Assembly (NCBI GenBank): GCA_017623595.1
Contig: JAGAOU010000032.1
Coordinates: 1-60,572 of the forward strand
Direction of reading: 5' to 3'
Length of the DNA: 60,572 nt
From: Clostridia bacterium
Lineage (GTDB): Bacteria > Bacillota > Clostridia > Oscillospirales > UBA644
Shown: piece by piece, positions 1-60,572 of the stretch
Layout: the number at the start of each line of letters is the position of its first letter
How positions within the stretch are numbered: position 1 is the first letter of the stretch
Position numbers and translations under genes: made by a program
Notes under the pieces: generated by a model
What the model saw: the letters and a program-made list of their open reading frames with translations, nothing else
Told to the model about the DNA's origin: nothing
Database searches by the model: none

Positions 1-58
1 AGGCAAAAATCGAAGAGTAAACAGATATGATAAAGAGGCGCTGAAAAGCGCCTCTCAG
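1..58 (+). repeat. Inverted copy of the GH2 gene 3' end and its hairpin
   Basis: These 58 bases are the exact reverse complement of 371-428, which hold the last codons, stop and downstream hairpin of the GH2 gene. Read on the plus strand, the copy encodes the same terminal residues AKIEE and a stop ending at base 20. Beyond base 58 the match decays but TGTCGA persists, so this is a diverged duplication and not a chance palindrome. It may be the tail of a second, convergent GH2 gene entering from the left, or a fold-back assembly artefact at a contig edge. Confidence 0.8.
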
Positions 59-96
59 TTTGTCGACAAACCATAAAAATAATCTTTTTGTCCCAT

Positions 97-292
97 ACAA
101 TCCTTCAGTCTCGCCTATGGCGAGCCAGCTCCCTTTACATAAGGGAGCCTGACCGTTGCGCACGAGCGTCCTATTATTTTACTGTCTGAGAGCGGCTCTT
201 GAACAGCGAAAAAACATTGAGAAATGCACAAAAATAAAGCCTCCCTTGTGTAAAGGGAGGGGGGGGGGACCGCAAAGCGGTGGAAGGATTGT
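97..292. repeat. MITE-like noncoding element with terminal inverted repeats
   Basis: The ends are ACAATCCTT (97-105) and AAGGATTGT (284-292). Inside them are inverted blocks CTCCCTTTAC and GTAAAGGGAG. The interior holds no coding sequence and carries a run of about ten G at 259-268. Sequences of this look are scattered in intergenic regions of many gut Clostridia (from memory, not checked). It sits exactly between the two arms of the 58-bp inverted repeat. Confidence 0.5.
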
Positions 293-370
293 TTCGGTTC
301 AAAAGTTACCTGTCATTCGCAAATAGAACATTTAAGTTTACAAAAAACCGGCTTGGACTTTTTCGACAGG

Positions 371-428
371 CTGAGAGGCGCTTTTCAGCGCCTCTTTATC
401 ATATCTGTTTACTCTTCGATTTTTGCCT
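371..428 (-). repeat. Second arm of the 58-bp inverted repeat
   Basis: It contains the final GH2 codons (409-428) and the hairpin AGAGGCGCT-TTTC-AGCGCCTCT at 374-395. That hairpin is the likely transcription end for the GH2 gene, although no T-run follows on the minus strand. It is identical to 1-58 in inverted orientation. Confidence 0.8.
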
Positions 429-2160
429 TGCGGGTATTGATTGCGTGGAAAATGGCGGGGTCAAACTTGAACTTACGGTCGTAGGTCAGAAGACCGTTGC
501 ATTCCTGCTCCACGTCGGTGATCTGGGTGTAGCAGAAGCCCATCATATGTTCGTTGTCCAGAAGAACGTCGGTCAGCCCCTTGTAGCGGGCAATAAATTC
601 TTCTTCGGTCTTGACGGACACACCGTAGCCCCAGGAATCGGAGGGAGAACTGACGTCCCATTTAATGCCGCCGTATTCGCTCATAAACACGGGGGTTCCG
701 TCATAAATCTGACGCTTGGGCTCTTTGCGATAAGATTGATCGGCCACGATACCCTCGTCGATCTTGGCATAGTACGAGGCAAACTTCTTGGGATTTTGCT
801 CATAATCATGAACGTCCCAAAGGCCACAGTGAACCACGTGGTAGTTACCGCTGGTGTCGATGCAGGGGCGGGTGGGGTCGGTATATCTTGTGGCACGGTA
901 AATCATATCAAGTACATCGCCGCACTGACGGGCATTGCCCTCGTTGAAGGAGTCCCAGGTTTCGTTGAAGGGACACCAGCCGATGACCGAGGGATGGGAG
1001 AAGTCCCGTTCCACCGATTCCAGCCACTCACGAAGATAATTCTTCATAGCGGAGGCATCGGAAATGGAAATGCCCCAGGAGGGATATTCGCCCCAAACCA
1101 GATAGCCCAGCTTGTCCGCCCAGTAGAGATAGGTGGGTTCAAAGACCTTTTGATGGAGACGGGCGCCGTTGAAGCCCAACTGCATGGAACAGACAATATC
1201 GTTCTTCAGGGCTTCTTCGGAGGGGGCGGTGTAAATGCCGTCGGGATAGAACCCCTGATCGAGAACGAAACGACCGAAGAAGGGCTTGCCGTTGAGGGTC
1301 ATACCCTTGTCGGTCAGACCGACCTCACGCAGACCGAAGTAGCCGCAGAAGGAATCCGCCACGGCACCGTTCTTTTCCAAGGAAACGGAAAGATCATAAA
1401 GGCGTCCTTCGCCGATTTCCCAAAGATGGGCTTCCTTCAAAGAAAGGGTGAGGGTGACGGCATTGCCGTTGACCACGGTGGATGCAGAGCCCATATCCGC
1501 CCCCTCGTAGGAAGCGTTGACCGACAGTTTTCCGCCGATGGAGGCCCCCGTCACCTGAAATTGCAGGGTAACGGCAGCATTGGCCACGTCGGGATACACA
1601 CGGTAGGTCTCCACCCGCGCGGCGTCCACGGGTTCCAGCCAAACCGACTGCCAAATGCCCGTGGTACGAGTATAGAAACAACCGTAAGAATTGAACCGAT
1701 GGCTCTGCTTGCCCGAGGGCTGCTTGTTACTCCTAAGATCATCGAAGGCAGAAAGCATAATAACATTTTCCCCGTCGGTCAAAGCGTCGGTAATGTCAAA
1801 AGCAAAGGGGGTGTAACCGCCCATATGGGTACCAACCTTTTTGCCATTGACGTAGACTGTGGCAAAATAATCAACAGCGCCGAAATGAAGCACCGTCCGC
1901 TTGCCTTGAAAGGATTCGGGCAGGGTGATTGCTTTACGGTACCACACACAGTTCATAAAATCCTTGTGTCCCACGCCGGAAAGATCACTTTCGGGGCAGT
2001 AGGGAACGGTAATTTTGCCGTCCAAAGAGGGGCGCTCCCAATATTTTTTCCATTCGCCCACGCAGGCGTTGTCAATTTCGAATTCCCATTCGCCGTTCAG
2101 GCACAACCAATCCTTGCGAACCAACTGAGGGCGGGGATATTCTTTTCTCAAATCAACCAT
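409..2160 (-). CDS. Glycoside hydrolase family 2 enzyme (beta-galactosidase/glucuronidase type)
   Basis: The 583-residue protein has the GH2 order. A sugar-binding jelly-roll domain (about 1-180) is followed by an Ig-like sandwich (about 180-285) and a TIM barrel. In the barrel, WCPFNETWDSF gives the acid/base Glu400 and MSEYGGI gives the nucleophile Glu495. It has no signal peptide, so it acts in the cytoplasm, probably releasing a terminal beta-linked sugar from an imported oligosaccharide. It is shorter than LacZ (about 1,000 residues) and close to beta-glucuronidase length, but the substrate cannot be read from sequence. The start has GGAG nine bases upstream. It is monocistronic and reads out to the left. 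Confidence 0.9.
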   Translation of the reverse strand: MVDLRKEYPRPQLVRKDWLCLNGEWEFEIDNACVGEWKKYWERPSLDGKITVPYCPESDLSGVGHKDFMNCVWYRKAITLPESFQGKRTVLHFGAVDYFATVYVNGKKVGTHMGGYTPFAFDITDALTDGENVIMLSAFDDLRSNKQPSGKQSHRFNSYGCFYTRTTGIWQSVWLEPVDAARVETYRVYPDVANAAVTLQFQVTGASIGGKLSVNASYEGADMGSASTVVNGNAVTLTLSLKEAHLWEIGEGRLYDLSVSLEKNGAVADSFCGYFGLREVGLTDKGMTLNGKPFFGRFVLDQGFYPDGIYTAPSEEALKNDIVCSMQLGFNGARLHQKVFEPTYLYWADKLGYLVWGEYPSWGISISDASAMKNYLREWLESVERDFSHPSVIGWCPFNETWDSFNEGNARQCGDVLDMIYRATRYTDPTRPCIDTSGNYHVVHCGLWDVHDYEQNPKKFASYYAKIDEGIVADQSYRKEPKRQIYDGTPVFMSEYGGIKWDVSSPSDSWGYGVSVKTEEEFIARYKGLTDVLLDNEHMMGFCYTQITDVEQECNGLLTYDRKFKFDPAIFHAINTRKAKIEE

Positions 2161-2267
2161 AACAAATACTCCAATCGAATTGTAATTATCGATACCATCA
2201 GTATATCATATTTTTGTCTGTAAAGAAAGAAGGAAAAACAACTCAAAAGTGAGGAATATAAACATTC

Positions 2268-3017
2268 TTAAAAACCAAGAGGCGGAGGATCGGAAGAAAA
2301 GTTCTCCCATTCTTCGGGAACAATAATTTCAATCTGAGAAGCATCAAAGGTAACAAACTCAATCCGTACCGTATGAAGCACATCAAAAGGACGGTCCTCT
2401 ACAATAAGATACGAATCGGCAAACTCGAACTTTACTTCCAAGGGAACGCCGTCAGGAGAAAAGAACATTTCCAGTTGTAAATCTCCATATGCGGTAGGCT
2501 CTCCATAGAACTCTACATAATTAACCAAATCGAGGCGCATCCAATCCCCCGAAAGAGTTGCGCGGAGTCGATACCCATCCTCTGTTTCTTCCAAGACAGC
2601 CTTTCGCTTGATTATGCTCAAAGGAAAGGTGAGTTGGCCACCAATTCCCCATTGAGACGTATTTCCGTTCCAGTCGGTACGTTGCCCGTGACCGGCAGAC
2701 CAGCGATAGAACTTTCCGTTCGCGTGAATACATTCAATTTGAGGTTTTCCCTGGCGGTTGATTATTACAGAGGCCGCATCGGGAAGAATTTTTTCCTCAT
2801 AGGTGGATTTGCTCTTTCTTATCTGTCCGAATTCATCCGGTTCCCTAAGATTCTCCCAATATTCCACAGTAATAATATAGTGAATCGTCGAACCGTCTGC
2901 GGTATACTGCTTATACCCCTCCAGAAGCTCGTTTATGCGATCCTCATCGGAAGGTGTGCAGGAAGAGAATGAAAAAATCATTGCAAACAACAGAAAAAAC
3001 AGACATAATTTTTTCAT
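2268..3017 (-). CDS. Lipoprotein of unknown function
   Basis: I do not recognise the family. The protein (249 residues from the chosen ATG) begins MKKLCLFFLLFAMIFSFSSC, a lipoprotein signal peptide with the lipid-modified Cys at about residue 20. The rest is a soluble, beta-rich domain with alternating charged and hydrophobic residues and a late cluster of short beta segments (VRIEFVTFD, IEIIVPEEW). This resembles lipoproteins that carry hydrophobic ligands or sense the envelope, but that is only impression. It is the last gene of the tex operon, 34 bases after another lipoprotein. An in-frame upstream extension lacks a signal peptide and was not used. Confidence 0.75.
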   Translation of the reverse strand: MKKLCLFFLLFAMIFSFSSCTPSDEDRINELLEGYKQYTADGSTIHYIITVEYWENLREPDEFGQIRKSKSTYEEKILPDAASVIINRQGKPQIECIHANGKFYRWSAGHGQRTDWNGNTSQWGIGGQLTFPLSIIKRKAVLEETEDGYRLRATLSGDWMRLDLVNYVEFYGEPTAYGDLQLEMFFSPDGVPLEVKFEFADSYLIVEDRPFDVLHTVRIEFVTFDASQIEIIVPEEWENFSSDPPPLGF

Positions 3018-3051
3018 AACAAACCTCGCTTCCACATCGTAGGGGGTTCTG

Positions 3052-3900
3052 TTATTCTTTCTCCGAATCCTCGGAAGATTCCGTATCGGTTTCGGCCTGC
3101 TGATACTGATCCGCATCCGCGGGCGCCGCAACCGAAATCTGAGCGGGATCGGTGGAGAGAATCCTATAGGTGACATCCATCTTCATCTGAAGCTCTACCC
3201 CATTGTCCAGCACCGTCACATCGCCCCCCACCGTCATTTTCTGCAGAACAGAGGAAGGAGAAAAGGAAAGGGAAACATAAAAATCCGTGGTTTTTGTAAA
3301 ACGGATTCCCGTTTCCACAGAGGGGTCTTCCGTTTCCGGAACATCCTCGGAATCCTTCGCCACGGCAGAAAGATTCAAAAGACCGGTCACATCCACCGTA
3401 GGATCGGAAAGAACCACGTGACAGGATCCGTCTTCACTGCGCAGAAGTGTCTTTTGACCGAACATTCCAAGATTCTCCGCAGTAAAGGGAAGCTGCTGTT
3501 GCAGCGCCGTCTCTGCCTCGGTCAGAGCTGCGGGGCCTTTCACCTTGACACCCAACGCCTCCGCATACAAAATGCCGCCCACATAGGTAAAGCTATAGGG
3601 CACAGAAACATCTCCCACCGAGGTTTGGGTGGCAACCGACAGATTGTCACCCTTGCGGGCGACCTGTGCCGTAAGAAGCACCACCATATCTGCCAGGGTG
3701 TATTCCGCCTTCATCTCATAGGACACGGCGGGCAGATCCAGCCCCTTAAAGTTGGAGAGAAGATAATTCACCGTTTCCTCATCGGACATCCCTTGCAACT
3801 GCTCCGTCGAGGGGGCCAAGGGCAATTCATAACTGCAGGCTCCGAAGGAAACAAGCAAAATCAGCCCAAGAACAAGGGCGAGCATTGATTTCAATTTCAT
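3052..3900 (-). CDS. Lipoprotein of unknown function
   Basis: The 282-residue protein starts with a classical lipoprotein signal (MKLKSMLALVLGLILLVSFGAC). It has a beta-rich body and an acidic, Gln/Ser-rich tail (about the last 25 residues, ending SSEDSEKE). The body repeats long amphipathic beta strands such as YEMKAEYTLADMVVLLTAQV and VELQMKMDVTYRIL. This is reminiscent of lipoproteins with a concave ligand-binding sheet (LolA/LppX-like), but no family can be asserted. It lies 15 bases after the HAD gene and 34 bases before the next lipoprotein, so all are likely co-transcribed. Confidence 0.75.
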   Translation of the reverse strand: MKLKSMLALVLGLILLVSFGACSYELPLAPSTEQLQGMSDEETVNYLLSNFKGLDLPAVSYEMKAEYTLADMVVLLTAQVARKGDNLSVATQTSVGDVSVPYSFTYVGGILYAEALGVKVKGPAALTEAETALQQQLPFTAENLGMFGQKTLLRSEDGSCHVVLSDPTVDVTGLLNLSAVAKDSEDVPETEDPSVETGIRFTKTTDFYVSLSFSPSSVLQKMTVGGDVTVLDNGVELQMKMDVTYRILSTDPAQISVAAPADADQYQQAETDTESSEDSEKE

Positions 3901-3915
3901 AAAAACCTCCAAAAA

Positions 3916-4677
3916 TCACCCGAAGCGGCGCGCCAATTCGTCAATGACATCCCCCACGGCCCCCTCTCGGCAAGAGCAGACCGGGTTGGGATGTACGGCG
4001 CAAACCTCAGGGCAGGCATTGGACGGCGCAAAGGCAAGATCCGCCGCAAGAAGCATGGTAACGTCGTTTTCATAATCCCCGACGGCGACCACGGTGTGTA
4101 CGTCATCGCAAATCTTGCGTAAAAAGGAAACACAATTCCCTTTTCCCCCAAGAGGCGAGATAAACTCCACCCCCGTGGACCAACTGCGGGAAATTCCGTA
4201 CCGCTCGCAAAAGGTTTCCTTTGCCAAATCCCGAAAGGCAACGGCCTCTTCCTCTGATGCAAAGCCATGACACACAATCTTGAACAAATCCGCACCCTTA
4301 TGTCCCAAAAAGGTTTCGACCACATTCCCGGGCGCCGCACGGACCAGTTCATCGGAAAAATCAAAGGTACAGATAGGTGCGGTGGATTGATCCAGCCATT
4401 CCAGCAATGCCCCGCATCCGTCCAGGGGAAAGGTCCAGATCACCCGCCCCGAATCGCAGTCGGTAATGCAGGCACCGTTATCCGACACCACAGGAGCATT
4501 GACTCGGAAGGGAAAGGTGTGCTGATAGCCGGCAGGGCGTCCCGTCGCCAAGGTAAAACGGCCACCCTCCGACTGAAAATAGGCAATGGCATCCAGATTC
4601 CGTTGGGGAATCTCCTTCCCGATTGCCAGCGTTCCATCCACATCGGAGCAAAGCAAAACTCCGTCAAAACGTCCCAT
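3916..4677 (-). CDS. HAD superfamily (Cof/IIB type) phosphatase
   Basis: The 253-residue protein has HAD motif I CSDVDGTLAIG (Asp12 nucleophile, Asp14), motif II-like TLATGRP, and motif IV GDYENDVTMLLAA. The cap inserted between motifs II and III makes it subclass IIB, which hydrolyses sugar phosphates, nucleotide phosphates or flavin precursors. It is cytosolic; the substrate is not predictable. It is three bases from the DUF308 stop codon, so translation is probably coupled. Confidence 0.88.
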   Translation of the reverse strand: MGRFDGVLLCSDVDGTLAIGKEIPQRNLDAIAYFQSEGGRFTLATGRPAGYQHTFPFRVNAPVVSDNGACITDCDSGRVIWTFPLDGCGALLEWLDQSTAPICTFDFSDELVRAAPGNVVETFLGHKGADLFKIVCHGFASEEEAVAFRDLAKETFCERYGISRSWSTGVEFISPLGGKGNCVSFLRKICDDVHTVVAVGDYENDVTMLLAADLAFAPSNACPEVCAVHPNPVCSCREGAVGDVIDELARRFG

Positions 4678-4680
4678 AGA

Positions 4681-5271
4681 TCAGTCCTCGTCCACCTCAC
4701 CGGAAACGGGAACCAGGTCCGAAGAGCCCTCCCGCTCCGCATCGGCGGCGTAAAGAGCATAACGGATAACCGAATAAAGATTCTGAAGACCGTCCAAAAG
4801 CACGGAAACACCGAGAATAATGATGGTCACGTTGACCGTACCGAAGGGGTTTGCAATAATAAGAATACCGAAGGCCATCACAATCAGCGCCCCGACCAGA
4901 ACGCCGATCCAGTCCTTCTGTTTAGCCTTGCGAGATTGGAAGGCGTTTTTCAGTTTGAATACACCGTCCAGGAAGATCAAAATCCCCACAAACATGTAAA
5001 TATCGTTCATCACAACCGAAACATTGGAAAGTTCACTACGAATGATCACAAATCCGAACATGGCAAGGAGCACGCCCACCAGCATGGAATCCACAATGTC
5101 CGCACGGCTGAAGAAGTGGCGGATCACCTTGGCAATGCCGAAGAGAATCAACCCCGCGCCGGCAATATAGCCCAAAACAGAGGCAATAAACTCGGGAACA
5201 CAGATAAGCACAATACCGACGGCGGTAATGGCCAGAGACGAGATCAGATAGAACCAACGAATTTTTTTCAT
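4681..5271 (-). CDS. DUF308/HdeD-like membrane protein
   Basis: The 196-residue protein has about six hydrophobic segments in three pairs, each with the small-residue pattern seen in DUF308 proteins (for example GYIAGAGLILFGIAKVI and VLVGALIVMAFGILIIANP). The C-terminal 30 residues are cytosolic and charged. HdeD in E. coli is linked to acid resistance, but for clostridial members the function is unknown. It lies between tex and the HAD gene with short spacers. Confidence 0.8.
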   Translation of the reverse strand: MKKIRWFYLISSLAITAVGIVLICVPEFIASVLGYIAGAGLILFGIAKVIRHFFSRADIVDSMLVGVLLAMFGFVIIRSELSNVSVVMNDIYMFVGILIFLDGVFKLKNAFQSRKAKQKDWIGVLVGALIVMAFGILIIANPFGTVNVTIIILGVSVLLDGLQNLYSVIRYALYAADAEREGSSDLVPVSGEVDED

Positions 5272-5288
5272 AACAGGTACCTTCCTTC

Positions 5289-7430
5289 TTATTTGTTATC
5301 CTTGCGCATGGTCAAGGAAATACGTTTCTTTGCCACATCCACGCTCAGCACGCGGACCTCCACCACATCGCCCACCTTCACCACATCGGAAGGATGCTTG
5401 ACGTAGCGGTCTGCCAGTTGGGAAATATGAACCAAACCGTCCTGATGCACGCCGATGTCCACAAAGGCGCCGAAGTCGATGACGTTACGCACCGTGCCCT
5501 TCAGCACCATGCCCTCGGTCAGGTCGGAAAGATCCATCACATCACTGCGCAACAGAGGCGCGGGAAGATCATCGCGGATATCCCGTCCGGGGCGCGCAAG
5601 CTCGGGGATCATATCGTTGAGGGTGGGAAGTCCCACACCGCAGGCCTCGGCGGCTTTCGCCCGACCGTACTTTTCCACACGGGAAACAATCTCGGCATGA
5701 ACCGTTTCGGGAGAAGCGTCGGAAAGAGCCAGAATCTCCAGCAGCTTTTGAGCGGCGGGATAGGATTCGGGATGCACGGCGGTGTTGTCCAAAGGATTTT
5801 TCCCGTGAGGGATCCGTAAAAAGCCCGCACATTGTTCAAAGGCCTTCACTCCCAGCTTTTTCACCTTCAATAGCTGCTTGCGCTCGGTAAACCCGCCCGT
5901 CTCATCCCGGTATGCCACAATGTTTTTGGCAATGCCCGCATTGATGCCCGCAACATAAGACAGAAGAGAGGGAGAAGCGGTATTCAGATCCACGCCCACA
6001 CTGTTCACGCAATCCTCCACCACCCCCGTCAAAGTCTCGTCCAGTCGGGCAGGAGGCATATCATGCTGATACTGTCCCACACCGATGGCTTTGGGGTCGA
6101 TCTTGACCAATTCTGCCAAGGGATCCTGCAAACGACGGGCGATGGACACGGCGGAACGGAGGGAAACATCAAATTGAGGGAATTCCTCCGCCCCCAGCTT
6201 GGATGCGGAATAGACCGATGCCCCCGCCTCGCTGACCACCATATACGTCACCTTGCGGGACGCTCTTTTGATGGTGTCGGCCACGAAAATTTCCGCTTCC
6301 TTGGAGGCGGTGCCGTTGCCGATGGAGATGCAGTCTACTTTATATTTATCAATCCACTGCAGAATCTTTGCCGCAGATTCCGCCGTTTTATTCTGGGGCG
6401 GGGTGGGGTAAATAACCCCCGTATCCAGAACCATCCCCGTAGGATCCACAACGGCAAGCTTGCACCCTGTGCGGTAGGCGGGGTCCACCGCCAAAACCAC
6501 CTTACCCTTCACGGGAGGTTGCATGAGAAGCTGCTTGAGATTCATACCGAACATTTTGATGGCCTGCTCGGAAGCGGAAGCAAAGAGATCGGAGCGCAGT
6601 TCCCGTTCCACGGAGGGGAAGATCAAACGGGACCAGGCGTCCTCGCAGGCGGCACGGACAAACTCTGCCGCATAGCTTCCGCTACGGACAAATTGGGATT
6701 CCATCAGATGGGAAACCTCGCCGCAAAGAATTTTCACCTTCAGTTTTTCTTCCTTTTCACCCCGATTCACCGCAAGAATACGGTGAGAGGGGATCTTACG
6801 CAGAGGCTCTTCGTAATCATAATAAAGGCGATACACCGTATCCTCTTCGGTGGCGGCATCGGAACGGAGCAGTCCCTCGGCAAAGATTTTTTCCTTCAGC
6901 TGCTTACGCAAAGCGGCATCGTCGGAAACCATCTCTGCAATGATATCGGAAGCTCCTGCCAGCGCATCCTCGGCGCTTTCCACGCCCTTTTCGGCATCCA
7001 CGTATTCCGCCGCTTCCGCCAGCAGATCCCCCTGCTTTTCCTGCCCAAACAGATGCAGAGCCAGAGGCTCCAGCCCCTTTTCCTTTGCGATGGTGGCGCG
7101 AGTACGACGCTTGGGCTTGTAGGGGCGGTAGAGATCCTCCACCTCCGCAAGGGTTACGGCGGCGTCAATGGCAGACTTCAACTCCTCGGTCAACTTTCCC
7201 TGCTCTTCGATAGAGGCGCAAACCTCTTCCCGACGCTTCTGCAAATTTCGTAGATATTGGAGACGGTCGGCAAATTCACGGAGCACCTGATCGTCGCAGG
7301 AGCCGGTCATCTCTTTGCGGTAACGGGCAATAAAGGGGATGGTGTTCCCGTCATCGATCAATTTTATAATATTCCCCACCAGATCCTCACGGATCTTAAA
7401 CTCGGCGGAAAGGATCTTCAATTCTTCCAT
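5289..7430 (-). CDS. tex: Tex-family RNA-binding transcription accessory protein
   Basis: Tex binds RNA through a C-terminal S1 domain and acts in transcript or ribosome-associated quality control; the cytosolic role is not fully defined. The 713-residue product has the normal family length. It has an N-terminal helical Tex domain, a central YqgF/RNase H-like fold (VVLAVDPAYRTGCKLAVVD), helix-hairpin-helix segments (LLSYVAGINAGIAKNIVAYR), and an S1 domain over the last 75 residues (GTVRNVIDFGAFVDIG). The ATG at 7430 was chosen over two upstream in-frame starts because AAAGGA sits eight bases before it. It heads an operon with DUF308, HAD and two lipoproteins. Confidence 0.95.
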   Translation of the reverse strand: MEELKILSAEFKIREDLVGNIIKLIDDGNTIPFIARYRKEMTGSCDDQVLREFADRLQYLRNLQKRREEVCASIEEQGKLTEELKSAIDAAVTLAEVEDLYRPYKPKRRTRATIAKEKGLEPLALHLFGQEKQGDLLAEAAEYVDAEKGVESAEDALAGASDIIAEMVSDDAALRKQLKEKIFAEGLLRSDAATEEDTVYRLYYDYEEPLRKIPSHRILAVNRGEKEEKLKVKILCGEVSHLMESQFVRSGSYAAEFVRAACEDAWSRLIFPSVERELRSDLFASASEQAIKMFGMNLKQLLMQPPVKGKVVLAVDPAYRTGCKLAVVDPTGMVLDTGVIYPTPPQNKTAESAAKILQWIDKYKVDCISIGNGTASKEAEIFVADTIKRASRKVTYMVVSEAGASVYSASKLGAEEFPQFDVSLRSAVSIARRLQDPLAELVKIDPKAIGVGQYQHDMPPARLDETLTGVVEDCVNSVGVDLNTASPSLLSYVAGINAGIAKNIVAYRDETGGFTERKQLLKVKKLGVKAFEQCAGFLRIPHGKNPLDNTAVHPESYPAAQKLLEILALSDASPETVHAEIVSRVEKYGRAKAAEACGVGLPTLNDMIPELARPGRDIRDDLPAPLLRSDVMDLSDLTEGMVLKGTVRNVIDFGAFVDIGVHQDGLVHISQLADRYVKHPSDVVKVGDVVEVRVLSVDVAKKRISLTMRKDNK

Positions 7431-7479
7431 AGGTTGTTCCTTTCGGGGCATTTCTTCGGATTTTATCCTACCCCATCTT

Positions 7480-7508
7480 ATTATATCACAAAACTCTCCT
7501 TCCGTCAA
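7480..7508 (-). promoter_or_regulatory. Sigma-A promoter of the tex operon
   Basis: Minus strand reads TTGACG, 17 bases, TATAAT, about 50 bases before the tex start. Confidence 0.85.
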
Positions 7509-7533
7509 GCAAATTCCGCAAAAAACATACCAA

Positions 7534-7568
7534 AAATCAAAAAGACTGCCGCAAAAAAGCGACAGTCT
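7534..7568 (-). terminator. Intrinsic terminator of the amino acid ABC operon
   Basis: Minus strand: AGACTGTCGC and GCGGCAGTCT form a 10-bp stem around a T6 loop, followed by TTTTTGATTTTT. It sits 10 bases after the ATPase stop codon. Confidence 0.9.
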
Positions 7569-7577
7569 CTTGCAAAA

Positions 7578-8309
7578 TCAAAGCACTTTGGAAAGAAATT
7601 CCCGTGCGCGCTCGGTTTTGGGCGCGGCAAAGAATTCGGCGGGGGTGTTTTGTTCCATAATAACCCCTTCGTCCATAAACAGAACGCGGGTGCCCACTTC
7701 CTTGGCAAAGCCCATTTCGTGGGTAACCACCACCATGGTCATTCCGTCGGCGGCCAGTTGCTTCATCAGATCCAGAACCTCGCCCACCATTTCGGGGTCC
7801 AGGGCGGAGGTGGGCTCGTCGAAGAGGATCACCTCGGGATTCATGGCAAGGGCACGGACAATGGCGATGCGCTGCTTTTGTCCCCCCGAAAGCTGAGAAG
7901 GATAGGCATCTGCCTTATCCAACAGTCCCACACGGGCCAGCAGGCGCTTGGCGTTTTCTTCCGCCTCCTCCTTGGTCTGAAGCTTCAGCTTCACGGGAGC
8001 AATGGTAATATTCTCCAAAATGGTCTTATGGGGGAACAGATTAAAATGCTGAAAGACCATCCCCAACTTCTGACGGACCTTGTTGACGTTGCATTTGGGA
8101 TCGGTGATTTCCTCTCCATGGAAGTAAATCGCACCGTCGGTGGGCTCCTCCAAAAGATTCAGGCAACGCAAAAAGGTGGATTTTCCCGAGCCGGAGGGCC
8201 CGATGATAACCACTTTTTCGCCCTTTTCGATGGTTTCGTTAATCCCGCGCAAAACCTTGATTTCTCCGTTTTTGCCGAAGGATTTCACCAGATTTTTAAC
8301 CTCGATCAC
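7578..8309 (-). CDS. Polar amino acid ABC transporter ATP-binding protein
   Basis: The 243-residue ATPase powers uptake of polar amino acids with the permease and binding protein upstream. Walker A is GPSGSGKST, the signature is LSGGQKQR, Walker B is [13 protein letters not shown], and the H-loop lies in VVTHEMGFA. This matches the GlnQ/HisP class in length and motif spacing. The start codon is GTG, preceded by AAGGAGG ten bases upstream. Its first 14 bases overlap the end of the permease gene, so the two are translationally coupled. A terminator follows. Confidence 0.95.
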
Positions 8310-9684
8310 TCTTATGCAACCTCCTTTCCAGCAGTTTGACCAGATAAGACAGCCCCAACACCATCACCAGGTAGATCAAAGCCACCGCCAGCAGAGGCAT
8401 AAAGGCACTGAAGGTCTTACCGCGGATAATCTCACCGCCGCGGGTCAGGTCGGCAACGCCGATGTATGCAGCAACGGAGGTTTCCTTAAGAAGGGTAATG
8501 AATTCATTGGCAAGAGCGGGAAGAACCGCCTTGAAGGCCTGGGGGATGACGATATACCACATGGTCTGCACATAATTGAAGCCCAGACTACGGCCGGCTT
8601 CCATCTGTCCGTCATCCACGGCCATAATGCCGCCTCGGATGATTTCCGCAACGTAGGCACCGGAGTTGATGCCGAAGCAAATCACCGCCGCAATGAACTT
8701 ATCCACCCCAAGGGGCAAAAGCATAACAAAATAGATGATCAAAAGCTGCACCATAACGGGGGTGCCGCGAATGACAGTAAGATAAAAACGGCAGATCCCA
8801 TCTGCAATCTTCAGTTTTCCGATCTTGTCATAGGTACAACGGACAATGGCAACCACAACCCCCAACACCACGCCGATGATCAGCGAAAAGAAGGTGATGG
8901 CCAGGGTGGTCAAAAGGCCATCGGAGAGATAGCGCCAATAGCCATCCCCGAAATTGCGGACAAACTCATCGGAGAAATCATTCCACCAACGAACCAGAGG
9001 ATGGGAATTGTCGGGGCGTTCCAGAGTGGCAACGCTGAGGTCTACACATTCCATGAGTCCGCGGCGAATGTTGGCCTTGTTCTCAATGGAAACCTCTTTT
9101 CCGTCAATCACCAACGTCTTCAGCTCATTCACCTCGGTCTGCACCCGAAGGATGCCGCCAAAACAGGTGTTCACCACGGTTTCGTCGAAATAAGGCTGAA
9201 GAACCCCGTCCACTTCATAAAAGGTAATATCAATTTTTCCGCTGAGGGGCGATGCAGCACGAAAACGCTCTGCGATGGCCTTGTCGATGTTCAAACGGAT
9301 CTCGGTGCTGGTCATCTGCATGCCGTTGGGCTTCTGAGTAGAGAATTGGAACAGTGAATTCACGTCACCCATGATGGCACTGTAAGAATCCACCGTGGCA
9401 TAAGAGCAACGGAACACAATATCGGACTGTTCTCCATACTCCAAAGATTCCACCGTCACAACGGTTTTTTCGCGCAGGGTAAAAAGTCCTTCCCGATCGG
9501 ACTTCAGAACATCGGTCAGCGCCTTATCAAGCACCGACTGCGCCTGCTCCAAGGGGATCTCGCTTGCCTTTTGGGGGCCAAGAGAAAGGATCACCGACAC
9601 CGCCGTGGCAAGAATCAAAGCAACGATCAGGAACAAAACCGTCAGTTTTGTCCAAAACCATGCCTTGCTTTTTTGTTTTCTCAT
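8296..9684 (-). CDS. Amino acid ABC permease with an extra N-terminal extracytoplasmic domain
   Basis: The C-terminal 220 residues are a standard HisM/GlnP-type permease with five helices and the EAA loop ([24 protein letters not shown]). The protein is 462 residues, about twice the family norm. The excess is at the N-terminus: one membrane anchor (about 15-35) followed by roughly 170 residues predicted outside the membrane. That region is not an obvious periplasmic-binding-protein fold. Fused receptor domains are known in some Gram-positive GlnP proteins, but those are two-lobed and larger. The ATG at 9684 has AGGA six bases upstream; an earlier in-frame start lacks one. Confidence 0.9.
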
Positions 9685-9764
9685 GTTATTTCCTGTCCGA
9701 GACATGCAAAGCAGGAATGAGTGATGCTCATTCCTGTTTTGCGATCCCTATAGCAATAAGGTAC

Positions 9765-10574
9765 TTAGTTTGCGGGGATGTACTTGTTGATGATACCTTC
9801 GATGGTGCCGTCCTTGGTCAACTCATCGATGGCGGTGTTCAGCTTCTGGAGAAGCTCGGTGTTACCCTTCTTCACGCAGATGGCATATTCTTCGTAAACA
9901 TATTCGGTCTCAAGGATCTTCAGACCCTTGCCGGCGTTTGCGGCAACGAGAGCCTTTGCGGGTTCGTTATCGATGATGACAGCCTGAACGGCACCGCCGA
10001 TGAGGGCGAGAACCGCTTCGTTACCGTTGTTGTACTGAATGACATTGCCGTTGGGGGTTTCGTCTTCGTTCAGACCATAGTCGCCGGTGGCATAGGCGTC
10101 ACCGGTGGTGCCCAGCTGTACGCCGATCTTCTTGCCGGCCAAATCATCGGGAGAAGCGACGGTGCCGCCTTCCACAACAATAATAACCTGCTTACCGGTA
10201 GCATAGGTGTTGGTGAAGTCAACCTCCAGCTTGCGGTCTTCAGTGATGGTCAGACCGGCCATACCGAAGTCAACGGCATCGGATTTTACGGCGTTGAGGA
10301 TAGAGTTGAACTGCATATCCTCGATCTGCAGAGTCATGCCCAACTTGTCGGCGATGGCTGCGGCGATCTCGGCGTCGATACCGATGATGTTATTATTAGC
10401 ATCATAGTATTCATAGGGCTGGAAATAAGCGTTGGTAGCCATCTTCAGAACGGGCTTCTGATTCGCGTCACCGCCTTCGGTGTTGGTGTCGGTGGCAGTA
10501 TCGTCGCCGCCGCAAGCGGTCAGCAGGCAGGTAACCATCAAAAGCGCAAGAAGAAGCGCAAGAATCTTTTTCAT
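9765..10574 (-). CDS. Amino acid ABC transporter substrate-binding lipoprotein
   Basis: The 269-residue protein has a lipoprotein signal (MKKILALLLALLMVTCLLTAC) and the family-3 solute-binding fold. Visible landmarks are FQPYEYYDANNNIIGIDAEI, the DFGMAGLTITEDRKLEVDFT signature, and LAGKKIGVQLGTTGDAYA. It captures a polar amino acid at the outer membrane face and delivers it to the adjacent permease. A Gly/Asp/Thr-rich spacer follows the Cys. It is the first gene of the operon, with a consensus promoter at 10622-10650. The ligand is not predictable. Confidence 0.95.
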   Translation of the reverse strand: MKKILALLLALLMVTCLLTACGGDDTATDTNTEGGDANQKPVLKMATNAYFQPYEYYDANNNIIGIDAEIAAAIADKLGMTLQIEDMQFNSILNAVKSDAVDFGMAGLTITEDRKLEVDFTNTYATGKQVIIVVEGGTVASPDDLAGKKIGVQLGTTGDAYATGDYGLNEDETPNGNVIQYNNGNEAVLALIGGAVQAVIIDNEPAKALVAANAGKGLKILETEYVYEEYAICVKKGNTELLQKLNTAIDELTKDGTIEGIINKYIPAN

Positions 10575-10621
10575 GTTGTTTCCTTCTTTCGTATGTAATC
10601 AATGGGTTGAATTGTGTAAAG

Positions 10622-10650
10622 AGTATAACACATTCCGTCAAAATTGTCAA
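10622..10650 (-). promoter_or_regulatory. Promoter of the amino acid ABC operon
   Basis: Minus strand reads TTGACA, 17 bases, TATACT, about 48 bases before the binding-protein start. The interval 10651-10745, between this promoter and the first array gene, holds only a weak long hairpin (CGAGG...CCTCG with an inner TGCATT/AATGCA stem). Confidence 0.88.
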
Positions 10651-10745
10651 GCAAAACCTGCATAAACATGCGAAAGTTTAACTTTATTTCACAATTATCG
10701 AGGAATATTATGCATTATTCAAAATGCACACCCTCGTTTTATGCA

Positions 10746-11831
10746 TTATTGATAATCAAAGGAGAAAACGCGGGCCTTATAATAGGCATCGGATTTCGCT
10801 TGGCGATAAATCACTTTGCCCTTGGTTCCTTCTACAGGAACAAAAATACCCACCTTGTCTGTGCCCCATTCTTTATAAGTAAGAGTGTCGGAACGGATGG
10901 TGGTAAAGACACAAACGCCGGAGGTGTAGTTGCCCACTCCGGGAACATAACCCTGTGTCTTCAGAAAACCGCCTGCAGGATAATCATAGGAGCCCTTTCC
11001 CGTAGTCTTGTCGAACAGAACCACTCCCGCACTGCCCGTCAACAGCAGTTGATCGGGATTGCCGTAAACGGGAGCCATATCATGCAAATTTGTGTTGGGA
11101 CTGTATCTCATATCCTCTACGGGAGTCAGCTTGGGAGCGTCTACCGTGCCGGTCACCTTATAGGCCTGCAGCAGATTACTTCCTTCAATCCAGAGCACAT
11201 CATACTTGGGATCCCACAAAACCCCGTGCGCAGAGGGGAAAGCAACCGAATCGGAATAATTCTTCTTCCCTGCCCCGTAAATGCGAACCTCGTTCCCCGT
11301 CGACCCTGCCACAACAAACACACCGTTGGGCAAAAGCTCAACGGAATGGGAATTCACGGGAGCATTTGTCACACTCAAGAGAACACGTTTTTTGTCATAA
11401 GACGCAATGGTAGCCTGAGTGCCGGAGCAATAGATAACAACTTTACCGCCCCAATATTCGTTGTCGCGGAATTTGATACCAGCCACACCGCCGTAGGTTT
11501 TCATTTTCCAGACCACGCCCTTGTCCTTGGACCAATCCTCTACGGCCAAATCGCAGACAAGAAGGCGCTGATTCTTCTGATCGGTAAGACCGACGAAATA
11601 CTGCCCCTCCTCCAGAATCGCCTGGGCGGGAGATTTCTGCGTAGAAGTATTTTTGGATTCCGTATCGGTGGAGGTCTGGGTATCGGTCCTTTCGGAAGAG
11701 GTATCCGAGGAGACCGTATCGGTGGAGGAATCCGCGCCGTCCTGAGAGGTCACGGGCTCCGAATCACCGCAAGCCACCAAAGACACAAGAAAGATCACAC
11801 AAAAAAGCAAAGAAACAAGTTTACGAAGCAT
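10746..11831 (-). CDS. Array paralogue A: beta-propeller-like lipoprotein
   Basis: This is the most downstream of eleven related genes. The 361-residue product has a lipoprotein signal with Cys21, then about 45 Ser/Thr/Asp-rich residues, then the conserved core. Core landmarks are TDQKNQRLLVCDL, GIKFRDNEYWGGKVVIYC, HSVELLPNG, SAHGVLWDP, HDMAPVYG, and the C-terminal AYYKARVFSFDYQ. The repeated strand-turn-strand units suggest a surface beta-propeller. Such proteins are sometimes labelled DUF6528 (memory only). The function is unknown. It lies 20 bases after copy B, with AAGGAG before its ATG, and is closest to B and C. Confidence 0.85.
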   Translation of the reverse strand: MLRKLVSLLFCVIFLVSLVACGDSEPVTSQDGADSSTDTVSSDTSSERTDTQTSTDTESKNTSTQKSPAQAILEEGQYFVGLTDQKNQRLLVCDLAVEDWSKDKGVVWKMKTYGGVAGIKFRDNEYWGGKVVIYCSGTQATIASYDKKRVLLSVTNAPVNSHSVELLPNGVFVVAGSTGNEVRIYGAGKKNYSDSVAFPSAHGVLWDPKYDVLWIEGSNLLQAYKVTGTVDAPKLTPVEDMRYSPNTNLHDMAPVYGNPDQLLLTGSAGVVLFDKTTGKGSYDYPAGGFLKTQGYVPGVGNYTSGVCVFTTIRSDTLTYKEWGTDKVGIFVPVEGTKGKVIYRQAKSDAYYKARVFSFDYQ

Positions 11832-11851
11832 AAAAGAACTCCTTAAAACAA

Positions 11852-12916
11852 TTACTGATAGTTAAAGTTCACCAACCGCAGTTTGTAATAGGCATCCTTG
11901 GGCGCCCGCCGCACAAGCATGGATCCTCGCACACCTCCCAAGGGAACATAAACATACACCTCGTTGGTGCACCAGGATTCATACACCGTATGCCCTTCCC
12001 GCACCGAGGTATATGCCAAAACTCCGTCCTCAAAAAGCCCCACGCCGGGCGCATAGGTGACATTTTTCCCCAAATTACCGCCCGGGTAGGAATAATTGAA
12101 AACTTCCTTTTCCTTATCAAACTTCATAATTCCCGCATTGCAGGTCACAAGCAGACAGGTGGGATCGCCGTACACAGGGGCAAGGTCATGCATCCCCGTC
12201 TTCGGCGTGCGGTAGTCCATTCCACCAACGGGAGAAAGGGAGGGGTTTTCCGCAGTTCCGTTGAGAGAAAAGGCGGTCAACTGATCCATTCCCACCATCC
12301 AGACCACTTCATAGGCAGGATCCCACAACACCCCGTGAGCATTGGGAAATTCCAGTTTTTGAGACGCCTTTTTTACTCCGGGAGCAAAGACGGAAACCAG
12401 GTTGTCGGAGGAAGAGGCGACGATGAAGGTGCCATCGGGCAACAGCTCCACAGAATGGGGATTCCATCCGATATCGGAGGTCATGTAAAGAAGCTCCTTG
12501 GTCTCATAGGACAAAATTCCCGCCCCGCCCGGATAGCAGAAAATCACTACCTTACCACCCCAATATTCACTATCACGGAACTTGATCCCCGCGATGTGTT
12601 TATATTCGGGGTTATAATATTCCCACACCACGGCACCGTCTGCAGTCCAATCCTCCTCGGACAGATCACAGACAAGGATACGGCCGTTCAACTGATCGCA
12701 AAGTCCCACCAAATGCTCGGAACGGGCAAACACATCCTCGGCGGTCAACTTCTGATTTGTTTCGGTAGAGGGATCGGAGGATTCGGAATCCGTATCGGAA
12801 GAAGAAACCGAACTGTCGGTTTGGGACAGAATCTCCTGCGGAGAAGATTCTCCACAGGCGGAACAAAGCAATATCATTCCCGCCACCAAGAGAAAAGCAT
12901 ATACCCTGCGAAGCAT
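11852..12916 (-). CDS. Array paralogue B: beta-propeller-like lipoprotein
   Basis: The 354-residue product has signal Cys21 (MLRRVYAFLLVAGMILLCSAC), a linker of about 35 Ser/Asp residues, and the family core (HSVELLPDG, NAHGVLWDP, MHDLAPVYG, end YYKLRLVNFNYQ). I chose the ATG at 12916 because GAGGAG lies ten bases upstream and the resulting N-terminus matches copy A. A first ATG at 12934 overlaps the stop of copy C as ATGA and could also be used. It has the closest resemblance to C and A, which suggests a local duplication. Confidence 0.83.
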   Translation of the reverse strand: MLRRVYAFLLVAGMILLCSACGESSPQEILSQTDSSVSSSDTDSESSDPSTETNQKLTAEDVFARSEHLVGLCDQLNGRILVCDLSEEDWTADGAVVWEYYNPEYKHIAGIKFRDSEYWGGKVVIFCYPGGAGILSYETKELLYMTSDIGWNPHSVELLPDGTFIVASSSDNLVSVFAPGVKKASQKLEFPNAHGVLWDPAYEVVWMVGMDQLTAFSLNGTAENPSLSPVGGMDYRTPKTGMHDLAPVYGDPTCLLVTCNAGIMKFDKEKEVFNYSYPGGNLGKNVTYAPGVGLFEDGVLAYTSVREGHTVYESWCTNEVYVYVPLGGVRGSMLVRRAPKDAYYKLRLVNFNYQ

Positions 12917-12930
12917 CGTTTTCATACTCC

Positions 12931-13995
12931 TCATTGATAATCAAAGTTCAACACACGCAGTTTGTAGTAGGCATCCCCTTCCGCACGGCGCTTGATCAGT
13001 TTTCCGTTCTTGCCGAAGGGACAGTAGATAAAGACCTGATCGGTGCACCATTCGTTCAGCACCATGGTGCTTTCCCGAATAGTGGTGAACACAAACACGT
13101 CATCGTGACCGAAGGCCCCGCATCCGGGCGCATAATTCTGTTGTTTGCCGTAGACTCCGCCGGGATATTCAAAGGAGAACTTCTCGGATTCCTTGTCAAA
13201 GATCATAATCCCGTTGCTGCAGGTCACAAAGAGCTTTGTGGGGTCACTGTAGGATGCGGCCAGATCATGCATCCCCGATTTGGGAGTCTTGTAGCTCATG
13301 CCGCCGATGGCAGACAGAGTAGGCGCTTCCTCGGTGCCACCCACAAGGTAAGCCCCCAGCAGATTGGTTCCCACCATCCAAACCACCTCGTAGGTGGGAT
13401 CCCACAGAACCCCATGGGCATTGGGAAACTCCACAATCTGAGAAGCCTTCTGCTCTCCGGGAGCATAAATGCGCACGTCATTGTCGGTAGAAGACGCAAC
13501 AATCAACGTTCCGTTGGGCAAAAGCTCCACAGAATGGGGGTTGTTGCCCGTCAAGCCGGTATGAAACAACAGCTGTCTCGATTCATAAGAAACGATCATT
13601 GCTCCGCCGTGATAACAAAGCACCACAACCTTGCCGCCCCAGAAGGGAACGTCGCGGAACTTGATCCCGCAAACCGAGGAGCAGTATTTATGCTTAAATT
13701 CCCACACAACCCCATTATCATCCGACCAATCCTCCACGGAAAGATCGCGGATGATCACACGGGAGTTGCCCTGATCACACAGGCCGATATAATGATCCGA
13801 GGCGTCAAGCACCTCTTCCGCCGAAGAAAACTCCTGCGTCCCTGTGGATGCGGTGGAATCGGTATCGGTGGAGGCTTCTGCGGAAGGATCGGAAGAAGCG
13901 GTTGCGTCGGAGCCCGACGAAGAGGAATCCTCGCAGGCCGCAAAGCATCCCAGTGCAAGCAGCACCGAAAGCAACAAAGAAAGAATTCGTTTCAT
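12931..13995 (-). CDS. Array paralogue C: beta-propeller-like lipoprotein
   Basis: The 354-residue product has a signal ending CFAAC (Cys21), a linker with SSSSGSDATASSD, then the core (DQGNSRVIIRDL, HSVELLPNG, NAHGVLWDP, MHDLAASYS, end YYKLRVLNFDYQ). It directly precedes copy B with the stop and an ATG overlapping. Its upstream spacer (about 109 bases) is the longest in the A-G group and holds two hairpins at 14015-14094, which may separate expression of C-B-A from the upstream genes. Confidence 0.84.
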   Translation of the reverse strand: MKRILSLLLSVLLALGCFAACEDSSSSGSDATASSDPSAEASTDTDSTASTGTQEFSSAEEVLDASDHYIGLCDQGNSRVIIRDLSVEDWSDDNGVVWEFKHKYCSSVCGIKFRDVPFWGGKVVVLCYHGGAMIVSYESRQLLFHTGLTGNNPHSVELLPNGTLIVASSTDNDVRIYAPGEQKASQIVEFPNAHGVLWDPTYEVVWMVGTNLLGAYLVGGTEEAPTLSAIGGMSYKTPKSGMHDLAASYSDPTKLFVTCSNGIMIFDKESEKFSFEYPGGVYGKQQNYAPGCGAFGHDDVFVFTTIRESTMVLNEWCTDQVFIYCPFGKNGKLIKRRAEGDAYYKLRVLNFDYQ

Positions 13996-14014
13996 AACAT
14001 ACCTCATTTGAGTA

Positions 14015-14094
14015 CGGTATTTATCCGATTACATCGGAGACAATACCGAAAAAATCTTCGATGCTGTCCGCGATGGGAGAGACGTTCTCCCATC
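14015..14094. promoter_or_regulatory. Tandem hairpins between array genes D and C
   Basis: The first hairpin has two tiers: CGGTATT (14015) with AATACCG (14048), enclosing TCCGAT/ATCGGA. The second is GATGGGAGA/TCTCCCATC (14072-14094) with a five-base loop. Neither is followed by a T-run, so these may be processing or attenuation structures more than simple terminators. Confidence 0.5.
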
Positions 14095-14104
14095 AAATAA
14101 AACA

Positions 14105-15244
14105 TTACTGATACTGTCCATCAAATGCATAAACCTTGTAGAAAGCGCATCCATCGGCGGATTTAAAGGACTGGGGCTTGTACTTTCTGCCTTCGAGGGT
14201 ATAAAACTGCAGAACATCGGTGCACCAACTCTTATAGGTACCGTTGGGAACGGAAATAGCGAAGTTTCCGTTGGAAATGTGAGCAATTCCTTTCACCGAG
14301 CTCAGATGCAGAAAAGACGTAAACGACCGTTTTTCCTTGGCAAAGCGATATATACCGGATCCTACGGAAACGTACAGATAGTTGGGGTCGGTCATATCCG
14401 CCGCCAACGCATGCCCGCCGTCGGCAGGAAGAGCGACGCTCTTTTTGATATTGGGGGTCAGGACCTCATCAACACCTTCGCCCGACACACTGTATGCGGT
14501 CAGGGCATCATCTCCTAAGCCCCAAAGCGTTTCAAACTTGGGATCCCACAAAACCCCATGAGCACCGTAAAGAGCGTAATCCGTATAAGTAGAGGCGGTT
14601 GCGGTATCGTTGTTCAGGAGCGCGGAGGTTTTGAAGAAACGGAGAGTCCCACCCGTAGAGGAAGCAACAATAATGTTTCCCGAGGGAAGAATTTCAATAC
14701 AGTGGGGATTATTACCCGCTTTGTCGGTGGACCAAAGAAGCTTCCCTTCGGGATAGGAAACCATCTGCGCCTTTCCGTTGTTCGCCCCGGCAGCAATGAT
14801 GATCACATCACCGAAAACCGTATCCTCCCGATACTTCATCCCCGCAATGTGACTGACGCCCGCATTGTAGGACCATTCTTCGGCAAGATCCAGGTCATCT
14901 CCCGCTTCCAGCTTGTCCAAATCGTACACAATTACCTCATTGTTGCGTTGATCGCCCGCCAGCACCAGATTGGGAACGGGGTCGGAGCTTTCCACCTTTG
15001 TATCGGTGGTGGTTTCGGTGTCGGTTCCCACAGAAGTGTCCGTAGAAGCCTCCGAGGATGCAGCAGAATCGAAGGAGGAGTCGGTGGAAGTATCGGTGGA
15101 AGTGTCTGCAGAAGACTCGGAGGACACAACCTCAGACTGGGATCCGGTCACGTTGGAATCAGGTTGTTCTGTCGCATCCCCACCGCAAGCGACAAAGGAC
15201 AGACAGAGACAAATCAGAAGAAGAACAGAGAATAATTTTTTCAT
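14105..15244 (-). CDS. Array paralogue D: beta-propeller-like lipoprotein with long Ser/Thr/Asp linker
   Basis: The 379-residue product has lipobox Cys20, then about 75 residues of almost pure Ser/Thr/Asp/Glu (units such as TDTSTDTSTDSS), then the core. Core landmarks are GDQRNNEVIVYDLD, IAGMKYREDTVFGDVIII, NPHCIEILPSGNI, GAHGVLWDP, GGHALAADMTDPNYL, and the end FYKVYAFDGQYQ. In this subgroup HSVELLPNG is HCIEILPSG. Copy E is its closest relative. The start has GAGGT six bases upstream. The linker probably lifts the propeller away from the membrane through the wall. Confidence 0.84.
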   Translation of the reverse strand: MKKLFSVLLLICLCLSFVACGGDATEQPDSNVTGSQSEVVSSESSADTSTDTSTDSSFDSAASSEASTDTSVGTDTETTTDTKVESSDPVPNLVLAGDQRNNEVIVYDLDKLEAGDDLDLAEEWSYNAGVSHIAGMKYREDTVFGDVIIIAAGANNGKAQMVSYPEGKLLWSTDKAGNNPHCIEILPSGNIIVASSTGGTLRFFKTSALLNNDTATASTYTDYALYGAHGVLWDPKFETLWGLGDDALTAYSVSGEGVDEVLTPNIKKSVALPADGGHALAADMTDPNYLYVSVGSGIYRFAKEKRSFTSFLHLSSVKGIAHISNGNFAISVPNGTYKSWCTDVLQFYTLEGRKYKPQSFKSADGCAFYKVYAFDGQYQ

Positions 15245-15271
15245 ATACATACCTCTTTTTTTGAAATCGTA

Positions 15272-16153
15272 TTATAAATAACTCCCGCAGAAGGGAGCAA
15301 CCTTGTAGATCGCTCTTGTTTCCGCAAGATGAATTTGCTGTTCGAGGAAGGAATCCCCGTCTTTTTTGAGATAAAGAACGGTATCTGTGCACCACGGACG
15401 AAACACGCCGTTCGATACGGCAAGAACGAAATCGCCGCTGCGATTTTTCGCAAGCCCTTTAACCCAAGGACGACAGACCCGGTCCTTCCCCGCAAAATCC
15501 GAGAGGAATACTCCCGCTTTTTTATCAAAACGAAAGACCGTGGAATCCACTGTAAGATAAAGGTAGTCGGGATCGGTCAGATCTGCCGCCAAAGCATGAC
15601 CGCTCATCTTATTCTCGGGCAAAGGTCGGATCATTTCCGCGCACAACTCCAACCGTTCCTCAATACCCGTACCAACAATGCGGTAAGCGTTCAACTCAAA
15701 ATCTCCCAAGGCCCAAAGCACATCATACTTCGGATCCCACAAAACCCCATGAGCCGCCCGCAGGGGAACCTCATCGTAGCAATCTGCCCTTTCCGGCTGT
15801 CCCGAAAGAAGGGCAGCGGTTTTAAAGAGCCGCACCGTCCGTCCCGTGGAGGCGGCAACGGCGATGTTTCCCGAGGGAAGAATTTCGATACAATGGGGAT
15901 TGTTCCCCGCCTGCTCCGTGGACCAAAGCAGGTTTCCTTCGGGGTAAGAAATCATCTGCGCCTTTCCGCTGTTTGCCCCCGAAGCGATAAGGATCACATC
16001 CCCAAACAGAGTGTTTTGGCGATATTTGATTCCCGCAATGTGGTCGATTCCCAATGGATACACCCACTCCTCCGTAAGCCCGCAGGCGCCGTCGGGATTG
16101 CAGAGAACCACACAGTCATTGCGCTGATCCCCTATTAAAAACCGGTTATCCAT
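15272..16153 (-). CDS. Array paralogue E: propeller core without an export signal
   Basis: The 293-residue product begins directly with the family core (MDNRFLIGDQRNDCVVL) and has neither signal peptide, Cys lipobox nor linker. All other landmarks are intact (HIAGIKYRQNTLFGDVILIA, NPHCIEILPSGNI, AAHGVLWDP, GHALAADLTDPDYLYL, end IYKVAPFCGSYL). AAGGGG is correctly placed before the ATG at 16153, 11 bases after the stop of F. It therefore appears to be a translated cytosolic version of D. An in-frame upstream extension of ten residues also has no signal. The last residue is Leu instead of the usual Gln. Confidence 0.8.
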   Translation of the reverse strand: MDNRFLIGDQRNDCVVLCNPDGACGLTEEWVYPLGIDHIAGIKYRQNTLFGDVILIASGANSGKAQMISYPEGNLLWSTEQAGNNPHCIEILPSGNIAVAASTGRTVRLFKTAALLSGQPERADCYDEVPLRAAHGVLWDPKYDVLWALGDFELNAYRIVGTGIEERLELCAEMIRPLPENKMSGHALAADLTDPDYLYLTVDSTVFRFDKKAGVFLSDFAGKDRVCRPWVKGLAKNRSGDFVLAVSNGVFRPWCTDTVLYLKKDGDSFLEQQIHLAETRAIYKVAPFCGSYL

Positions 16154-16164
16154 ACAACATCCCC

Positions 16165-17256
16165 TTATTGATAGCTTCCGCAAAAGGCGCGAATCTTATA
16201 AAAAGCCCCGTTGCGAGACACATATTCCTGCACGTACATCAGATTTTTCGTCTTCATATAGCAAAAACAAATTCGATCGGTACACCAGGCGGCAAAGGTC
16301 TCCTTTTCCCAAGAGGTGCCAATCCCCTTATTCACACGGGAATAAAAGAAGTTGCCGTTGGGATTGTTGCTGAAGCCCTTGACTGCAGACTTGGAAAGCT
16401 TTGCGTACTGTGGGAAGCGTTCGATCAACTCATTGTTTTCCTTGTCGAAGCGGAACACCTTGGCGTTGGTGGTCAGATACAAATGCTCCTTGCTGGTGAA
16501 GTCGGCGGAAAGATCATGCCCTCCCGCATACTTGGACGGAAGCGTGACCCCCATGCCGCCCACACGGCTCAGCGTCTGTTCCGTACCGTCCCCCTGAATG
16601 GAGAAAGCCGCCAGCTCCGAGCCACCCAGCGCCCAAACCACTTCATAGGAGGGATCATACAAAACACCGTGGGCATCCCGCAGCTCCACATCCAGAAAAG
16701 AAATTGCGGTCGCCGACTCCCCCTGCAAAAGCGCGGAGGTTTTGAACAGACGGAGAATGTTACCCGTAGAGCAGGCAATCACGATATTACCCGATGGTAA
16801 AATTTCGATGGCATGAGGATTGTTGCCCGGATTCTTGGTCTCCCAAAGAACCTTTCCTTCGGGATAGGAAATCATTTTGCCGATTCCCGAGCCGCAGGTG
16901 ACGATCACATCGCCGAAGACCGTGCCCTCGCGGTACTTCATATCGCCCCCTTCACCCGTTTTGCAGGACCAAACAAGACCCTCCTCCAAAAAATCGCCGG
17001 GCTCCAGAAGAGCCATGTCATAAACCCCAAATACGCCCGTAATGGTATTGTGAGCCATCACCAAATCCGCCACGGGATCCTCCGTTTCGGATTCGGAGGA
17101 TGATTGAGAAACGGTCGAAGCCGATGTCCCGGCTTCAACGGAAGTGTCCGTATTCCCCGTCGGGGGCTGCACGGAAGAATCCCCACAGGAAGTCAGAAAA
17201 ATACCGAAAACGAAGCAGAGGCACAGAGCAAGCGCCCGTTTCCGCAGATGTCTCAT
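16165..17256 (-). CDS. Array paralogue F: beta-propeller-like lipoprotein
   Basis: The 363-residue product has a basic N-terminus (MRHLRKRALALCLCF), lipobox FLTSC (Cys24), and a moderate linker. The core is close to D/E (GGDMKYREGTVFGDVIVTC, NPHAIEILPSGNI, DAHGVLYDP, GGHDLSADFTSKEHLYL, end FYKIRAFCGSYQ). Its AHGVLYDP replaces the AHGVLWDP of every copy except J and K, which have AHGICWDP and AHGVCWDP. Its start codon overlaps the last base of the G stop codon (TAATG), so translation is coupled to G. Confidence 0.84.
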   Translation of the reverse strand: MRHLRKRALALCLCFVFGIFLTSCGDSSVQPPTGNTDTSVEAGTSASTVSQSSSESETEDPVADLVMAHNTITGVFGVYDMALLEPGDFLEEGLVWSCKTGEGGDMKYREGTVFGDVIVTCGSGIGKMISYPEGKVLWETKNPGNNPHAIEILPSGNIVIACSTGNILRLFKTSALLQGESATAISFLDVELRDAHGVLYDPSYEVVWALGGSELAAFSIQGDGTEQTLSRVGGMGVTLPSKYAGGHDLSADFTSKEHLYLTTNAKVFRFDKENNELIERFPQYAKLSKSAVKGFSNNPNGNFFYSRVNKGIGTSWEKETFAAWCTDRICFCYMKTKNLMYVQEYVSRNGAFYKIRAFCGSYQ

Positions 17257-18251
17257 TATTTTTTAGCCTCCCGTCCCAGATATTCCCGTTCCAGAACGCG
17301 GAGCTTATAGTAGGCACATTTCGGAATCTGACGCGTAACAAATTCGTAACTTTGCACTTCGGGATTCAAGGTCCCGATATGAACAAGATCGGTGTTCCAT
17401 TCATCCCTTACACCGGCCGCCTGAGAAAGAACCACCGTACCGTCCATAAAGTTTCCGATTCCCTTCACCGCACCCATGGCGCTGAGGGTAACCCACCCGT
17501 CATAACGGGTGGAGATTTCCTTGGTCCGCTTATTGATCTGCAGCACCTGCTCGTTGGTGGTGACCCAAAACAGGTCGGGCTGACCGTAAATCGGCTGAAG
17601 ATCATGCCCGCCAATGGAGGAGGTCAACGCAATGGACTCGTCTTTCAACTCCACCATTTTGTGATCCTCGGTGACGGCAAAGGCATGAAGATAATAATCC
17701 CCCAACGCCCAAAGAATCTCCATCTCGGGATCCCACAGAACGCCGTGGGCACCGGGCACGGAAACTTCGGTATACTTTTTGGAAACGTCACCAAACCCGG
17801 AGGTGTCGTAAATACGCACATATCCTCCCGTGGAAGCGGCAACCACCAGCGCACCGTCGGGAAGAATCTCTACGGAATGGGGATTTCCTCCCGCATTTTT
17901 CACATAGGAGAGAACCTCACCCCGAGGATACGTAATCACAGCCACATAACCTCCGGAGGAACAAAAGGCCAGAACATCGGACTTGGCGTTATTGTCATAG
18001 CGGTACTTCACGCCGTCTACATTGGTAAAGGTGGGCTCATCGCAGGTCCAGGTCCATTCCGGCTCGGACCAGTCCTCTTTATCAATGTCATATATACTCA
18101 AGGCACGATTTTTCTGATCGGTGATCAAAATCTTGCGAGGACCATAATACACGGGCTTCGACGTCTCCCCTTCGGGCTCAGAACCGCCGCATCCCGAAAA
18201 CAAGGAAAGAAGCAGGAGGGCAAACAGGATAAGCGAAAAAATCTTTTTCAT
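17256..18251 (-). CDS. Array paralogue G: beta-propeller-like lipoprotein, short linker
   Basis: The 331-residue product has lipobox LFSGC (Cys21) and almost no linker (GGSEPEGETSKP) before the core (ITDQKNRALSIYDID, YAVITYPRG-like strand, NPHSVEILPDG, GAHGVLWDP, GGHDLQPIYGQPDLFWVTT). After the usual YYKLRVLE it carries an extra basic tail (REYLGREAKK). It is the first array gene after the tRNA-Ser unit. Its ATG is only about 27 bases from the T-run of the tRNA terminator, which leaves no room for a separate promoter. GAGAG eight bases upstream is a weak ribosome site. Confidence 0.83.
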   Translation of the reverse strand: MKKIFSLILFALLLLSLFSGCGGSEPEGETSKPVYYGPRKILITDQKNRALSIYDIDKEDWSEPEWTWTCDEPTFTNVDGVKYRYDNNAKSDVLAFCSSGGYVAVITYPRGEVLSYVKNAGGNPHSVEILPDGALVVAASTGGYVRIYDTSGFGDVSKKYTEVSVPGAHGVLWDPEMEILWALGDYYLHAFAVTEDHKMVELKDESIALTSSIGGHDLQPIYGQPDLFWVTTNEQVLQINKRTKEISTRYDGWVTLSAMGAVKGIGNFMDGTVVLSQAAGVRDEWNTDLVHIGTLNPEVQSYEFVTRQIPKCAYYKLRVLEREYLGREAKK

Positions 18252-18277
18252 AACGGTCACTCTCTGAAAAAAGTAGT

Positions 18278-18310
18278 AAAAAAAAGGACACTATACACAG
18301 TATAGTGTCC
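18278..18310 (-). terminator. Intrinsic terminator after tRNA-Ser
   Basis: Minus strand: GGACACTATAC and GTATAGTGTCC form an 11-bp stem around a TGT loop, followed by TTTTTTTT. It begins two bases after the CCA end of the tRNA. Confidence 0.92.
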
Positions 18311-18312
18311 TT

Positions 18313-18404
18313 TGGCGGAGAGAGGGGGATTCGAACCCCCGACGAAGTATTAGTCCGTACACGATTTCCAGTCGTGCGCCTTAGACCAGCTCAGCCATCT
18401 CTCC
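18313..18404 (-). tRNA. tRNA-Ser (anticodon GGA)
   Basis: The 92-base gene folds as a class II tRNA. The acceptor GGAGAGA/TCTCTCC has discriminator G and an encoded CCA. The anticodon loop is CTGGAAA in stem CGA/TCG context, and there is a long variable arm. The T arm is GGGGG-TTCGAAT-CCCCC. Anticodon GGA reads UCC and UCU. It stands alone inside the lipoprotein array, between copies H and G, with its own promoter and terminator. Confidence 0.97.
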
Positions 18405-18438
18405 GTATATCCACGGCCTTTTCGTCGGTCCGTGGACT

Positions 18439-18467
18439 ATTATACACCATCTGCGAAAAAAAAGCAA
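18439..18467 (-). promoter_or_regulatory. Promoter of tRNA-Ser
   Basis: Minus strand reads TTGCTT, 17 bases, TATAAT with an extended TG-type element directly before the -10. Transcription would start about 30 bases before the tRNA. Confidence 0.85.
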
Positions 18468-18549
18468 GTGATTTTCTGATTATTTCAAATTTTGTTCACA
18501 TTTTCCACGGTTTTGCAATTTTTTCCCAAAACAAAAGCAGTTTTTACAC

Positions 18550-18578
18550 GTTCGGGGGAAGAATTTCTTCCCCCGAAC
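18550..18578 (-). terminator. Perfect 14-bp hairpin after array gene H
   Basis: The arms are GTTCGGGGGAAGAA and its exact complement with one central base. It lies eight bases after the H stop codon. The minus strand continues GTGTAAAAAC, so there is no T-run, but the stem is strong enough to protect or partly end the upstream transcript. Confidence 0.6.
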
Positions 18579-18586
18579 AAGAACTA

Positions 18587-19948
18587 TTACTGATAATCAG
18601 CAATAAAAGCACGAACCTTATAGAAGTCACGCTCCGTATCACAATTGTCACCGTCAAACACGTCAAACCAGATTTCCGTGTACTTATAGACCTTCGTGCC
18701 GCCCTCTTCCACATAGCGGAACACGCGAATCTTGTCGGTATTATGCTTCGCGGTAGTGTTCTTCGTATCAGCAATGGTCATAGCGGTAACCCCATCGGGG
18801 AACGTATTGATACTCTTGACATTGCCCTTATTGATGTCTGCCTTGCCATCATATTCGTATGTAATGGAATCGGTGGTTTTGTTGTACTGAGCAACATTGC
18901 TGCCTGTCAGCCACATAACATCGGGATTGTTGAACATCACGGAAAGGTCATGACCGCCGCCGAACTTAATGTTGGCCTTCTTTTTCAGGGTCAGCGTGGG
19001 CGCCTGACGGGTACCGCCGACGGTGTACTGGTTCAACTCAGGACTTCCCAAAGCCCAAAGGACCTCCTGCCGGGGATCCCACAGAACACCGTGGGCAGAA
19101 GCAAGGGGAACTTCCACAAAGTTGGTATCATCCTTGGAGGTGGCACTGTAGATACGCAAAACCGCCTTGGAGTTGTCTCCGTTTCCGGATGCGGCTACGG
19201 CAATCAAGCCGTTGGGAAGAATTTCAATGGAGTGAGGACCGTATCCCTTCATGTCGGCGCTGAACAGACATTTCCCCGAGGGATATTCAACCAAAGCGAC
19301 CAAACCGGAGGAGGAGGTCACGCCAACTACAGCACCGCCCCAAGCATCGCAAACACGGAGACGGACATCATCCAAACGGTTGGCACAAAGTTTTCTGTGC
19401 GTTGCAGGCATATCCTTGTGATCATATACCGTCCACTGCCACACAATGGCAGCGTCGGAAGAAGGATTCTCCGCATCCAAATCAATCACGACAATGGCAT
19501 CGTTCAACTGATCGGTGATGGCAAGGAAATGCCCTGCACGCAACTCGTCCACGGTGGGCGCCTTCACCGCATCCTCATCGGGCTCGGTGTCGGTGGTGGT
19601 GGAGGTGGAGGGAGTGGTGGTATCGGTATCGGTGGAGGTTTCGGAAGAAGCCTCGGAAGAAGTATCGGTAGCAGTATCCGTGTTGGTGTCGGTGGAAGCA
19701 CTGTCAGAGGAGACTTCGTCGGTTTCGGTCTCGGTCACCTCGGAGGACACGGTGGAAGAGACTTCGGAATCGCTGTCGGAATCGGTGTTGGTCTCGGTCT
19801 GACTCAGTGTGGAGGAAGAGACATCGGTGGAGGTGTCGGTCACAACAACATCACTTTCCCCCGTAGAAGCATCGGGCTCGGAGCCGGTGCAGGCAAACAA
19901 GGAAAAAACAAGCAAAACACTTAAGATCATCGCAAAAATTCGTTTCAT
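18587..19948 (-). CDS. Array paralogue H: beta-propeller-like lipoprotein with about 110-residue Ser/Thr/Asp/Glu linker
   Basis: The 453-residue product is the longest of the family. After lipobox Cys20 comes about 110 residues of Ser, Thr, Asp, Glu and Val with units like TDTSTD, SDSDSEVSS and STDTNTDTATDTSS. Then comes the core (ITDQLNDAIVVIDLD, GPHSIEILPNG, SAHGVLWDP, GGHDLSVMFNNPDVMWLTG) and the end FYKVRAFIADYQ. The linker DNA (about 19560-19860) is a degenerate repeat of GGTATCGGTGGA-type units, prone to slippage. The ATG at 19948 was chosen over an earlier in-frame start because AGAGGA precedes it and the signal peptide begins there. Confidence 0.85.
   Translation of the reverse strand: MKRIFAMILSVLLVFSLFACTGSEPDASTGESDVVVTDTSTDVSSSTLSQTETNTDSDSDSEVSSTVSSEVTETETDEVSSDSASTDTNTDTATDTSSEASSETSTDTDTTTPSTSTTTDTEPDEDAVKAPTVDELRAGHFLAITDQLNDAIVVIDLDAENPSSDAAIVWQWTVYDHKDMPATHRKLCANRLDDVRLRVCDAWGGAVVGVTSSSGLVALVEYPSGKCLFSADMKGYGPHSIEILPNGLIAVAASGNGDNSKAVLRIYSATSKDDTNFVEVPLASAHGVLWDPRQEVLWALGSPELNQYTVGGTRQAPTLTLKKKANIKFGGGHDLSVMFNNPDVMWLTGSNVAQYNKTTDSITYEYDGKADINKGNVKSINTFPDGVTAMTIADTKNTTAKHNTDKIRVFRYVEEGGTKVYKYTEIWFDVFDGDNCDTERDFYKVRAFIADYQ
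19560..19860 (-). repeat. Degenerate coding repeat in the H linker
   Basis: Short units related to TCGGTGTCGGTGGAGG recur in-frame and encode Ser-Thr-Asp blocks. Shorter versions occur in A, B, C, D, I, K and in the carboxypeptidase gene at 45400-45560. They are low-complexity coding sequence, not a CRISPR array: unit length and spacing are irregular. Confidence 0.75.
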
Positions 19949-19961
19949 AACTGTTCCTCTT

Positions 19962-21092
19962 TTATTGGTAATTTTTATTGAAAGGCTGAACCTTATAGAA
20001 CTCTCGGTCTTCGAAATAAACATTGGTCACCTTGGGCTGCAGTTGCTTCACCTTACCTTTGGACCATTCGATGGTCACAATACGGAATCCGCCGCAGGAC
20101 CAATCGTAGGCGGTTTTTCCGCCAAAGCCGGCAACGGTTTCCACTACCGTTCCGTCCGAGAAGGATGCAATGCCCTTAATACTGTTGGCATTGTAAGCAG
20201 CAAAGCGATTGAAGGACTGGGTCAGGGTTTCGGTTTCGGTATCAAACTGCCAAAGCTTGCCTGCGGTCACCCAATATTTCCCGGGCTGACCGTAAACAGG
20301 AGAAAAGGCATGTCCCGAGGCATCCTTGCCGCCGAAATCATCTCCTGTTCCGTTAATACGAACCAAGCGTGCGTTTTTGGTACCCTCGCCCTCCACCTTA
20401 CAGGCAAAAACCTGCGTGAATTCCAAAACCCAAAGCCATTCGTTTTCGGGATCCCACTGCACACCGTGACCGCTGGGGACAAAAATGTGATGGGAGGGCT
20501 TGGTTACTCCTGCGGAAAGAGGAACGATGGAAAGCTTCCCTGTCGTCGAACCGGAGGAGCAGGCGACAACAATATCGCCGCTGTTGGGAAGAAGCTCGAT
20601 GGAGTGGGGGCCGTCGCCGATTTTATATTCCCACAGAAGAGATTTCTTCTCATAGTCGATGACCCCTGCCCAGCCGCTGGAGGAGCAGGCAATCATAACG
20701 TCCTTTTTGTAGTAGGGGGAATAGCGGATCTTGGCAGAGTCAATCCCGGCACCGGGCTTGATCTTGCAATTGGGGTCATCGTCCGCATCCCATTCCCAAA
20801 CAAGGGCAACATCGTCATCCACCAGCTTTTTGAAGTCCCCGTCGCAGAGATCCAGATCATAAACCACAATGCTGTGAGCCCGGATATCCGTGGCAATAAA
20901 CAGATGATCGATGGAATCGTCGTACCCCTTCACCTCGGTCTTTCCATTGTCGGTGGAGGTGGAAGAAGAGGTGTCGGTAGACCCCTGAGTCTCTTGGGAA
21001 GAGGTGTCGGAGGGTGTCTCTCCGTTGCCGCCGCAAGCAACCAACCCAAAAACCATAACAAAGAGAAGGAGCATGGCGAAAAATCGTTTCAT
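19962..21092 (-). CDS. Array paralogue I: beta-propeller-like lipoprotein
   Basis: The 376-residue product has lipobox LVAC (Cys20), a linker of about 30 residues (SSQETQGSTDTSSSTSTD), and a core with subgroup features shared with J and K. These are IKPGAGIDSAKIRYSPYYKK, CSSSGWAGVIDYEKKSLLWE, GPHSIELLPNSGDIVVACSS, PSGHGVQWDP and FSPVYGQPGKYWVTAG. The C-terminus FYKVQPFNKNYQ is standard. It lies 13 bases before H and 33 bases after J. GHGVQWDP deviates from the usual AHGVLWDP. Confidence 0.84.
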   Translation of the reverse strand: MKRFFAMLLLFVMVFGLVACGGNGETPSDTSSQETQGSTDTSSSTSTDNGKTEVKGYDDSIDHLFIATDIRAHSIVVYDLDLCDGDFKKLVDDDVALVWEWDADDDPNCKIKPGAGIDSAKIRYSPYYKKDVMIACSSSGWAGVIDYEKKSLLWEYKIGDGPHSIELLPNSGDIVVACSSGSTTGKLSIVPLSAGVTKPSHHIFVPSGHGVQWDPENEWLWVLEFTQVFACKVEGEGTKNARLVRINGTGDDFGGKDASGHAFSPVYGQPGKYWVTAGKLWQFDTETETLTQSFNRFAAYNANSIKGIASFSDGTVVETVAGFGGKTAYDWSCGGFRIVTIEWSKGKVKQLQPKVTNVYFEDREFYKVQPFNKNYQ

Positions 21093-21125
21093 AGACACGT
21101 GTCCTTTCTGTTCTTTTGGATTACT

Positions 21126-22163
21126 TTAATGATAGTCTTCCGAGAAGACATGAATCTTATAGGTTTGACTTCCTTTCCGATGGGGAATCATAATATCGGT
21201 CAGAAGATAGGTTCCGTCCTCATTTTTTGCCGAGGGATACAGAATACGGAACTGAGAAGAACGGTAGGTCCCCGTCCCCCCCTGATCGTCGGCGGTCAGA
21301 ATCATGGACCCGTCGGGGAACCACGCAATGCCCTTCACCTTCACGCCCCAATACTTGGCAGAAAGGGACATGGAATCCGTGAGGGTGTTCTCGTTGCCGT
21401 CAAAGAGGAACAGTCGGGAGCCGGTGGAAACCCAATAAAGACCGGGATGACCGTATACGGGAGAAAGGTCATGTCCACCCCCGTCGGAAAGGTTCAGCCC
21501 CATGCCGGAAATCTTGGTCAGTTTGCCGTCCGCCGCCGTGCAGGCGATAATTTCCTGCCCACCCAGGACCCAAATCACCTCATTGGTGGGATCCCAGCAG
21601 ATGCCGTGGGCAGAATCCAAATCCAAAGAAGCGGAGGGCTTGTTTTTACCCTTGGAAAGCTCGTAATAGAGCACCTTTCCGTTGGCGGAGTTGCTGTTGC
21701 CGGAGCAGGCAACCACCATATCACCGTTGGGAAGCATCTCCACGGAATGAGGACCGTTGCCCGGATTGTCCTCAAAAAGGACTTCCTTGGTCATGTAGTC
21801 CACCGCACCGACCCAACCGCCGGATCCGCAAAAGATCACAACCTGCCGCTTCCAGCAAGTGGAGTAGCGGAAGCCCGCCTCGTCCATGGTCACCTTCTGA
21901 CCTTTGATCTTAGCGCCGGTAGCCTTTTCGGTGTCCCATTCCCAGATGATGCACTTGGAAATATCAATATTGGCAGGGTCGTCACCCATGTCCAAATCCG
22001 CAATCAAAATCTTGGTGGCGGAATCATCCATGATCACCTTGTGATCCACGGCAGGATCCCAACCCTTTACCGTATTGGTTTCTTCGGGAGACTCCGATTC
22101 TCCGCACGCCGCAAGGGAAAAGAGAAGACATGCGCACATCAGAAGCAAAAGGATCTTTTTCAT
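21126..22163 (-). CDS. Array paralogue J: beta-propeller-like lipoprotein
   Basis: The 345-residue product has lipobox LAAC (Cys20) and a short spacer before the core. It is the closest relative of K. Both share DHKVIMDDSATKILIADLDM-type openings, CGSGGWVGAVDYMTKEVLFE, GPHSVEMLPNGDMVVACSGN, AHGICWDPTNEVIWVLGG, and a distinctive C-terminus IMIPHRKGSQTYKIHVFSED that replaces the YYKVR ending of other copies. Its last residue is His instead of Gln. It lies 18 bases after K, with GAGGT before its ATG. Confidence 0.84.
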   Translation of the reverse strand: MKKILLLLMCACLLFSLAACGESESPEETNTVKGWDPAVDHKVIMDDSATKILIADLDMGDDPANIDISKCIIWEWDTEKATGAKIKGQKVTMDEAGFRYSTCWKRQVVIFCGSGGWVGAVDYMTKEVLFEDNPGNGPHSVEMLPNGDMVVACSGNSNSANGKVLYYELSKGKNKPSASLDLDSAHGICWDPTNEVIWVLGGQEIIACTAADGKLTKISGMGLNLSDGGGHDLSPVYGHPGLYWVSTGSRLFLFDGNENTLTDSMSLSAKYWGVKVKGIAWFPDGSMILTADDQGGTGTYRSSQFRILYPSAKNEDGTYLLTDIMIPHRKGSQTYKIHVFSEDYH

Positions 22164-22181
22164 CGCTTGTTACCTCATGGA

Positions 22182-23333
22182 TTACTGATAATCCTTACTC
22201 AGCGTATGGATCTTATAGGTCTGACTGCCCTCACGATGGGGGATCATAATCTTTTTGACCGTAACCTGCTTTACCTTCCCCGTGGAATATCCGAGATACA
22301 TAAAGCGAAGCTGAGAGGAACGGTAGGTGCCGGTACCGCCCTGATCGTGAGCAGTAGTAATCATGGTGCCGTCGGCAAACCACGCAATTCCCTTCACGCT
22401 CTTGCCGTTATAAGAAGCGGAACGCTGAAAGCTCTTGGAGATCGTTCCTTCGTTGGCATCAAACAGCATAATGCAGCTTCCGCCGGAAACATAATACTTC
22501 CCGGGCTGACCGTAAACGGGAACCATATCATGGCCACTGCTTTCACCGATAGCCTTCAAAGATGCACCCATGCCGCCGACCTTGGTAATCTTGCCGTCCT
22601 TGACCGTGCAGCCGATGATCTCGTCGCCGCCGAGAACCCAGATAATCTCATTGGTGGGATCCCAGCAAACGCCGTGGGCAGACTTCAAAGGAACATTGGA
22701 GCCGGGGGTGGTTTTTCCCTCGGAAAGAGGATAGTGCAGAACGCGACCGTCGGAGGTAGAGCTGTTGCCGGAGCAGGCAACCACCAGATCCCCATTGGGA
22801 AGAAGCTCAACGGAGTGAGGACCGTAGCCCGGCTTATGCTCAAAGAGAACCTCTTTAGTCTCATAATCAATAATCCCGACCCAACCGCCGGAGCCGCTGA
22901 AGATCACAACGTCCTTTTTCCAATACGAAGAGTAGCGCAGATTAGACTCGTCAATGCGCAGATCCTTTCCCTGCACCTGGGCACCCTTGGCGTCGGCAGA
23001 ATCCCATTCCCAGATGATACAATCCTCAATGACAATGTCTTCGGGATCTTCGCCGCAAAGATTCAGGTCGGCGATCAGAATACGGGTTCCGGAATCGTCC
23101 ATAATAACCTTGTGTTCCATGTTGGGATCGTACAGTTGCACCGCAGGCTTTTCGTCGGTGGAAGAGGAATCCGAGCCCTCGGAATCGGTCTGCGTCGCAG
23201 AATCGGTTCCTACGGAGGATTCACTGTCAACAGAGGAAGGCTCTGTATTGGAGGGTGTCTCCTCCGTTCCGCCGCAGGCCACAAGTCCCACGGTCAAAAC
23301 CAGGCACAACAACAGTGCAAAAAATCTTTTCAT
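22182..23333 (-). CDS. Array paralogue K: beta-propeller-like lipoprotein
   Basis: The 383-residue product has lipobox LVAC (Cys20), a linker of about 45 residues, and a core nearly parallel to J (GSGGWVGIIDYETKEVLFE, GPHSVELLPNGDLVVACSGN, AHGVCWDPTNEIIWVLGG, SGHDMVPVYGQPGKYYVSGG, end MIPHREGSQTYKIHTLSKDYQ). It is the first gene of the array, only 31 bases after the RNA methyltransferase gene. That spacer contains AAAGGAG but no clear promoter, so the array probably begins as read-through from the methyltransferase transcript. Confidence 0.84.
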   Translation of the reverse strand: MKRFFALLLCLVLTVGLVACGGTEETPSNTEPSSVDSESSVGTDSATQTDSEGSDSSSTDEKPAVQLYDPNMEHKVIMDDSGTRILIADLNLCGEDPEDIVIEDCIIWEWDSADAKGAQVQGKDLRIDESNLRYSSYWKKDVVIFSGSGGWVGIIDYETKEVLFEHKPGYGPHSVELLPNGDLVVACSGNSSTSDGRVLHYPLSEGKTTPGSNVPLKSAHGVCWDPTNEIIWVLGGDEIIGCTVKDGKITKVGGMGASLKAIGESSGHDMVPVYGQPGKYYVSGGSCIMLFDANEGTISKSFQRSASYNGKSVKGIAWFADGTMITTAHDQGGTGTYRSSQLRFMYLGYSTGKVKQVTVKKIMIPHREGSQTYKIHTLSKDYQ

Positions 23334-23364
23334 AACACAAACTCCTTTATATAGTTAATAATAT

Positions 23365-24528
23365 TTAATTTGAACCGGCAGGATTTCCCATATCTTTGGG
23401 AGGACGGGGCGGCTTGGGCCCGGGATACTGATAATACTGGCAGGGGATGCGGCCATTGAAAAGTTTACGGCGCTTTTCCGCCTTTTTGCCGAAAAGGCGT
23501 TCAAATTCGGGGTGGGCGGTTATAATGTAATAGGACCAGGTATCCAAAGAGCGGAACACCTTGCCCATATCCCGATAAAGGGCTTGCACCTCTTCCTCCT
23601 GCCCCAGTCGTTCTCCGTAGGGAGGGTTGGTCAGAATGAATCCGTAGGATTCGGAGGAGGTAAATTTCCGCATGTCGGCGCGTTCAAAGCGAACCGCTCC
23701 TTCCACTCCCGCCAGGCGGGCGCAGGAAGCGGAAACATCGGCAGCCTTGGCGTCAATGTCCCTGCCGAAAATTGTGATCTCCTTGGCAGGACGAATCAGA
23801 TCCATGGCCTCCTGTCGTGCCTCGGCAAAGGCGGAGGCAAAGGCGGGCCATTGCTCGGCCACAAAGGTGCGGGTAAGACCGGGAGCACGGTTTTCGGCAA
23901 TGAGAGCGGCTTCGATGGGAATGGTTCCCGTGCCGCACATGGGATCCACCAGAATCCGTCCGGGCTTCCAGAAGGTAAGATCAATCAGCGCTGCCGCCAT
24001 GGTCTCCTTCAGAGGCGCTTCCCCCGCAATCTTGCGGTACCCACGTTTGTGAAGCCCCGCCCCCGTGGTGTCCAGCGTAACAGTGACAATGTCCTTCAGA
24101 AGAGAAACCTCCAAACGGTAAAGGGCTCCGGTTTCCTCAAAAAAGTCCCGATGATAGGTCTGCTTCAATTTCTCCACCACCGCTTTTTTTGCGATGGCCT
24201 GACAATCGGAGATGCTGAACAGGGTGGATTTTACCGAACGTCCATCCATGGGAAAACGGGCATCCTCGGGTAACCAATCCCCCCAGGGAATCGCCTTCAC
24301 GCCCTGAAACAGCTCCTCAAAGGTGACCGCCTTAAAGCGGGCAAGGCAGATCTGAACCCGAGCGGCGGTACGCAGCCAAAGATTCGCCCGCGCCACACCC
24401 TTTTCATCTCCCGAAAAGTAAACCCTTCCGTCCTCGGTGCGGGTGTCCTCAAAGCCGAGACGGTTCAGTTCCCGTGCAGTAACAGCTTCCAGTCCGAAAG
24501 CGGAAGGAGCAATAAGATCATAGACCAT
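23365..24528 (-). CDS. THUMP-domain class I RNA methyltransferase (RlmL/YpsC type)
   Basis: The 387-residue enzyme transfers methyl from S-adenosylmethionine to guanine N2 in 23S rRNA or a similar RNA. It has an N-terminal ferredoxin-like/THUMP region (about 1-160) and a Rossmann methyltransferase. SAM motif I is VDPMCGTGTIPIEAA and the catalytic motif IV is LTNPPYGERLG. The length matches the monofunctional Gram-positive YpsC class, not the two-domain E. coli RlmKL. The C-terminus ends in Pro/Arg-rich GPKPPRPPKDMGN. It leads into the propeller array. Confidence 0.93.
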   Translation of the reverse strand: MVYDLIAPSAFGLEAVTARELNRLGFEDTRTEDGRVYFSGDEKGVARANLWLRTAARVQICLARFKAVTFEELFQGVKAIPWGDWLPEDARFPMDGRSVKSTLFSISDCQAIAKKAVVEKLKQTYHRDFFEETGALYRLEVSLLKDIVTVTLDTTGAGLHKRGYRKIAGEAPLKETMAAALIDLTFWKPGRILVDPMCGTGTIPIEAALIAENRAPGLTRTFVAEQWPAFASAFAEARQEAMDLIRPAKEITIFGRDIDAKAADVSASCARLAGVEGAVRFERADMRKFTSSESYGFILTNPPYGERLGQEEEVQALYRDMGKVFRSLDTWSYYIITAHPEFERLFGKKAEKRRKLFNGRIPCQYYQYPGPKPPRPPKDMGNPAGSN

Positions 24529-24564
24529 AGGTTTCCTCGCGCGTATCTAATATGTGTATATTAA

Positions 24565-24593
24565 ATAATACCACAAAACAAGAGGAATTGCAA
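24565..24593 (-). promoter_or_regulatory. Promoter of the RNA methyltransferase (and possibly array genes K-H)
   Basis: Minus strand reads TTGCAA, 17 bases, TATTAT, about 40 bases before the start codon. Confidence 0.75.
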
Positions 24594-24769
24594 TAACACT
24601 TACAAAAACGTTCTTCTTTTGTCGGTTTTTTTTAATATTTTTACTCATACACCGATGGTATGGTGAATATACATAAAAACGGAGGCTCGTTTTTGTGCAA
24701 TATGACAAAGAGGCGCCTTACATTTTGTGAATTTTATTGAAATTATATAGTTCTTTTCCCAAAAACCTA

Positions 24770-24798
24770 TTGAAAAATCGATTTGAATGTGCTATAAT
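24770..24798 (+). promoter_or_regulatory. Promoter of the glycogen operon
   Basis: TTGAAA, 17 bases, TATAAT; the transcript would carry a leader of about 60 bases with a small GGAAA/TTTCC hairpin. Confidence 0.85.
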
Positions 24799-24865
24799 AA
24801 GACTGCAAGGAAGGAAAACTTTCCAATGTTTATACACATCGCACAAAAAAGGAGGATGCCGAAGA

Positions 24866-26833
24866 ATGCAAACGAACGATCTGCCAATCTATCTGTTCCG
24901 TCAAGGAACCAACTTTGAAAGCTATCGCTTCTTCGGAGCCCATCCTGCGGAAAAAGGCAAACAAAAGGGCTATCGCTTTCGGGTCTGGGCAGACAATGCG
25001 GCTCAGATTTCGGTGATCGGCTCCTTCAATGACTGGAACCCCGCCGCCGCGCCTATGGAGTGTGAGCGAGGTATTTGGGAAGTTTTTATCCCCGGCGTAA
25101 AAAAATACGACAAATATAAATACCGAATTCTCTCCAAGCAGGGAGAGGTGCTGGAAAAGGCAGATCCCTTCGCCTTCCATTCGGGATGGGGTGTGGAGAC
25201 CGAATCCCGCATTTTTGACATCAACGGCTACGAATGGCATGACCGCAACTGGTGTGATTTCCGCAAAAAGACCAATCCCTACCGCAGCCCCATGAACATC
25301 TACGAGGTCCATGCAGGCTCCTGGCGACGGTATGCCGACGGCAATCCATTTTCCTATCGAAAGCTGGCGGAGGAACTGATCCCCTACGCACGGGAAATGG
25401 GCTATACCCATATTGAACTTCTCCCCATCACAGAGCATCCGTTGGAGGAATCCTGGGGCTATCAGTGTTGCGGATATTTTGCCCCCACCTCCCGCTTTGG
25501 CACCCCCCACGACTTTATGTATTTTGTGGACGAGTGTCACAGACAAGGGCTGGGCGTCATTTTGGACTGGGTTCCATCCCATTATCCCAAGGATGCCCAC
25601 GGGCTCTATCGGTTCGACGGAGATTTTCAGTACGATTATAAAGATCCCGCAAAGAGGGAGCAACCCCAATGGGGTACTGCGGTCTTTGACTACGGTCGTC
25701 CCGAGGTGCAATCCTTCCTCATTTCATCTGCGTTGTATTGGCTGAAGGAGTACCACGTGGACGGTCTTCGGGTAGACGCCGTCACCTCCATGCTCTACCT
25801 CAGCTTCGGCAAGGAGTTTGAGTTGCGCAACGCCGAAGGCGGAGAGGAAAACAAGGAAGCTGTCGCCTTCCTGCAAAAGCTGAACCAAGCCGTTCAGGAT
25901 AATGTTCCCGACGCGATCATGATTGCAGAGGAATCCACCTCCTGGCAGAAGGTCACCAAGAATCCCGATCAGGGCGGTCTCGGATTCCATTTCAAGTGGA
26001 ACATGGGCTGGATGAACGACATTCTCGACTACATCGAACTGGACCCCTTCTTCCGCAAGGATCATCATAATTATCTGACCTTTTCCTTCATGTATGCCTT
26101 CTCGGAAAACTACGTTTTGCCAATTTCCCACGATGAGGTGGTTCACGGCAAAAAGTCCCTTTTGGACAAGATTCCGGGTCCCTATGAAAACAAATTTGCA
26201 GGCTTCCGCGCCTTTTTGAGTTATATGTACACCCACCCGGGCAAAAAGCTTTTGTTCATGGGATCGGAATACGGTCCCTTCCGGGAATGGGACTACGAAA
26301 ACGAGCTGGAATGGTTCATGCTGGACTACGAGCCTCACCGCAAGCTGAAGGAATTCACTCGGGCACTGAATCTGTTCTACCTTGCCCATCCTGCCCTATG
26401 GGAGGAGGATTGCTCCCCCGAGGGATTCCAATGGATCTCCCCCGACGATAACCGCAACAATGTGGTGGTTTTCCAACGGAAATGCAAGGAAGAGGAATTG
26501 GTGATTGCCGTCAACTTCGCTCCCCAGCGCTGGGAGAATTACCGCTTTGGGCTTCCCGAGGCAGGGAATTACGATGAGATTTTCTCCTCCGACGATCCCG
26601 CCTTCGGAGGCAACGGAATCCGCAATGGAGGCCTCACCGCAGAACCCGTTCCCATGCACGGGAAAGAATTCTCTGTGGCGGTGACACTCCCCCCCCTGGG
26701 CACCATCGTGCTGAAGCACCGCCCCGCGGAAGAGACGCCCCGCATCGATCCCCCGAAAAAACCATCGGTCAAAAAAGTCTCCCAAAAGCCGAGGACAACA
26801 CCCCGTCCCCGCGCATCAAAAAACAACCAATAA
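24866..26833 (+). CDS. glgB: 1,4-alpha-glucan branching enzyme
   Basis: GlgB cuts alpha-1,4 glucan chains and rejoins them as alpha-1,6 branches. The 655-residue protein has an N-terminal CBM48 (about 25-130: [24 protein letters not shown]), the GH13 barrel with [12 protein letters not shown] (nucleophile Asp), IAEEST (acid Glu) and SHDEVVHG, and a C-terminal beta domain. It ends in a Pro/Lys-rich tail (about 35 residues). The ATG at 24866 follows AAGGAGG. A longer in-frame start at 24737 would lie upstream of the promoter. It is the first gene of the operon. Confidence 0.96.
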
Positions 26834-26916
26834 ACAAAAAAATAAACGGCGTGCCGACCGAGAGGCGAATCTCACCGCCCGACCGGCCCCGCGACAAAAA
26901 GAGGAGGGTCCCCGTA

Positions 26917-28137
26917 ATGATCCAAAAGAAAAAATGCATTGCGATGCTTCTCGCCGGAGGACAAGGAAGTCGCCTGAAAGTCCTGACGAAAAACGTCGCA
27001 AAGCCCGCTGTCCCCTTTGGGGCGAAGTTCCGTATCATCGACTTCCCCCTGTCCAACTGCATCAACTCCGACATTACCGTTGTCGGCGTGTTGACCCAAT
27101 ATCAGCCTTTGGTGCTTAACCGCTACATCCGCACCGGTTTGCCCTGGGATCTGGACCGTCTGTACGGCGGCGTGTATGTTCTGCCCCCCTACCAGCAGAA
27201 CAACGGCGCCCATTGGTACAAGGGCACCGCCAACGCCATTTATCAGAACTTTGCCTTCATTGAACAATATGAGCCCGAGCATGTGCTGATCCTTTCGGGT
27301 GACCATATCTACACCATGGACTATTCCAAGATGCTGGAAGCCCACGAACGGGCAAACGCAGACGCCACCGTGGCGGTCATCGATGTTCCCTGGGAGGAAG
27401 CCTCCCGCTTCGGCATCCTTGCCACCGATGAGGACGGCCGCATCACCGAATTCCAGGAAAAGCCCAAGGAACCCAAATCCAATCAGGCCTCCATGGGAAT
27501 CTACATTTTCAAATGGAGCAAGCTGAAGGAATATCTGGAACGGGACGAAGCCGACCCCAATTCCGACAATGACTTCGGCAAGAACATTATCCCCACCATG
27601 CTGGGCGAAGGCCAAAAGCTGTTCGCATATTCCTTCCACGGTTACTGGAAGGATGTGGGAACCATCGACAGTCTGTGGGAAGCAAACATGGACCTGATCT
27701 TCCACCCCGATCAGCTGAAGATCGACAATCCCGAATGGAAGATCTATGCCCGCAACCCCGTCTGTCCGCCCCATTACACCGGCGCAAAGGCCTCCATCTC
27801 CAACTCTATTGTCTCGGAAGGGGGCAACATCTGCGGAAAAGTGGAGGACTCGGTTATTTTCTTCAAGGTAGACCTGAAGGAAGATTCCGAGGTATATTCC
27901 TCCGTAGTCATGCAGCATGCGGTGGTGGAGCCGGGCGCAAAGGTATACAACGCCATCATCGGTGACGGCGCAATTATCAAGAAGGGAGCCGTTGTCGGCG
28001 CTCCCGCAGAGAAGGGCAAGGCCCCCGTCATCACCGTCATCGGTCCCAACAGCACCGTCAACGAAAACGAAACCGTTCCCGCCGGGGAGATCATCGACCG
28101 GGCCGAAGCGGGGAAAGAAGGTATCCGCAATGTCTAA
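26917..28137 (+). CDS. glgC: Glucose-1-phosphate adenylyltransferase, catalytic subunit
   Basis: GlgC makes ADP-glucose from ATP and glucose-1-phosphate, the committed step of glycogen synthesis. The 406-residue protein has the nucleotide-binding loop [23 protein letters not shown], the sugar-phosphate region [19 protein letters not shown], and a C-terminal left-handed beta-helix with hexapeptide repeats. The ATG at 26917 follows GAGGAGG. The last eight bases overlap glgD, so the two subunits are translationally coupled. Confidence 0.96.
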
Positions 28138-29248
28138 TGCTTTCGGTATTATTTTCGCAAACATTCATGACGAGGCTCTGCCTCAGCTGACCCGCAACCG
28201 CACCTTAGGTGCCGTGCCCCTGGGCGGCCGCTACCGTCTGATCGACTTTATTCTTTCCAATATGGTCAACTCGGGCATTACCTCCGTGGGTGTCATCGCC
28301 CGCAACAACTATCATTCCTTGGTCAACCATCTGGGCTCGGGGAAGGAATGGGACCTGTCCCGTAAATTCGGAGGTCTTACCATTTACCCGCCCTACAGTA
28401 CCGCAGGCGCAGGCCTTTACCACGGGCGCCTGGAGGCCATGAAGAACATTCTCAGTTATATCGTCCGCGCACGGGAAGAATATGCCGTGCTGGCAGACAG
28501 CAATATCATTCTCAATATCGACCTGGAAAAGGTTCTCGCATTCCATGAAGAAAACGATGCGGATATCACCTGTGTCTATCAGAACAAGGACCTCCACGAG
28601 CGCAATGCCCGTGATCGGGTTTTGTATGACGTAGACGAAAAGGGTCGCATCCGCGCCGTGCGCATTGACCCCCGCACCACAGAAGGCAACTGCCACAACT
28701 CTTTAGGTATTTGGGTTCTGAAAAAGGATCTGCTGGTGCGGATTCTGGACGACGCACAGGCAGAGGGCTCCCGTAGCTTTGAACGGGATGTTCTGGGCCG
28801 CAAGTGCGACGATTGGCGCATCCTCGGCTACGAGTTTGAAGGCTATGCAGCACAGATTCGTTCGGTCCCCGGATACTATGAAGCCGGGATGGACCTGCTG
28901 AATTCCGATATCCGAGCCGAACTTTTCCCCCGTCAGAGACCCATCTACACCCGTGTCCATGACGAAGCCCCCGCCCATTACGCACAGGATGCAAAGGTTA
29001 CGGGCTCGCTGGTGGCCAACGGATGCCGCATCGAAGGCACGGTGGAAAATTCTATCCTCGGTCGTGGCGTCTATGTGGCAAAGGGTGCCGTGGTACGCAA
29101 TTCCTTACTGATGCAAGGGGTCGCCGTATCGGAAGGCGCAAAGGTAGACTGTGCCATCATTGACAAAAACGCCTATATCGCTCCGGACCGCAACATTTCC
29201 GGCGCGCCCACCTACCCCATCGTAATCGAAAAAGGAAGTCGGGTCTAA
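28130..29248 (+). CDS. glgD: Glucose-1-phosphate adenylyltransferase, GlgD (regulatory-type) subunit
   Basis: The 372-residue protein is homologous to GlgC ([21 protein letters not shown]-terminal beta-helix) but lacks the GGxGxRL nucleotide loop; the N-terminus reads [20 protein letters not shown]. In Firmicutes, GlgD pairs with GlgC in a hetero-oligomer and modifies its activity without clear catalysis of its own. Overlap with glgC supports fixed stoichiometry. glgA follows after 25 bases. Confidence 0.95.
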
Positions 29249-29273
29249 TCCCCCTCGGAAAGGAAATTGAACT

Positions 29274-30698
29274 ATGGCAAAGATCTTATTCACCGCCTCC
29301 GAAGCCTTCCCCTTCGCCGTTTCCGGCGGATTGGGCGACGTAATCGGTGCGTTGCCCAAGACCCTTGCAAAAATAAAGGAAAACGATATCCGCGTGGTGC
29401 TTCCCCTCTACGGGAAGGTCTCCGAAGACCTGCGCAAGGACATGGTGTTTCTGAAGAGCATCACCGTCCCCGTGGGCTGGAGAAATCAGTATTGCGGCAT
29501 TTACCGACTGGAAGCGGAGGGCGTCACCTGGTATTTTATCGACAATGAATACTACTTCAAGAGAGGCAGTCGCCTCTACGGAGACTATGACGACGGCGAG
29601 CGCTTCGCCTTCTTCTCCACCGCCTGTCTGGAAATTTTGCCCCACATCGGCTTTTATCCCGACATTCTCCATGCCCATGACTGGCACACCGCCCTCGTTC
29701 CCCTGCTCTATCGCACAAAATACGCCATGCTGCCCGAATACAAGGGTATCAAAACAGTATTTACCATCCATAATATTCAGTATCAGGGCAATTTTGATAT
29801 GGATCGCCACAACGATCTGTTCAACATTCCCACCCAAGGCGCTTATCTTGCCGAATACAACGGCGGGCTGAACCTGATGAAGGGTGCCATCGAAACGGCG
29901 GACAAGGTCTCCACCGTCTCCCCCACCTATGCGGAGGAGATTCTGTATGCCTATTACGCCCACGGACTGGAAGGAATCCTTTCCCGCAACAAGAGCAAGC
30001 TGACGGGGATTCTCAACGGCATCGACACGGTCCGTTACAACCCCATGACCGACAAGGCGCTGGCCCATCCCTTCTCCACCCGCACACCCGCCCAAAAGGT
30101 CAAAAACAAGCTGGATCTGCAAAAGGATCTGGGGCTGCCCGAAAACAAGGACATTCCCATGATCGGCATTATCTCCCGATTGGTCTCCCACAAGGGATTG
30201 GATCTGGTGCTCAGAGTCATTCACGACATTCTCCACCTGCCCCTGCAGTTTGTCATTCTCGGCACAGGCGATGCGGAATACGAAACGGCCCTGACCAACA
30301 TCCGCGAGCAATATCCCGATAAGATGTCGGTAACCATTGACTTCAACAGCAAGCTGGCCTCCCGCATCTACGGATCGGCGGATATCATCCTCATGCCCTC
30401 CCAAAGTGAGCCCTGCGGACTGGTGCAAATGGTAGCCTGCCGCTACGGCGCCGCCCCCATCGTTCGTCGCACGGGCGGATTGAAGGACTCTGTCTTCGAT
30501 GCCTCCCTGGGTGGCAACGGCTTTACCTTCGACAACTACAACGCCCATGAAATGCTGGCAGCCATCGAACGCGCCGTTACCCTGTACAAGGATAAAAAGG
30601 CATGGAGAACGCTGTTGCTCCGCACCCTCAAGTGCGACTTCTCCTGGGACGCCTCCGCAAAACAGTACATGGAAATGTACAACGAACTCCTCGGTTAA
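29274..30698 (+). CDS. glgA: Glycogen synthase (ADP-glucose, GT5)
   Basis: GlgA extends alpha-1,4 glucan from ADP-glucose. The 474-residue protein has both GT-B Rossmann lobes. Landmarks are PFAVSGGLGDVIGALPK, HAHDWHTALVPLLYR, GIISRLVSHKGLDL, and the C-terminal MPSQSEPCGLVQMVACRYG with catalytic Glu and the TGGL-type RRTGGLKDSV. In the N-terminal KxGGL motif the usual Lys is Val. Several clostridial GlgA proteins also lack this Lys, so activity is still likely. It ends before a GC-rich hairpin. Confidence 0.95.
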   Translation: MAKILFTASEAFPFAVSGGLGDVIGALPKTLAKIKENDIRVVLPLYGKVSEDLRKDMVFLKSITVPVGWRNQYCGIYRLEAEGVTWYFIDNEYYFKRGSRLYGDYDDGERFAFFSTACLEILPHIGFYPDILHAHDWHTALVPLLYRTKYAMLPEYKGIKTVFTIHNIQYQGNFDMDRHNDLFNIPTQGAYLAEYNGGLNLMKGAIETADKVSTVSPTYAEEILYAYYAHGLEGILSRNKSKLTGILNGIDTVRYNPMTDKALAHPFSTRTPAQKVKNKLDLQKDLGLPENKDIPMIGIISRLVSHKGLDLVLRVIHDILHLPLQFVILGTGDAEYETALTNIREQYPDKMSVTIDFNSKLASRIYGSADIILMPSQSEPCGLVQMVACRYGAAPIVRRTGGLKDSVFDASLGGNGFTFDNYNAHEMLAAIERAVTLYKDKKAWRTLLLRTLKCDFSWDASAKQYMEMYNELLG

Positions 30699-30716
30699 AA
30701 GAACCTTCATTCTACG

Positions 30717-30749
30717 GATCCGCCGCAGGCGTGTCTCCCGCGGCGGATC
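30717..30749 (+). terminator. GC-rich hairpin after glgA
   Basis: GATCCGCCGC and GCGGCGGATC form a 10-bp stem with a 13-base loop. No T-run follows, so it may only reduce read-through or stabilise the transcript before glgP. Confidence 0.5.
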
Positions 30750-30807
30750 ACCTTATTGACACAAAGGATCGACCGATCCGGATGATTAAGCATATTAGGG
30801 CATTCCT

Positions 30808-30836
30808 TTGATAGGAAAATGTTTTCCCTGTATATA
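30808..30836 (+). promoter_or_regulatory. Promoter of glgP with a palindrome in its spacer
   Basis: TTGATA, 17 bases, TATATA. The spacer contains GGAAAA-TG-TTTTCC (30814-30827), a symmetrical site that a dimeric regulator could occupy. It suggests separate control of glycogen breakdown. Confidence 0.6.
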
Positions 30837-30864
30837 AAGATTCTCAGAAAGCAGGTATTCCCTC

Positions 30865-33306
30865 ATGAATAACCCCACCCTCACCGCTAAGGAATTGAAG
30901 CGGCGTATCAATGACAACCTCCTGCGCTACTATGGCACAGACCCCAAGGAGGCGGACATTGAGCAGATTTACAAGTGTGCCATCACCGTGGCGCGGGACG
31001 AAGCCGTCCGCAAGCGCCTGTCCTTCGAAAAGGAGGTCGAGGAAAAAGACGGAAAACATGTATATTACATGTGCATGGAATTCCTTTTGGGCAGAAGCCT
31101 GAAAAACTGCGTATTCTCTCTCTTCGGCGAAGAGGTCTTTGCCGAAGCCCTGAAATCTTATAAGCTCAAGCCTCAGGATCTCTATCGTCTTGAGCCCGAC
31201 GCGGGCTTAGGCAACGGCGGTCTGGGGCGTCTGGCGGCATGCTTCATGGAATCCATGGCATCCCGCAACTACCTTGCCACGGGTCACAGTATTTGTTATG
31301 AGCTGGGCATGTTCAAGCAGAAGATCGTGGACGGTTGGCAAACCGAACTGTCGGACAACTGGCTGCCTATGGGTGAGGTTTGGCTCTCCCCCCGTCTCGA
31401 CGAAGCGGTAGACGTCCCTCTGGGCGGCCACATCGAAGAATCCTGGGAAAACGGACGTCTTGTGATCCGTCACTACGGCGCCGACATCATTCGCGCCACG
31501 CCCTATGATCTGATGATCCCCGGCTATGACACGGAAGGGGTCAGCCGTCTGCGTCTGTGGAAGGCAACAGCCAAAAATCCCGTGGACATGAACCTCTTCT
31601 CTCAGGGGGATTATATCCGTGCCGCAGAGGAAAACACCAACGCCGAAATGATCTCCAAGATCCTTTACCCCCCCGACAATCACCTGCAGGGCAAGTCTCT
31701 GCGTCTACGTCAGCAGTATTTCCTGGTCTCCGCCGCCCTTCAGAACATCATCAAATCCCACTTGGCAAAATACGGCGACCTGAAGACGCTCCCCGAAAAG
31801 GCAGTCATTCACATCAACGACACCCACCCCTCCCTCTGTATTCCCGAGCTGATGCGCATCTTCGTCGACGAATGCGGCTACGGCCGGGATGAGTCCTGGG
31901 ACATCGTCTGCCGCACCATCAACTACACCAACCACACCGTCATGTCCGAGGCCCTGGAAACCTGGAACGAAGCAACCTTCCGATCCATCCTGCCCCGCAT
32001 CTACTCCATCGTCCATGAGATCAACCGCCGCTTCTGCGACGAAATGTTCCAAAGAACCAACGGAGACTGGGACAAAATCTCCCGCATGGCCATCCTTGCC
32101 AACAACTCCGTGCGCATGGCAAATCTTTCGGTCATCGGCTCCGACAAGGTCAACGGGGTGTCCGCCCTCCACAGTCAGATTCTGAAGGATCGGGTCTTCA
32201 AGGATTTCAACGACATCTATCCCAACAAGTTCACCAACGTGACCAACGGCATCGATCACCGCCGCTGGCTCTGCCAGTCCAACCCGGGACTGACCGACCT
32301 TCTGAAGGAATGCATCGGAGACGGATTCATCAACGATGCCTCCAAAATGGAGGATTTCCTCAAGTTCAAGGACGATGCCGCCGTGTTGGAACGCCTTCGC
32401 GCCATCAAAAAGGACAACAAAGAGCGCTTTGCCCGCTTCCTGAAGCGGGAGGGCTGTGAAATTCTGCCCGATCCCGACATCATGTTGGACGTTCAGGTTA
32501 AGCGTCTGCATGAATATAAGCGTCAGCTCCTCAACGCCCTTCACATCCTCTCCCTCTACCTGGATCTGAAGGACAATCCCAATACGGAATTCACCCCCCG
32601 TACCTTCCTCTTTGCCGCTAAGGCCGCGTCGGGCTACTATATGGCAAAGCGGATCATCATGTTCATCTCCTGCCTCGCCAAGATGATCAACAACGATCCC
32701 GAGGTGAACAAAAAGCTGCGGGTCATCTTCGCCGAAAACTACCGTGTCACCATGGCGGAATACCTGATGCCCGCCGCCGACATCTCCGAGCAGATTTCTC
32801 AAGCAGGCACAGAAGCCAGCGGTACGGGCAACATGAAGCTGATGATCAACGGCGCATTGACCGTGGGCACCCTGGACGGCGCCAATGTGGAAATTCACCG
32901 TGAAGTCGGAGACAAGAACATCTTCCTGTTCGGCCTTCGCACCGAGGAAGTTACCGACCTCTACCGTCGCGGCTACCGTCCTGCAGATTATTACAACTCC
33001 AATCCCCGTATTCGCCGCATCATTGACACCATGCGGGGCTATATCGCAGGGGAATCCTTCGCCGATCTGGCCGACAGTCTGGTGGCGGACAGCCGCTTCT
33101 CCGATCCCTATATGAATCTGGCCGACTTCGAATCCTACCGTCAGGTTCAGAGCGTGATCGGCAAGGAATACGCCGCCAATCCCGTGGGCTGGAACAAAAA
33201 ATCCCTTGTCAACATCGCAAAAGCGGGCTTCTTCTCCTCCGACCGCAGTATCAAGGACTATGCGGAGGGCATTTGGAATATGAAGCCTTTGGAGACAACG
33301 CTGTGA
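30865..33306 (+). CDS. glgP: Glycogen phosphorylase
   Basis: GlgP releases glucose-1-phosphate from glycogen with PLP as cofactor. The 813-residue protein is standard for the family. It has NDTHPSLCIPELMRI in the N-terminal half, and EASGTGNMKLMINGALTVGT in the C-terminal half with the PLP-binding Lys. The stop overlaps the GTG start of the amylase gene (GTGA), so degradation enzymes are translated together. Confidence 0.97.
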   Translation: MNNPTLTAKELKRRINDNLLRYYGTDPKEADIEQIYKCAITVARDEAVRKRLSFEKEVEEKDGKHVYYMCMEFLLGRSLKNCVFSLFGEEVFAEALKSYKLKPQDLYRLEPDAGLGNGGLGRLAACFMESMASRNYLATGHSICYELGMFKQKIVDGWQTELSDNWLPMGEVWLSPRLDEAVDVPLGGHIEESWENGRLVIRHYGADIIRATPYDLMIPGYDTEGVSRLRLWKATAKNPVDMNLFSQGDYIRAAEENTNAEMISKILYPPDNHLQGKSLRLRQQYFLVSAALQNIIKSHLAKYGDLKTLPEKAVIHINDTHPSLCIPELMRIFVDECGYGRDESWDIVCRTINYTNHTVMSEALETWNEATFRSILPRIYSIVHEINRRFCDEMFQRTNGDWDKISRMAILANNSVRMANLSVIGSDKVNGVSALHSQILKDRVFKDFNDIYPNKFTNVTNGIDHRRWLCQSNPGLTDLLKECIGDGFINDASKMEDFLKFKDDAAVLERLRAIKKDNKERFARFLKREGCEILPDPDIMLDVQVKRLHEYKRQLLNALHILSLYLDLKDNPNTEFTPRTFLFAAKAASGYYMAKRIIMFISCLAKMINNDPEVNKKLRVIFAENYRVTMAEYLMPAADISEQISQAGTEASGTGNMKLMINGALTVGTLDGANVEIHREVGDKNIFLFGLRTEEVTDLYRRGYRPADYYNSNPRIRRIIDTMRGYIAGESFADLADSLVADSRFSDPYMNLADFESYRQVQSVIGKEYAANPVGWNKKSLVNIAKAGFFSSDRSIKDYAEGIWNMKPLETTL

Positions 33307-35174
33307 TCCCCCCCATTCATGACAACCAAACGGAAATCCTCTTTGATTCCCGTGACCCTTTTTACAGATCCCCCACCGGAGCCGTACCTGCAGGTACGGC
33401 GATCGGTCTTTCTTTGCTGATTCCCAAGGGGGAGTGTCCCCTTTCGGTGACGGTATGGTTCGCAAAGGACGGAACACCCGCCAAAGAAACCGAGCTGGTA
33501 TTCACCGAAAATATCCGTCAGTATCAGCGGTGGACCGCCACCGTCACGCCCACCGAGGCGGGAGTTTATTGGTACACCTTCCGCATCAAAACGCCCAAAG
33601 GGGTGAAAATTTACGGAAGAGATCTCCGCAACCGCCCCGTCTGCGGACGGGAAAACCCCTCCGCATGGCAGATCACGTCCTACGATCCCACGCTGAAAGC
33701 GCCCAAGGGATGGGCAGGGGGCATGTTTTATCAGATCTTCCCCGACCGTTTTTATCGGGAAGGGGAACGGGTACGCCCCGCAGGCAAGGAATATGCCACC
33801 TTCCGCACCCCCGAAGAGCTTCCCACATGGAAGCGAGCCCCCAACGGAGATCTGGATACCACGGACTTTTTCGGAGGAAACCTGAAGGGGATCGAGAAAA
33901 AACTGGATTATCTCAAGGATCTCGGCGTCACCATCCTCTATCTGAATCCCATCTTTGAGGCCTACACAAATCACCGTTACGATACGGGAAATTACGAAAA
34001 GATCGACCCCTTTCTGGGTACGGAGGAGGATTTCCGCGCCCTCTGCACCCAAGCCCACGCCCGCGGCATCAAAATCATGCTGGACGGGGTCTTCAGCCAC
34101 ACGGGGGACAACAGTATCTATTTCAACCGTTACGGCGATTATCCCAACGTGGGGGCATATCAATCCAAAGAATCCCCCTACTATCCCTGGTTTAAGTTCA
34201 AAAAATGGCCCGATGACTACGAATCCTGGTGGGGAATCAAGCTTCATCCCGAGGTGGATGAGGAAAACCCCGATTATTTGGAATACATTACAGGGAAAAA
34301 CGGAATCCTACGCCGCTGGCTGCGGGCGGGCGCCGACGGATGGCGCTTTGACGTGGCAGACGAATTGCCCGACGGCTTTTTGGATGCGGCCCACAAGGCT
34401 ATTAAAGAGGAAAAGCCCGACGCTCTGTTTATTGGAGAGGTTTGGGAAGACGCCTCCAACAAAGAATCCTACGGCAAGCGCCGCCGCTATCTGCTGGGCG
34501 ACCAACTGGACAGCGTGATGAATTATGTGCTGAAGGATGCCATTTTAGCCTTTGTCCTCACGGGAGACAGCGACGAATTCGCCGAACGGATTCGGGGCTT
34601 GACCGAGAACTATCCCCCCTGCGCCCTGAATTGCGCCATGAACCTCATCGGCACCCACGATACCCCTCGGGTCCTGACCACTTTGACGGGGGTGGAGCTG
34701 CCAAAAGAACCCGCCGCTCAGGTGGCCATGACCTTCACCGAAGAGCAAAAAGCCGAAGCCATGGCACGGCTGAAGGTGGCGGACATTCTCATGTTCACCC
34801 TGCCCGGAATTCCTTCGGTCTACTACGGCGACGAGGCAGGCATGTGGGGCGGCCACGATCCGCTGAACCGCCGGTTTTATCCCTGGGGCAAGGAAAACAA
34901 GGATCTGCAAAAGCACATCCGCACCTTGGGGCATCTGCGAAAGAATTATCCCGTGCTGAAGGAAGGAACCACCGAAATCCTCTCTGCACGGCAGGGACTG
35001 GTCATTTTCCGCCGCAGAGACGGAATTCATCCCGATCTCACCGTGGCGGTCAACGCCTCACGGGAGGAACGGAACGTGGATTTGGGACACCCCCGCACCG
35101 ACCTGATCACCGGCAAACGCCTGACCGACAAAACCACCCTTCCCCCCATGTCCGCGATTGTATTGAAAAACTGA
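33303..35174 (+). CDS. GH13 alpha-amylase/neopullulanase-like enzyme
   Basis: The 623-residue enzyme hydrolyses alpha-1,4 (possibly also alpha-1,6) glucans and has no signal peptide, so it works on internal glycogen or maltodextrin. It has an N-terminal beta domain (about 1-120), then the barrel: DGVFSHTGDNS (region I), GWRFDVADE (nucleophile Asp), IGEVWED (acid Glu), and IGTHDTPR (region IV). The GTG at 33303 is preferred, with GGAG eight bases upstream and a four-base overlap with glgP. An in-frame TTG at 33273 would add ten residues. Confidence 0.92.
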   Translation: MIPPIHDNQTEILFDSRDPFYRSPTGAVPAGTAIGLSLLIPKGECPLSVTVWFAKDGTPAKETELVFTENIRQYQRWTATVTPTEAGVYWYTFRIKTPKGVKIYGRDLRNRPVCGRENPSAWQITSYDPTLKAPKGWAGGMFYQIFPDRFYREGERVRPAGKEYATFRTPEELPTWKRAPNGDLDTTDFFGGNLKGIEKKLDYLKDLGVTILYLNPIFEAYTNHRYDTGNYEKIDPFLGTEEDFRALCTQAHARGIKIMLDGVFSHTGDNSIYFNRYGDYPNVGAYQSKESPYYPWFKFKKWPDDYESWWGIKLHPEVDEENPDYLEYITGKNGILRRWLRAGADGWRFDVADELPDGFLDAAHKAIKEEKPDALFIGEVWEDASNKESYGKRRRYLLGDQLDSVMNYVLKDAILAFVLTGDSDEFAERIRGLTENYPPCALNCAMNLIGTHDTPRVLTTLTGVELPKEPAAQVAMTFTEEQKAEAMARLKVADILMFTLPGIPSVYYGDEAGMWGGHDPLNRRFYPWGKENKDLQKHIRTLGHLRKNYPVLKEGTTEILSARQGLVIFRRRDGIHPDLTVAVNASREERNVDLGHPRTDLITGKRLTDKTTLPPMSAIVLKN

Positions 35175-35184
35175 ACAGCACTCG

Positions 35185-35219
35185 GAGCGCACCCCTCAGG
35201 GGTGCGCTCTTTTGTTTTC
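35185..35219 (+). terminator. Terminator of the glycogen operon
   Basis: GAGCGCACCCC/GGGGTGCGCTC stem with a three-base loop, followed by TTTTGTTTT. A near-identical stem recurs at 36165-36188. Confidence 0.93.
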
Positions 35220-35253
35220 ATATTTTTTTTACAAAATGCACTTGTCTTGATTA

Positions 35254-35282
35254 TTGACAGAAAACTAAAAACATGATATAAT
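35254..35282 (+). promoter_or_regulatory. Consensus promoter of peptide module 1
   Basis: TTGACA, exactly 17 bases, TATAAT: a perfect sigma-A promoter. The predicted start site leaves only a few bases before the ribosome site at 35294-35301. Confidence 0.95.
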
Positions 35283-35310
35283 GAATATAATAGAAAGGAG
35301 GAATCTCATT

Positions 35311-35403
35311 ATGAAGCTGCTTTTTTCGATCAAACTACCATCCGTGCGGCTAACCCTATTGAAATTCTCCTTATGGAAGGATTGTATAGAGGCAAGTTTT
35401 TAA
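35311..35403 (+). CDS. 30-residue peptide, LLKFxLWKD family, copy 1
   Basis: The ORF begins with an ATG nine bases after AAAGGAGG and encodes a peptide starting MKLLFSIKLP, with core VRLTLLKFSLWKDCIEAS and stop TAA. The core could form a short basic amphipathic helix. The same core is encoded at 41219-41305. Over 18 aligned codons, eight are identical, six differ synonymously and four give similar residues, which indicates selection on the peptide. The terminator stem begins inside the stop codon, so a ribosome there would block it. It may be a leader peptide for the next gene or an independent small protein. I know of no named family. Confidence 0.75.
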   Translation: MKLLFSIKLPSVRLTLLKFSLWKDCIEASF

Positions 35404-35437
35404 GCGCACGGTCGAAAAATCGGCTGTGTGCTTTTTT
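35402..35437 (+). terminator. Terminator/attenuator overlapping the peptide 1 stop codon
   Basis: AAGCGCACGGTCGA pairs with TCGGCTGTGTGCTT (14 bp including three G-U pairs) around an AAAA loop, followed by TTTT. The 5' arm starts at the second base of TAA. It lies about 50 bases before the downstream gene. Confidence 0.88.
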
Positions 35438-35484
35438 ATTTCTGTTTCACAACATATCTAAAGTAGGTATTCGGAGGTGTTCAT

Positions 35485-36156
35485 ATGAAGGTCTATCAGA
35501 AACGAGCGTTTCTCTTACTGATTCCGATTTTTGTCCTCATTGTTGCTGGAACACTCTTTTTGAGAGGTATAGACAACACTCTGACGATGGAAGACCTTTC
35601 GGTGCTTGCAGAAGAAAATGCTCTGTCATCCAAAAAAGAGTATGTTCCTCCAACCTTCGGGGAAGATCGTCCGGTCGGAGGTCGTCCCGACGTAGAGTAT
35701 TTAAAATTGCTTCCGGAAGGGCTTTTGAATGAAGTGGAGATCACTTTGGATCCCGAGGAAGAGGAGATCGCCTTTGCCTTCCATCCCGAGGAAGGAAAGT
35801 TGATTTTGCTTTACAGCCAAGAGGACGACGCCATATGGAATGCCTCAAAAGAAAACAAGGAGGGGCTTCCCTTTCTGCTGGAATTGAAGGTAGACTACAA
35901 AAACCATTCGGAGTTAGCGGAACAAACGAGTCTGAAAGGAACGGTCACCGATTTCCGCATTATATCATGGAGTGATTATTACTACACAAAAGAACCCATG
36001 CAGGAATATCTGAGCAAGGAGCTAAATCCTTCGAGTTCTATACAATCCCAACCCTGCTACGGAACCTATTCCAAAGACGGCTTTTCCATCGCGAACATGG
36101 GATACAACCCCGTCGGATTCCAAGAAACCTTCAAGCGTTTTGGTATTGATTTTTAA
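35485..36156 (+). CDS. Membrane-anchored protein of unknown function
   Basis: I do not recognise this 223-residue protein. An N-terminal helix (MKVYQKRAFLLLIPIFVLIVAGTLFL) anchors it, with the rest outside the cell and acidic (DPEEEEIAFAFHPEEGKL). There is no lipobox Cys. A GGAGG-type site precedes the ATG. It is downstream of peptide module 1, with no other promoter visible in the 48-base gap after the terminator, so its expression probably depends on read-through. It shows no similarity I can see to the gene downstream of peptide module 2. Confidence 0.75.
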   Translation: MKVYQKRAFLLLIPIFVLIVAGTLFLRGIDNTLTMEDLSVLAEENALSSKKEYVPPTFGEDRPVGGRPDVEYLKLLPEGLLNEVEITLDPEEEEIAFAFHPEEGKLILLYSQEDDAIWNASKENKEGLPFLLELKVDYKNHSELAEQTSLKGTVTDFRIISWSDYYYTKEPMQEYLSKELNPSSSIQSQPCYGTYSKDGFSIANMGYNPVGFQETFKRFGIDF

Positions 36157-36164
36157 GCACAAGA

Positions 36165-36188
36165 GAGCGCACCCCGCGGGGTGCGCTC
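36165..36188 (+). terminator. Hairpin after the membrane-anchored protein
   Basis: GAGCGCACCCCG/CGGGGTGCGCTC stem, almost the same as the one at 35185-35209. There is no T-run on the plus strand. The two copies bracket the peptide 1 cassette. Confidence 0.7.
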
Positions 36189-36247
36189 CTATTATGCCGC
36201 ACAACGAAAAGGCCCGAAATCTTTTTTTAACATTCGTGTGAAAAGCC

Positions 36248-36276
36248 TTGCATCTTTCGTGAAAATGTGGTATACT
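36248..36276 (+). promoter_or_regulatory. Promoter of the decarboxylase beta-subunit operon
   Basis: TTGCAT, 17 bases, TATACT, about 70 bases before the GTG start. Confidence 0.75.
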
Positions 36277-36344
36277 TTAAGTATAATGGAAGGATGTGGC
36301 CCTACCGAAAAGCGGGGCACAAGAAAAGAAAGAAGGAAACGCAA

Positions 36345-37502
36345 GTGCAACTGATTGAAGCGTTGTTCAAGCCGATCATCGAGCAGATGGAAGCGGATCC
36401 AACCCTGATCCTCAAGCAAATGGCGATGTGGATCATCGGCGGCATTCTGATCTATCTGGCAATCAAAAAGGATATGGAACCCACCCTGCTGTTGCCCATG
36501 GGCTTCGGTGCAATCCTCGTCAACCTGCCCGGTATTGCGGAGGTTGGAGGCGAAACCGTAGCGCAAAACGGCGCATTCCACACCTTGGAACGCCTCTTCA
36601 GCATTGGAATTGACAACGGTGAATTGATGCCGCTGATTCTGTTTATCGGCATCGGAGCAATGATCGACTTCGGTCCCCTGCTCAGAAACCCCAAATATAT
36701 GATCTTCGGCGCCGCGGCCCAGTTCGGTATTTTCTTTACCCTGTGCCTCTCCGCTTACTTCTTCGATCTTAACGATGCCGCCTCCATCGCCATCATTGGT
36801 GCGGCAGACGGTCCCACCGCCATCTTCGTGGCGCAGACCCTGAATTCCAAGTATATCGCTCCCATCATGGTTGCGGCATACTCCTACATGGCGCTGGTGC
36901 CTCTGATTCAGCCTGTCGTGATCAAGGCCTGCACCACCAAAAAGGAACGCTTGATCCGTATGGAGGACAACGGCAAGCCCGTTTCCAAGACCACCCGTAT
37001 TCTCTTCCCCATTATCGTTACCATTCTGGTGGGCTTTGTAGCGCCCGACGCTGTGTCCCTTATCGGCTTTTTGATGTTCGGTAACCTGATTCGGGAATGC
37101 GGCGTTTTGGACTCTCTGTCCGAAACCGCCCAGAAGGTGCTGGCAAATCTGGTCACCATCTTCCTCGGCATCACCATCGCATTCCAGATGCGTGCCTCCG
37201 AATTCCTTCAGTGGGAAACCCTGCTGATCATGGGTCTCGGTCTGTTCGCCTTTGTCTTTGACACCTTCGGCGGCGTTATGATCGCAAAGCTTATGAACCT
37301 GTTCCTGAAGAAAAAGATCAATCCCATGATCGGTGCCGCAGGCATTTCTGCCTTCCCCATGGCAGGCCGTGTGGTCAACAAAATGGGTCTTGCGGAAGAC
37401 GATCAGAACTTCCTTTTGATGCACGCCATCGGCGTCAATGTTTCCGGTCAGGTGGCCTCGGTCATCGCCGGCGGTCTGATTCTGTCCTTCATGGCAGGTT
37501 AA
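36345..37502 (+). CDS. Na+-translocating decarboxylase beta subunit (OadB/GcdB/MmdB family)
   Basis: The beta subunit couples decarboxylation of a biotin-bound carboxyl group to Na+ export through the membrane. The 385-residue protein has about nine to eleven helices and the family signature GAADGPTAIFVAQTL plus AAGISAFPMAGRVVNKMG. The substrate (oxaloacetate, glutaconyl-CoA or methylmalonyl-CoA) is set by the alpha subunit, which is not in the window. The GTG start at 36345 follows AAGGA; upstream residues in the same frame are hydrophilic and lie over the promoter. Confidence 0.92.
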   Translation: MQLIEALFKPIIEQMEADPTLILKQMAMWIIGGILIYLAIKKDMEPTLLLPMGFGAILVNLPGIAEVGGETVAQNGAFHTLERLFSIGIDNGELMPLILFIGIGAMIDFGPLLRNPKYMIFGAAAQFGIFFTLCLSAYFFDLNDAASIAIIGAADGPTAIFVAQTLNSKYIAPIMVAAYSYMALVPLIQPVVIKACTTKKERLIRMEDNGKPVSKTTRILFPIIVTILVGFVAPDAVSLIGFLMFGNLIRECGVLDSLSETAQKVLANLVTIFLGITIAFQMRASEFLQWETLLIMGLGLFAFVFDTFGGVMIAKLMNLFLKKKINPMIGAAGISAFPMAGRVVNKMGLAEDDQNFLLMHAIGVNVSGQVASVIAGGLILSFMAG

Positions 37503-37514
37503 AGGAGGATTGTT

Positions 37515-37703
37515 ATGAACTTTTTGACTACCGTTGCAACCGATGTTGTGAACACCGTCACCGAATCTACCGGATTCCCCGGCCTGGACGGCGTTATGAA
37601 AGCCCTGCCCTACATGGGCTACGGCATGGTGGGAATCTTCTTTGTCACAGGCGTCATTATTCTGACGGTCTCCCTGCTGAACAAAGCCGGTTCCAAGAAA
37701 TAA
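37515..37703 (+). CDS. Small OadG-like membrane subunit
   Basis: The 62-residue protein has a soluble N-terminus (about 30 residues) and one membrane helix (GMVGIFFVTGVIILTVSLLN) with a basic end. Placement 12 bases after the beta subunit with AAAGGAGG upstream matches the small OadG-related subunits found beside clostridial beta subunits. Classical gamma subunits have the helix at the N-terminus, so homology is uncertain. Confidence 0.75.
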   Translation: MNFLTTVATDVVNTVTESTGFPGLDGVMKALPYMGYGMVGIFFVTGVIILTVSLLNKAGSKK

Positions 37704-37723
37704 ACAGAATTCATAAACAGAAT

Positions 37724-37760
37724 TCAAAACAAAGGGACGCCGCAATTTTGCGGCGTCCCT
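37724..37760 (-). terminator. Convergent terminator between the OadG-like gene and mscL
   Basis: AGGGACGCCGCAA pairs with TTGCGGCGTCCCT (13 bp). The minus strand continues TTTGTTTT, so it mainly ends mscL; it can also stop the plus-strand operon. Confidence 0.88.
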
Positions 37761-37791
37761 CAGCTTGTCGGCATAAAAAAATTTCTTTGAT

Positions 37792-38388
37792 TCACTGCTT
37801 TTGCGATTTGATTTCCTCTAAAATATCCTTCAGCAAATCCTCCGTTGTGGGATGCTCCAGCCGATCCTTTCGGGCCTTCTCCTCCGCCTTAGCCTTTTCC
37901 GCCGCCGCCTTTTCCCTGCGGTAGTTGGAAAGGATTTCCTGATCCCGATAATTCAACTTCAGCTTCTTCATCTCACGGCGCTCCGCTCGGGTGGGGAAAT
38001 CGTCGATAAAATCATCAAAAACCTTTTTCTGGGAATCCCGCACCATGTTGATCACCTTGACGATGAGAAACAGCACAATGGCAACCAGAAAAAAGTTGAT
38101 GATCGCATGAATAAAGGAACCCCAATCGATGTAGATGGAGGAAGCAAGGTCCAGAACCTCCACCCCCGTATCATCCAACTTATAGGCAGGCACGATAATG
38201 GTGTGCACCGCCTCGATGGAATCCCCGTCCAGAAGAAAATATAAAAGGGCATTGATCAGAGGCTTGAGCACGAAATTGCTCAGCCCGTTGACCACGGCGG
38301 TAAAAGAGCTACCTACAATAACACCAACGGCCATATCCACAATATTGCCTCGGTTGATAAACTTTTTAAACTCTCCGACAATCTTCAT
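37792..38388 (-). CDS. mscL: Large-conductance mechanosensitive channel
   Basis: MscL opens under membrane tension to release solutes during hypo-osmotic shock. The 198-residue protein starts MKIVGEFKKFINRGNIVDMA, the conserved N-terminal amphipathic helix and TM1 (AVGVIVGSSFTAVVNGLSN). TM2 is IHAIINFFLVAIVLFLIVKV. The C-terminal part is longer than usual (family about 130-150) by some 50 residues and is a highly charged coiled-coil-like segment. There is no other gene in its operon. Confidence 0.95.
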   Translation of the reverse strand: MKIVGEFKKFINRGNIVDMAVGVIVGSSFTAVVNGLSNFVLKPLINALLYFLLDGDSIEAVHTIIVPAYKLDDTGVEVLDLASSIYIDWGSFIHAIINFFLVAIVLFLIVKVINMVRDSQKKVFDDFIDDFPTRAERREMKKLKLNYRDQEILSNYRREKAAAEKAKAEEKARKDRLEHPTTEDLLKDILEEIKSQKQ

Positions 38389-38417
38389 AAGCGATCCTCA
38401 CTGTTTGATTTCCTCTT

Positions 38418-38446
38418 ATTATAGCCTTTTTTTTCCCATTTGTCAA
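38418..38446 (-). promoter_or_regulatory. Promoter of mscL
   Basis: Minus strand reads TTGACA, 17 bases, TATAAT, about 30 bases before the start. Confidence 0.93.
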
Positions 38447-38506
38447 GGGGGAACGGACGAAACAAGACACCGAATGCGGAAATTTCCGAACAATTCGAAA
38501 CAGAGG

Positions 38507-38535
38507 TTGACAAATACCCCACAATATTTTATAAT
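38507..38535 (+). promoter_or_regulatory. Promoter of pncC
   Basis: TTGACA, 17 bases, TATAAT, about 36 bases before the pncC start; back-to-back with the mscL promoter. Confidence 0.92.
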
Positions 38536-38570
38536 AAAGCCATAGCATATGCCGCAAAAAGGAGCTTATT

Positions 38571-39053
38571 ATGAACAACACCGCAACCCGAACCGTACAA
38601 GCGCTGATCCGACGGGGATGGACGATTTCCTTTGCCGAATCCTGCACGGGAGGTATGGCCTGCGCCCGTCTGGTGGACGTGCCTGACGCATCGAAGGTAC
38701 TCAACGCATCCTTCGTCACCTACGCCAATGAGGCGAAGGCAGGACTTTTGGGCGTCCGAGAAGAAACCCTTGCCGCCCACGGCGCCGTCAGCGAAGAGAC
38801 CGCCTTTGAAATGGCGGAAGGGGTCTGCCGCGCAAACAAAGCGCAGGTGGGCGTGGGAATTTCGGGCATTGCAGGCCCGGGGGGCGGAACCCCCGAAAAG
38901 CCGGTGGGAACCGTCTGCTTCGGCTTTTGCATCAACGGAACAACCTTCACCATAACCAAACACTTCGGCCCCCTCGGGCGACAGGAAGTGCGCCGCGCGG
39001 CGGTGGACGTTGTCTTTGAAACCCTTTGCAACCGATTGGAGGAAGAAGTATGA
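38571..39053 (+). CDS. pncC: Nicotinamide-nucleotide amidohydrolase (CinA C-terminal domain)
   Basis: PncC deamidates NMN to nicotinate mononucleotide, recycling the pyridine nucleotide made by ligases and other enzymes. The 160-residue protein is the stand-alone form, with FAESCTGGMACARLVDVPDAS, FVTYANEAKAGLLGV, and GISGIAGPGGGTPEKPVGTV. The catalytic Ser is in AESCTGG. Its stop overlaps the next start as ATGA. Confidence 0.92.
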   Translation: MNNTATRTVQALIRRGWTISFAESCTGGMACARLVDVPDASKVLNASFVTYANEAKAGLLGVREETLAAHGAVSEETAFEMAEGVCRANKAQVGVGISGIAGPGGGTPEKPVGTVCFGFCINGTTFTITKHFGPLGRQEVRRAAVDVVFETLCNRLEEEV

Positions 39054-40231
39054 ACTGTCCTGAACCGAAAATGATGCAAGCCTATGATGTGATCGTGGTT
39101 GGCGGCGGCGTTGCGGGGATCGCTGCAGCCGTGGCGTCGGCCCGAAACGGGGCAAAAACGCTTCTGATGGAAAAATCCGTGATCCTGGGCGGCCTTGCCA
39201 CCCTGGGCTTGATCTCTTGGTATGAGCCCCTCTGCGACGGCGAAGGGAAGCAGATGATTTCGGGCATTCCCGAGGAACTGATCCATCTTTCGATCAAAGA
39301 TTCCTTTGAGGATCTCCCCACGGAATGGGGCGGAAACGGTCATTTTCCAAAGAATCAGCACCGTTATGCCACCCACTTTTCCCCCACGGTGTTCCCACTG
39401 CTTCTGACCGAATATCTGGAAGAAAACGGGGTACAACTACGGCTGGACACCCTTGCTACCTACCCCGACATGGAAGAGGGAATCTGCAAAGGGCTTCTGG
39501 TGGAAACGGTGGGCGGACGGGAATATTTCCCCGCAAAATTCATCGTGGATGCCACGGGGGATGCGACGGTCTGCCATCGGGCAGGGGTCCCCACGGAATT
39601 GGGCGAAAACTATTTGACCTATGTAACCCATCAGCTGACGAAGGAAGGAGCCGCCCATGCGCTGGAGGGCGATTTCTGCAAGGCCCGCAAGTGGCACATG
39701 GCAGGAAGCACTCTGACAGGAAAGGGGCAACCCGAGGGCATGAAAATGCTGCGATGCGAAACAGCGGATGACGTGACCGAATTTGTGGTCAAGGGCGGGA
39801 AATTAGCCTTGGAACGACTCCGCAAAACGGGCAAAGAAGAGCGGGATATCATGACCCTTCCCGGCATGCCCAATTATCGCAAAATCCGCAGAATCATCGG
39901 GGAATACGAATTTGACGGCAGTGAAAACGAGGTCAAGTTCGACAACGCCGTAGGCTCCATGGGAGACTTCCGCAAGGTCGGGAAGCATTTCCAACTGCCC
40001 TACACCACCCTTTACAACAAAAGCTTCCCCAATCTCTTTGCGGCGGGACGCATCATCAGCGCAAAAGGTGACGGCTGGGAAATCACCCGCGTGATTCCCG
40101 TGGCGGCCCTGTCGGGAGAAGCGGCAGGCACCGCGGCGGCCCTCTGCGTGAAGACCGAAACCAACTCCCACACCCTGAACATCGAAACCCTCCAAAGCAC
40201 CCTGAAAAACGCAGGCGTGTTGTTTGAATAA
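39050..40231 (+). CDS. FAD-dependent oxidoreductase
   Basis: The 393-residue flavoprotein has an N-terminal Rossmann GxGxxG (VIVVGGGVAGIAAAVASARNG) and a C-terminal FAD-contact motif (LFAAGRIISAKGDGWEITRV). The arrangement matches the PF12831-like FAD-dependent oxidoreductases whose substrates are mostly unknown. The ATG at 39050 overlaps the pncC stop and has GGAGGA upstream. It is cytosolic. A link to NAD recycling is suggested only by coupling to pncC. Confidence 0.88.
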   Translation: MNCPEPKMMQAYDVIVVGGGVAGIAAAVASARNGAKTLLMEKSVILGGLATLGLISWYEPLCDGEGKQMISGIPEELIHLSIKDSFEDLPTEWGGNGHFPKNQHRYATHFSPTVFPLLLTEYLEENGVQLRLDTLATYPDMEEGICKGLLVETVGGREYFPAKFIVDATGDATVCHRAGVPTELGENYLTYVTHQLTKEGAAHALEGDFCKARKWHMAGSTLTGKGQPEGMKMLRCETADDVTEFVVKGGKLALERLRKTGKEERDIMTLPGMPNYRKIRRIIGEYEFDGSENEVKFDNAVGSMGDFRKVGKHFQLPYTTLYNKSFPNLFAAGRIISAKGDGWEITRVIPVAALSGEAAGTAAALCVKTETNSHTLNIETLQSTLKNAGVLFE

Positions 40232-40243
40232 CAGAAAACGAAC

Positions 40244-40268
40244 GAGCCGCCCCTCATAGGGACGGCTC
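40244..40268. terminator. Convergent terminator
   Basis: GAGCCGCCCCT pairs with AGGGACGGCTC (one G-U pair) around a short loop; a wider GAACGA/TCGTTC match flanks it. It separates the FAD gene from the lipoprotein gene transcribed toward it. Confidence 0.8.
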
Positions 40269-40306
40269 AATTTCGTTCACATGCGATTATTATTCCGATT
40301 TGGCGT

Positions 40307-41152
40307 CTATTTGATAATAACAGGAGCATCATCCCCGCCGTATTGAACGGTTTTCAAGCAAACCTCCTCTCCGAGAGCAAAGGAGGTTCCATCCTTCGGA
40401 ATTTCGGTAACTTGCTTATAAAACGAAACAACGTTCGGGACGCCCCAATCACCGTAGACTGTTTCAATGTAATAGGAAGTATAGGTAAAGGACTTTTCAT
40501 TTTGCAGAAGCTCTGTCTGCACAACCTGACAACCACCGAGATTGTAATATCTTGAGTAGTATATAAAATCCATCACCCGTCTTACAACTCCGGAATCATC
40601 GGTCACCATGGAATATTTTCCATCTGCGTCAAATGCAAGCACATCGCTTTTAAAGCACATTGCCGGAAATGCATAGCCGCCACTTTCGCAAACATAAAAA
40701 CCGTAGTAGTATTCGGTTTCAAACAGTAAAACGCATTCCTTTACGATGATATAATGGGCCAATGCCTTTTTTCGTGCTTCTTCGGGTGTGGAGGCAGAAA
40801 AGGGCAGAAGCTGACTATTCTCAAGAAGCAGCGGTACAAATTGATAGGGGAACTTCCTCCCATACTGATGGACGCGCAAAAGGCCGTCCTCTTCATTGAT
40901 GATATTGTCTATATTCCAATTGATGTTTAAAATTTCTGCTTCGGGTGCTTCGTCATGCACAAAAGGAGCGCATAAATGCTCCTGTTCCGTAGAAGCAGGC
41001 TTGAAGGTTACATTATGGTAGGTTCCCACGATTCCCCCAACCGGATCTGCTCCGAAATCCGTATTTGCCGCTTCTTGCGGATCGCAGGCTACAAGGATGC
41101 TTACCGAAAAGATCAAGGCAAGAAGCAGGGACAGGATTTTATATTTTTTCAT
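40307..41152 (-). CDS. Lipoprotein of unknown function
   Basis: I do not recognise this 281-residue protein. It has a lipoprotein signal (MKKYKILSLLLALIFSVSIL then VAC) and a mature part rich in aromatic residues (TEYYYGFYVCESGGY, DFIYYSRYYNLGGC). Three later Cys residues might pair. AAAGGAG precedes the ATG. It lies 29 bases after the terminator of peptide module 2, and I see no other promoter, so read-through is probably needed for expression. Confidence 0.78.
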   Translation of the reverse strand: MKKYKILSLLLALIFSVSILVACDPQEAANTDFGADPVGGIVGTYHNVTFKPASTEQEHLCAPFVHDEAPEAEILNINWNIDNIINEEDGLLRVHQYGRKFPYQFVPLLLENSQLLPFSASTPEEARKKALAHYIIVKECVLLFETEYYYGFYVCESGGYAFPAMCFKSDVLAFDADGKYSMVTDDSGVVRRVMDFIYYSRYYNLGGCQVVQTELLQNEKSFTYTSYYIETVYGDWGVPNVVSFYKQVTEIPKDGTSFALGEEVCLKTVQYGGDDAPVIIK

Positions 41153-41181
41153 GGAAATTCTCCTTTCCTTCCGATAATACC

Positions 41182-41219
41182 AAAAAAACGCACGAAAGCC
41201 CCCTTTGTCCTCCGTGCGT
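41182..41219 (-). terminator. Terminator/attenuator overlapping the peptide 2 stop codon
   Basis: Minus strand: ACGCACG and CGTGCGT form a 7-bp stem enclosing a 17-base loop, followed by TTTTTTT. The 5' arm begins at the last base of TGA. Confidence 0.82.
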
Positions 41220-41305
41220 CATCTGCTTGCTTCCATACTGTCCTTCCAAAGAAAGAATTTCAACAGCGATAACCGCACGGCAATGCCGTAACAATTCAGT
41301 TTCAT
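41219..41305 (-). CDS. 28-residue peptide, LLKFxLWKD family, copy 2
   Basis: The peptide begins MKLNCYGIA and has core VRLSLLKFFLWKDSMEAS, then Arg and stop TGA. AAGGAGAGA lies six bases before the ATG. Promoter spacing, the ATGATATAATGA block and overlap of the terminator with the stop codon all parallel copy 1 at 35311-35403. The N-terminal third differs between copies, while the C-terminal 18 residues are conserved. It may be a regulatory leader for the lipoprotein gene or a self-contained small protein. Confidence 0.75.
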   Translation of the reverse strand: MKLNCYGIAVRLSLLKFFLWKDSMEASR

Positions 41306-41337
41306 TGCAATCTCTCCTTCCATTATTTTCTAATATC

Positions 41338-41367
41338 ATTATATCATACCGCAATCAAAGTTGTCAA
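41338..41367 (-). promoter_or_regulatory. Consensus promoter of peptide module 2
   Basis: Minus strand reads TTGACA, 18 bases, TATAAT. Confidence 0.93.
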
Positions 41368-41451
41368 TTAGTAAACATAAACAAATATGAAAAAAGACCT
41401 TTGTATATGTTGCACAACCGTTGGGGCATACTAAAAAGAAAAGGAGTTTTT

Positions 41452-42606
41452 ATGTCTTTGATTAAAGAGGCCTTGGCCTTGGGGGAACGGTTGACCGAAC
41501 TGCGCCGAAAGTTACACGCATGCCCCGAAATCGGCTTTGATTTGCCCAAGACAATGGAGATTCTCTCCGACGCTCTGAAAGAATCTTCCATTTCCCACGC
41601 CACCGCAGGAGGTTGCTTAGTGGCACACATCGGCCCGAGGGAAGGGGCGGGAATTCTGCTGCGGGCCGATTGCGACGGGCTCCCGATACGGGAAGAAACA
41701 GACCTGCCCTTCGCCGCAAAAAACGGAAACATGCACGCCTGCGGCCACGATATGCACATGACGGCGGTGCTGGGGGCAGCCATGCTGCTGAAACGTCACG
41801 AGGAAAGGCTGACACGTCCCGTGCGTCTGTTGTTTCAACCTGCGGAAGAGCTTCTGATGGGGGCACAGGACGGAATCGCCCACGGCGTTTGCGACAACAT
41901 TACCGAAGCCTACACCCTCCATGTCACCGTGGGATCCGAACTAAAAACGGGAACAGTAATCCTGCCCCCCGAAGGCGTCACCGCCCCATCGGCGGACTTT
42001 TTTGAGATCACGGTGCAGGGAAAGGGATGCCACGGGGCAGATCCCGCATCGGGAAGAGACCCCTTAGTGGCGGCAGCACAGATCGTGTTAAGTTTGGAAC
42101 ACATTCCTGCACGGGAATTCCCCCGCTCTGCCCGTGCCGCCCTGACCGTAGGATGCCTGCAAGGGGGAGACAGCCACAACGTCATCCCCGACAGCGCCCT
42201 TTTGAAGGGAAGTTTGCGGTGCTATGACGAGGAATTCCGCCGCAGATTAAAGGAGCGGGTTGTTGAAATCTGCGCCGGGATCTCAACCGCTTATCGAGTC
42301 ACGGCCTCAGCAACCTTCCCCACGGGATGCCCCTCCCTGATCAACGATAAAGCCTTGCGAGATCAGGCAAAAGACCTTCTTTCGGAGATATTACAAGATC
42401 GTTTCTTTGAAGTCACTCCACCTTCGGGAACCGCAGGATCGGAGGATTTTGCCTTCATCAGCCGCACCGTGCCCTCTCTTATGCTTGCCATTTCCGCAGG
42501 AGATTCTCCCTATCCCCTCCATCATCCAAAGGTGATCTTCGACGAAGAATGCCTACCCTACGGCACCGCCGCCCTTGCCACAATGGTCTTGAAACAACGC
42601 CTCTGA
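41452..42606 (+). CDS. M20 family amidohydrolase (hippurate hydrolase-like)
   Basis: The 384-residue enzyme cleaves an N-acyl amino acid or peptide amide with two metal ions. Metal-site motifs are LHACPEIGFDLPKT, RADCDGLPI and HACGHDMHM; the late GSEDFAFIS matches the M20D pattern. It is a cytosolic dimer by family knowledge. The ATG at 41452 follows AAAAGGAG. A long in-frame extension upstream crosses the opposite-strand peptide module and is not real. It is transcribed alone; I could not find a clear promoter. Confidence 0.92.
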   Translation: MSLIKEALALGERLTELRRKLHACPEIGFDLPKTMEILSDALKESSISHATAGGCLVAHIGPREGAGILLRADCDGLPIREETDLPFAAKNGNMHACGHDMHMTAVLGAAMLLKRHEERLTRPVRLLFQPAEELLMGAQDGIAHGVCDNITEAYTLHVTVGSELKTGTVILPPEGVTAPSADFFEITVQGKGCHGADPASGRDPLVAAAQIVLSLEHIPAREFPRSARAALTVGCLQGGDSHNVIPDSALLKGSLRCYDEEFRRRLKERVVEICAGISTAYRVTASATFPTGCPSLINDKALRDQAKDLLSEILQDRFFEVTPPSGTAGSEDFAFISRTVPSLMLAISAGDSPYPLHHPKVIFDEECLPYGTAALATMVLKQRL

Positions 42607-42728
42607 AGGACCTCGAAAGACTGAGGGAAGTGCTGTAAAGAATCTTTGGCGCAGGAGAAATGAGCGGGATTAAGACCGCAGCAACTGCCTGCGGCGTAAT
42701 TATTTTCTTTGGTTCTTTCCCAAAAGCA

Positions 42729-42760
42729 GTACCCCACCGCAATAACTTGCGGTGGGGTAC
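42729..42760. terminator. Convergent terminator between the amidohydrolase and htrA
   Basis: GTACCCCACCGCAA pairs with TTGCGGTGGGGTAC (14 bp, TAAC loop). The flanks are AT-rich on both sides. Confidence 0.85.
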
Positions 42761-42776
42761 TAATTATAAGAATCTT

Positions 42777-44009
42777 TTATTCTGCCTGCAGTTCTTCCAA
42801 AACCATTTCGGTGGTGTGGACCGTATCGCCCCGCATATAGGTGATGGAAATGGTATCGCCGATCTTGCAGGAATTGATCATTTCCTTCAACTCGTAGATG
42901 GAAGAGATCTCCTTGTCTCCTGCCTTGACGATAATATCGCCGGTGCGCAAACCTGCCTTGGCGGCGGGACCGTTCTCCACAACCGAGTGGATGTAGGTTC
43001 CCTTGATGCCGTCGGAATCATAGGTAGAGCCGGTGATGCCGATTCCGGGACGAATCACCTTGCCGTGCTTCATCAGTTCCTCTGCAATGGGAAGAACCTC
43101 GTCGATCTGAAGCGCAAAGCCCAGATTCTCATAGGTGCCCGAAATTTTGATGGTGTTGATGCCGATGACCTGACCGTACACATTCACCAAGGGACCGCCG
43201 GAGTTGCCCGAATTGATGGCAGCGTCATGCTGAATCAGATCCAGCGTATATCCCAATTCGGGGAAATTCATGCCGTCCCGCAGGGCGGAAACCATACCCT
43301 CGGTGGCGGTATAAGCAAGATTTTCCGCATAGGGCGTACCGATGGCGATCACCTTGTCCCCGGGAACCGTTTTGGAAGATTGCCCGAACTCCGCGGGAAT
43401 CAGATCCGTTGCATCAATTTTAATCACCGCAGTGTCGGTGTCGGAATCCGCACCGATAATCTTCGCGGAATAGGTCTTTCCTTCGTGGTCGGTCACCGAA
43501 ACCGCCGTGGCATTTTCCACCACATGGGCATTGGTGAGGATATATCCGTTGTCGGTGTAGATCACACCGGTACCGAAGCCCGTGCCTACCTGCCCCTGGG
43601 CAGAAATTTGGACGCTGACCGTCACCACGGAGGGGGTCATCTTCTTGATAATCTCCTGGTTGGTCAGAATATCATCCTCTGAAACCTCGGTACGGTAATT
43701 GTAAGAAGGAGTCACACTCTGAGGAATGTCCGCACCGGGGAGATTAAAGGCATCCGCCCCATTGCGGGAAGCCCAAATAGCAAAAACACCCAGCAAAAGA
43801 GAAATACAGACCCCCATAATGGCAAGGGTCATCCACATGCCGTTGTGGGGAGGCTTTGCCACAGGGGCAGGTGCCGTCTGCTCAGGCTCGGACGCAATCA
43901 CAGGCGCCACGGGAACAACGGTGGCAACCGCTTGCGGCTCCGGAACAGGGGGATTTGCGGGCGTTTGTTCCATCAAGGAACTGTCGGGGGAAAAAATATA
44001 TTCTTCCAT
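42777..44009 (-). CDS. HtrA/DegP-type membrane-anchored serine protease
   Basis: The 410-residue protein degrades misfolded envelope proteins. It has a Pro-rich cytosolic N-terminus (about 1-55), one membrane helix (about 58-80), a trypsin-like domain with His162 (TNAHVV), Asp192 and Ser270 (GNSGGP), and one C-terminal PDZ domain (about 315-405: GPAAKAGLRTGDIIVKAGD). This is the HtrA/HtrB layout of Firmicutes. AAAGGAG precedes the ATG. Upstream on the minus strand a TATAAT is visible, but the -35 is poor. Confidence 0.93.
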   Translation of the reverse strand: MEEYIFSPDSSLMEQTPANPPVPEPQAVATVVPVAPVIASEPEQTAPAPVAKPPHNGMWMTLAIMGVCISLLLGVFAIWASRNGADAFNLPGADIPQSVTPSYNYRTEVSEDDILTNQEIIKKMTPSVVTVSVQISAQGQVGTGFGTGVIYTDNGYILTNAHVVENATAVSVTDHEGKTYSAKIIGADSDTDTAVIKIDATDLIPAEFGQSSKTVPGDKVIAIGTPYAENLAYTATEGMVSALRDGMNFPELGYTLDLIQHDAAINSGNSGGPLVNVYGQVIGINTIKISGTYENLGFALQIDEVLPIAEELMKHGKVIRPGIGITGSTYDSDGIKGTYIHSVVENGPAAKAGLRTGDIIVKAGDKEISSIYELKEMINSCKIGDTISITYMRGDTVHTTEMVLEELQAE

Positions 44010-44197
44010 ATGGAAATTCTCCTTTGAGAAAATTGATCGTACTCGTCGGAAGCGACCGCCGCACTGTCTCGGAGAACAGGGACAATGGGGCGATCCTTCA
44101 CGTAAGAAGGTGTAGTTCTCGATCCTTCTGTACTACTATTATAGCGTATTTTCTTGGCGTTGATTTGACGTAAATGAGGGATTTTTATGGGAATGGA

Positions 44198-44782
44198 TCA
44201 CATAAAATCCCAACGGGTGATGTGATATTGCAGACAATCCGCCGTCTTTCCCCGCAGGGATATGTATCGAGGCAAATCCTTCTGATGCTTCATGCCGATC
44301 TTTTCCAAAACCCGCAGGGATGCGGCATTTTCGGGATGGCAAACGGCAATAATCTCGTCCATCCGCAGAGTCTTGATGGCATATTCGGTCAGGGCGCGAA
44401 CGCCCTCGGTGGCGTACCCCCTTCCCCAGCATTTGCGGGAAAGCCAATAGCCGATCTCGGCGGAACGGTGAAAGAAGTCCACTTTATTCAGATGAACAAG
44501 GCCCAATACCTTGGCATCCTCCTTGCGCTCCACCGCCCATTCGGTACAAAGTCCGCTCTCCAGTTGGGCGATGATGTTTTCCAGCATCTGCACCGTTTCC
44601 TCCCGATCGTAGGGCCCCCAAGGCTCATACTTGGACACCCGCGGGTCGGAGGTTGCCTCCAGAAGATCGTCCACGTCGGCGCGAAACACACGGCGCAGGC
44701 GCAGGCGAGGGGTTTCAATGACGGGATAAGGATCCATGAGGCGGTAAAAATCCCGTTCAAACTGTTTTTCGGGTTTCGGCAT
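44198..44782 (-). CDS. GNAT N-acetyltransferase (RimJ/RimL-like)
   Basis: The 194-residue enzyme transfers acetyl from acetyl-CoA. Motifs are IETPRLRLRRV at the start, a beta bulge region VLGLVHLNKVDF, and the CoA loop RKCWGRGYATEGVRALTEYA. This is the RimJ/RimL subclass, which acetylates protein N-termini, amino acids or antibiotics; the substrate is unknown. The ATG at 44782 is two bases after the carboxypeptidase stop codon. Earlier in-frame starts lie inside that gene. Confidence 0.9.
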   Translation of the reverse strand: MPKPEKQFERDFYRLMDPYPVIETPRLRLRRVFRADVDDLLEATSDPRVSKYEPWGPYDREETVQMLENIIAQLESGLCTEWAVERKEDAKVLGLVHLNKVDFFHRSAEIGYWLSRKCWGRGYATEGVRALTEYAIKTLRMDEIIAVCHPENAASLRVLEKIGMKHQKDLPRYISLRGKTADCLQYHITRWDFM

Positions 44783-44784
44783 AA

Positions 44785-45723
44785 TCAGGTTCCGTACTTT
44801 TCCAAAAATTCTTCGAAGCTGAGCTTTTCGTTCATCATAATGGTGGCCGCTTCCTTGCCCACATAGCGGTAATGCCAAGGCTCATAAATGATCTTGGTGA
44901 TCTCGGTCTTGTCCTTACGATAGCGCAGAACATAACCGTATTCGGCGCAATGGGCCTCCAACCACTTGTAGGCATCGGTCTGATCAAAGCCCGCATTGAG
45001 GCGCTGATAGGAGGGGGTTACAATATCGGCCGCCATGCCCGTATGATGCTCCGAGGTGCCGGGAACGGCGATAATGGTGGCGGTGACCTTCTTGGCATCT
45101 TCTTCGGAGTAGCCCTTATTCATATATTCCTTAACTTTGTTGTTAAAGTTTTTCGTCTGTGTTTCGATGGTACGGTAAGTGGAGCAAAGAATCAGTTCCA
45201 CGCCATCCTCCTTGGCGGCGGCGATCATGGCCTTCATCTCCTCGGCACAGCGGGCATCCATCACCCAGTTGCGCCCTGCGGAATAAATGGTGGCCTGCTC
45301 GAAGGTGTATCCATCGGGGACGGGATGATCAGGATTGGCAAGAAGCATGTACCAGGCATCCTTGTCAAAGGAATCGGTTTTATTGCTCGACACAAAATCC
45401 GACTTGTCGGAGGGGTCGGAGCTTTCAGTATCGGTGGAGGCAGAAGAGGACTCCTCGGTCGCCGTATCGGTGGTTCCCTCGGAGGACGTCTGTCCTGCAG
45501 AGGCGGAGTCGGTGGCAGAAGAGGTGGAAACCGACTCTGAGGTGGAATCCGAATCGGTATCGGTCTGAGAAGCCTGCACCCCATGGGAGGTGTCGGGGTT
45601 CTCCTGCGGGGCACCCAGCATAGACTTACCCACGGCAACGGCACAGACGGTCACGATGCAAAGAATCAGAATCGTGCCCAAAATCCCGCCGGAGGAATTA
45701 TGCTTTTTCTTTCCGGTTGCCAT
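44785..45723 (-). CDS. D-alanyl-D-alanine carboxypeptidase, VanY/M15B family
   Basis: The 312-residue protein trims the terminal D-Ala from peptidoglycan stems. It has an N-terminal membrane helix (ILGTILILCIVTVCAVAVG), then a Ser/Thr/Asp/Glu linker (about 40-110) very like those in the propeller array, then the catalytic domain. Zn ligands are visible in TSEHHTGMAADI and EPWHYRYVG. It acts outside the membrane in the wall. It lies in the ftsH operon six bases after the queG-like gene. Confidence 0.92.
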   Translation of the reverse strand: MATGKKKHNSSGGILGTILILCIVTVCAVAVGKSMLGAPQENPDTSHGVQASQTDTDSDSTSESVSTSSATDSASAGQTSSEGTTDTATEESSSASTDTESSDPSDKSDFVSSNKTDSFDKDAWYMLLANPDHPVPDGYTFEQATIYSAGRNWVMDARCAEEMKAMIAAAKEDGVELILCSTYRTIETQTKNFNNKVKEYMNKGYSEEDAKKVTATIIAVPGTSEHHTGMAADIVTPSYQRLNAGFDQTDAYKWLEAHCAEYGYVLRYRKDKTEITKIIYEPWHYRYVGKEAATIMMNEKLSFEEFLEKYGT

Positions 45724-45729
45724 AAATTA

Positions 45730-46524
45730 TCACTCCTCTAAAATGGTCAGATTACGCAGCATAGTGGCTTTTCCCCGCCATGCAAAGGCGCGCAGGGCAT
45801 ATTTTTCACGGAATTGACGGTCGCTCAGCCCCTCCAGATCGGAAAGAGTGAGCCGCGGCAAAAGTTCATTGGGGGGAAGGGCAATGGCCGCCACGGGAAG
45901 GCCCTGATTGTGGGGACAAGCCTCGGAGCATCGGTCACAGCCCCAAGCAAGACGGTTGGCACGGATCGCCGCCTGCTCCTCCGCTGTCAGTTCTCCTTTT
46001 TTCTGAGTTATGTAGGCAAGACACCTCTGATAATCGAATCCGTCCTCGGTCAAAGCTCCGTTGGGGCAGGCATTGACACACCGTCCGCAGGAATCGCAAT
46101 CCATCTTCGGTGGCGTTTCGGGCAGGGACACATCAAGATCGGTGATCACCTCACCAAGGAAGATGAAGGACCCGTCCCGCGTGATACAGAGATTGTTCTT
46201 GCCTTGAGCCGCAAGCCCGCTCATCAGGGCCGCCTTGCGTTCATCAATGGGAGAATTGTCGGTAAAGGGTTGAAAAAAATGTTGGGGGAAACGCTCCTGC
46301 AGTTCATCACAGATGCGCCGCAGGATCCCGCCGAAATAGGTGTGATAGTCGGGCAGAACCGCAAATCGTGCCAAATTCTGCCCCTCTTGGTTGGGGAAAT
46401 AATAAGGAAGCGCCGTAATCAAAACGGTCCTTGCACCCTCCAAGGGGCGCAAAGACACCGTCTCAAAGGGGGCGGACGCCACTCGGAGTCCGTGGGACAA
46501 AAAGAGGGAACGAATCTCTTGCAT
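45730..46524 (-). CDS. QueG-like double [4Fe-4S] protein (short form)
   Basis: QueG reduces epoxyqueuosine to queuosine in tRNA with cobalamin and two [4Fe-4S] clusters. The 264-residue product has both cluster motifs (CDSCGRCVNACP and CDRCSEACPHNQ) and part of the DUF1730 domain, but is shorter than typical QueG (about 300-380), mainly at the N-terminus. Reduced function or a different substrate is possible. It sits between ftsH and the carboxypeptidase gene. Confidence 0.8.
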   Translation of the reverse strand: MQEIRSLFLSHGLRVASAPFETVSLRPLEGARTVLITALPYYFPNQEGQNLARFAVLPDYHTYFGGILRRICDELQERFPQHFFQPFTDNSPIDERKAALMSGLAAQGKNNLCITRDGSFIFLGEVITDLDVSLPETPPKMDCDSCGRCVNACPNGALTEDGFDYQRCLAYITQKKGELTAEEQAAIRANRLAWGCDRCSEACPHNQGLPVAAIALPPNELLPRLTLSDLEGLSDRQFREKYALRAFAWRGKATMLRNLTILEE

Positions 46525-46548
46525 GGCGTTTTTCCTTCCTTATTTATA

Positions 46549-48459
46549 TTACAGATTTTCGGATTCCTCGGCAGGAGCACCTTCCGCAGCGGATTCACTC
46601 TGAGGGAAGATATCCTCGGGAAGCGTTCCGTCCAAAAGGGCACGGAACTGATCTCCCGTGATCTTTTCGCGGAGAATCAACTGCTGCGCAACGGCATGAA
46701 GCTGAGGCATCTTCTCGATGAGGATTTCCTTGGCGCGGGAATACTGACCGTCGATGATGCTCTTAATTTCTTCGTCGATGGTAGCGGCAACCTTTTCGGA
46801 ATAGGTCTTGGATTCGGCGGTGAAGTCACGGCCGAGGAAGACCTCTTCCCGTCCCGTACCGAAAAGGATGGGACCGAGCTTTTCGGACATACCGTAACGC
46901 ATGACCATCTGACGGGCGATTTCGGTGGCCTGCTGGATATCCCCGGAAGCACCGGTGGAAATATCATCCAGGCAGAGTTCTTCCGCCGCACGGCCGCCCA
47001 TGCAATGGATAATGCGATCCAACATTTCCTTCTTGGAAAGATAGCTCTTGTTTTCCACGGGCAGATAGGAGGTATAGCCTCCCGCCATACCGCGGGGAAT
47101 GATGGAAATTTCGTTGACCTTGCTATTGCCGTCGGCCACCACAGTGACAATGGCGTGACCCGCTTCGTGATAGGCGGTCAATTTCTTTTCCTTGTCGGTG
47201 ATCAAACGGGACTTCTTTTCCACACCCAGCTCCACCTTCATGATGGCATCGGTGATTTCCTCCATGGTGATGGTCTTGCGGTTGTTGCGGGCGGAAAGCA
47301 GGGCGGCTTCGTTGAGCACGTTTTCCAATTCCGCGGGGGCAAAGCCGGAGGTTGCCTTTGCCACATCCTCAAAGTTCACGTCATCGCCCATGGGCTTCTT
47401 GCGGGCATGAATCCGAAGAATCTCCTCGCGGGCCTTGACATCGGGCAGGTGAATGACAATCTGTCGGTCAAAGCGACCGGGACGCAGAAGCGCACTGTCC
47501 AAAACGTCGGGACGGTTGGTAGCGGCAATGACAATGACGCCTTCGTTCTGCTCAAAGCCATCCATTTCCACCAAAAGCTGGTTCAGGGTCTGTTCCCGTT
47601 CATCGTTGCCGCCGCCGAGGCCTGCACCTCTCTGACGACCGACGGCATCGATTTCGTCGATAAAGACAATACAGGGAGCATTTTTCTTGGCCTGTTCAAA
47701 GGTATCGCGGACACGGGAAGCACCCACACCCACATACAACTCCACAAAGTCGGAGCCGGAAATGCTGAAGAAGGGAACGCCTGCTTCTCCTGCGGTGGCC
47801 TTGGCCATATAGGTTTTACCGGTTCCCGGAGGGCCCACCATCAGCACACCTCTGGGAATACGGGCGCCCAGCTTGGTGTATTTGGTGGGATTTTTCAGGA
47901 ATTCCACGATCTCCTGCAGTTCTTCCTTCTCTTCGTCGGCGCCTGCCACATCACGGAAGGTAACCTTGGATTTTTCGTTATCCGCAAGTCTCAGCTTGGC
48001 TTTGCTGAAATTCATTGCGCCGTTCTTTCCGCCGCCCGACATTTGCCGAAGCATAACCCAGCCGATGAAGAACACCGCCCCAATCATCAGAATATAGGGG
48101 ATAGAGGTGATCCAAAGGGGCATGGACGAGGCTTGCTGCAGATCATACGAGGTCAGTACACCGTGTTCCTGCGCTGCGGTGATGAAGGGATCCACCTGGT
48201 CCAGGAAACGGGAGGTGCTGTAAAGGACGAAGGTCTTCTCCTCTGCGGGAGCATCCCCTTCGGGCTTCAGCTTATAGGTCAGTTCGTTGCCGACGATCTT
48301 GAACTCGGTCACCTGTTCATTCTTGAAATAACCGACAATGTCGGAATATTTCACCTTTTCGGGACTGGCAAGATCGGTGATCAGCACGATGGCTATGGTG
48401 CACATCGTAATCAGAATCCCCCATATAACAAGGGACCGGATAAGGTTTCTGTTCTTCAA
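46549..48459 (-). CDS. ftsH: ATP-dependent zinc metalloprotease FtsH
   Basis: FtsH is a membrane-bound AAA+ protease that degrades misfolded or regulatory membrane and soluble proteins. The 636-residue protein has two membrane helices (near 10-30 and 108-128) around an outer domain, AAA motifs GPPGTGKT and [10 protein letters not shown], and the zinc site HEAGH in the C-terminal half. The start codon is TTG, supported by AGGAGG six bases upstream. It follows tilS, a neighbourhood found in many Firmicutes. Confidence 0.97.
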
Positions 48460-48547
48460 AATAGGCCTCCTAAGATGTTCTTCGCTGTATTTTAATTAAG
48501 CCGATATTTCATTGGCGGTAATTTACGTAAGAAAGGGTAAACCATGA

Positions 48548-49852
48548 TTATTTTTCCGAAAGGAGCGGAAAATATCCCTGTTTCCCAAGGGTTGGCTTGT
48601 GTGTTTCCGAAATTCCAACGCCTTCGCACCATATTACGGTTCTGCCGTCGGCAAGAAGGAGCAAATCGTCCCGTTTGTGGGCGGGAATTTTCAATTCCAT
48701 CATTCGCTTTGCCAAGGATTTTGTGCCCCCTGCGGTGGAAATTTTATCGCCCGCACGGCGAGTACGCAGAGTCAAAGGAAGCGGTGCGATAAAAAGTGCT
48801 CCGCGATTCTCTTCCGTCGCCACGGTGGGAATCAGCCCCAGGATGCGGCCGTCGGGAAGAAGAGTCTCCTCGGTAACAATCATCGGTTCCACAAATCGAG
48901 CAGGAGCATTTTCGGTCAAGGTCAGACAATTCTGCCCCAGATGAAGGCGCCAACGGCGGTCAAATTCCACCGTTCCCTCTTCCTTTTCCAAAAGACCCAA
49001 GGCCTGCGCCGTCTGCTCGGCGGAAAGAGTTTTCCCCTTTCGCTCAAACATGAGCCGCAAAACCTCCGCCCGATCGGATTCGGGCAGGGTCTTCAATCGG
49101 TCGGCGGACAACGCCTCGGATTGGGCGGAAAGAAAGGTCTCCGCACGGAACTGTGCCGCCCTTTGATACCCCTGAAGCGAGGTGGCAGTGCGCCCCAGCG
49201 CAGCGGAAATGTTGGGGTTGATTTTGCGCAAGGTCGGCAAAACTTCATGACGGATGCGGTTGCGTGTATAAGAAAGATCCTCATTGGAGGAATCCAACGC
49301 ATAAGCAATTCCCTGCTCCTCACAAAAGGCCTCGGTGGCGGAACGGGAGCAACGGATCAGAGGACGGATCAACGTAATGCCCTCTTCGGTGCGCTTGGGC
49401 AAAATGCCGCAAAGTCCCCGCAGACCTGCCCCGTGAATCAGATGGAGCAGCACCGTTTCGGCCTGATCGTCCATCGTGTGGGCAGTTGCAAGGTGGGAGG
49501 CGCCCACATCAAGGGCAACCTGCCGCAGGAAGGCATAGCGCAGGCGGCGTGCCGCCGATTCCACCGTTTCCCCGTGTAGCATTTCCCGCCGCACATCGGT
49601 ATGCAAAACGCGGCAAGGAATGCCGAAAAGCTCACACTGACGGCGCACCAGCTCCTCTTCCCCGTCGGATTCGGGGCGAAGGCCGTGATGCACATGAGCA
49701 ACGGTGAGAGGGTAGGAAGGAGTGCGGGAAGCATACCATCCCAGCATGGCCATGGAGTCTGCTCCACCGGATACGGCAAGAACCAGGCCTCGGCAGGCCT
49801 CCTCCATCCCTTCCTCGGTCAGAGTCTTACGAACGGTTGGGTCAAGGAGCAT
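48548..49852 (-). CDS. tilS: tRNA(Ile)-lysidine synthase
   Basis: TilS adds lysine to C34 of the CAU-anticodon tRNA-Ile so that it reads AUA. The 434-residue enzyme has the PP-loop VSGGADSMAMLGW near residue 30, HTMDDQAETVLLHLIHGAGLRG, and C-terminal domains typical of the long form. The ATG at 49852 was chosen because GAGG from the dnaB end lies nine bases before it. Two further in-frame ATGs upstream (49858, 49879) remain possible. It overlaps the 3' end of dnaB by 11 bases. Confidence 0.93.
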   Translation of the reverse strand: MLLDPTVRKTLTEEGMEEACRGLVLAVSGGADSMAMLGWYASRTPSYPLTVAHVHHGLRPESDGEEELVRRQCELFGIPCRVLHTDVRREMLHGETVESAARRLRYAFLRQVALDVGASHLATAHTMDDQAETVLLHLIHGAGLRGLCGILPKRTEEGITLIRPLIRCSRSATEAFCEEQGIAYALDSSNEDLSYTRNRIRHEVLPTLRKINPNISAALGRTATSLQGYQRAAQFRAETFLSAQSEALSADRLKTLPESDRAEVLRLMFERKGKTLSAEQTAQALGLLEKEEGTVEFDRRWRLHLGQNCLTLTENAPARFVEPMIVTEETLLPDGRILGLIPTVATEENRGALFIAPLPLTLRTRRAGDKISTAGGTKSLAKRMMELKIPAHKRDDLLLLADGRTVIWCEGVGISETHKPTLGKQGYFPLLSEK

Positions 49853-51218
49853 CGCCATAGCCCTCAGGAACGGTGACATTGTTGGCCTGGGCGGTAAAGG
49901 CAGTGTAGCGACCGTCCCAGTTGAGGGTAATCTTCCCTACGGAGCCGTGACGGTTCTTTGCGATATGAACCACGCAGACATTTTTCTTGGATGCATCCTT
50001 TTCGTAATAGTCACGGGCGAGGAACACAACGACATCCGCGTCTTGCTCGATAGAACCCGATTCGCGCAGGTCGGAAAGCTGAGGCGTGGGATCCTCACGT
50101 TTTTCAATTCCGCGGGACAACTGGGACAAAAGAATGACGGGAACATTCAGTTCCTTGGCCATCATTTTCAGCGAACGGGTAATGGCGGAAATTTCCTGCA
50201 CACGGTTATCCTTTGCGGAGCCCGTGGCGGAGGACATAAGCTGCAGATAGTCGATGACCACCAGTCCCAGATTGGGCACCTTACGCAGCTTGGACTTCAT
50301 ATCCAATGCGGTAATGTTCCCCGTTTCGTCGATGAAGAAATTCAGATCCCGCAGGTTGGCCCGCCAGACCCGAAGCAATTCATCCCAATCCCGGGCATCC
50401 AGCTTGCCGAGACGGAGCTTTTCGCTCTCGATCTTACAGGAGGTGGAGATAATGCGGCGCACCAACTGCTCCTTGGACATTTCCAAAGAAAAGAATACCA
50501 CGGATTTTCGGGGATTGTATTGAGAAGATAAGGCAATATTGTAAGCAATGTTCAAAGCGAAGGAGGTTTTACCCACACCGGGACGGGCGGCAAGGATAAA
50601 AAGGTCACTGTTGTTCAGGCCGCCGAGGAAATTATCGAAGTCGGAGATGCCCACCTTGATGGGGGCAAATTTTCCCGTTTCATCCTTTTCCATTTCGGTC
50701 AAACGGTTGATCTCCTCCTTGGCAACCACGCCAAGCTTATGCAGCTGGACGGTCTGCTTGCCGTTGGAAATATCATAAAACTTCTGCTCTGCCAGCCCCA
50801 ACACCGTCGCCAAATCCCCATTGGAGAAGGACAGGTCGGTGATGTCCTTGCAGGCTTCAATCACCCGACGCAGATTGGCCGAATCGGAAATGATCTTGGT
50901 ATAATATTCAATATTCTTGACCGAAGAAGCGTTCTCGGCAAGAAGATAGAGATACTGACTGTCGTCCTCGGAGGTGAATTCCCCCTGCTCCCGCAGACGG
51001 CTCAGCAAAAGGACCCCTTCAATGGGCGTACCGCCGTCAAACATTTCCAGCATGGCTTCAAAGATCAGCTGATGCCGCTTGGCATAAAAATGCTCCACCT
51101 GCAAAGTTTCCGCCAGAAAGCCAATGCTTTCCGGGTCCAGCAGCACCGAGCCGAGCACGATCTGCTCCGCTTCGATATTATGGGGCAGTTGCCGATCAAA
51201 ATCGTATTTCTGTTCCAT
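49842..51218 (-). CDS. dnaB: Replicative DNA helicase DnaB
   Basis: DnaB (DnaC in Bacillus) is the hexameric helicase of the replication fork. The 458-residue protein has the N-terminal helical domain (IEAEQIVLGSVLLDPESIG) and RecA core with Walker A RPGVGKTSFALN, Walker B LVVIDYLQLM, and SDLRESGSIEQDADVV. No intein is visible. It lies between rplI and tilS. Confidence 0.97.
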   Translation of the reverse strand: MEQKYDFDRQLPHNIEAEQIVLGSVLLDPESIGFLAETLQVEHFYAKRHQLIFEAMLEMFDGGTPIEGVLLLSRLREQGEFTSEDDSQYLYLLAENASSVKNIEYYTKIISDSANLRRVIEACKDITDLSFSNGDLATVLGLAEQKFYDISNGKQTVQLHKLGVVAKEEINRLTEMEKDETGKFAPIKVGISDFDNFLGGLNNSDLFILAARPGVGKTSFALNIAYNIALSSQYNPRKSVVFFSLEMSKEQLVRRIISTSCKIESEKLRLGKLDARDWDELLRVWRANLRDLNFFIDETGNITALDMKSKLRKVPNLGLVVIDYLQLMSSATGSAKDNRVQEISAITRSLKMMAKELNVPVILLSQLSRGIEKREDPTPQLSDLRESGSIEQDADVVVFLARDYYEKDASKKNVCVVHIAKNRHGSVGKITLNWDGRYTAFTAQANNVTVPEGYGDAP

Positions 51219-51245
51219 GGGTTTTCCCCTTATCGGTTGTTATTA

Positions 51246-51695
51246 TCAGACCAGTTGCTCCACAAGAACGGTCAATTCCGCCGCAATTTCGGGATAGAGA
51301 CGGACCTCGGCGGTATACTGACCGAAGCCGCGGACGGCCAGCTTGAGGGAGATTTTTTTCTTATCCACTTCAATCCCGTGCTGTGCCTTCAGCGCCTCGG
51401 CGATGTCCTTGTTGGTTACGGAGCCCTGCAGGCATCCGTTGGCGCCAACCTTGCCCTTGATGATGACCTTGACGGAGGAAATGCGGGATTTCAGCTCTTC
51501 CGCATGCTTTTTCTCCTCTGCCTTGTGATGGGCGGCGGCGGCCTGCTGGGAATTGTATACGTTCAGATTTTCGGAATTGGCTTCCACCGCAAGACCGCGG
51601 GGGAAGAGGTAGTTGCGGGCGTATCCGTCGGAGGTGTTGACAAGCTCGCCCTTTTTGCCGAGAGATTTCACATCTGCTTTCAAAATAACTTTCAT
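51246..51695 (-). CDS. rplI: 50S ribosomal protein L9
   Basis: The 149-residue protein has the L9 N-terminal signature ([34 protein letters not shown]), the long linking helix and the C-terminal domain. L9 binds 23S rRNA at the L1 stalk base and helps maintain frame. AAAGGAA precedes the ATG. It lies 33 bases after gdpP. Confidence 0.97.
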
Positions 51696-51728
51696 AACTG
51701 TCGATTCCTTTCAAGGTGATATGTATGC

Positions 51729-53702
51729 TTATTTGGGTTGGACGGGAACGCTTTCGACCAGGTATTCATCAATGAATCCGATCAACTGCTTTGTCGCATC
51801 CTCCAGCGAGGTTTTGGCCACAAAGGCCCCCGCCATGGTCAGATGTCCGCCGCCATTGGAGAATTTTTCCAAAATCAGCTGAACATTGACCTCGCCGTAG
51901 GAACGGCCGGAGATGCTGACGTTTCCGTTTTTGTCGGAGAAGAGGGTGAAGGATGCCTTTGCATTCTCGATGGAAAGCATTTCGTCCGCCGCCTGTGCCG
52001 CCGCAATCTTCAGATTTCCGTGAGCCTCGCCGTAGAACTTGGCAATGGCAAAATGCTTGCGGTACATTTCCGCCTCAGAAACAAAGCGCACCTTGTTGCG
52101 ATAGGTTTCCATATCGGTCTGGAAGTATTGCTTGACCGTGACCGTATCGGCTCCTGCCTTACGCAGAGTGGCGGAGGCATCGAAGGTACAGGTGTTGGTG
52201 CGGACGGTGAAGTTCTTGGTATCCAGGAATATTCCCGCCAGCAGAGCGTTTGCCTCAATGGCAGGGAAGGAATACACATCCATGTAATGGAACAGCTCGG
52301 TGACCATTTCGCAGGTGGAGGAGGCATAGGGCTCCTGATGGATCAGCTGGGGCTCGGAAATGCAATCCACCCCCTTGCGGTGATGGTCGATAACGAAAAT
52401 GCGTTTCGCCTTTTTGAGGATCTCGGGGGCCACCGTATTGTCCGCCCGATGGGTGTCCACCACCACAACGGCGGTACGGTCGTTCAGATAATCGGAAGCC
52501 TCCTTGCGGGTAATAAACCATTCCGCATGGGCAGGATCCTCCATGAGAGAACGAAGCAGGTTCCCGGTCAAATCGGTGGATTCATCAATGATGATGCGAG
52601 GCGTAATCGCCCGTTCGATGGCAATCCGCGCCATACCAACCGCTGCCCCGAGACAGTCCATATCTCCGTAGGTGTGACCCATAATCAACATGGTATCCAC
52701 CGTCTTCAGATGCTCGGACAGGGCATTGGCAATCACGCGGGTCTTTACGCGGGTGCGACGGGCGCCGCCGTTATTGCGGCCGCCGTAGAAGAAATATCCG
52801 CCCGAATGCTTCACCGCCGCCTGATCGCCTCCGCGGGAGAGGGCCATATCCAACGCCGCACGGGCAGTTTCCTCCCCCTTGGCAAAGGATTTGGCGTCAG
52901 CCCCCACACCGATGGAGATGGTGGGGGTAAGCTTGCTGGGCGTTTTGATGGAACGGACGCGGTCCATAATATCGAACCGATCCTTTTCGAACTGAGCAAG
53001 AGCCCGATTTTCAAACACAAAGAGATAGCGCTCCCGTTCACTGTGACAGAGGATGCCCCCCGAAGCCTGGGCCCAGGCATCGATCTCTTCATCGATCAGC
53101 GCCATGCAGGCGGAACGATCGCTTTCCTTCATCCCAGTGAAAACCTCATCGTAGTTGTCCACGATCAGATGCGCAACCACGGGACGGGAAAGGCGGTATT
53201 CCTGATTCAATTTGTAAAAATCGGTGGTATCAAAGAGATAGAAAATAAACATCTCATTCCGCTCATTGAACCGATAGTTGTCCATATAAGCGGTATAAAA
53301 CTTGCCGTCAAAGGAAATTTCGGTAATACGCTGCTCCAGAATCTCTTCATCCAGCTGATGCACATTATGGAAGGTCTTCAGGGTATTCTCCTCCGTAACC
53401 TTGATAAAGGCCTCGTTGTACCAGAGGATGATTCCCTTTTCATCGGATACAATCGCCGGCAGGGGAAATTCGGTCAGACGCTGCTGAGAGGTCATGTTCA
53501 GCATCTCAACAATGGACTCCGCCAGTTTTCTCTTCTTTCGATTCAGCAGAAACAAGCGGACCTCATTGATAATCACACAGAGGGCAAAGGCGATGGAAAC
53601 GGTCAGCCAGACGGTGCGCTCTGCCGTAATGACCAAAAAAATCACCGAAGACAGCAGGAACAAGTAGAAAATACGGTCCGCAACCGATTGCAGGCGCTTC
53701 AT
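51729..53702 (-). CDS. gdpP: Cyclic-di-AMP phosphodiesterase GdpP
   Basis: GdpP hydrolyses c-di-AMP, which controls potassium and osmolyte balance. The 657-residue protein has two membrane helices (about 10-50), a PAS domain (about 75-150), a degenerate GGDEF domain (about 160-300), and DHH/DHHA1 domains. Motifs are GHTYGDMDCLGAAVG, VVVDTHRADN, VIDHHRKG, and the C-terminal NGGGHLTMAGA. Its start overlaps the stop of the upstream gene by four bases (ATGA). Confidence 0.96.
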   Translation of the reverse strand: MKRLQSVADRIFYLFLLSSVIFLVITAERTVWLTVSIAFALCVIINEVRLFLLNRKKRKLAESIVEMLNMTSQQRLTEFPLPAIVSDEKGIILWYNEAFIKVTEENTLKTFHNVHQLDEEILEQRITEISFDGKFYTAYMDNYRFNERNEMFIFYLFDTTDFYKLNQEYRLSRPVVAHLIVDNYDEVFTGMKESDRSACMALIDEEIDAWAQASGGILCHSERERYLFVFENRALAQFEKDRFDIMDRVRSIKTPSKLTPTISIGVGADAKSFAKGEETARAALDMALSRGGDQAAVKHSGGYFFYGGRNNGGARRTRVKTRVIANALSEHLKTVDTMLIMGHTYGDMDCLGAAVGMARIAIERAITPRIIIDESTDLTGNLLRSLMEDPAHAEWFITRKEASDYLNDRTAVVVVDTHRADNTVAPEILKKAKRIFVIDHHRKGVDCISEPQLIHQEPYASSTCEMVTELFHYMDVYSFPAIEANALLAGIFLDTKNFTVRTNTCTFDASATLRKAGADTVTVKQYFQTDMETYRNKVRFVSEAEMYRKHFAIAKFYGEAHGNLKIAAAQAADEMLSIENAKASFTLFSDKNGNVSISGRSYGEVNVQLILEKFSNGGGHLTMAGAFVAKTSLEDATKQLIGFIDEYLVESVPVQPK

Positions 53703-54832
53703 TTCAGCACGTCACCTCCCAGAATTTTTCTGAAGTTCCAGCCAAACAGTCCGATCAGAACAAAAAGTTGGCTGACATAAGAATTAAAGGCAAACAGACA
53801 CATCACAAGCACTGCCACCATCACGGCGCGCAATGCTTTGGACTCCACACGGGTATTGATCACAAACAAAAGCACGGAAAATCCGGCGTACACAAGGACG
53901 TAATAGAGAATCTGATTGATGTTTTGGGCGAGAATCGGAAGAACCGACCCTTCGGCCCCCATCGCCAACGCTAAATAGGAAACAAAGAAAACGATCATCA
54001 CACCCCGTCCGGGAACATATCCGTCCAGGCGCCCCATGTAACTCACATCCAGCTTCGTGCCCCGCTTCAGCAATTCCTTGCAGATCCACCAAGAAACACA
54101 GAGGGCGGCAAAAACCGCAAGCGTAAAGAGGGCGGGAATCAGATAAACCAGATTCCGCGTAAGCGTCTCGGTAAGAGCCTCGGCAGATTCGGTGCGGAAC
54201 AGCTTGGTCAGAAGGGTTTCACCGCCGGGAATCTCCTCCTGGGAACAAATGACATCCTTGATCATGGTCACGGCGGGAAGCAATTTGTTTTCCACCGCCT
54301 GCACCGCAATGTCAAAGCAATATTTCAGCTGAAAAGAGTGGTTGGGAGAAACCTTAAAGACATGAATCACCCCCGCAAGGGCGGTACAGAGCGCAGAAGA
54401 GAGAAGTCCGATCTGCAGAGAGAAGCCGAAGGACTGACGGCGCAGAATACAGTGGGCCAAGGGATACCCGAATCCACCCCAGGTAAAGAGGGTCAAAAGC
54501 CCGTCCAACGCAGAGCCGGTGTAGAATCCGATGCCAACGCCCGCAGCAAGGGCAAGGAACATGGGATAGAGGGGAATGCGGTGCATCGTTTTCTCCACCA
54601 TATCGGGCTCGCTGTCCCCGAAGCCGACATGACGGTTGGGCACCTTCACCACCTGTTCCTGTGTCCCCCCCACTGTGGCCGCGGCAAAAAACGCATTGGC
54701 GGCTAAGAGCAAAAGCCCCCACACAAGGAGGGTTCCGTCATTATCCACCCGCGCCAGCAAGGCACCTGTCCCGAGAATCGAACAAAGAATCCCGAGCAGA
54801 GGAAAAAGATAATTGGAATTGTTTTGTTTCAT
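53699..54832 (-). CDS. YybS-like membrane protein (DUF2232)
   Basis: The 377-residue protein has about eight hydrophobic helices. The order yybS-gdpP-rplI-dnaB is conserved in Firmicutes and supports the name. A large loop of about 80 residues is in the middle (near FDIAVQAVENKLLPAVTMI). The function is unknown, though linkage to gdpP suggests c-di-AMP or envelope physiology. It is the first gene of the long operon and has a perfect promoter. Confidence 0.8.
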   Translation of the reverse strand: MKQNNSNYLFPLLGILCSILGTGALLARVDNDGTLLVWGLLLLAANAFFAAATVGGTQEQVVKVPNRHVGFGDSEPDMVEKTMHRIPLYPMFLALAAGVGIGFYTGSALDGLLTLFTWGGFGYPLAHCILRRQSFGFSLQIGLLSSALCTALAGVIHVFKVSPNHSFQLKYCFDIAVQAVENKLLPAVTMIKDVICSQEEIPGGETLLTKLFRTESAEALTETLTRNLVYLIPALFTLAVFAALCVSWWICKELLKRGTKLDVSYMGRLDGYVPGRGVMIVFFVSYLALAMGAEGSVLPILAQNINQILYYVLVYAGFSVLLFVINTRVESKALRAVMVAVLVMCLFAFNSYVSQLFVLIGLFGWNFRKILGGDVLK

Positions 54833-54904
54833 GGATCATTTATCTCCTGTCATATCCCCGAAATCGGGGGAGCAAGGTGTTATGATTATCATAGAGTATT
54901 AAAC

Positions 54905-54933
54905 ATTATACTATATATTAGCAGTATTGTCAA
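54905..54933 (-). promoter_or_regulatory. Promoter of the yybS-gdpP-rplI-dnaB operon
   Basis: Minus strand reads TTGACA, 17 bases, TATAAT. A small CCCCGA/TCGGGG hairpin follows in the leader. The rest of 54833-55141 is groES control sequence; I see no gene there. Confidence 0.92.
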
Positions 54934-55033
54934 GGGAAAGAGCGCAAATACCATAAATTGTTTGGAAAAAAGCGGTTTTTTCGGCACGAATTCGGTTTCA
55001 TAAAAATGACACAAACAGTTCAAAGTTTATCCA

Positions 55034-55062
55034 TTGAAATGCCAAGTAAATCCAGGTATAAT
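55034..55062 (+). promoter_or_regulatory. Promoter of groESL
   Basis: TTGAAA, 17 bases, TATAAT, immediately upstream of the CIRCE site. Confidence 0.9.
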
Positions 55063-55066
55063 AGTT

Positions 55067-55093
55067 TTAGCACTTTCAACACGAGAGTGCTAA
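55067..55093 (+). promoter_or_regulatory. CIRCE operator (HrcA binding site)
   Basis: TTAGCACTT, nine bases, GAGTGCTAA. Only the innermost base of the left arm departs from the consensus TTAGCACTC. It covers the predicted start of transcription, so HrcA would repress groESL until heat shock. Confidence 0.96.
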
Positions 55094-55141
55094 CTCACAA
55101 AAAACAGTCATATGATATTTTTTGAACGGAGGCGTTTTATA

Positions 55142-55426
55142 ATGACTTTAAAACCTTTGCTTGACCGCGTTGTCGTCAAGACCGTGGAAGCGGAAGAAAC
55201 CACCAAGGGTGGCATTATTCTTGCCGCAGCTGCCAAGGAAAAACCCCAGATTGCCGAAATCGTTGCCGTCGGCCCCGGCGGAATCGTGGACGGAAAAGAA
55301 ATCAAGATGAACGTAAAAGTGGGTGACCGCGTCATCACCGCCAAATACACAGGCACCGAAGTGAAAATCGACGACGTGGAATACACCATCGTGCGGCAGG
55401 AAGACATCCTTGCCATTGTGGAATAA
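55142..55426 (+). CDS. groES: Co-chaperonin GroES
   Basis: The 94-residue protein caps the GroEL chamber. Landmarks are LKPLLDRVVVKTVEAEETTKGGI (mobile loop) and VGDRVITAKYTGTEVKID. The ATG at 55142 follows CGGAGG nine bases upstream. The ten extra in-frame residues upstream lack a ribosome site. Confidence 0.98.
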   Translation: MTLKPLLDRVVVKTVEAEETTKGGIILAAAAKEKPQIAEIVAVGPGGIVDGKEIKMNVKVGDRVITAKYTGTEVKIDDVEYTIVRQEDILAIVE

Positions 55427-55442
55427 GATAAGGAGCGATTGA

Positions 55443-57089
<1,647 letters not shown>

Positions 57090-57110
57090 CGGTTAGATGC
57101 AACCGAAAAA

Positions 57111-57147
57111 CGAGGCTGTCGCACAATGCAACAGCCTCGTTTGTTTA
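57111..57147 (+). terminator. Terminator of groESL
   Basis: CGAGGCTGT pairs with ACAGCCTCG around an 11-base loop, followed by TTTGTTTATT. It may also serve the convergent CNNM gene. Confidence 0.88.
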
Positions 57148-57166
57148 TTCTTTGCTTTATGTTGTC

Positions 57167-58450
57167 TTAGACCCTTTCCTCGACAGGAACCTTTCGGGTG
57201 ATCTCCACCGATTCGATGCGACGATTTTTTACGGATGTAACATGTAAGATCAAATCTTCCGTCTCTACCGAAGGCGTGCTTCCATCCTCCGGAACAATTC
57301 CCAAAAGATCCAACACGCACCCCGCAAGGGTTTCATTCTCGCCCGATTGCAAGGTAACACCGAGAACTTTTTCCACCTCTTCGGGAGCGGCAGAACCATC
57401 CACCTGCCACACGTTTTCCGAAACCGCACGCACAGGAGAGCATGCTTCTCCGTGCAAGTCTCCCACCAAGAGATCAATTAAATCATGCAGCGTCACAATC
57501 CCCTGCATACCGCCGTACTCATCCACCACCACAGTAAACCGTTTTCCCCGCTTCTTCATCTCGGAAAAAAGAGCATCGGCTTTCATATGCTCGGGGACAC
57601 AGTACGCAGACTCCACAGAAGAGGCCATATCTCCTGTGCGGAAAAACCGCTTTGCATTGAGAACTCCCAAAAGATGATCCACATTATCACCGCAAACGGG
57701 GTAAAAGGAATATTCGGTGTTTTTCAGAATTTCCCTCCATGCGTCCTCACCGTCTTCTTGGTATAAAACCGTCAAATCACGACGGTGGGTACAGATTTCG
57801 GACACTTCCGTATCATCAAACTCAAAAATATTCCGAATCAGCTCACTTTCTTCCCGATCCAACGTTCCCTTTTCCTGCCCCGATTGAACAAGGATACGGA
57901 TGTCCTCTTCCGTAACGCCGTCATCCTTTTCATTGGGATCAATACGCATCAAACGAAGAACACCGTTGGTAACCTTGGTCAGGACCCAAACAAAAGGAGC
58001 AAAGGCCTTGGAGACAAAATACAGCAGCCCTGCCAACGCAAAGGCGGATTTGTCAGGATTTTTCATAGCCACCCGCTTGGGAACCAGTTCTCCGAACACG
58101 ATACTGAAAAAGGAGAGCAAAACGGTAATCAACAGCACGCAAATGCTGTCCAACGCCTCCGCAGACAGAGGAACTCCCCACGCCAACAACACCCCAACCA
58201 AAGGTCCTGAAAAATTTTCTGCAGCATAAGCACTGCCCAACAATCCGGCCAAGGTAATAGCAACCTGGATGGTGGAAAGAAAGCGGGAGGAATTCTCGGT
58301 CAATGCCAAAATCTTTTTGGCTTTTTTATTGCCCGCCTCTGCCGCCTGCTCGGTCCGTGCGGCATTGGAGGAAAGCACCGCAATTTCCGCAGAAGCAAAA
58401 ACCGCATTTAATACAATCAATACAATTTGTAACAGAATCGCGCCTATCAT
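57167..58450 (-). CDS. CNNM/CorC-type transporter (hemolysin-like, DUF21-CBS)
   Basis: These proteins move or sense Mg2+ or related divalent cations. The 427-residue product has a DUF21 membrane domain with about four helices (1-190), a pair of CBS domains (about 205-335), and a C-terminal CorC/HlyC domain (about 345-420: VWQVDGSAAPEEVEKVLG). A TTGAGGT site precedes the ATG. The transcript begins at 58640 or nearby and passes a leader ORF and a strong terminator, so it appears controlled by attenuation. Confidence 0.92.
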   Translation of the reverse strand: MIGAILLQIVLIVLNAVFASAEIAVLSSNAARTEQAAEAGNKKAKKILALTENSSRFLSTIQVAITLAGLLGSAYAAENFSGPLVGVLLAWGVPLSAEALDSICVLLITVLLSFFSIVFGELVPKRVAMKNPDKSAFALAGLLYFVSKAFAPFVWVLTKVTNGVLRLMRIDPNEKDDGVTEEDIRILVQSGQEKGTLDREESELIRNIFEFDDTEVSEICTHRRDLTVLYQEDGEDAWREILKNTEYSFYPVCGDNVDHLLGVLNAKRFFRTGDMASSVESAYCVPEHMKADALFSEMKKRGKRFTVVVDEYGGMQGIVTLHDLIDLLVGDLHGEACSPVRAVSENVWQVDGSAAPEEVEKVLGVTLQSGENETLAGCVLDLLGIVPEDGSTPSVETEDLILHVTSVKNRRIESVEITRKVPVEERV

Positions 58451-58490
58451 GGCAATACCTCAAATCTTTCATCATCTTCTTCAAAAAAGC

Positions 58491-58533
58491 AAAAAAACGG
58501 ATATGCTCTATGGATTTCCACAGAGTATACCCG
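58491..58533 (-). terminator. Strong terminator in the CNNM leader
   Basis: Minus strand: a 16-base arm from CGGGTATAC to CTGTGG pairs with CCATAGAG to ATATCCG with one mismatch and two G-U pairs, followed by TTTTTTT. It lies about 40 bases before the CNNM start and four bases after the leader ORF stop, as expected for an attenuator. Confidence 0.9.
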
Positions 58534-58537
58534 AATA

Positions 58538-58630
58538 TTATTCACAGAAGAAGAGGATACATAACGGTAGATAAGGGGGCAATCCCCCGTATACTGCCGC
58601 AATCGTCCATTCCGTGTCACCGACTTTCAT
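58538..58630 (-). CDS. 30-residue Pro-containing leader peptide of the CNNM gene (putative)
   Basis: The ORF starts about ten bases after the predicted transcription start, reads MKVGDTEW at the N-terminus, has GGLPPYLPL in the middle, and ends CILFFCE before TAA. The PP codons (CCC CCT) pair with GGG GGA just upstream in a GGGGG/CCCCC stem. There is no good ribosome site, so translation would be near-leaderless. Its place before a likely Mg2+ transporter recalls MgtL-type leaders, in which Pro-rich nascent peptides destabilise ribosomes at low Mg2+. This is inference. Confidence 0.5.
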   Translation of the reverse strand: MKVGDTEWTIAAVYGGLPPYLPLCILFFCE

Positions 58631-58646
58631 GTTGTAATTTTTATCA

Positions 58647-58675
58647 ATTATATCATACTTTTTGAGGTTTGTCAA
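58647..58675 (-). promoter_or_regulatory. Promoter of the CNNM leader
   Basis: Minus strand reads TTGACA, 17 bases, TATAAT: a perfect promoter about 200 bases before the CNNM gene. Confidence 0.93.
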
Positions 58676-58719
58676 GGACAAAAATCGGAAGATTCTATAA
58701 GAACACAGGAATAAAGTGA

Positions 58720-58748
58720 TAGACAAGCATCTTTATACCCATTATAAT
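58720..58748 (+). promoter_or_regulatory. Promoter of the GH39-like gene
   Basis: TAGACA, 17 bases, TATAAT, divergent from the CNNM promoter. Confidence 0.75.
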
Positions 58749-58776
58749 AAAAGAAAAAAGATCGGAGATTGCCCTT

Positions 58777-60210
58777 ATGGAACGCTTGATCCCTTGCGGA
58801 AAAATCAAAACGAAATCCGCCGCAGACATACACCACACCCGCCTCGGAATCGGCTTTGAAAAGCTGGATCGGAAGGCCTTTCAACCCGAAAAAGCATATG
58901 ACAAAATTGCCGCCCTGGGAATCCATTGGGTGCGCATCCAATCAGGATGGGCCCGATGCGAGAAGGAAAAGGGAGTCTACGATTTTGCATGGCTGGACGA
59001 GATCGTTAATTCTCTGCGTGCCCGCTCCATGAAGCCCTGGATTAACCTCTCCTACGGTAACGGACTCTACACCGAATGCGCCGTAACCTCCTTCGGCGGT
59101 GTAGGATGTCCACCCTTGAACAGCGAAGAAGCCATGACCGCATGGCTCGATTATGTAGATGCTCTGGTTCGCCATTTCGAAGGCCGTGTCTCCTACTATG
59201 AAATCTGGAATGAGCCCGATCTGGGCTACAGCTGGAAGCATGACGGCGAAGAAACACCCCGTCCCGATGCCTCGGAATACGGGGATTTTTGCCTCGCCAC
59301 CGCAAAAACCATCCACAACGCATCCCAAACCGCAAAGGTTATGGGTTTCGGTGTGGCAAACCTGACGAGACACCTGGACTTCATCGCAGAAGCGCTGGAA
59401 AAGGATTTGCTCCCCCATTTGGACGCAATCTCCTTTCACTCCTACACCACCGACGATTTCAACCGTTGCCGCCGCATCGAGGATCTAAGAAGCCTCTGCC
59501 GTGCGAAGGGAAAGGACGTAGAGATCATTCAAGGAGAAACGGGCGCCCAATCCCGCAGCGACGGCAGCGGCGCCATGCACCACTTCTCCTGGACCCCGGA
59601 AAAACAGTGCAAGCACCAGTTGCGTCACATGATCTGCGATTTTGCCGCAGACGTAACCTTCTCCTCCTATTTCACCACAGTGGATATGATGGAAGCCCTC
59701 CGCGGCAAGGTGGGAGACAAATCCTCCTATCTGGACTTTGGCTACTTCGGCGTTCTGGGCGCAGACTTCGATGAGGATGGCGTCGCCACAGGAAACTACA
59801 CTCCCAAGCCTTCTTATTATACACTGCAGAATTTAGCGGCAATCTTTGCGGAGGACTGGACGCCCGCCCAATTGCCCATTTCCCGCCAGGTTCTCCCCTC
59901 CCGCAGAGTCAACGGAGAGGATTGCAACGACATCACCTATATGGGCCACGGGTTCCGTCGCCCCGACGGCACAGCCGCCTATGCCTATTGGAATGCAGTT
60001 CCCCTGTTGACCCAAGCCTACGAGGGCACCGTCTCCTTCTTCGTGGCAACAAAGGAGAAAATCCGACTCATCGACCCCGTCTCGGGGAAGGTATATGCTA
60101 TCCCCGAATCCATGACCGAAGAAAAAATCGGCGGAACTCTGCTGAAAAACCTTCCCATCACCGACACCCCCCTCGTCCTCACCCTCGGCAATTTTGTCGA
60201 AACCGAATAA
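58777..60210 (+). CDS. GH39-like (clan A) glycoside hydrolase
   Basis: The 477-residue enzyme has a TIM barrel with IWNEPD (acid/base Glu146) and IIQGETG (nucleophile Glu254), then a C-terminal beta domain from about residue 370. This matches clan GH-A, nearest in my reading to GH39 beta-xylosidase/iduronidase-like enzymes. It has no signal peptide, so it acts on imported oligosaccharides. The exact family needs a profile search. It is monocistronic, between its own promoter and a terminator. Confidence 0.8.
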   Translation: MERLIPCGKIKTKSAADIHHTRLGIGFEKLDRKAFQPEKAYDKIAALGIHWVRIQSGWARCEKEKGVYDFAWLDEIVNSLRARSMKPWINLSYGNGLYTECAVTSFGGVGCPPLNSEEAMTAWLDYVDALVRHFEGRVSYYEIWNEPDLGYSWKHDGEETPRPDASEYGDFCLATAKTIHNASQTAKVMGFGVANLTRHLDFIAEALEKDLLPHLDAISFHSYTTDDFNRCRRIEDLRSLCRAKGKDVEIIQGETGAQSRSDGSGAMHHFSWTPEKQCKHQLRHMICDFAADVTFSSYFTTVDMMEALRGKVGDKSSYLDFGYFGVLGADFDEDGVATGNYTPKPSYYTLQNLAAIFAEDWTPAQLPISRQVLPSRRVNGEDCNDITYMGHGFRRPDGTAAYAYWNAVPLLTQAYEGTVSFFVATKEKIRLIDPVSGKVYAIPESMTEEKIGGTLLKNLPITDTPLVLTLGNFVETE

Positions 60211-60220
60211 GATGGATATG

Positions 60221-60259
60221 AAAAAAGGCGTTGTCCCACTTTCGGACAACGCCTTTTTT
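60221..60259. terminator. Bidirectional terminator
   Basis: AAAAAAGGCGTTGTCC pairs perfectly with GGACAACGCCTTTTTT around a seven-base loop. It serves the GH39-like gene and the convergent dehydrogenase gene. Confidence 0.95.
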
Positions 60260-60315
60260 ATCGATAGATCTTACTTGCCGTGCGTCTCTGCGGTACAATA
60301 TGACCGAGAAAGAAC

Positions 60316-60572
60316 TCAGTTTTCGCCTTCTGCGGCAGACAGAGGGAGCTTGGTTTCGCGGATTTTGCGAACGGCTTCATCGCCCACCTGTGCGGTGGTG
60401 GCGGTGCCGCCCATATCGGGGGTGAGAACCGATTTTTCCACCAGCATTTCCTCGATGATGTCGATCAGACGGGCCTCCCATTGGGGATAGCCGAAATAAT
60501 TGAGCATCTGAGCGCAGGACCATACGGTGGCCAAGGGATTGGCCTTCTGTTGTCCCGCAATATCAGGGGCGG
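60316..60572 (-). CDS. Isopropylmalate/isocitrate dehydrogenase-type enzyme, C-terminal part
   Basis: Only the last 85 or so residues lie in the window; the gene continues past 60572. APDIAGQQKANPLATVWSCA is the NAD-site motif of the beta-decarboxylating dehydrogenase family, and TPDMGGTATTAQVGDEAV is the C-terminal signature. Whether it is leuB, icd or a tartrate/homoisocitrate enzyme cannot be told from this fragment. Confidence 0.88.
   Translation of the reverse strand, partial: APDIAGQQKANPLATVWSCAQMLNYFGYPQWEARLIDIIEEMLVEKSVLTPDMGGTATTAQVGDEAVRKIRETKLPLSAAEGEN

Follow-up and report, generated by a model that had tools for sequence, protein, structure and literature searches.

The question raised by this locus is why the 3' end of a GH2 glycoside hydrolase gene should recur, inverted, at the very edge of the DNA that carries it. 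The window, a stretch of 60,572 nt, is the whole of contig C57 of a Clostridia bacterium assembly (here G000; 2.43 Mb in 126 contigs, 86% complete), and its base 1 is a contig edge. The original prediction, made from the letters alone, described an exact 58-bp inverted repeat of the last GH2 codons and a hairpin around a noncoding, palindromic, MITE-like element, and it offered two explanations: either two GH2 genes converge tail to tail, or the contig edge folds back as an artefact. Our answer, to which we give about three chances in four, is a joint one, in which a MITE has inserted at the terminator hairpin of GH2 and the 58-bp arm is a fold-back artefact. A broader reading, which we consider quite probable, is that a clade of IS1182-family elements, and MITEs with its ends, insert at terminator hairpins by their shape and duplicate the whole hairpin.

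The inverted arms and the end of GH2

As a description of the sequence, the original prediction holds. Reverse-complemented, bases 1-58 match 371-428 exactly. The right arm contains the final GH2 codons and stop (409-428) and, 13 nt past the stop, a 22-nt hairpin (374-395); the left arm contains both of these inverted, and the two hairpin loops are mirror images, with 0 mismatches when compared inverted versus 4 when compared directly. The arms overlap the ends of the intervening element by 3 bp (CAG/CTG), and arms and terminal repeats taken together form a 70-nt match at 96%, with mismatches at 59, 60 and 67. A strong fold is predicted for 1-428, but that follows from the inversion of the arms, and hence it is not independent evidence. 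An Rfam search of the window found tRNA only.

Table 1. Features at the left edge of the window (positions in nt from base 1)
Feature	Position	Strand	Remarks
Left inverted-repeat arm	1..58		contig edge; GH2 3' end with hairpin, inverted; fold-back artefact probable
Left hairpin AGAGGCGCTGAAAAGCGCCTCT	34..55		inverted copy of 374-395
IS1182-related MITE	56..373		318 bp, no ORF of at least 100 aa
Left terminal inverted repeat CAGTTTGTCGACAAA	56..70	+
Leftmost base private to the window copy	140..140		T, versus C in 11 other copies
Right terminal inverted repeat CAGCCTGTCGAAAAAGTCC	355..373	-	same 19 nt as IS1182-family ends in G204 and G128
Right inverted-repeat arm	371..428		3 bp of element end, hairpin, GH2 3' end
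Hairpin right after the GH2 stop	374..395	-	read as GH2 terminator and insertion target; orthologues in congeners are likewise followed by a hairpin
GH2 glycoside hydrolase gene	409..2160	-	583 aa; Pfam GH2 domains

The congeners help with what the hairpin is. Two of them have a single GH2 orthologue each, 82% identical, with its own hairpin soon after the stop, and in neither is the MITE beside the gene. Because a hairpin is there in the congeners without the element, 374-395 is best read as the predicted terminator hairpin of GH2. With up to 2 mismatches allowed, this hairpin was found at no other place in the G000 genome. Synteny is another route by which the true left neighbor of C57 was sought: in the congeners, copA follows GH2 with one or two small genes between. 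In G000, the copA orthologue lies on contig C116, with its start about 7.7 kb in, and no element was seen in the 1.3 kb ahead of it. With no element in that stretch, synteny was of no help.

The element between the arms

The noncoding region between the arms is an interspersed, partly palindromic repeat. It is short, non-coding and multicopy, and has terminal inverted repeats in which 12 of the 15 outermost bases are complementary, so that "MITE-like" in the original prediction was the correct name; the relation to IS1182 and the hairpin as an insertion site had gone unrecognized there. The outermost 19 nt on the GH2 side are also an end of the insertion sequence (IS) found in genomes G204 and G128. 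We call the element IS1182-related, and not an IS1182 element proper, because 56-373 has no ORF long enough (Table 1) and so encodes no transposase.

Within G000, 56-373 matches 23 other places at 92-97% identity, some of which are halves of one copy; at least 3 pairs of matches are of this kind, and we put the copy number at about 20. Because repeats break assemblies, the matches cluster at contig edges, with 16 of the 23 within 5 nt of one. Three copies were read from contig pairs with overlapping edges, C88/C63, C11/C20 and C40/C81, the overlaps being 141, 140 and 136 nt; C11 and C63 also overlap further element edges by shorter lengths, and were paired via the longest overlap. Distant copies occur in all four congeners, the best in G004. 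Besides base 140, the window copy has private differences at 168 and in the G run at 259-263, which is five bases longer than in the 13 other copies covering the place.

Several relatives have another form. A variant element (L021, L023, L024 and L025, on C53, C4, C31 and C2 of G000) has one half and one end in common with the MITE and a different other half, and all four examples reach contig edges there. On C71 of G000 (L241, about 34552-34603), a truncated copy consists of a hairpin and, after it, no more of the MITE than its first ~50 bp. The start of contig C57 of G002 (L424) has a MITE end 94% identical and shares the hairpin core GAGCCAATCCAAAACGGATTGGCTC with the end of contig C61 of G000 (L011); that G002 contig may in fact come from the G000 species, or else the insertion may be old and shared.

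Hairpins as targets, duplicated whole

A hairpin was counted as adjoining an element end when its stem scored at least 8 and lay within 4 nt. On that measure, hairpins adjoin 30 of the 33 distinct MITE ends in G000 and 12 of the 14 in congener G004, a flush hairpin being missing at 3 G000 ends and 2 G004 matches. A test of the same kind picks out 15 of 4000 positions taken at random from the window and, at 10-79 nt after 35 large-ORF stops, 99 of 2450. These stricter counts replace those of a loose pattern (flush hairpin at 28 of 80 hits in G000 and 13 of 26 in G004), whose hits include non-ends. The hairpin adjacent to L015, at the start of C84 in G000, has a stem score of 22, about twice that at most other sites.

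The whole hairpin stands on both sides of the element in 26 measured copies, 14 of them IS and 12 MITE. Repeat length ranges from 20 to 35 nt, and in 20 of the 26 the two sides agree without mismatch, loop included; the top direct-repeat score in 60 random 600-bp stretches was 17. For the MITE, the target duplication is thus found in 12 copies, the far side of the window copy being read as fold-back. The pair C35/C26, which has an identical 32-nt repeat, is not among the 26 since its contigs do not overlap. Of 16 copies measured with outside context, 15 have both repeat ends no more than 2 nt from the hairpin feet, the exception being L377, where one hairpin copy pairs 4 nt further; across the 16, repeat length correlates with hairpin length at r = 0.88. 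In the 26-copy set, with the hairpin measured inside the repeat, r is 0.93, a value that is partly built in. The sequences of the hairpins vary between sites. Position at hairpins and duplication of the hairpin can be read directly from the sequence; that the length of the duplication follows the hairpin points to recognition of a folded DNA structure, not of a sequence.

Unlike hairpins on the two sides are found at MITE copies C64 and C5 and at IS loci L378, L379, L397 and L401. As to orientation, when the hairpins alone are compared in 23 single-locus copies, the loops are direct in 19, inverted in 2 (L384 and L221) and tied in 2; inversion of the loop alone thus does not set the window copy apart. 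The two hairpins of L384 (contig C44 of G031) are exact mirror images over 32 nt, possibly a trace of template switching in the cell.

Origin of the 58-bp arm

Given that hairpin duplication is common to these elements, the point of interest is why the window copy has inverted flanks. The 58-bp arm is, in our view, most likely a fold-back that arose while the library was prepared or during local assembly. The 12-nt CTGAGAGGCGCT would let a strand that terminates in the far hairpin pair with the GH2-side hairpin and element end; synthesis would then turn back across the GH2 3' end and run on to where the fragment stops, which would become base 1. Such a molecule would span private base 140 in one read, assuming reads of ~150 nt. 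Chimeric reads arising from inverted repeats and palindromes in library preparation have been described (PMC10908179).

The flanks and the edges of the assembly argue that the arm is not a transposition product. Inverted outer flanks were seen in 0 of 22 readable two-sided single-locus copies, where at most 15 of 30 positions agree and the longest run is 4, while in the window copy all 30 of 30 are inverted; exact mirror hairpins are rare among the copies. The edge survey took in 150 of the 252 contig edges of G000, of which 15 read as N and were dropped, leaving 135 usable. An exact edge inverted repeat of at least 20 nt was found at C57 only, 1 of the 135; the end of C61 and the start of C73 have 19-nt ones, inside the MITE. 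The C57 repeat exceeds chance for this assembly. The same figure counts against fold-back to the extent that this assembler rarely made one, and such rarity would fit a chance molecule better than a general assembler fault.

How the assembler treats true repeats can be judged from the overlaps between edges. There are 21 of at least 100 nt, of which 9, including all 5 shared starts, are exactly 141 nt, and none is longer. From these overlaps we infer a de Bruijn graph assembler with k = 141. That k is a value used by MEGAHIT. The idea that 58 is k-1 at k = 59 was dropped, as edge overlaps reach 141.

The alternative that survives best, though we hold it to be unlikely, is a short real snap-back in the cell, in which a template switch at the hairpin duplication would have turned the loop round, with ~36 nt of the GH2 3' end copied along. 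That switching may occur in cells is suggested by the inverted loops of 2 of 23 other copies, exact in L384 and partial in L221, but the outer flanks of those two are not inverted; moreover, a short real inversion should let the contig continue past base 1, and it stops there.

The tail-to-tail arrangement put forward in the original prediction would be a real large inverted duplication, produced by palindrome-driven, hairpin-ended replication of the chromosome, and to this we give only a small chance. The arms are exact, the element and hairpins do form an interrupted palindrome, and in Escherichia coli without SbcCD and RecA such a palindrome leads to large inverted chromosome duplications (PMC3315005, for that genetic background). 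A genome-wide search for another GH2 gave 39% identity as its best other match, in an assembly that is 86% complete and where an identical second copy may have collapsed. Beyond the lack of another close GH2, there are the single orthologue in each of the two congeners and the single occurrence of the hairpin in the genome. Also, with overlaps of up to 141, the contig would be expected to break near 371 at a long identical inverted repeat, leaving an arm of ~141 nt, not 58. Of the two options first offered, we favor fold-back as the more probable. A warning follows from it, namely that palindromic sites can yield fold-back contig edges that mimic gene duplications.

IS1182-family elements as probable partners

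A MITE encoding no transposase raises the question of its partner. No PF13751 (DDE_Tnp_1_6) gene was found in G000, which is 86% complete, or in its four congeners. Such genes are present in 39 of 295 genomes of the order (E up to 1e-10), and partners with the same ends as the MITE are found in other genera of it. We examined 31 of the 61 matches listed, with 13 loci added later. A hairpin repeat is present at 7 of the 31, and all 7 have CAGnCTGTCGA-like ends. The same end type is found, partly by eye, at the unlike hairpins of L378, L379, L397, L401 and L392, and also at a hairpin at L402, where one side only is on the contig. The remaining 18 have no hairpin repeat, and in some of these the ends are not definable. 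Among the later loci, the hairpin repeat is present at L412-L417 and L419 and was not found at L420-L423; L411 is the same place as L392, and L418 is a copy at a contig edge discussed below.

Two of the transposases, from L377 and L384, were tested against NF033551 (IS1182 family), scoring 401 and 386 bits with a cut-off of 270. In a tree of 24 transposases, the hairpin-flanked ones form one clade with support 98/96, and its sole unlabelled member, L392, was afterwards found to have hairpin flanks. The terminal repeat in common and the clade are plain in the sequences; from them, we infer that the MITE is mobilized in trans by transposases of this clade. Other candidates were rejected. The IS1634-like transposase of G003 has no long-range hairpin repeat and no matching ends, and IS1182-type loci with GGGGCTGT-like ends have no hairpin repeat. 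The 31-nt direct repeat at L406 involves no hairpin, and this locus was left out of the counts.

The most instructive genome is G204, with eight identical IS copies of 1526 bp, seven of them on a 1.94-Mb contig; being identical, they are recent. In six of the eight, the hairpin is duplicated exactly, over 20-33 nt. At the seventh (L411) the two flanking hairpins, A and B, differ, and the eighth (L418) is at the edge of the 19-kb contig C2 with hairpin B adjoining. Before the end of C2 was fetched, it was predicted that A would be found there at the IS edge, and so it was. With C2 ending in A as predicted, a recombination of A-IS-A with B-IS-B can explain the unlike hairpins of L411 and L418 as one event, or else as an assembly exchange of the same form. 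Recombination may also lie behind the six unlike cases listed above. With its start precisely on an IS edge and its end in the other copy's hairpin, contig C2 itself (L418 and L425) has the look of a segment, perhaps circular, that recombination between two IS copies released, or of an assembly exchange of that form.

Those six unlike cases are what one would cite for the idea that the paired hairpins are no insertion duplications, the repeat having landed between terminators already paired or since made alike by gene conversion, but this is very improbable given that 20 of 26 pairs lack any mismatch, loop included, though hairpins vary by site, and that six of the eight identical G204 copies have exact pairs, with the other two explained by exchange.

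A proposed mechanism

The model that would account for insertion with duplication of the whole hairpin begins with a transposase, acting in trans, that recognizes a terminator hairpin extruded as a cruciform, whatever its sequence. The putative cut sites are the two 5' feet of the hairpin, where the 3' ends of the element would be joined, and gap repair would then copy the whole hairpin to both sides of the element. Joining at those two feet would by itself make the duplication as long as the target hairpin.

After such an insertion, the gene-side hairpin would run into the element, while the far hairpin would keep its outer flank. Ignoring gene direction, the fraction of T in the ten bases beyond the right-hand hairpin copy is 0.53, and that of A in the ten before the left-hand copy is 0.50. 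Because the far hairpin keeps this T- or A-rich flank, transcription termination after insertion is predicted to be probably kept. If this is true, the gene regains a terminator hairpin beyond the element, which suggests a low-damage strategy of inserting at terminators and leaving a complete hairpin past the element.

Comparison with known systems

Most transposases are known to make a target duplication of near-constant length, and the direct repeats of IS1182 members in ISfinder and TnPedia have a wide length range. The duplications described here track the target hairpin (20-35 nt), unlike near-constant ones.

Among small repeats, RUP, BOX, SPRITE and QMITE are like the MITE in being short, multicopy, non-coding and intergenic with strong secondary structure, but targeting of terminator hairpins with duplication is not described for them in the part of PMC10969869 drawn on here. 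Insertion sequences at REP palindromes (PMC1525189) likewise have extragenic palindromic targets, but REPs are a repeated sequence family, whereas the hairpins here vary by site. IS1549 and IS1634 resemble these elements in their long and variable target duplications, 8 to 514 bp; they belong to another family, the portion of PMC2266710 concerned describes no mechanistic model or link to hairpins, and the IS1634-like locus L375 lacks a hairpin repeat.

The nearest relatives are IS1272 and TnSha1, with the same transposase family, hairpin targets without shared sequence, and insertion at the base of the hairpin. IS1272, an IS1182-family member, eliminates the stem-loop at which it inserts, in many cases a terminator (PMC5678879, PMC4923244). 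By these accounts, the hairpin is lost wholly or in part when IS1272 or TnSha1 inserts, and no target duplication is made, whereas here the whole hairpin is kept on both sides. Replacement of the stem-loop in the IS1272 manner is not seen in the 26 measured copies, all of which have the hairpin on either side. According to PMC5678879, Siguier et al. had noted that some IS1182 members have palindromic targets. Our search of mostly open literature, outside ISfinder and TnPedia, found no account of an IS or MITE that duplicates a whole hairpin. Within that literature, such duplication appeared previously only as a drawn possibility, in the pathway b sketched in PMC5678879, where joining of 3' ends at the 5' feet of the stem-loop would duplicate all of it. 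Judged by their flanks, the elements here look like products of that pathway. If so, they are the duplicating counterpart of the hairpin replacement by IS1272, and they give the hypothetical pathway many natural examples and a testable system.

Follow-up and report, generated by a model that had tools for sequence, protein, structure and literature searches.

An acidic leader ORF upstream of CNNM/CorC genes in Clostridia: a probable transcription attenuator that may respond to Mg2+

How is a gene for a putative Mg2+ exporter controlled by the RNA that precedes it? In the window (the whole 60,572-nt stretch of clostridial DNA that we analysed), a leader RNA of about 150 nt lies between a promoter and a CNNM/CorC gene. 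How Firmicutes control Mg2+ export is not well understood. An earlier note on this DNA had proposed that a translated, MgtL-like leader and an attenuator precede a Mg2+ transport gene. Our analysis supports this kind of device but not the frame that had been named, a 30-codon ORF encoding GGLPPYLPL.

The locus and its translated frame

Promoter, Shine-Dalgarno (SD) sequence with short ORF, intrinsic terminator and gene lie on one strand (Table 1), the general arrangement of a leader-peptide transcription attenuator. Much of the earlier description of the locus was accurate: the promoter is perfect; a strong terminator begins 4 nt after the stop of the 30-codon ORF; a GGGGG/CCCCC stem is present inside that ORF; and the gene product downstream is indeed of the CNNM/CorC type. 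Structures of its relatives are found in PDB entries 7m1t/7m1u and, for E. coli CorC, 4hg0. In a comparison of the leaders of three species, G002 and G003 preserve the -35 and most of the -10, and five pairs of the terminator stem show two-sided changes. The window leader folds at -49.8 kcal/mol (z -4.1; 0 of 200 dinucleotide shuffles were as good), largely because of the terminator.

Table 1. Features of the leader region and the gene that follows it, in window coordinates
Feature	Position	Strand	Basis
Promoter, sigma-70/A type, TTGACA-17-TATAAT, TG before -10	58647..58675	minus	12/12 consensus
SD GGTGA of the leader ORF, 6 nt 5' of ATG	58617..58621	minus	kept in G002, G003 and G124
Leader ORF MDDCGSIRGIAPLSTVMYPLLL, ATG 58610, stop TGA 58542	58542..58610	minus	conservation, pN/pS, in-frame AGT
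Intrinsic terminator stem-loop, 8 nt 3' of the leader stop	58498..58533	minus	folding
Terminator U-run (U7)	58491..58497	minus	sequence
CNNM/CorC gene, putative Mg2+ exporter	57167..58450	minus	Pfam CNNM + CBS + CorC_HlyC
30-codon ORF MKVGDTEWTIAAVYGGLPPYLPLCILFFCE, ATG 58630, stop TAA 58538, other frame, judged non-functional	58538..58630	minus	lacks an SD; frame without a start codon in G124; not kept in relatives

The 30-codon ORF exists and, as had been remarked when it was proposed, has no ribosome site, which is itself a clue that it is not the translated one. In the corresponding frame of G124, a genome from a different family of the same order, there is no start codon, and in two congeneric leaders (GRGQTPSLRVHTICFVK, GRGQTPSLPMHTICFCK) the Pro codons are mostly gone. 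When the upstream regions of CNNM relatives were aligned, this ORF was not kept, whereas another one, starting at 58610 in the +1 frame relative to it, was. This second ORF is short (22 codons), acidic and previously unannotated; it starts with MDD and is preceded by an SD.

The same leader precedes the orthologous CNNM genes (63% identity) of two congeneric genomes, and a covariance model made from these two and the window leader picked up a fourth in G124, directly upstream of CNNM. All four leaders share the SD GGTGA, a spacing of 6-7 nt and an ATG within GGATGGACG or GGAATGGACG, and in each of them the stop comes 7-8 nt 5' of the terminator stem; besides the window peptide MDDCGSIRGIAPLSTVMYPLLL, they encode MDDCGSRAGADPIPSGAYHLFR (G002), MDGCGSRTGADPLPPDAYHLLL (G003) and MDDGGSTDAEDDNFALLVLHLIL (G124). 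Over codons 2-10, pN/pS across 17 non-independent leader pairs is 0.48 in the frame of the 58610 ORF against 1.21 and 1.13 in the other two, the frame of the 30-codon ORF being at about 1.2. Together with the in-frame AGT triplets and the acidic-ORF test described below, this identifies the 58610 ORF as conserved coding sequence. From this conservation we infer that it is translated, and it is almost certainly the genuine leader.

On the other side of the leader promoter, we observed an adjoining divergent near-consensus promoter (TAGACA-17-TATAAT, window 58720-58748, plus strand), which belongs to the plus-strand gene at 58777-60210, itself probably a glycoside hydrolase by eye.

Spread and codon signature across Clostridia

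Our survey of the sequence 5' of CNNM genes took in 79 from the order and 48 from elsewhere in the class, and then a phylum sample. In the resulting hand-curated list, short SD-preceded ORFs with acidic N-termini stand upstream of CNNM in 48/79 and 27/48 cases, respectively; by our own count from the family columns, they span about 25 families, 11 of the order and 14 others. An acidic leader ORF before the same gene recurs in many gut Clostridia, as exemplified by MDDGDSNAPAKPPS (L054), MDAGDSSPDPSRCN (L037), MDSCDSSDGPRR (L017), MSDGDPGAGN (L069), MDDSPLPERSKQY (L121), MDDIPEDIRSSRALC (L147) and MDDDIGDEGSSR (L180), while roughly 40% of the sampled CNNM genes have no recognisable leader. Frame, acidic N-terminus, SD and the overlap or near-contact of the ORF end with the terminator are, judging from the sequences, conserved upstream of CNNM in many families of Clostridia.

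An uncurated test covered 131 dereplicated regions from the order, class and phylum samples, scoring SD-preceded ORFs with at least three Asp/Glu in residues 2-10. Fifty-five regions, which are not independent trials because they are related by descent, were positive, against a mean of 2.9 and a maximum of 7 in dinucleotide shuffles; the opposite strand gave 0, and control windows from the same loci 21/1361. We also scanned 709 kb of loci chosen around CNNM and MgtE genes, a scan that speaks to position and not to genome-wide specificity, and the ORF type occurred only upstream of CNNM or MgtE, plus one chance locus.

Codon usage carries the same reading frame through the wider set. Within codons 2-16, 87 of the 91 AGT triplets of the CNNM leaders are in frame, as are 29/31 in the leaders of MgtE genes; further downstream in the CNNM leaders, they fall 13/13/12 across the frames. 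Asp codons number 154 within codons 2-16 and 9 in the remainder, and Asp and Gly codons vary synonymously among leaders. Over the same leader codons, AGT accounts for 116/232 Ser codons and CGA for 54/113 Arg codons, compared with 11% and 8%, respectively, in the CNNM genes that follow. Our guess is that this preference reflects slow or wobble decoding.

Beyond the genus, only SD, ATG, codon pattern and terminator remain, and among 295 genomes the covariance model of the genus leaders brought one more convincing member. A 27-bit match in G294 was rejected as essentially a terminator match; we also discarded two non-genus pattern matches among 394 genomes, which lie inside a kinase-like coding gene (GIDVGGST codons). 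A contig pattern scan recovered the two congeneric records, which come from Clostridia of the water deer cecum; its other match, on a Dehalococcoidia contig, we judged to be due to chance. Searches of the open-access literature yielded no description of such a peptide ahead of CNNM/CorC or MgtE genes in this class.

Other CNNM genes of these genomes carry different leaders. A tandem CNNM pair in the window genome (L020 1290-1460, G000:C10; also L019, L021 and L022) is preceded by a leader with MGDHPRSSQDDCIIKHDTYHIGRF, which starts with GTG or TTG, and with a terminator and a stretch of some 24 nt that four genomes have in common; this leader has no Rfam match. At L011 300-480 (G001), a more distant CNNM gene of the same genus has the leader MDPLPRSRSTVGKPFPYRRPVLYLML, whose start resembles MgtL, with no obvious terminator.

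Terminator geometry, proposed mechanism and alternatives

A terminator was detected in 65/75 leaders, and some of those scored as terminator-free (L035, L077) show an obvious hairpin by eye. The ORF stops 0-20 nt before the stem in 14 of the terminator-bearing leaders, stops inside the hairpin in 35 and runs through it in 15. Since the stop is just before, inside or beyond the hairpin in 64/65, finished translation should block termination; in those leaders whose ORF continues past the hairpin, terminator and translating ribosome would be mutually exclusive, so that completed translation would favour read-through, and it is by this reasoning that we fix the regulatory sign. In the window, the stop codon is 8 nt 5' of the stem, and a ribosome positioned on it would reach no further than the stem base. 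The RNA polymerase of Firmicutes may outrun ribosomes, and blocking of the terminator by the ribosome would then weaken. On this geometry and its conservation, the 58610 ORF very probably works as an attenuator.

In one family (L076, L083-L086), the acidic CNNM leader is kept and the terminator seems lost or weakened, so another mode, translational or Rho-dependent, may act there. The terminator arms are similar across families (GGCATAGCCTG...CAGGCTATGCCTTTTTGCG), beyond what a terminator requires. Two further RNA elements were set aside: long-range base pairing between GAATGGACG and the 3' arm of the terminator, present in the genus with no counterpart seen in G124, and the GGGGG/CCCCC stem as an aptamer or Pro sensor, which lies inside the ORF in the genus only.

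By analogy with its homologue MpfA, which acts in Mg2+ export in S. aureus (PMC5122736, PMC6711546), the CNNM/CorC protein of the window is most likely a Mg2+ exporter, and the regulatory sign should therefore oppose that of mgtL-mgtA. We propose that RNA polymerase would start near 58640 and that a ribosome would load at GGTGA and translate the 22-codon leader. A ribosome completing the leader would cover or melt the terminator, allowing transcription of the CNNM gene, while early dissociation would let the terminator form and switch the exporter off. Early dissociation would be an intrinsic destabilisation of the ribosome by the N-terminal acidic, often Asp-Pro, nascent chain; being strongest at low cytosolic Mg2+, it would keep the exporter off at low and on at high Mg2+.

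Several precedents exist for the individual steps. Translating ribosomes are destabilised by acidic and Asp-Pro stretches close to the N-terminus of the nascent chain, an effect that is stronger at low Mg2+; in MgtL, EPDP makes ribosomes drop off at low Mg2+, and the mgtA importer is thereby turned on (PMC11282234). In Salmonella mgtQ, too, acidic residues play a part (PMC8092293), and Salmonella corC is induced by high Mg2+, its own N-terminus having been reported as an IRD sequence (PMC12421838). Overall, a translation-dependent transcription attenuator that senses Mg2+ through ribosome drop-off on the acidic leader is, in our opinion, probably the best explanation, and we lean towards Mg2+-dependent ribosome destabilisation as the signal that the leader reads. 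The group as a whole has the acidic/proline N-terminal chain of the MgtL family (MDDSPLPER, MDDGDSNAP, MDAGDSSPDPSR); the window copy is weaker, with only two acidic residues (two Asp) and two prolines, and its destabilising strength is thus uncertain. If the proposal is true, ribosome-based Mg2+ sensing has evolved for export too, and outside Enterobacteria, and the leader set provides natural variants for finding which nascent-chain and codon features sense Mg2+.

Other readings of the leader were considered. Within the genus, the block CGGAATGGACGNTTGNGGCAGTA is nearly invariant, synonymous sites included, and the leader folds well, as would be expected if the block belonged to the aptamer of an unknown metal riboswitch and the ORF were incidental. 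We regard this as very unlikely, since so little of the RNA persists outside the genus, where the coding pattern recurs in about 25 families and the genus covariance model reached one convincing member, and since the pN/pS values and AGT triplets are specific to one frame. A search for known metal riboswitches with covariance models, which the earlier note had suggested, brought no match to the M-box or other Rfam metal riboswitches; at gathering and permissive thresholds, Rfam families gave nothing but chance matches.

The codon signature could also be that of a classical amino-acid attenuator sensing charged tRNA for Asp, Ser, Arg or Pro, given Asp- and Ser-rich leaders with strongly preferred AGT and CGA codons. 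However, the genes are Mg2+ transporters and not biosynthetic, the dominance of Asp is restricted to the vicinity of the N-terminus, and a ribosome stalled early in the ORF would not keep the terminator from forming, so that starvation would shut the gene down, contrary to the classical sign; such an attenuator is in our judgement improbable. We would give somewhat more weight, although we still find it unlikely, to a general gauge of translation capacity, with the exporter made only under efficient translation and Mg2+ as one of several inputs: the geometry ties the completion of any ORF to read-through, and the conserved AGT/CGA choice suggests that decoding speed matters. Such a gauge would need no conserved acidic N-terminus, and the association is with Mg2+ transport genes only, though the searched loci were picked around such genes.

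MgtE leaders and likeness to known systems

As a specificity control, we examined the MgtE importers of the order, and none of their 29 leader regions had an ORF with at least three acidic residues. Many MgtE genes carry their own conserved leader (MDAGSS..PRS), in which the SD is strong and the codons AGT AGT and CGA AGT recur, as in L206 (MDAGSSTAGTVPRSRQ, strong SD), L207, L213, L219 and L223; MDGSCERSMDYGF precedes the MgtE gene of the window genome itself (L222, G000:C71). From these sequences, the acidic N-terminus appears to separate exporter from importer leaders, and an MD..SS/CGA-AGT core to be common to both. The MgtE leaders are related to those of CNNM genes although less acidic, so the signal may involve more than acidity. 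One may tentatively picture a single leader-peptide family as the Mg2+ sensor of Clostridia for both CNNM exporters and MgtE importers, oppositely wired and acting via ribosome stability on the acidic N-terminal chain and wobble-codon decoding (AGU Ser, CGA Arg), a possibility that we rate as somewhat less likely than not. Such a family could explain why most sampled MgtE loci lack an M-box, which is present in 2/20 MgtE loci of the order.

The closest parallel in design is MgtL of Enterobacteria, where a short leader ORF with an acidic/Pro N-terminus also precedes a Mg2+ transport gene (mgtA) and the outcome of translation decides transcription. MgtL, however, serves an importer that is on at low Mg2+ and relies on a Rho-dependent terminator; the clostridial leader precedes a CNNM exporter gene, has an intrinsic terminator that overlaps or touches the ORF end and is predicted to work with the opposite sign. 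CorC/YbeX belongs to the same transporter superfamily, and its D/S-rich N-terminus (MSDDNSHSSD in E. coli) is near leader L132, MSDDDSDSSNLINLI (MSDDDSDSSN); its link, as an IRD sequence, to high-Mg2+ induction rests on PMC12421838. There, the acidic stretch is the protein's own N-terminus, whereas in Clostridia it is a separate leader with a terminator. The Salmonella uORFs MgtQ, MgtP and MgtM likewise precede Mg2+ transport genes and are tuned by acidic or Pro codons (PMC8092293), but with other genes and RNA architectures, and in Enterobacteria only.

The M-box (ykoK, RF00380) shares with the leader described here the transcription attenuation of Mg2+ transport genes in Firmicutes, but is an RNA aptamer. 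At L209 211-552, an M-box riboswitch is followed by the leader ORF MDTDSHRRNRISRY before MgtE, a possible case of tandem control.
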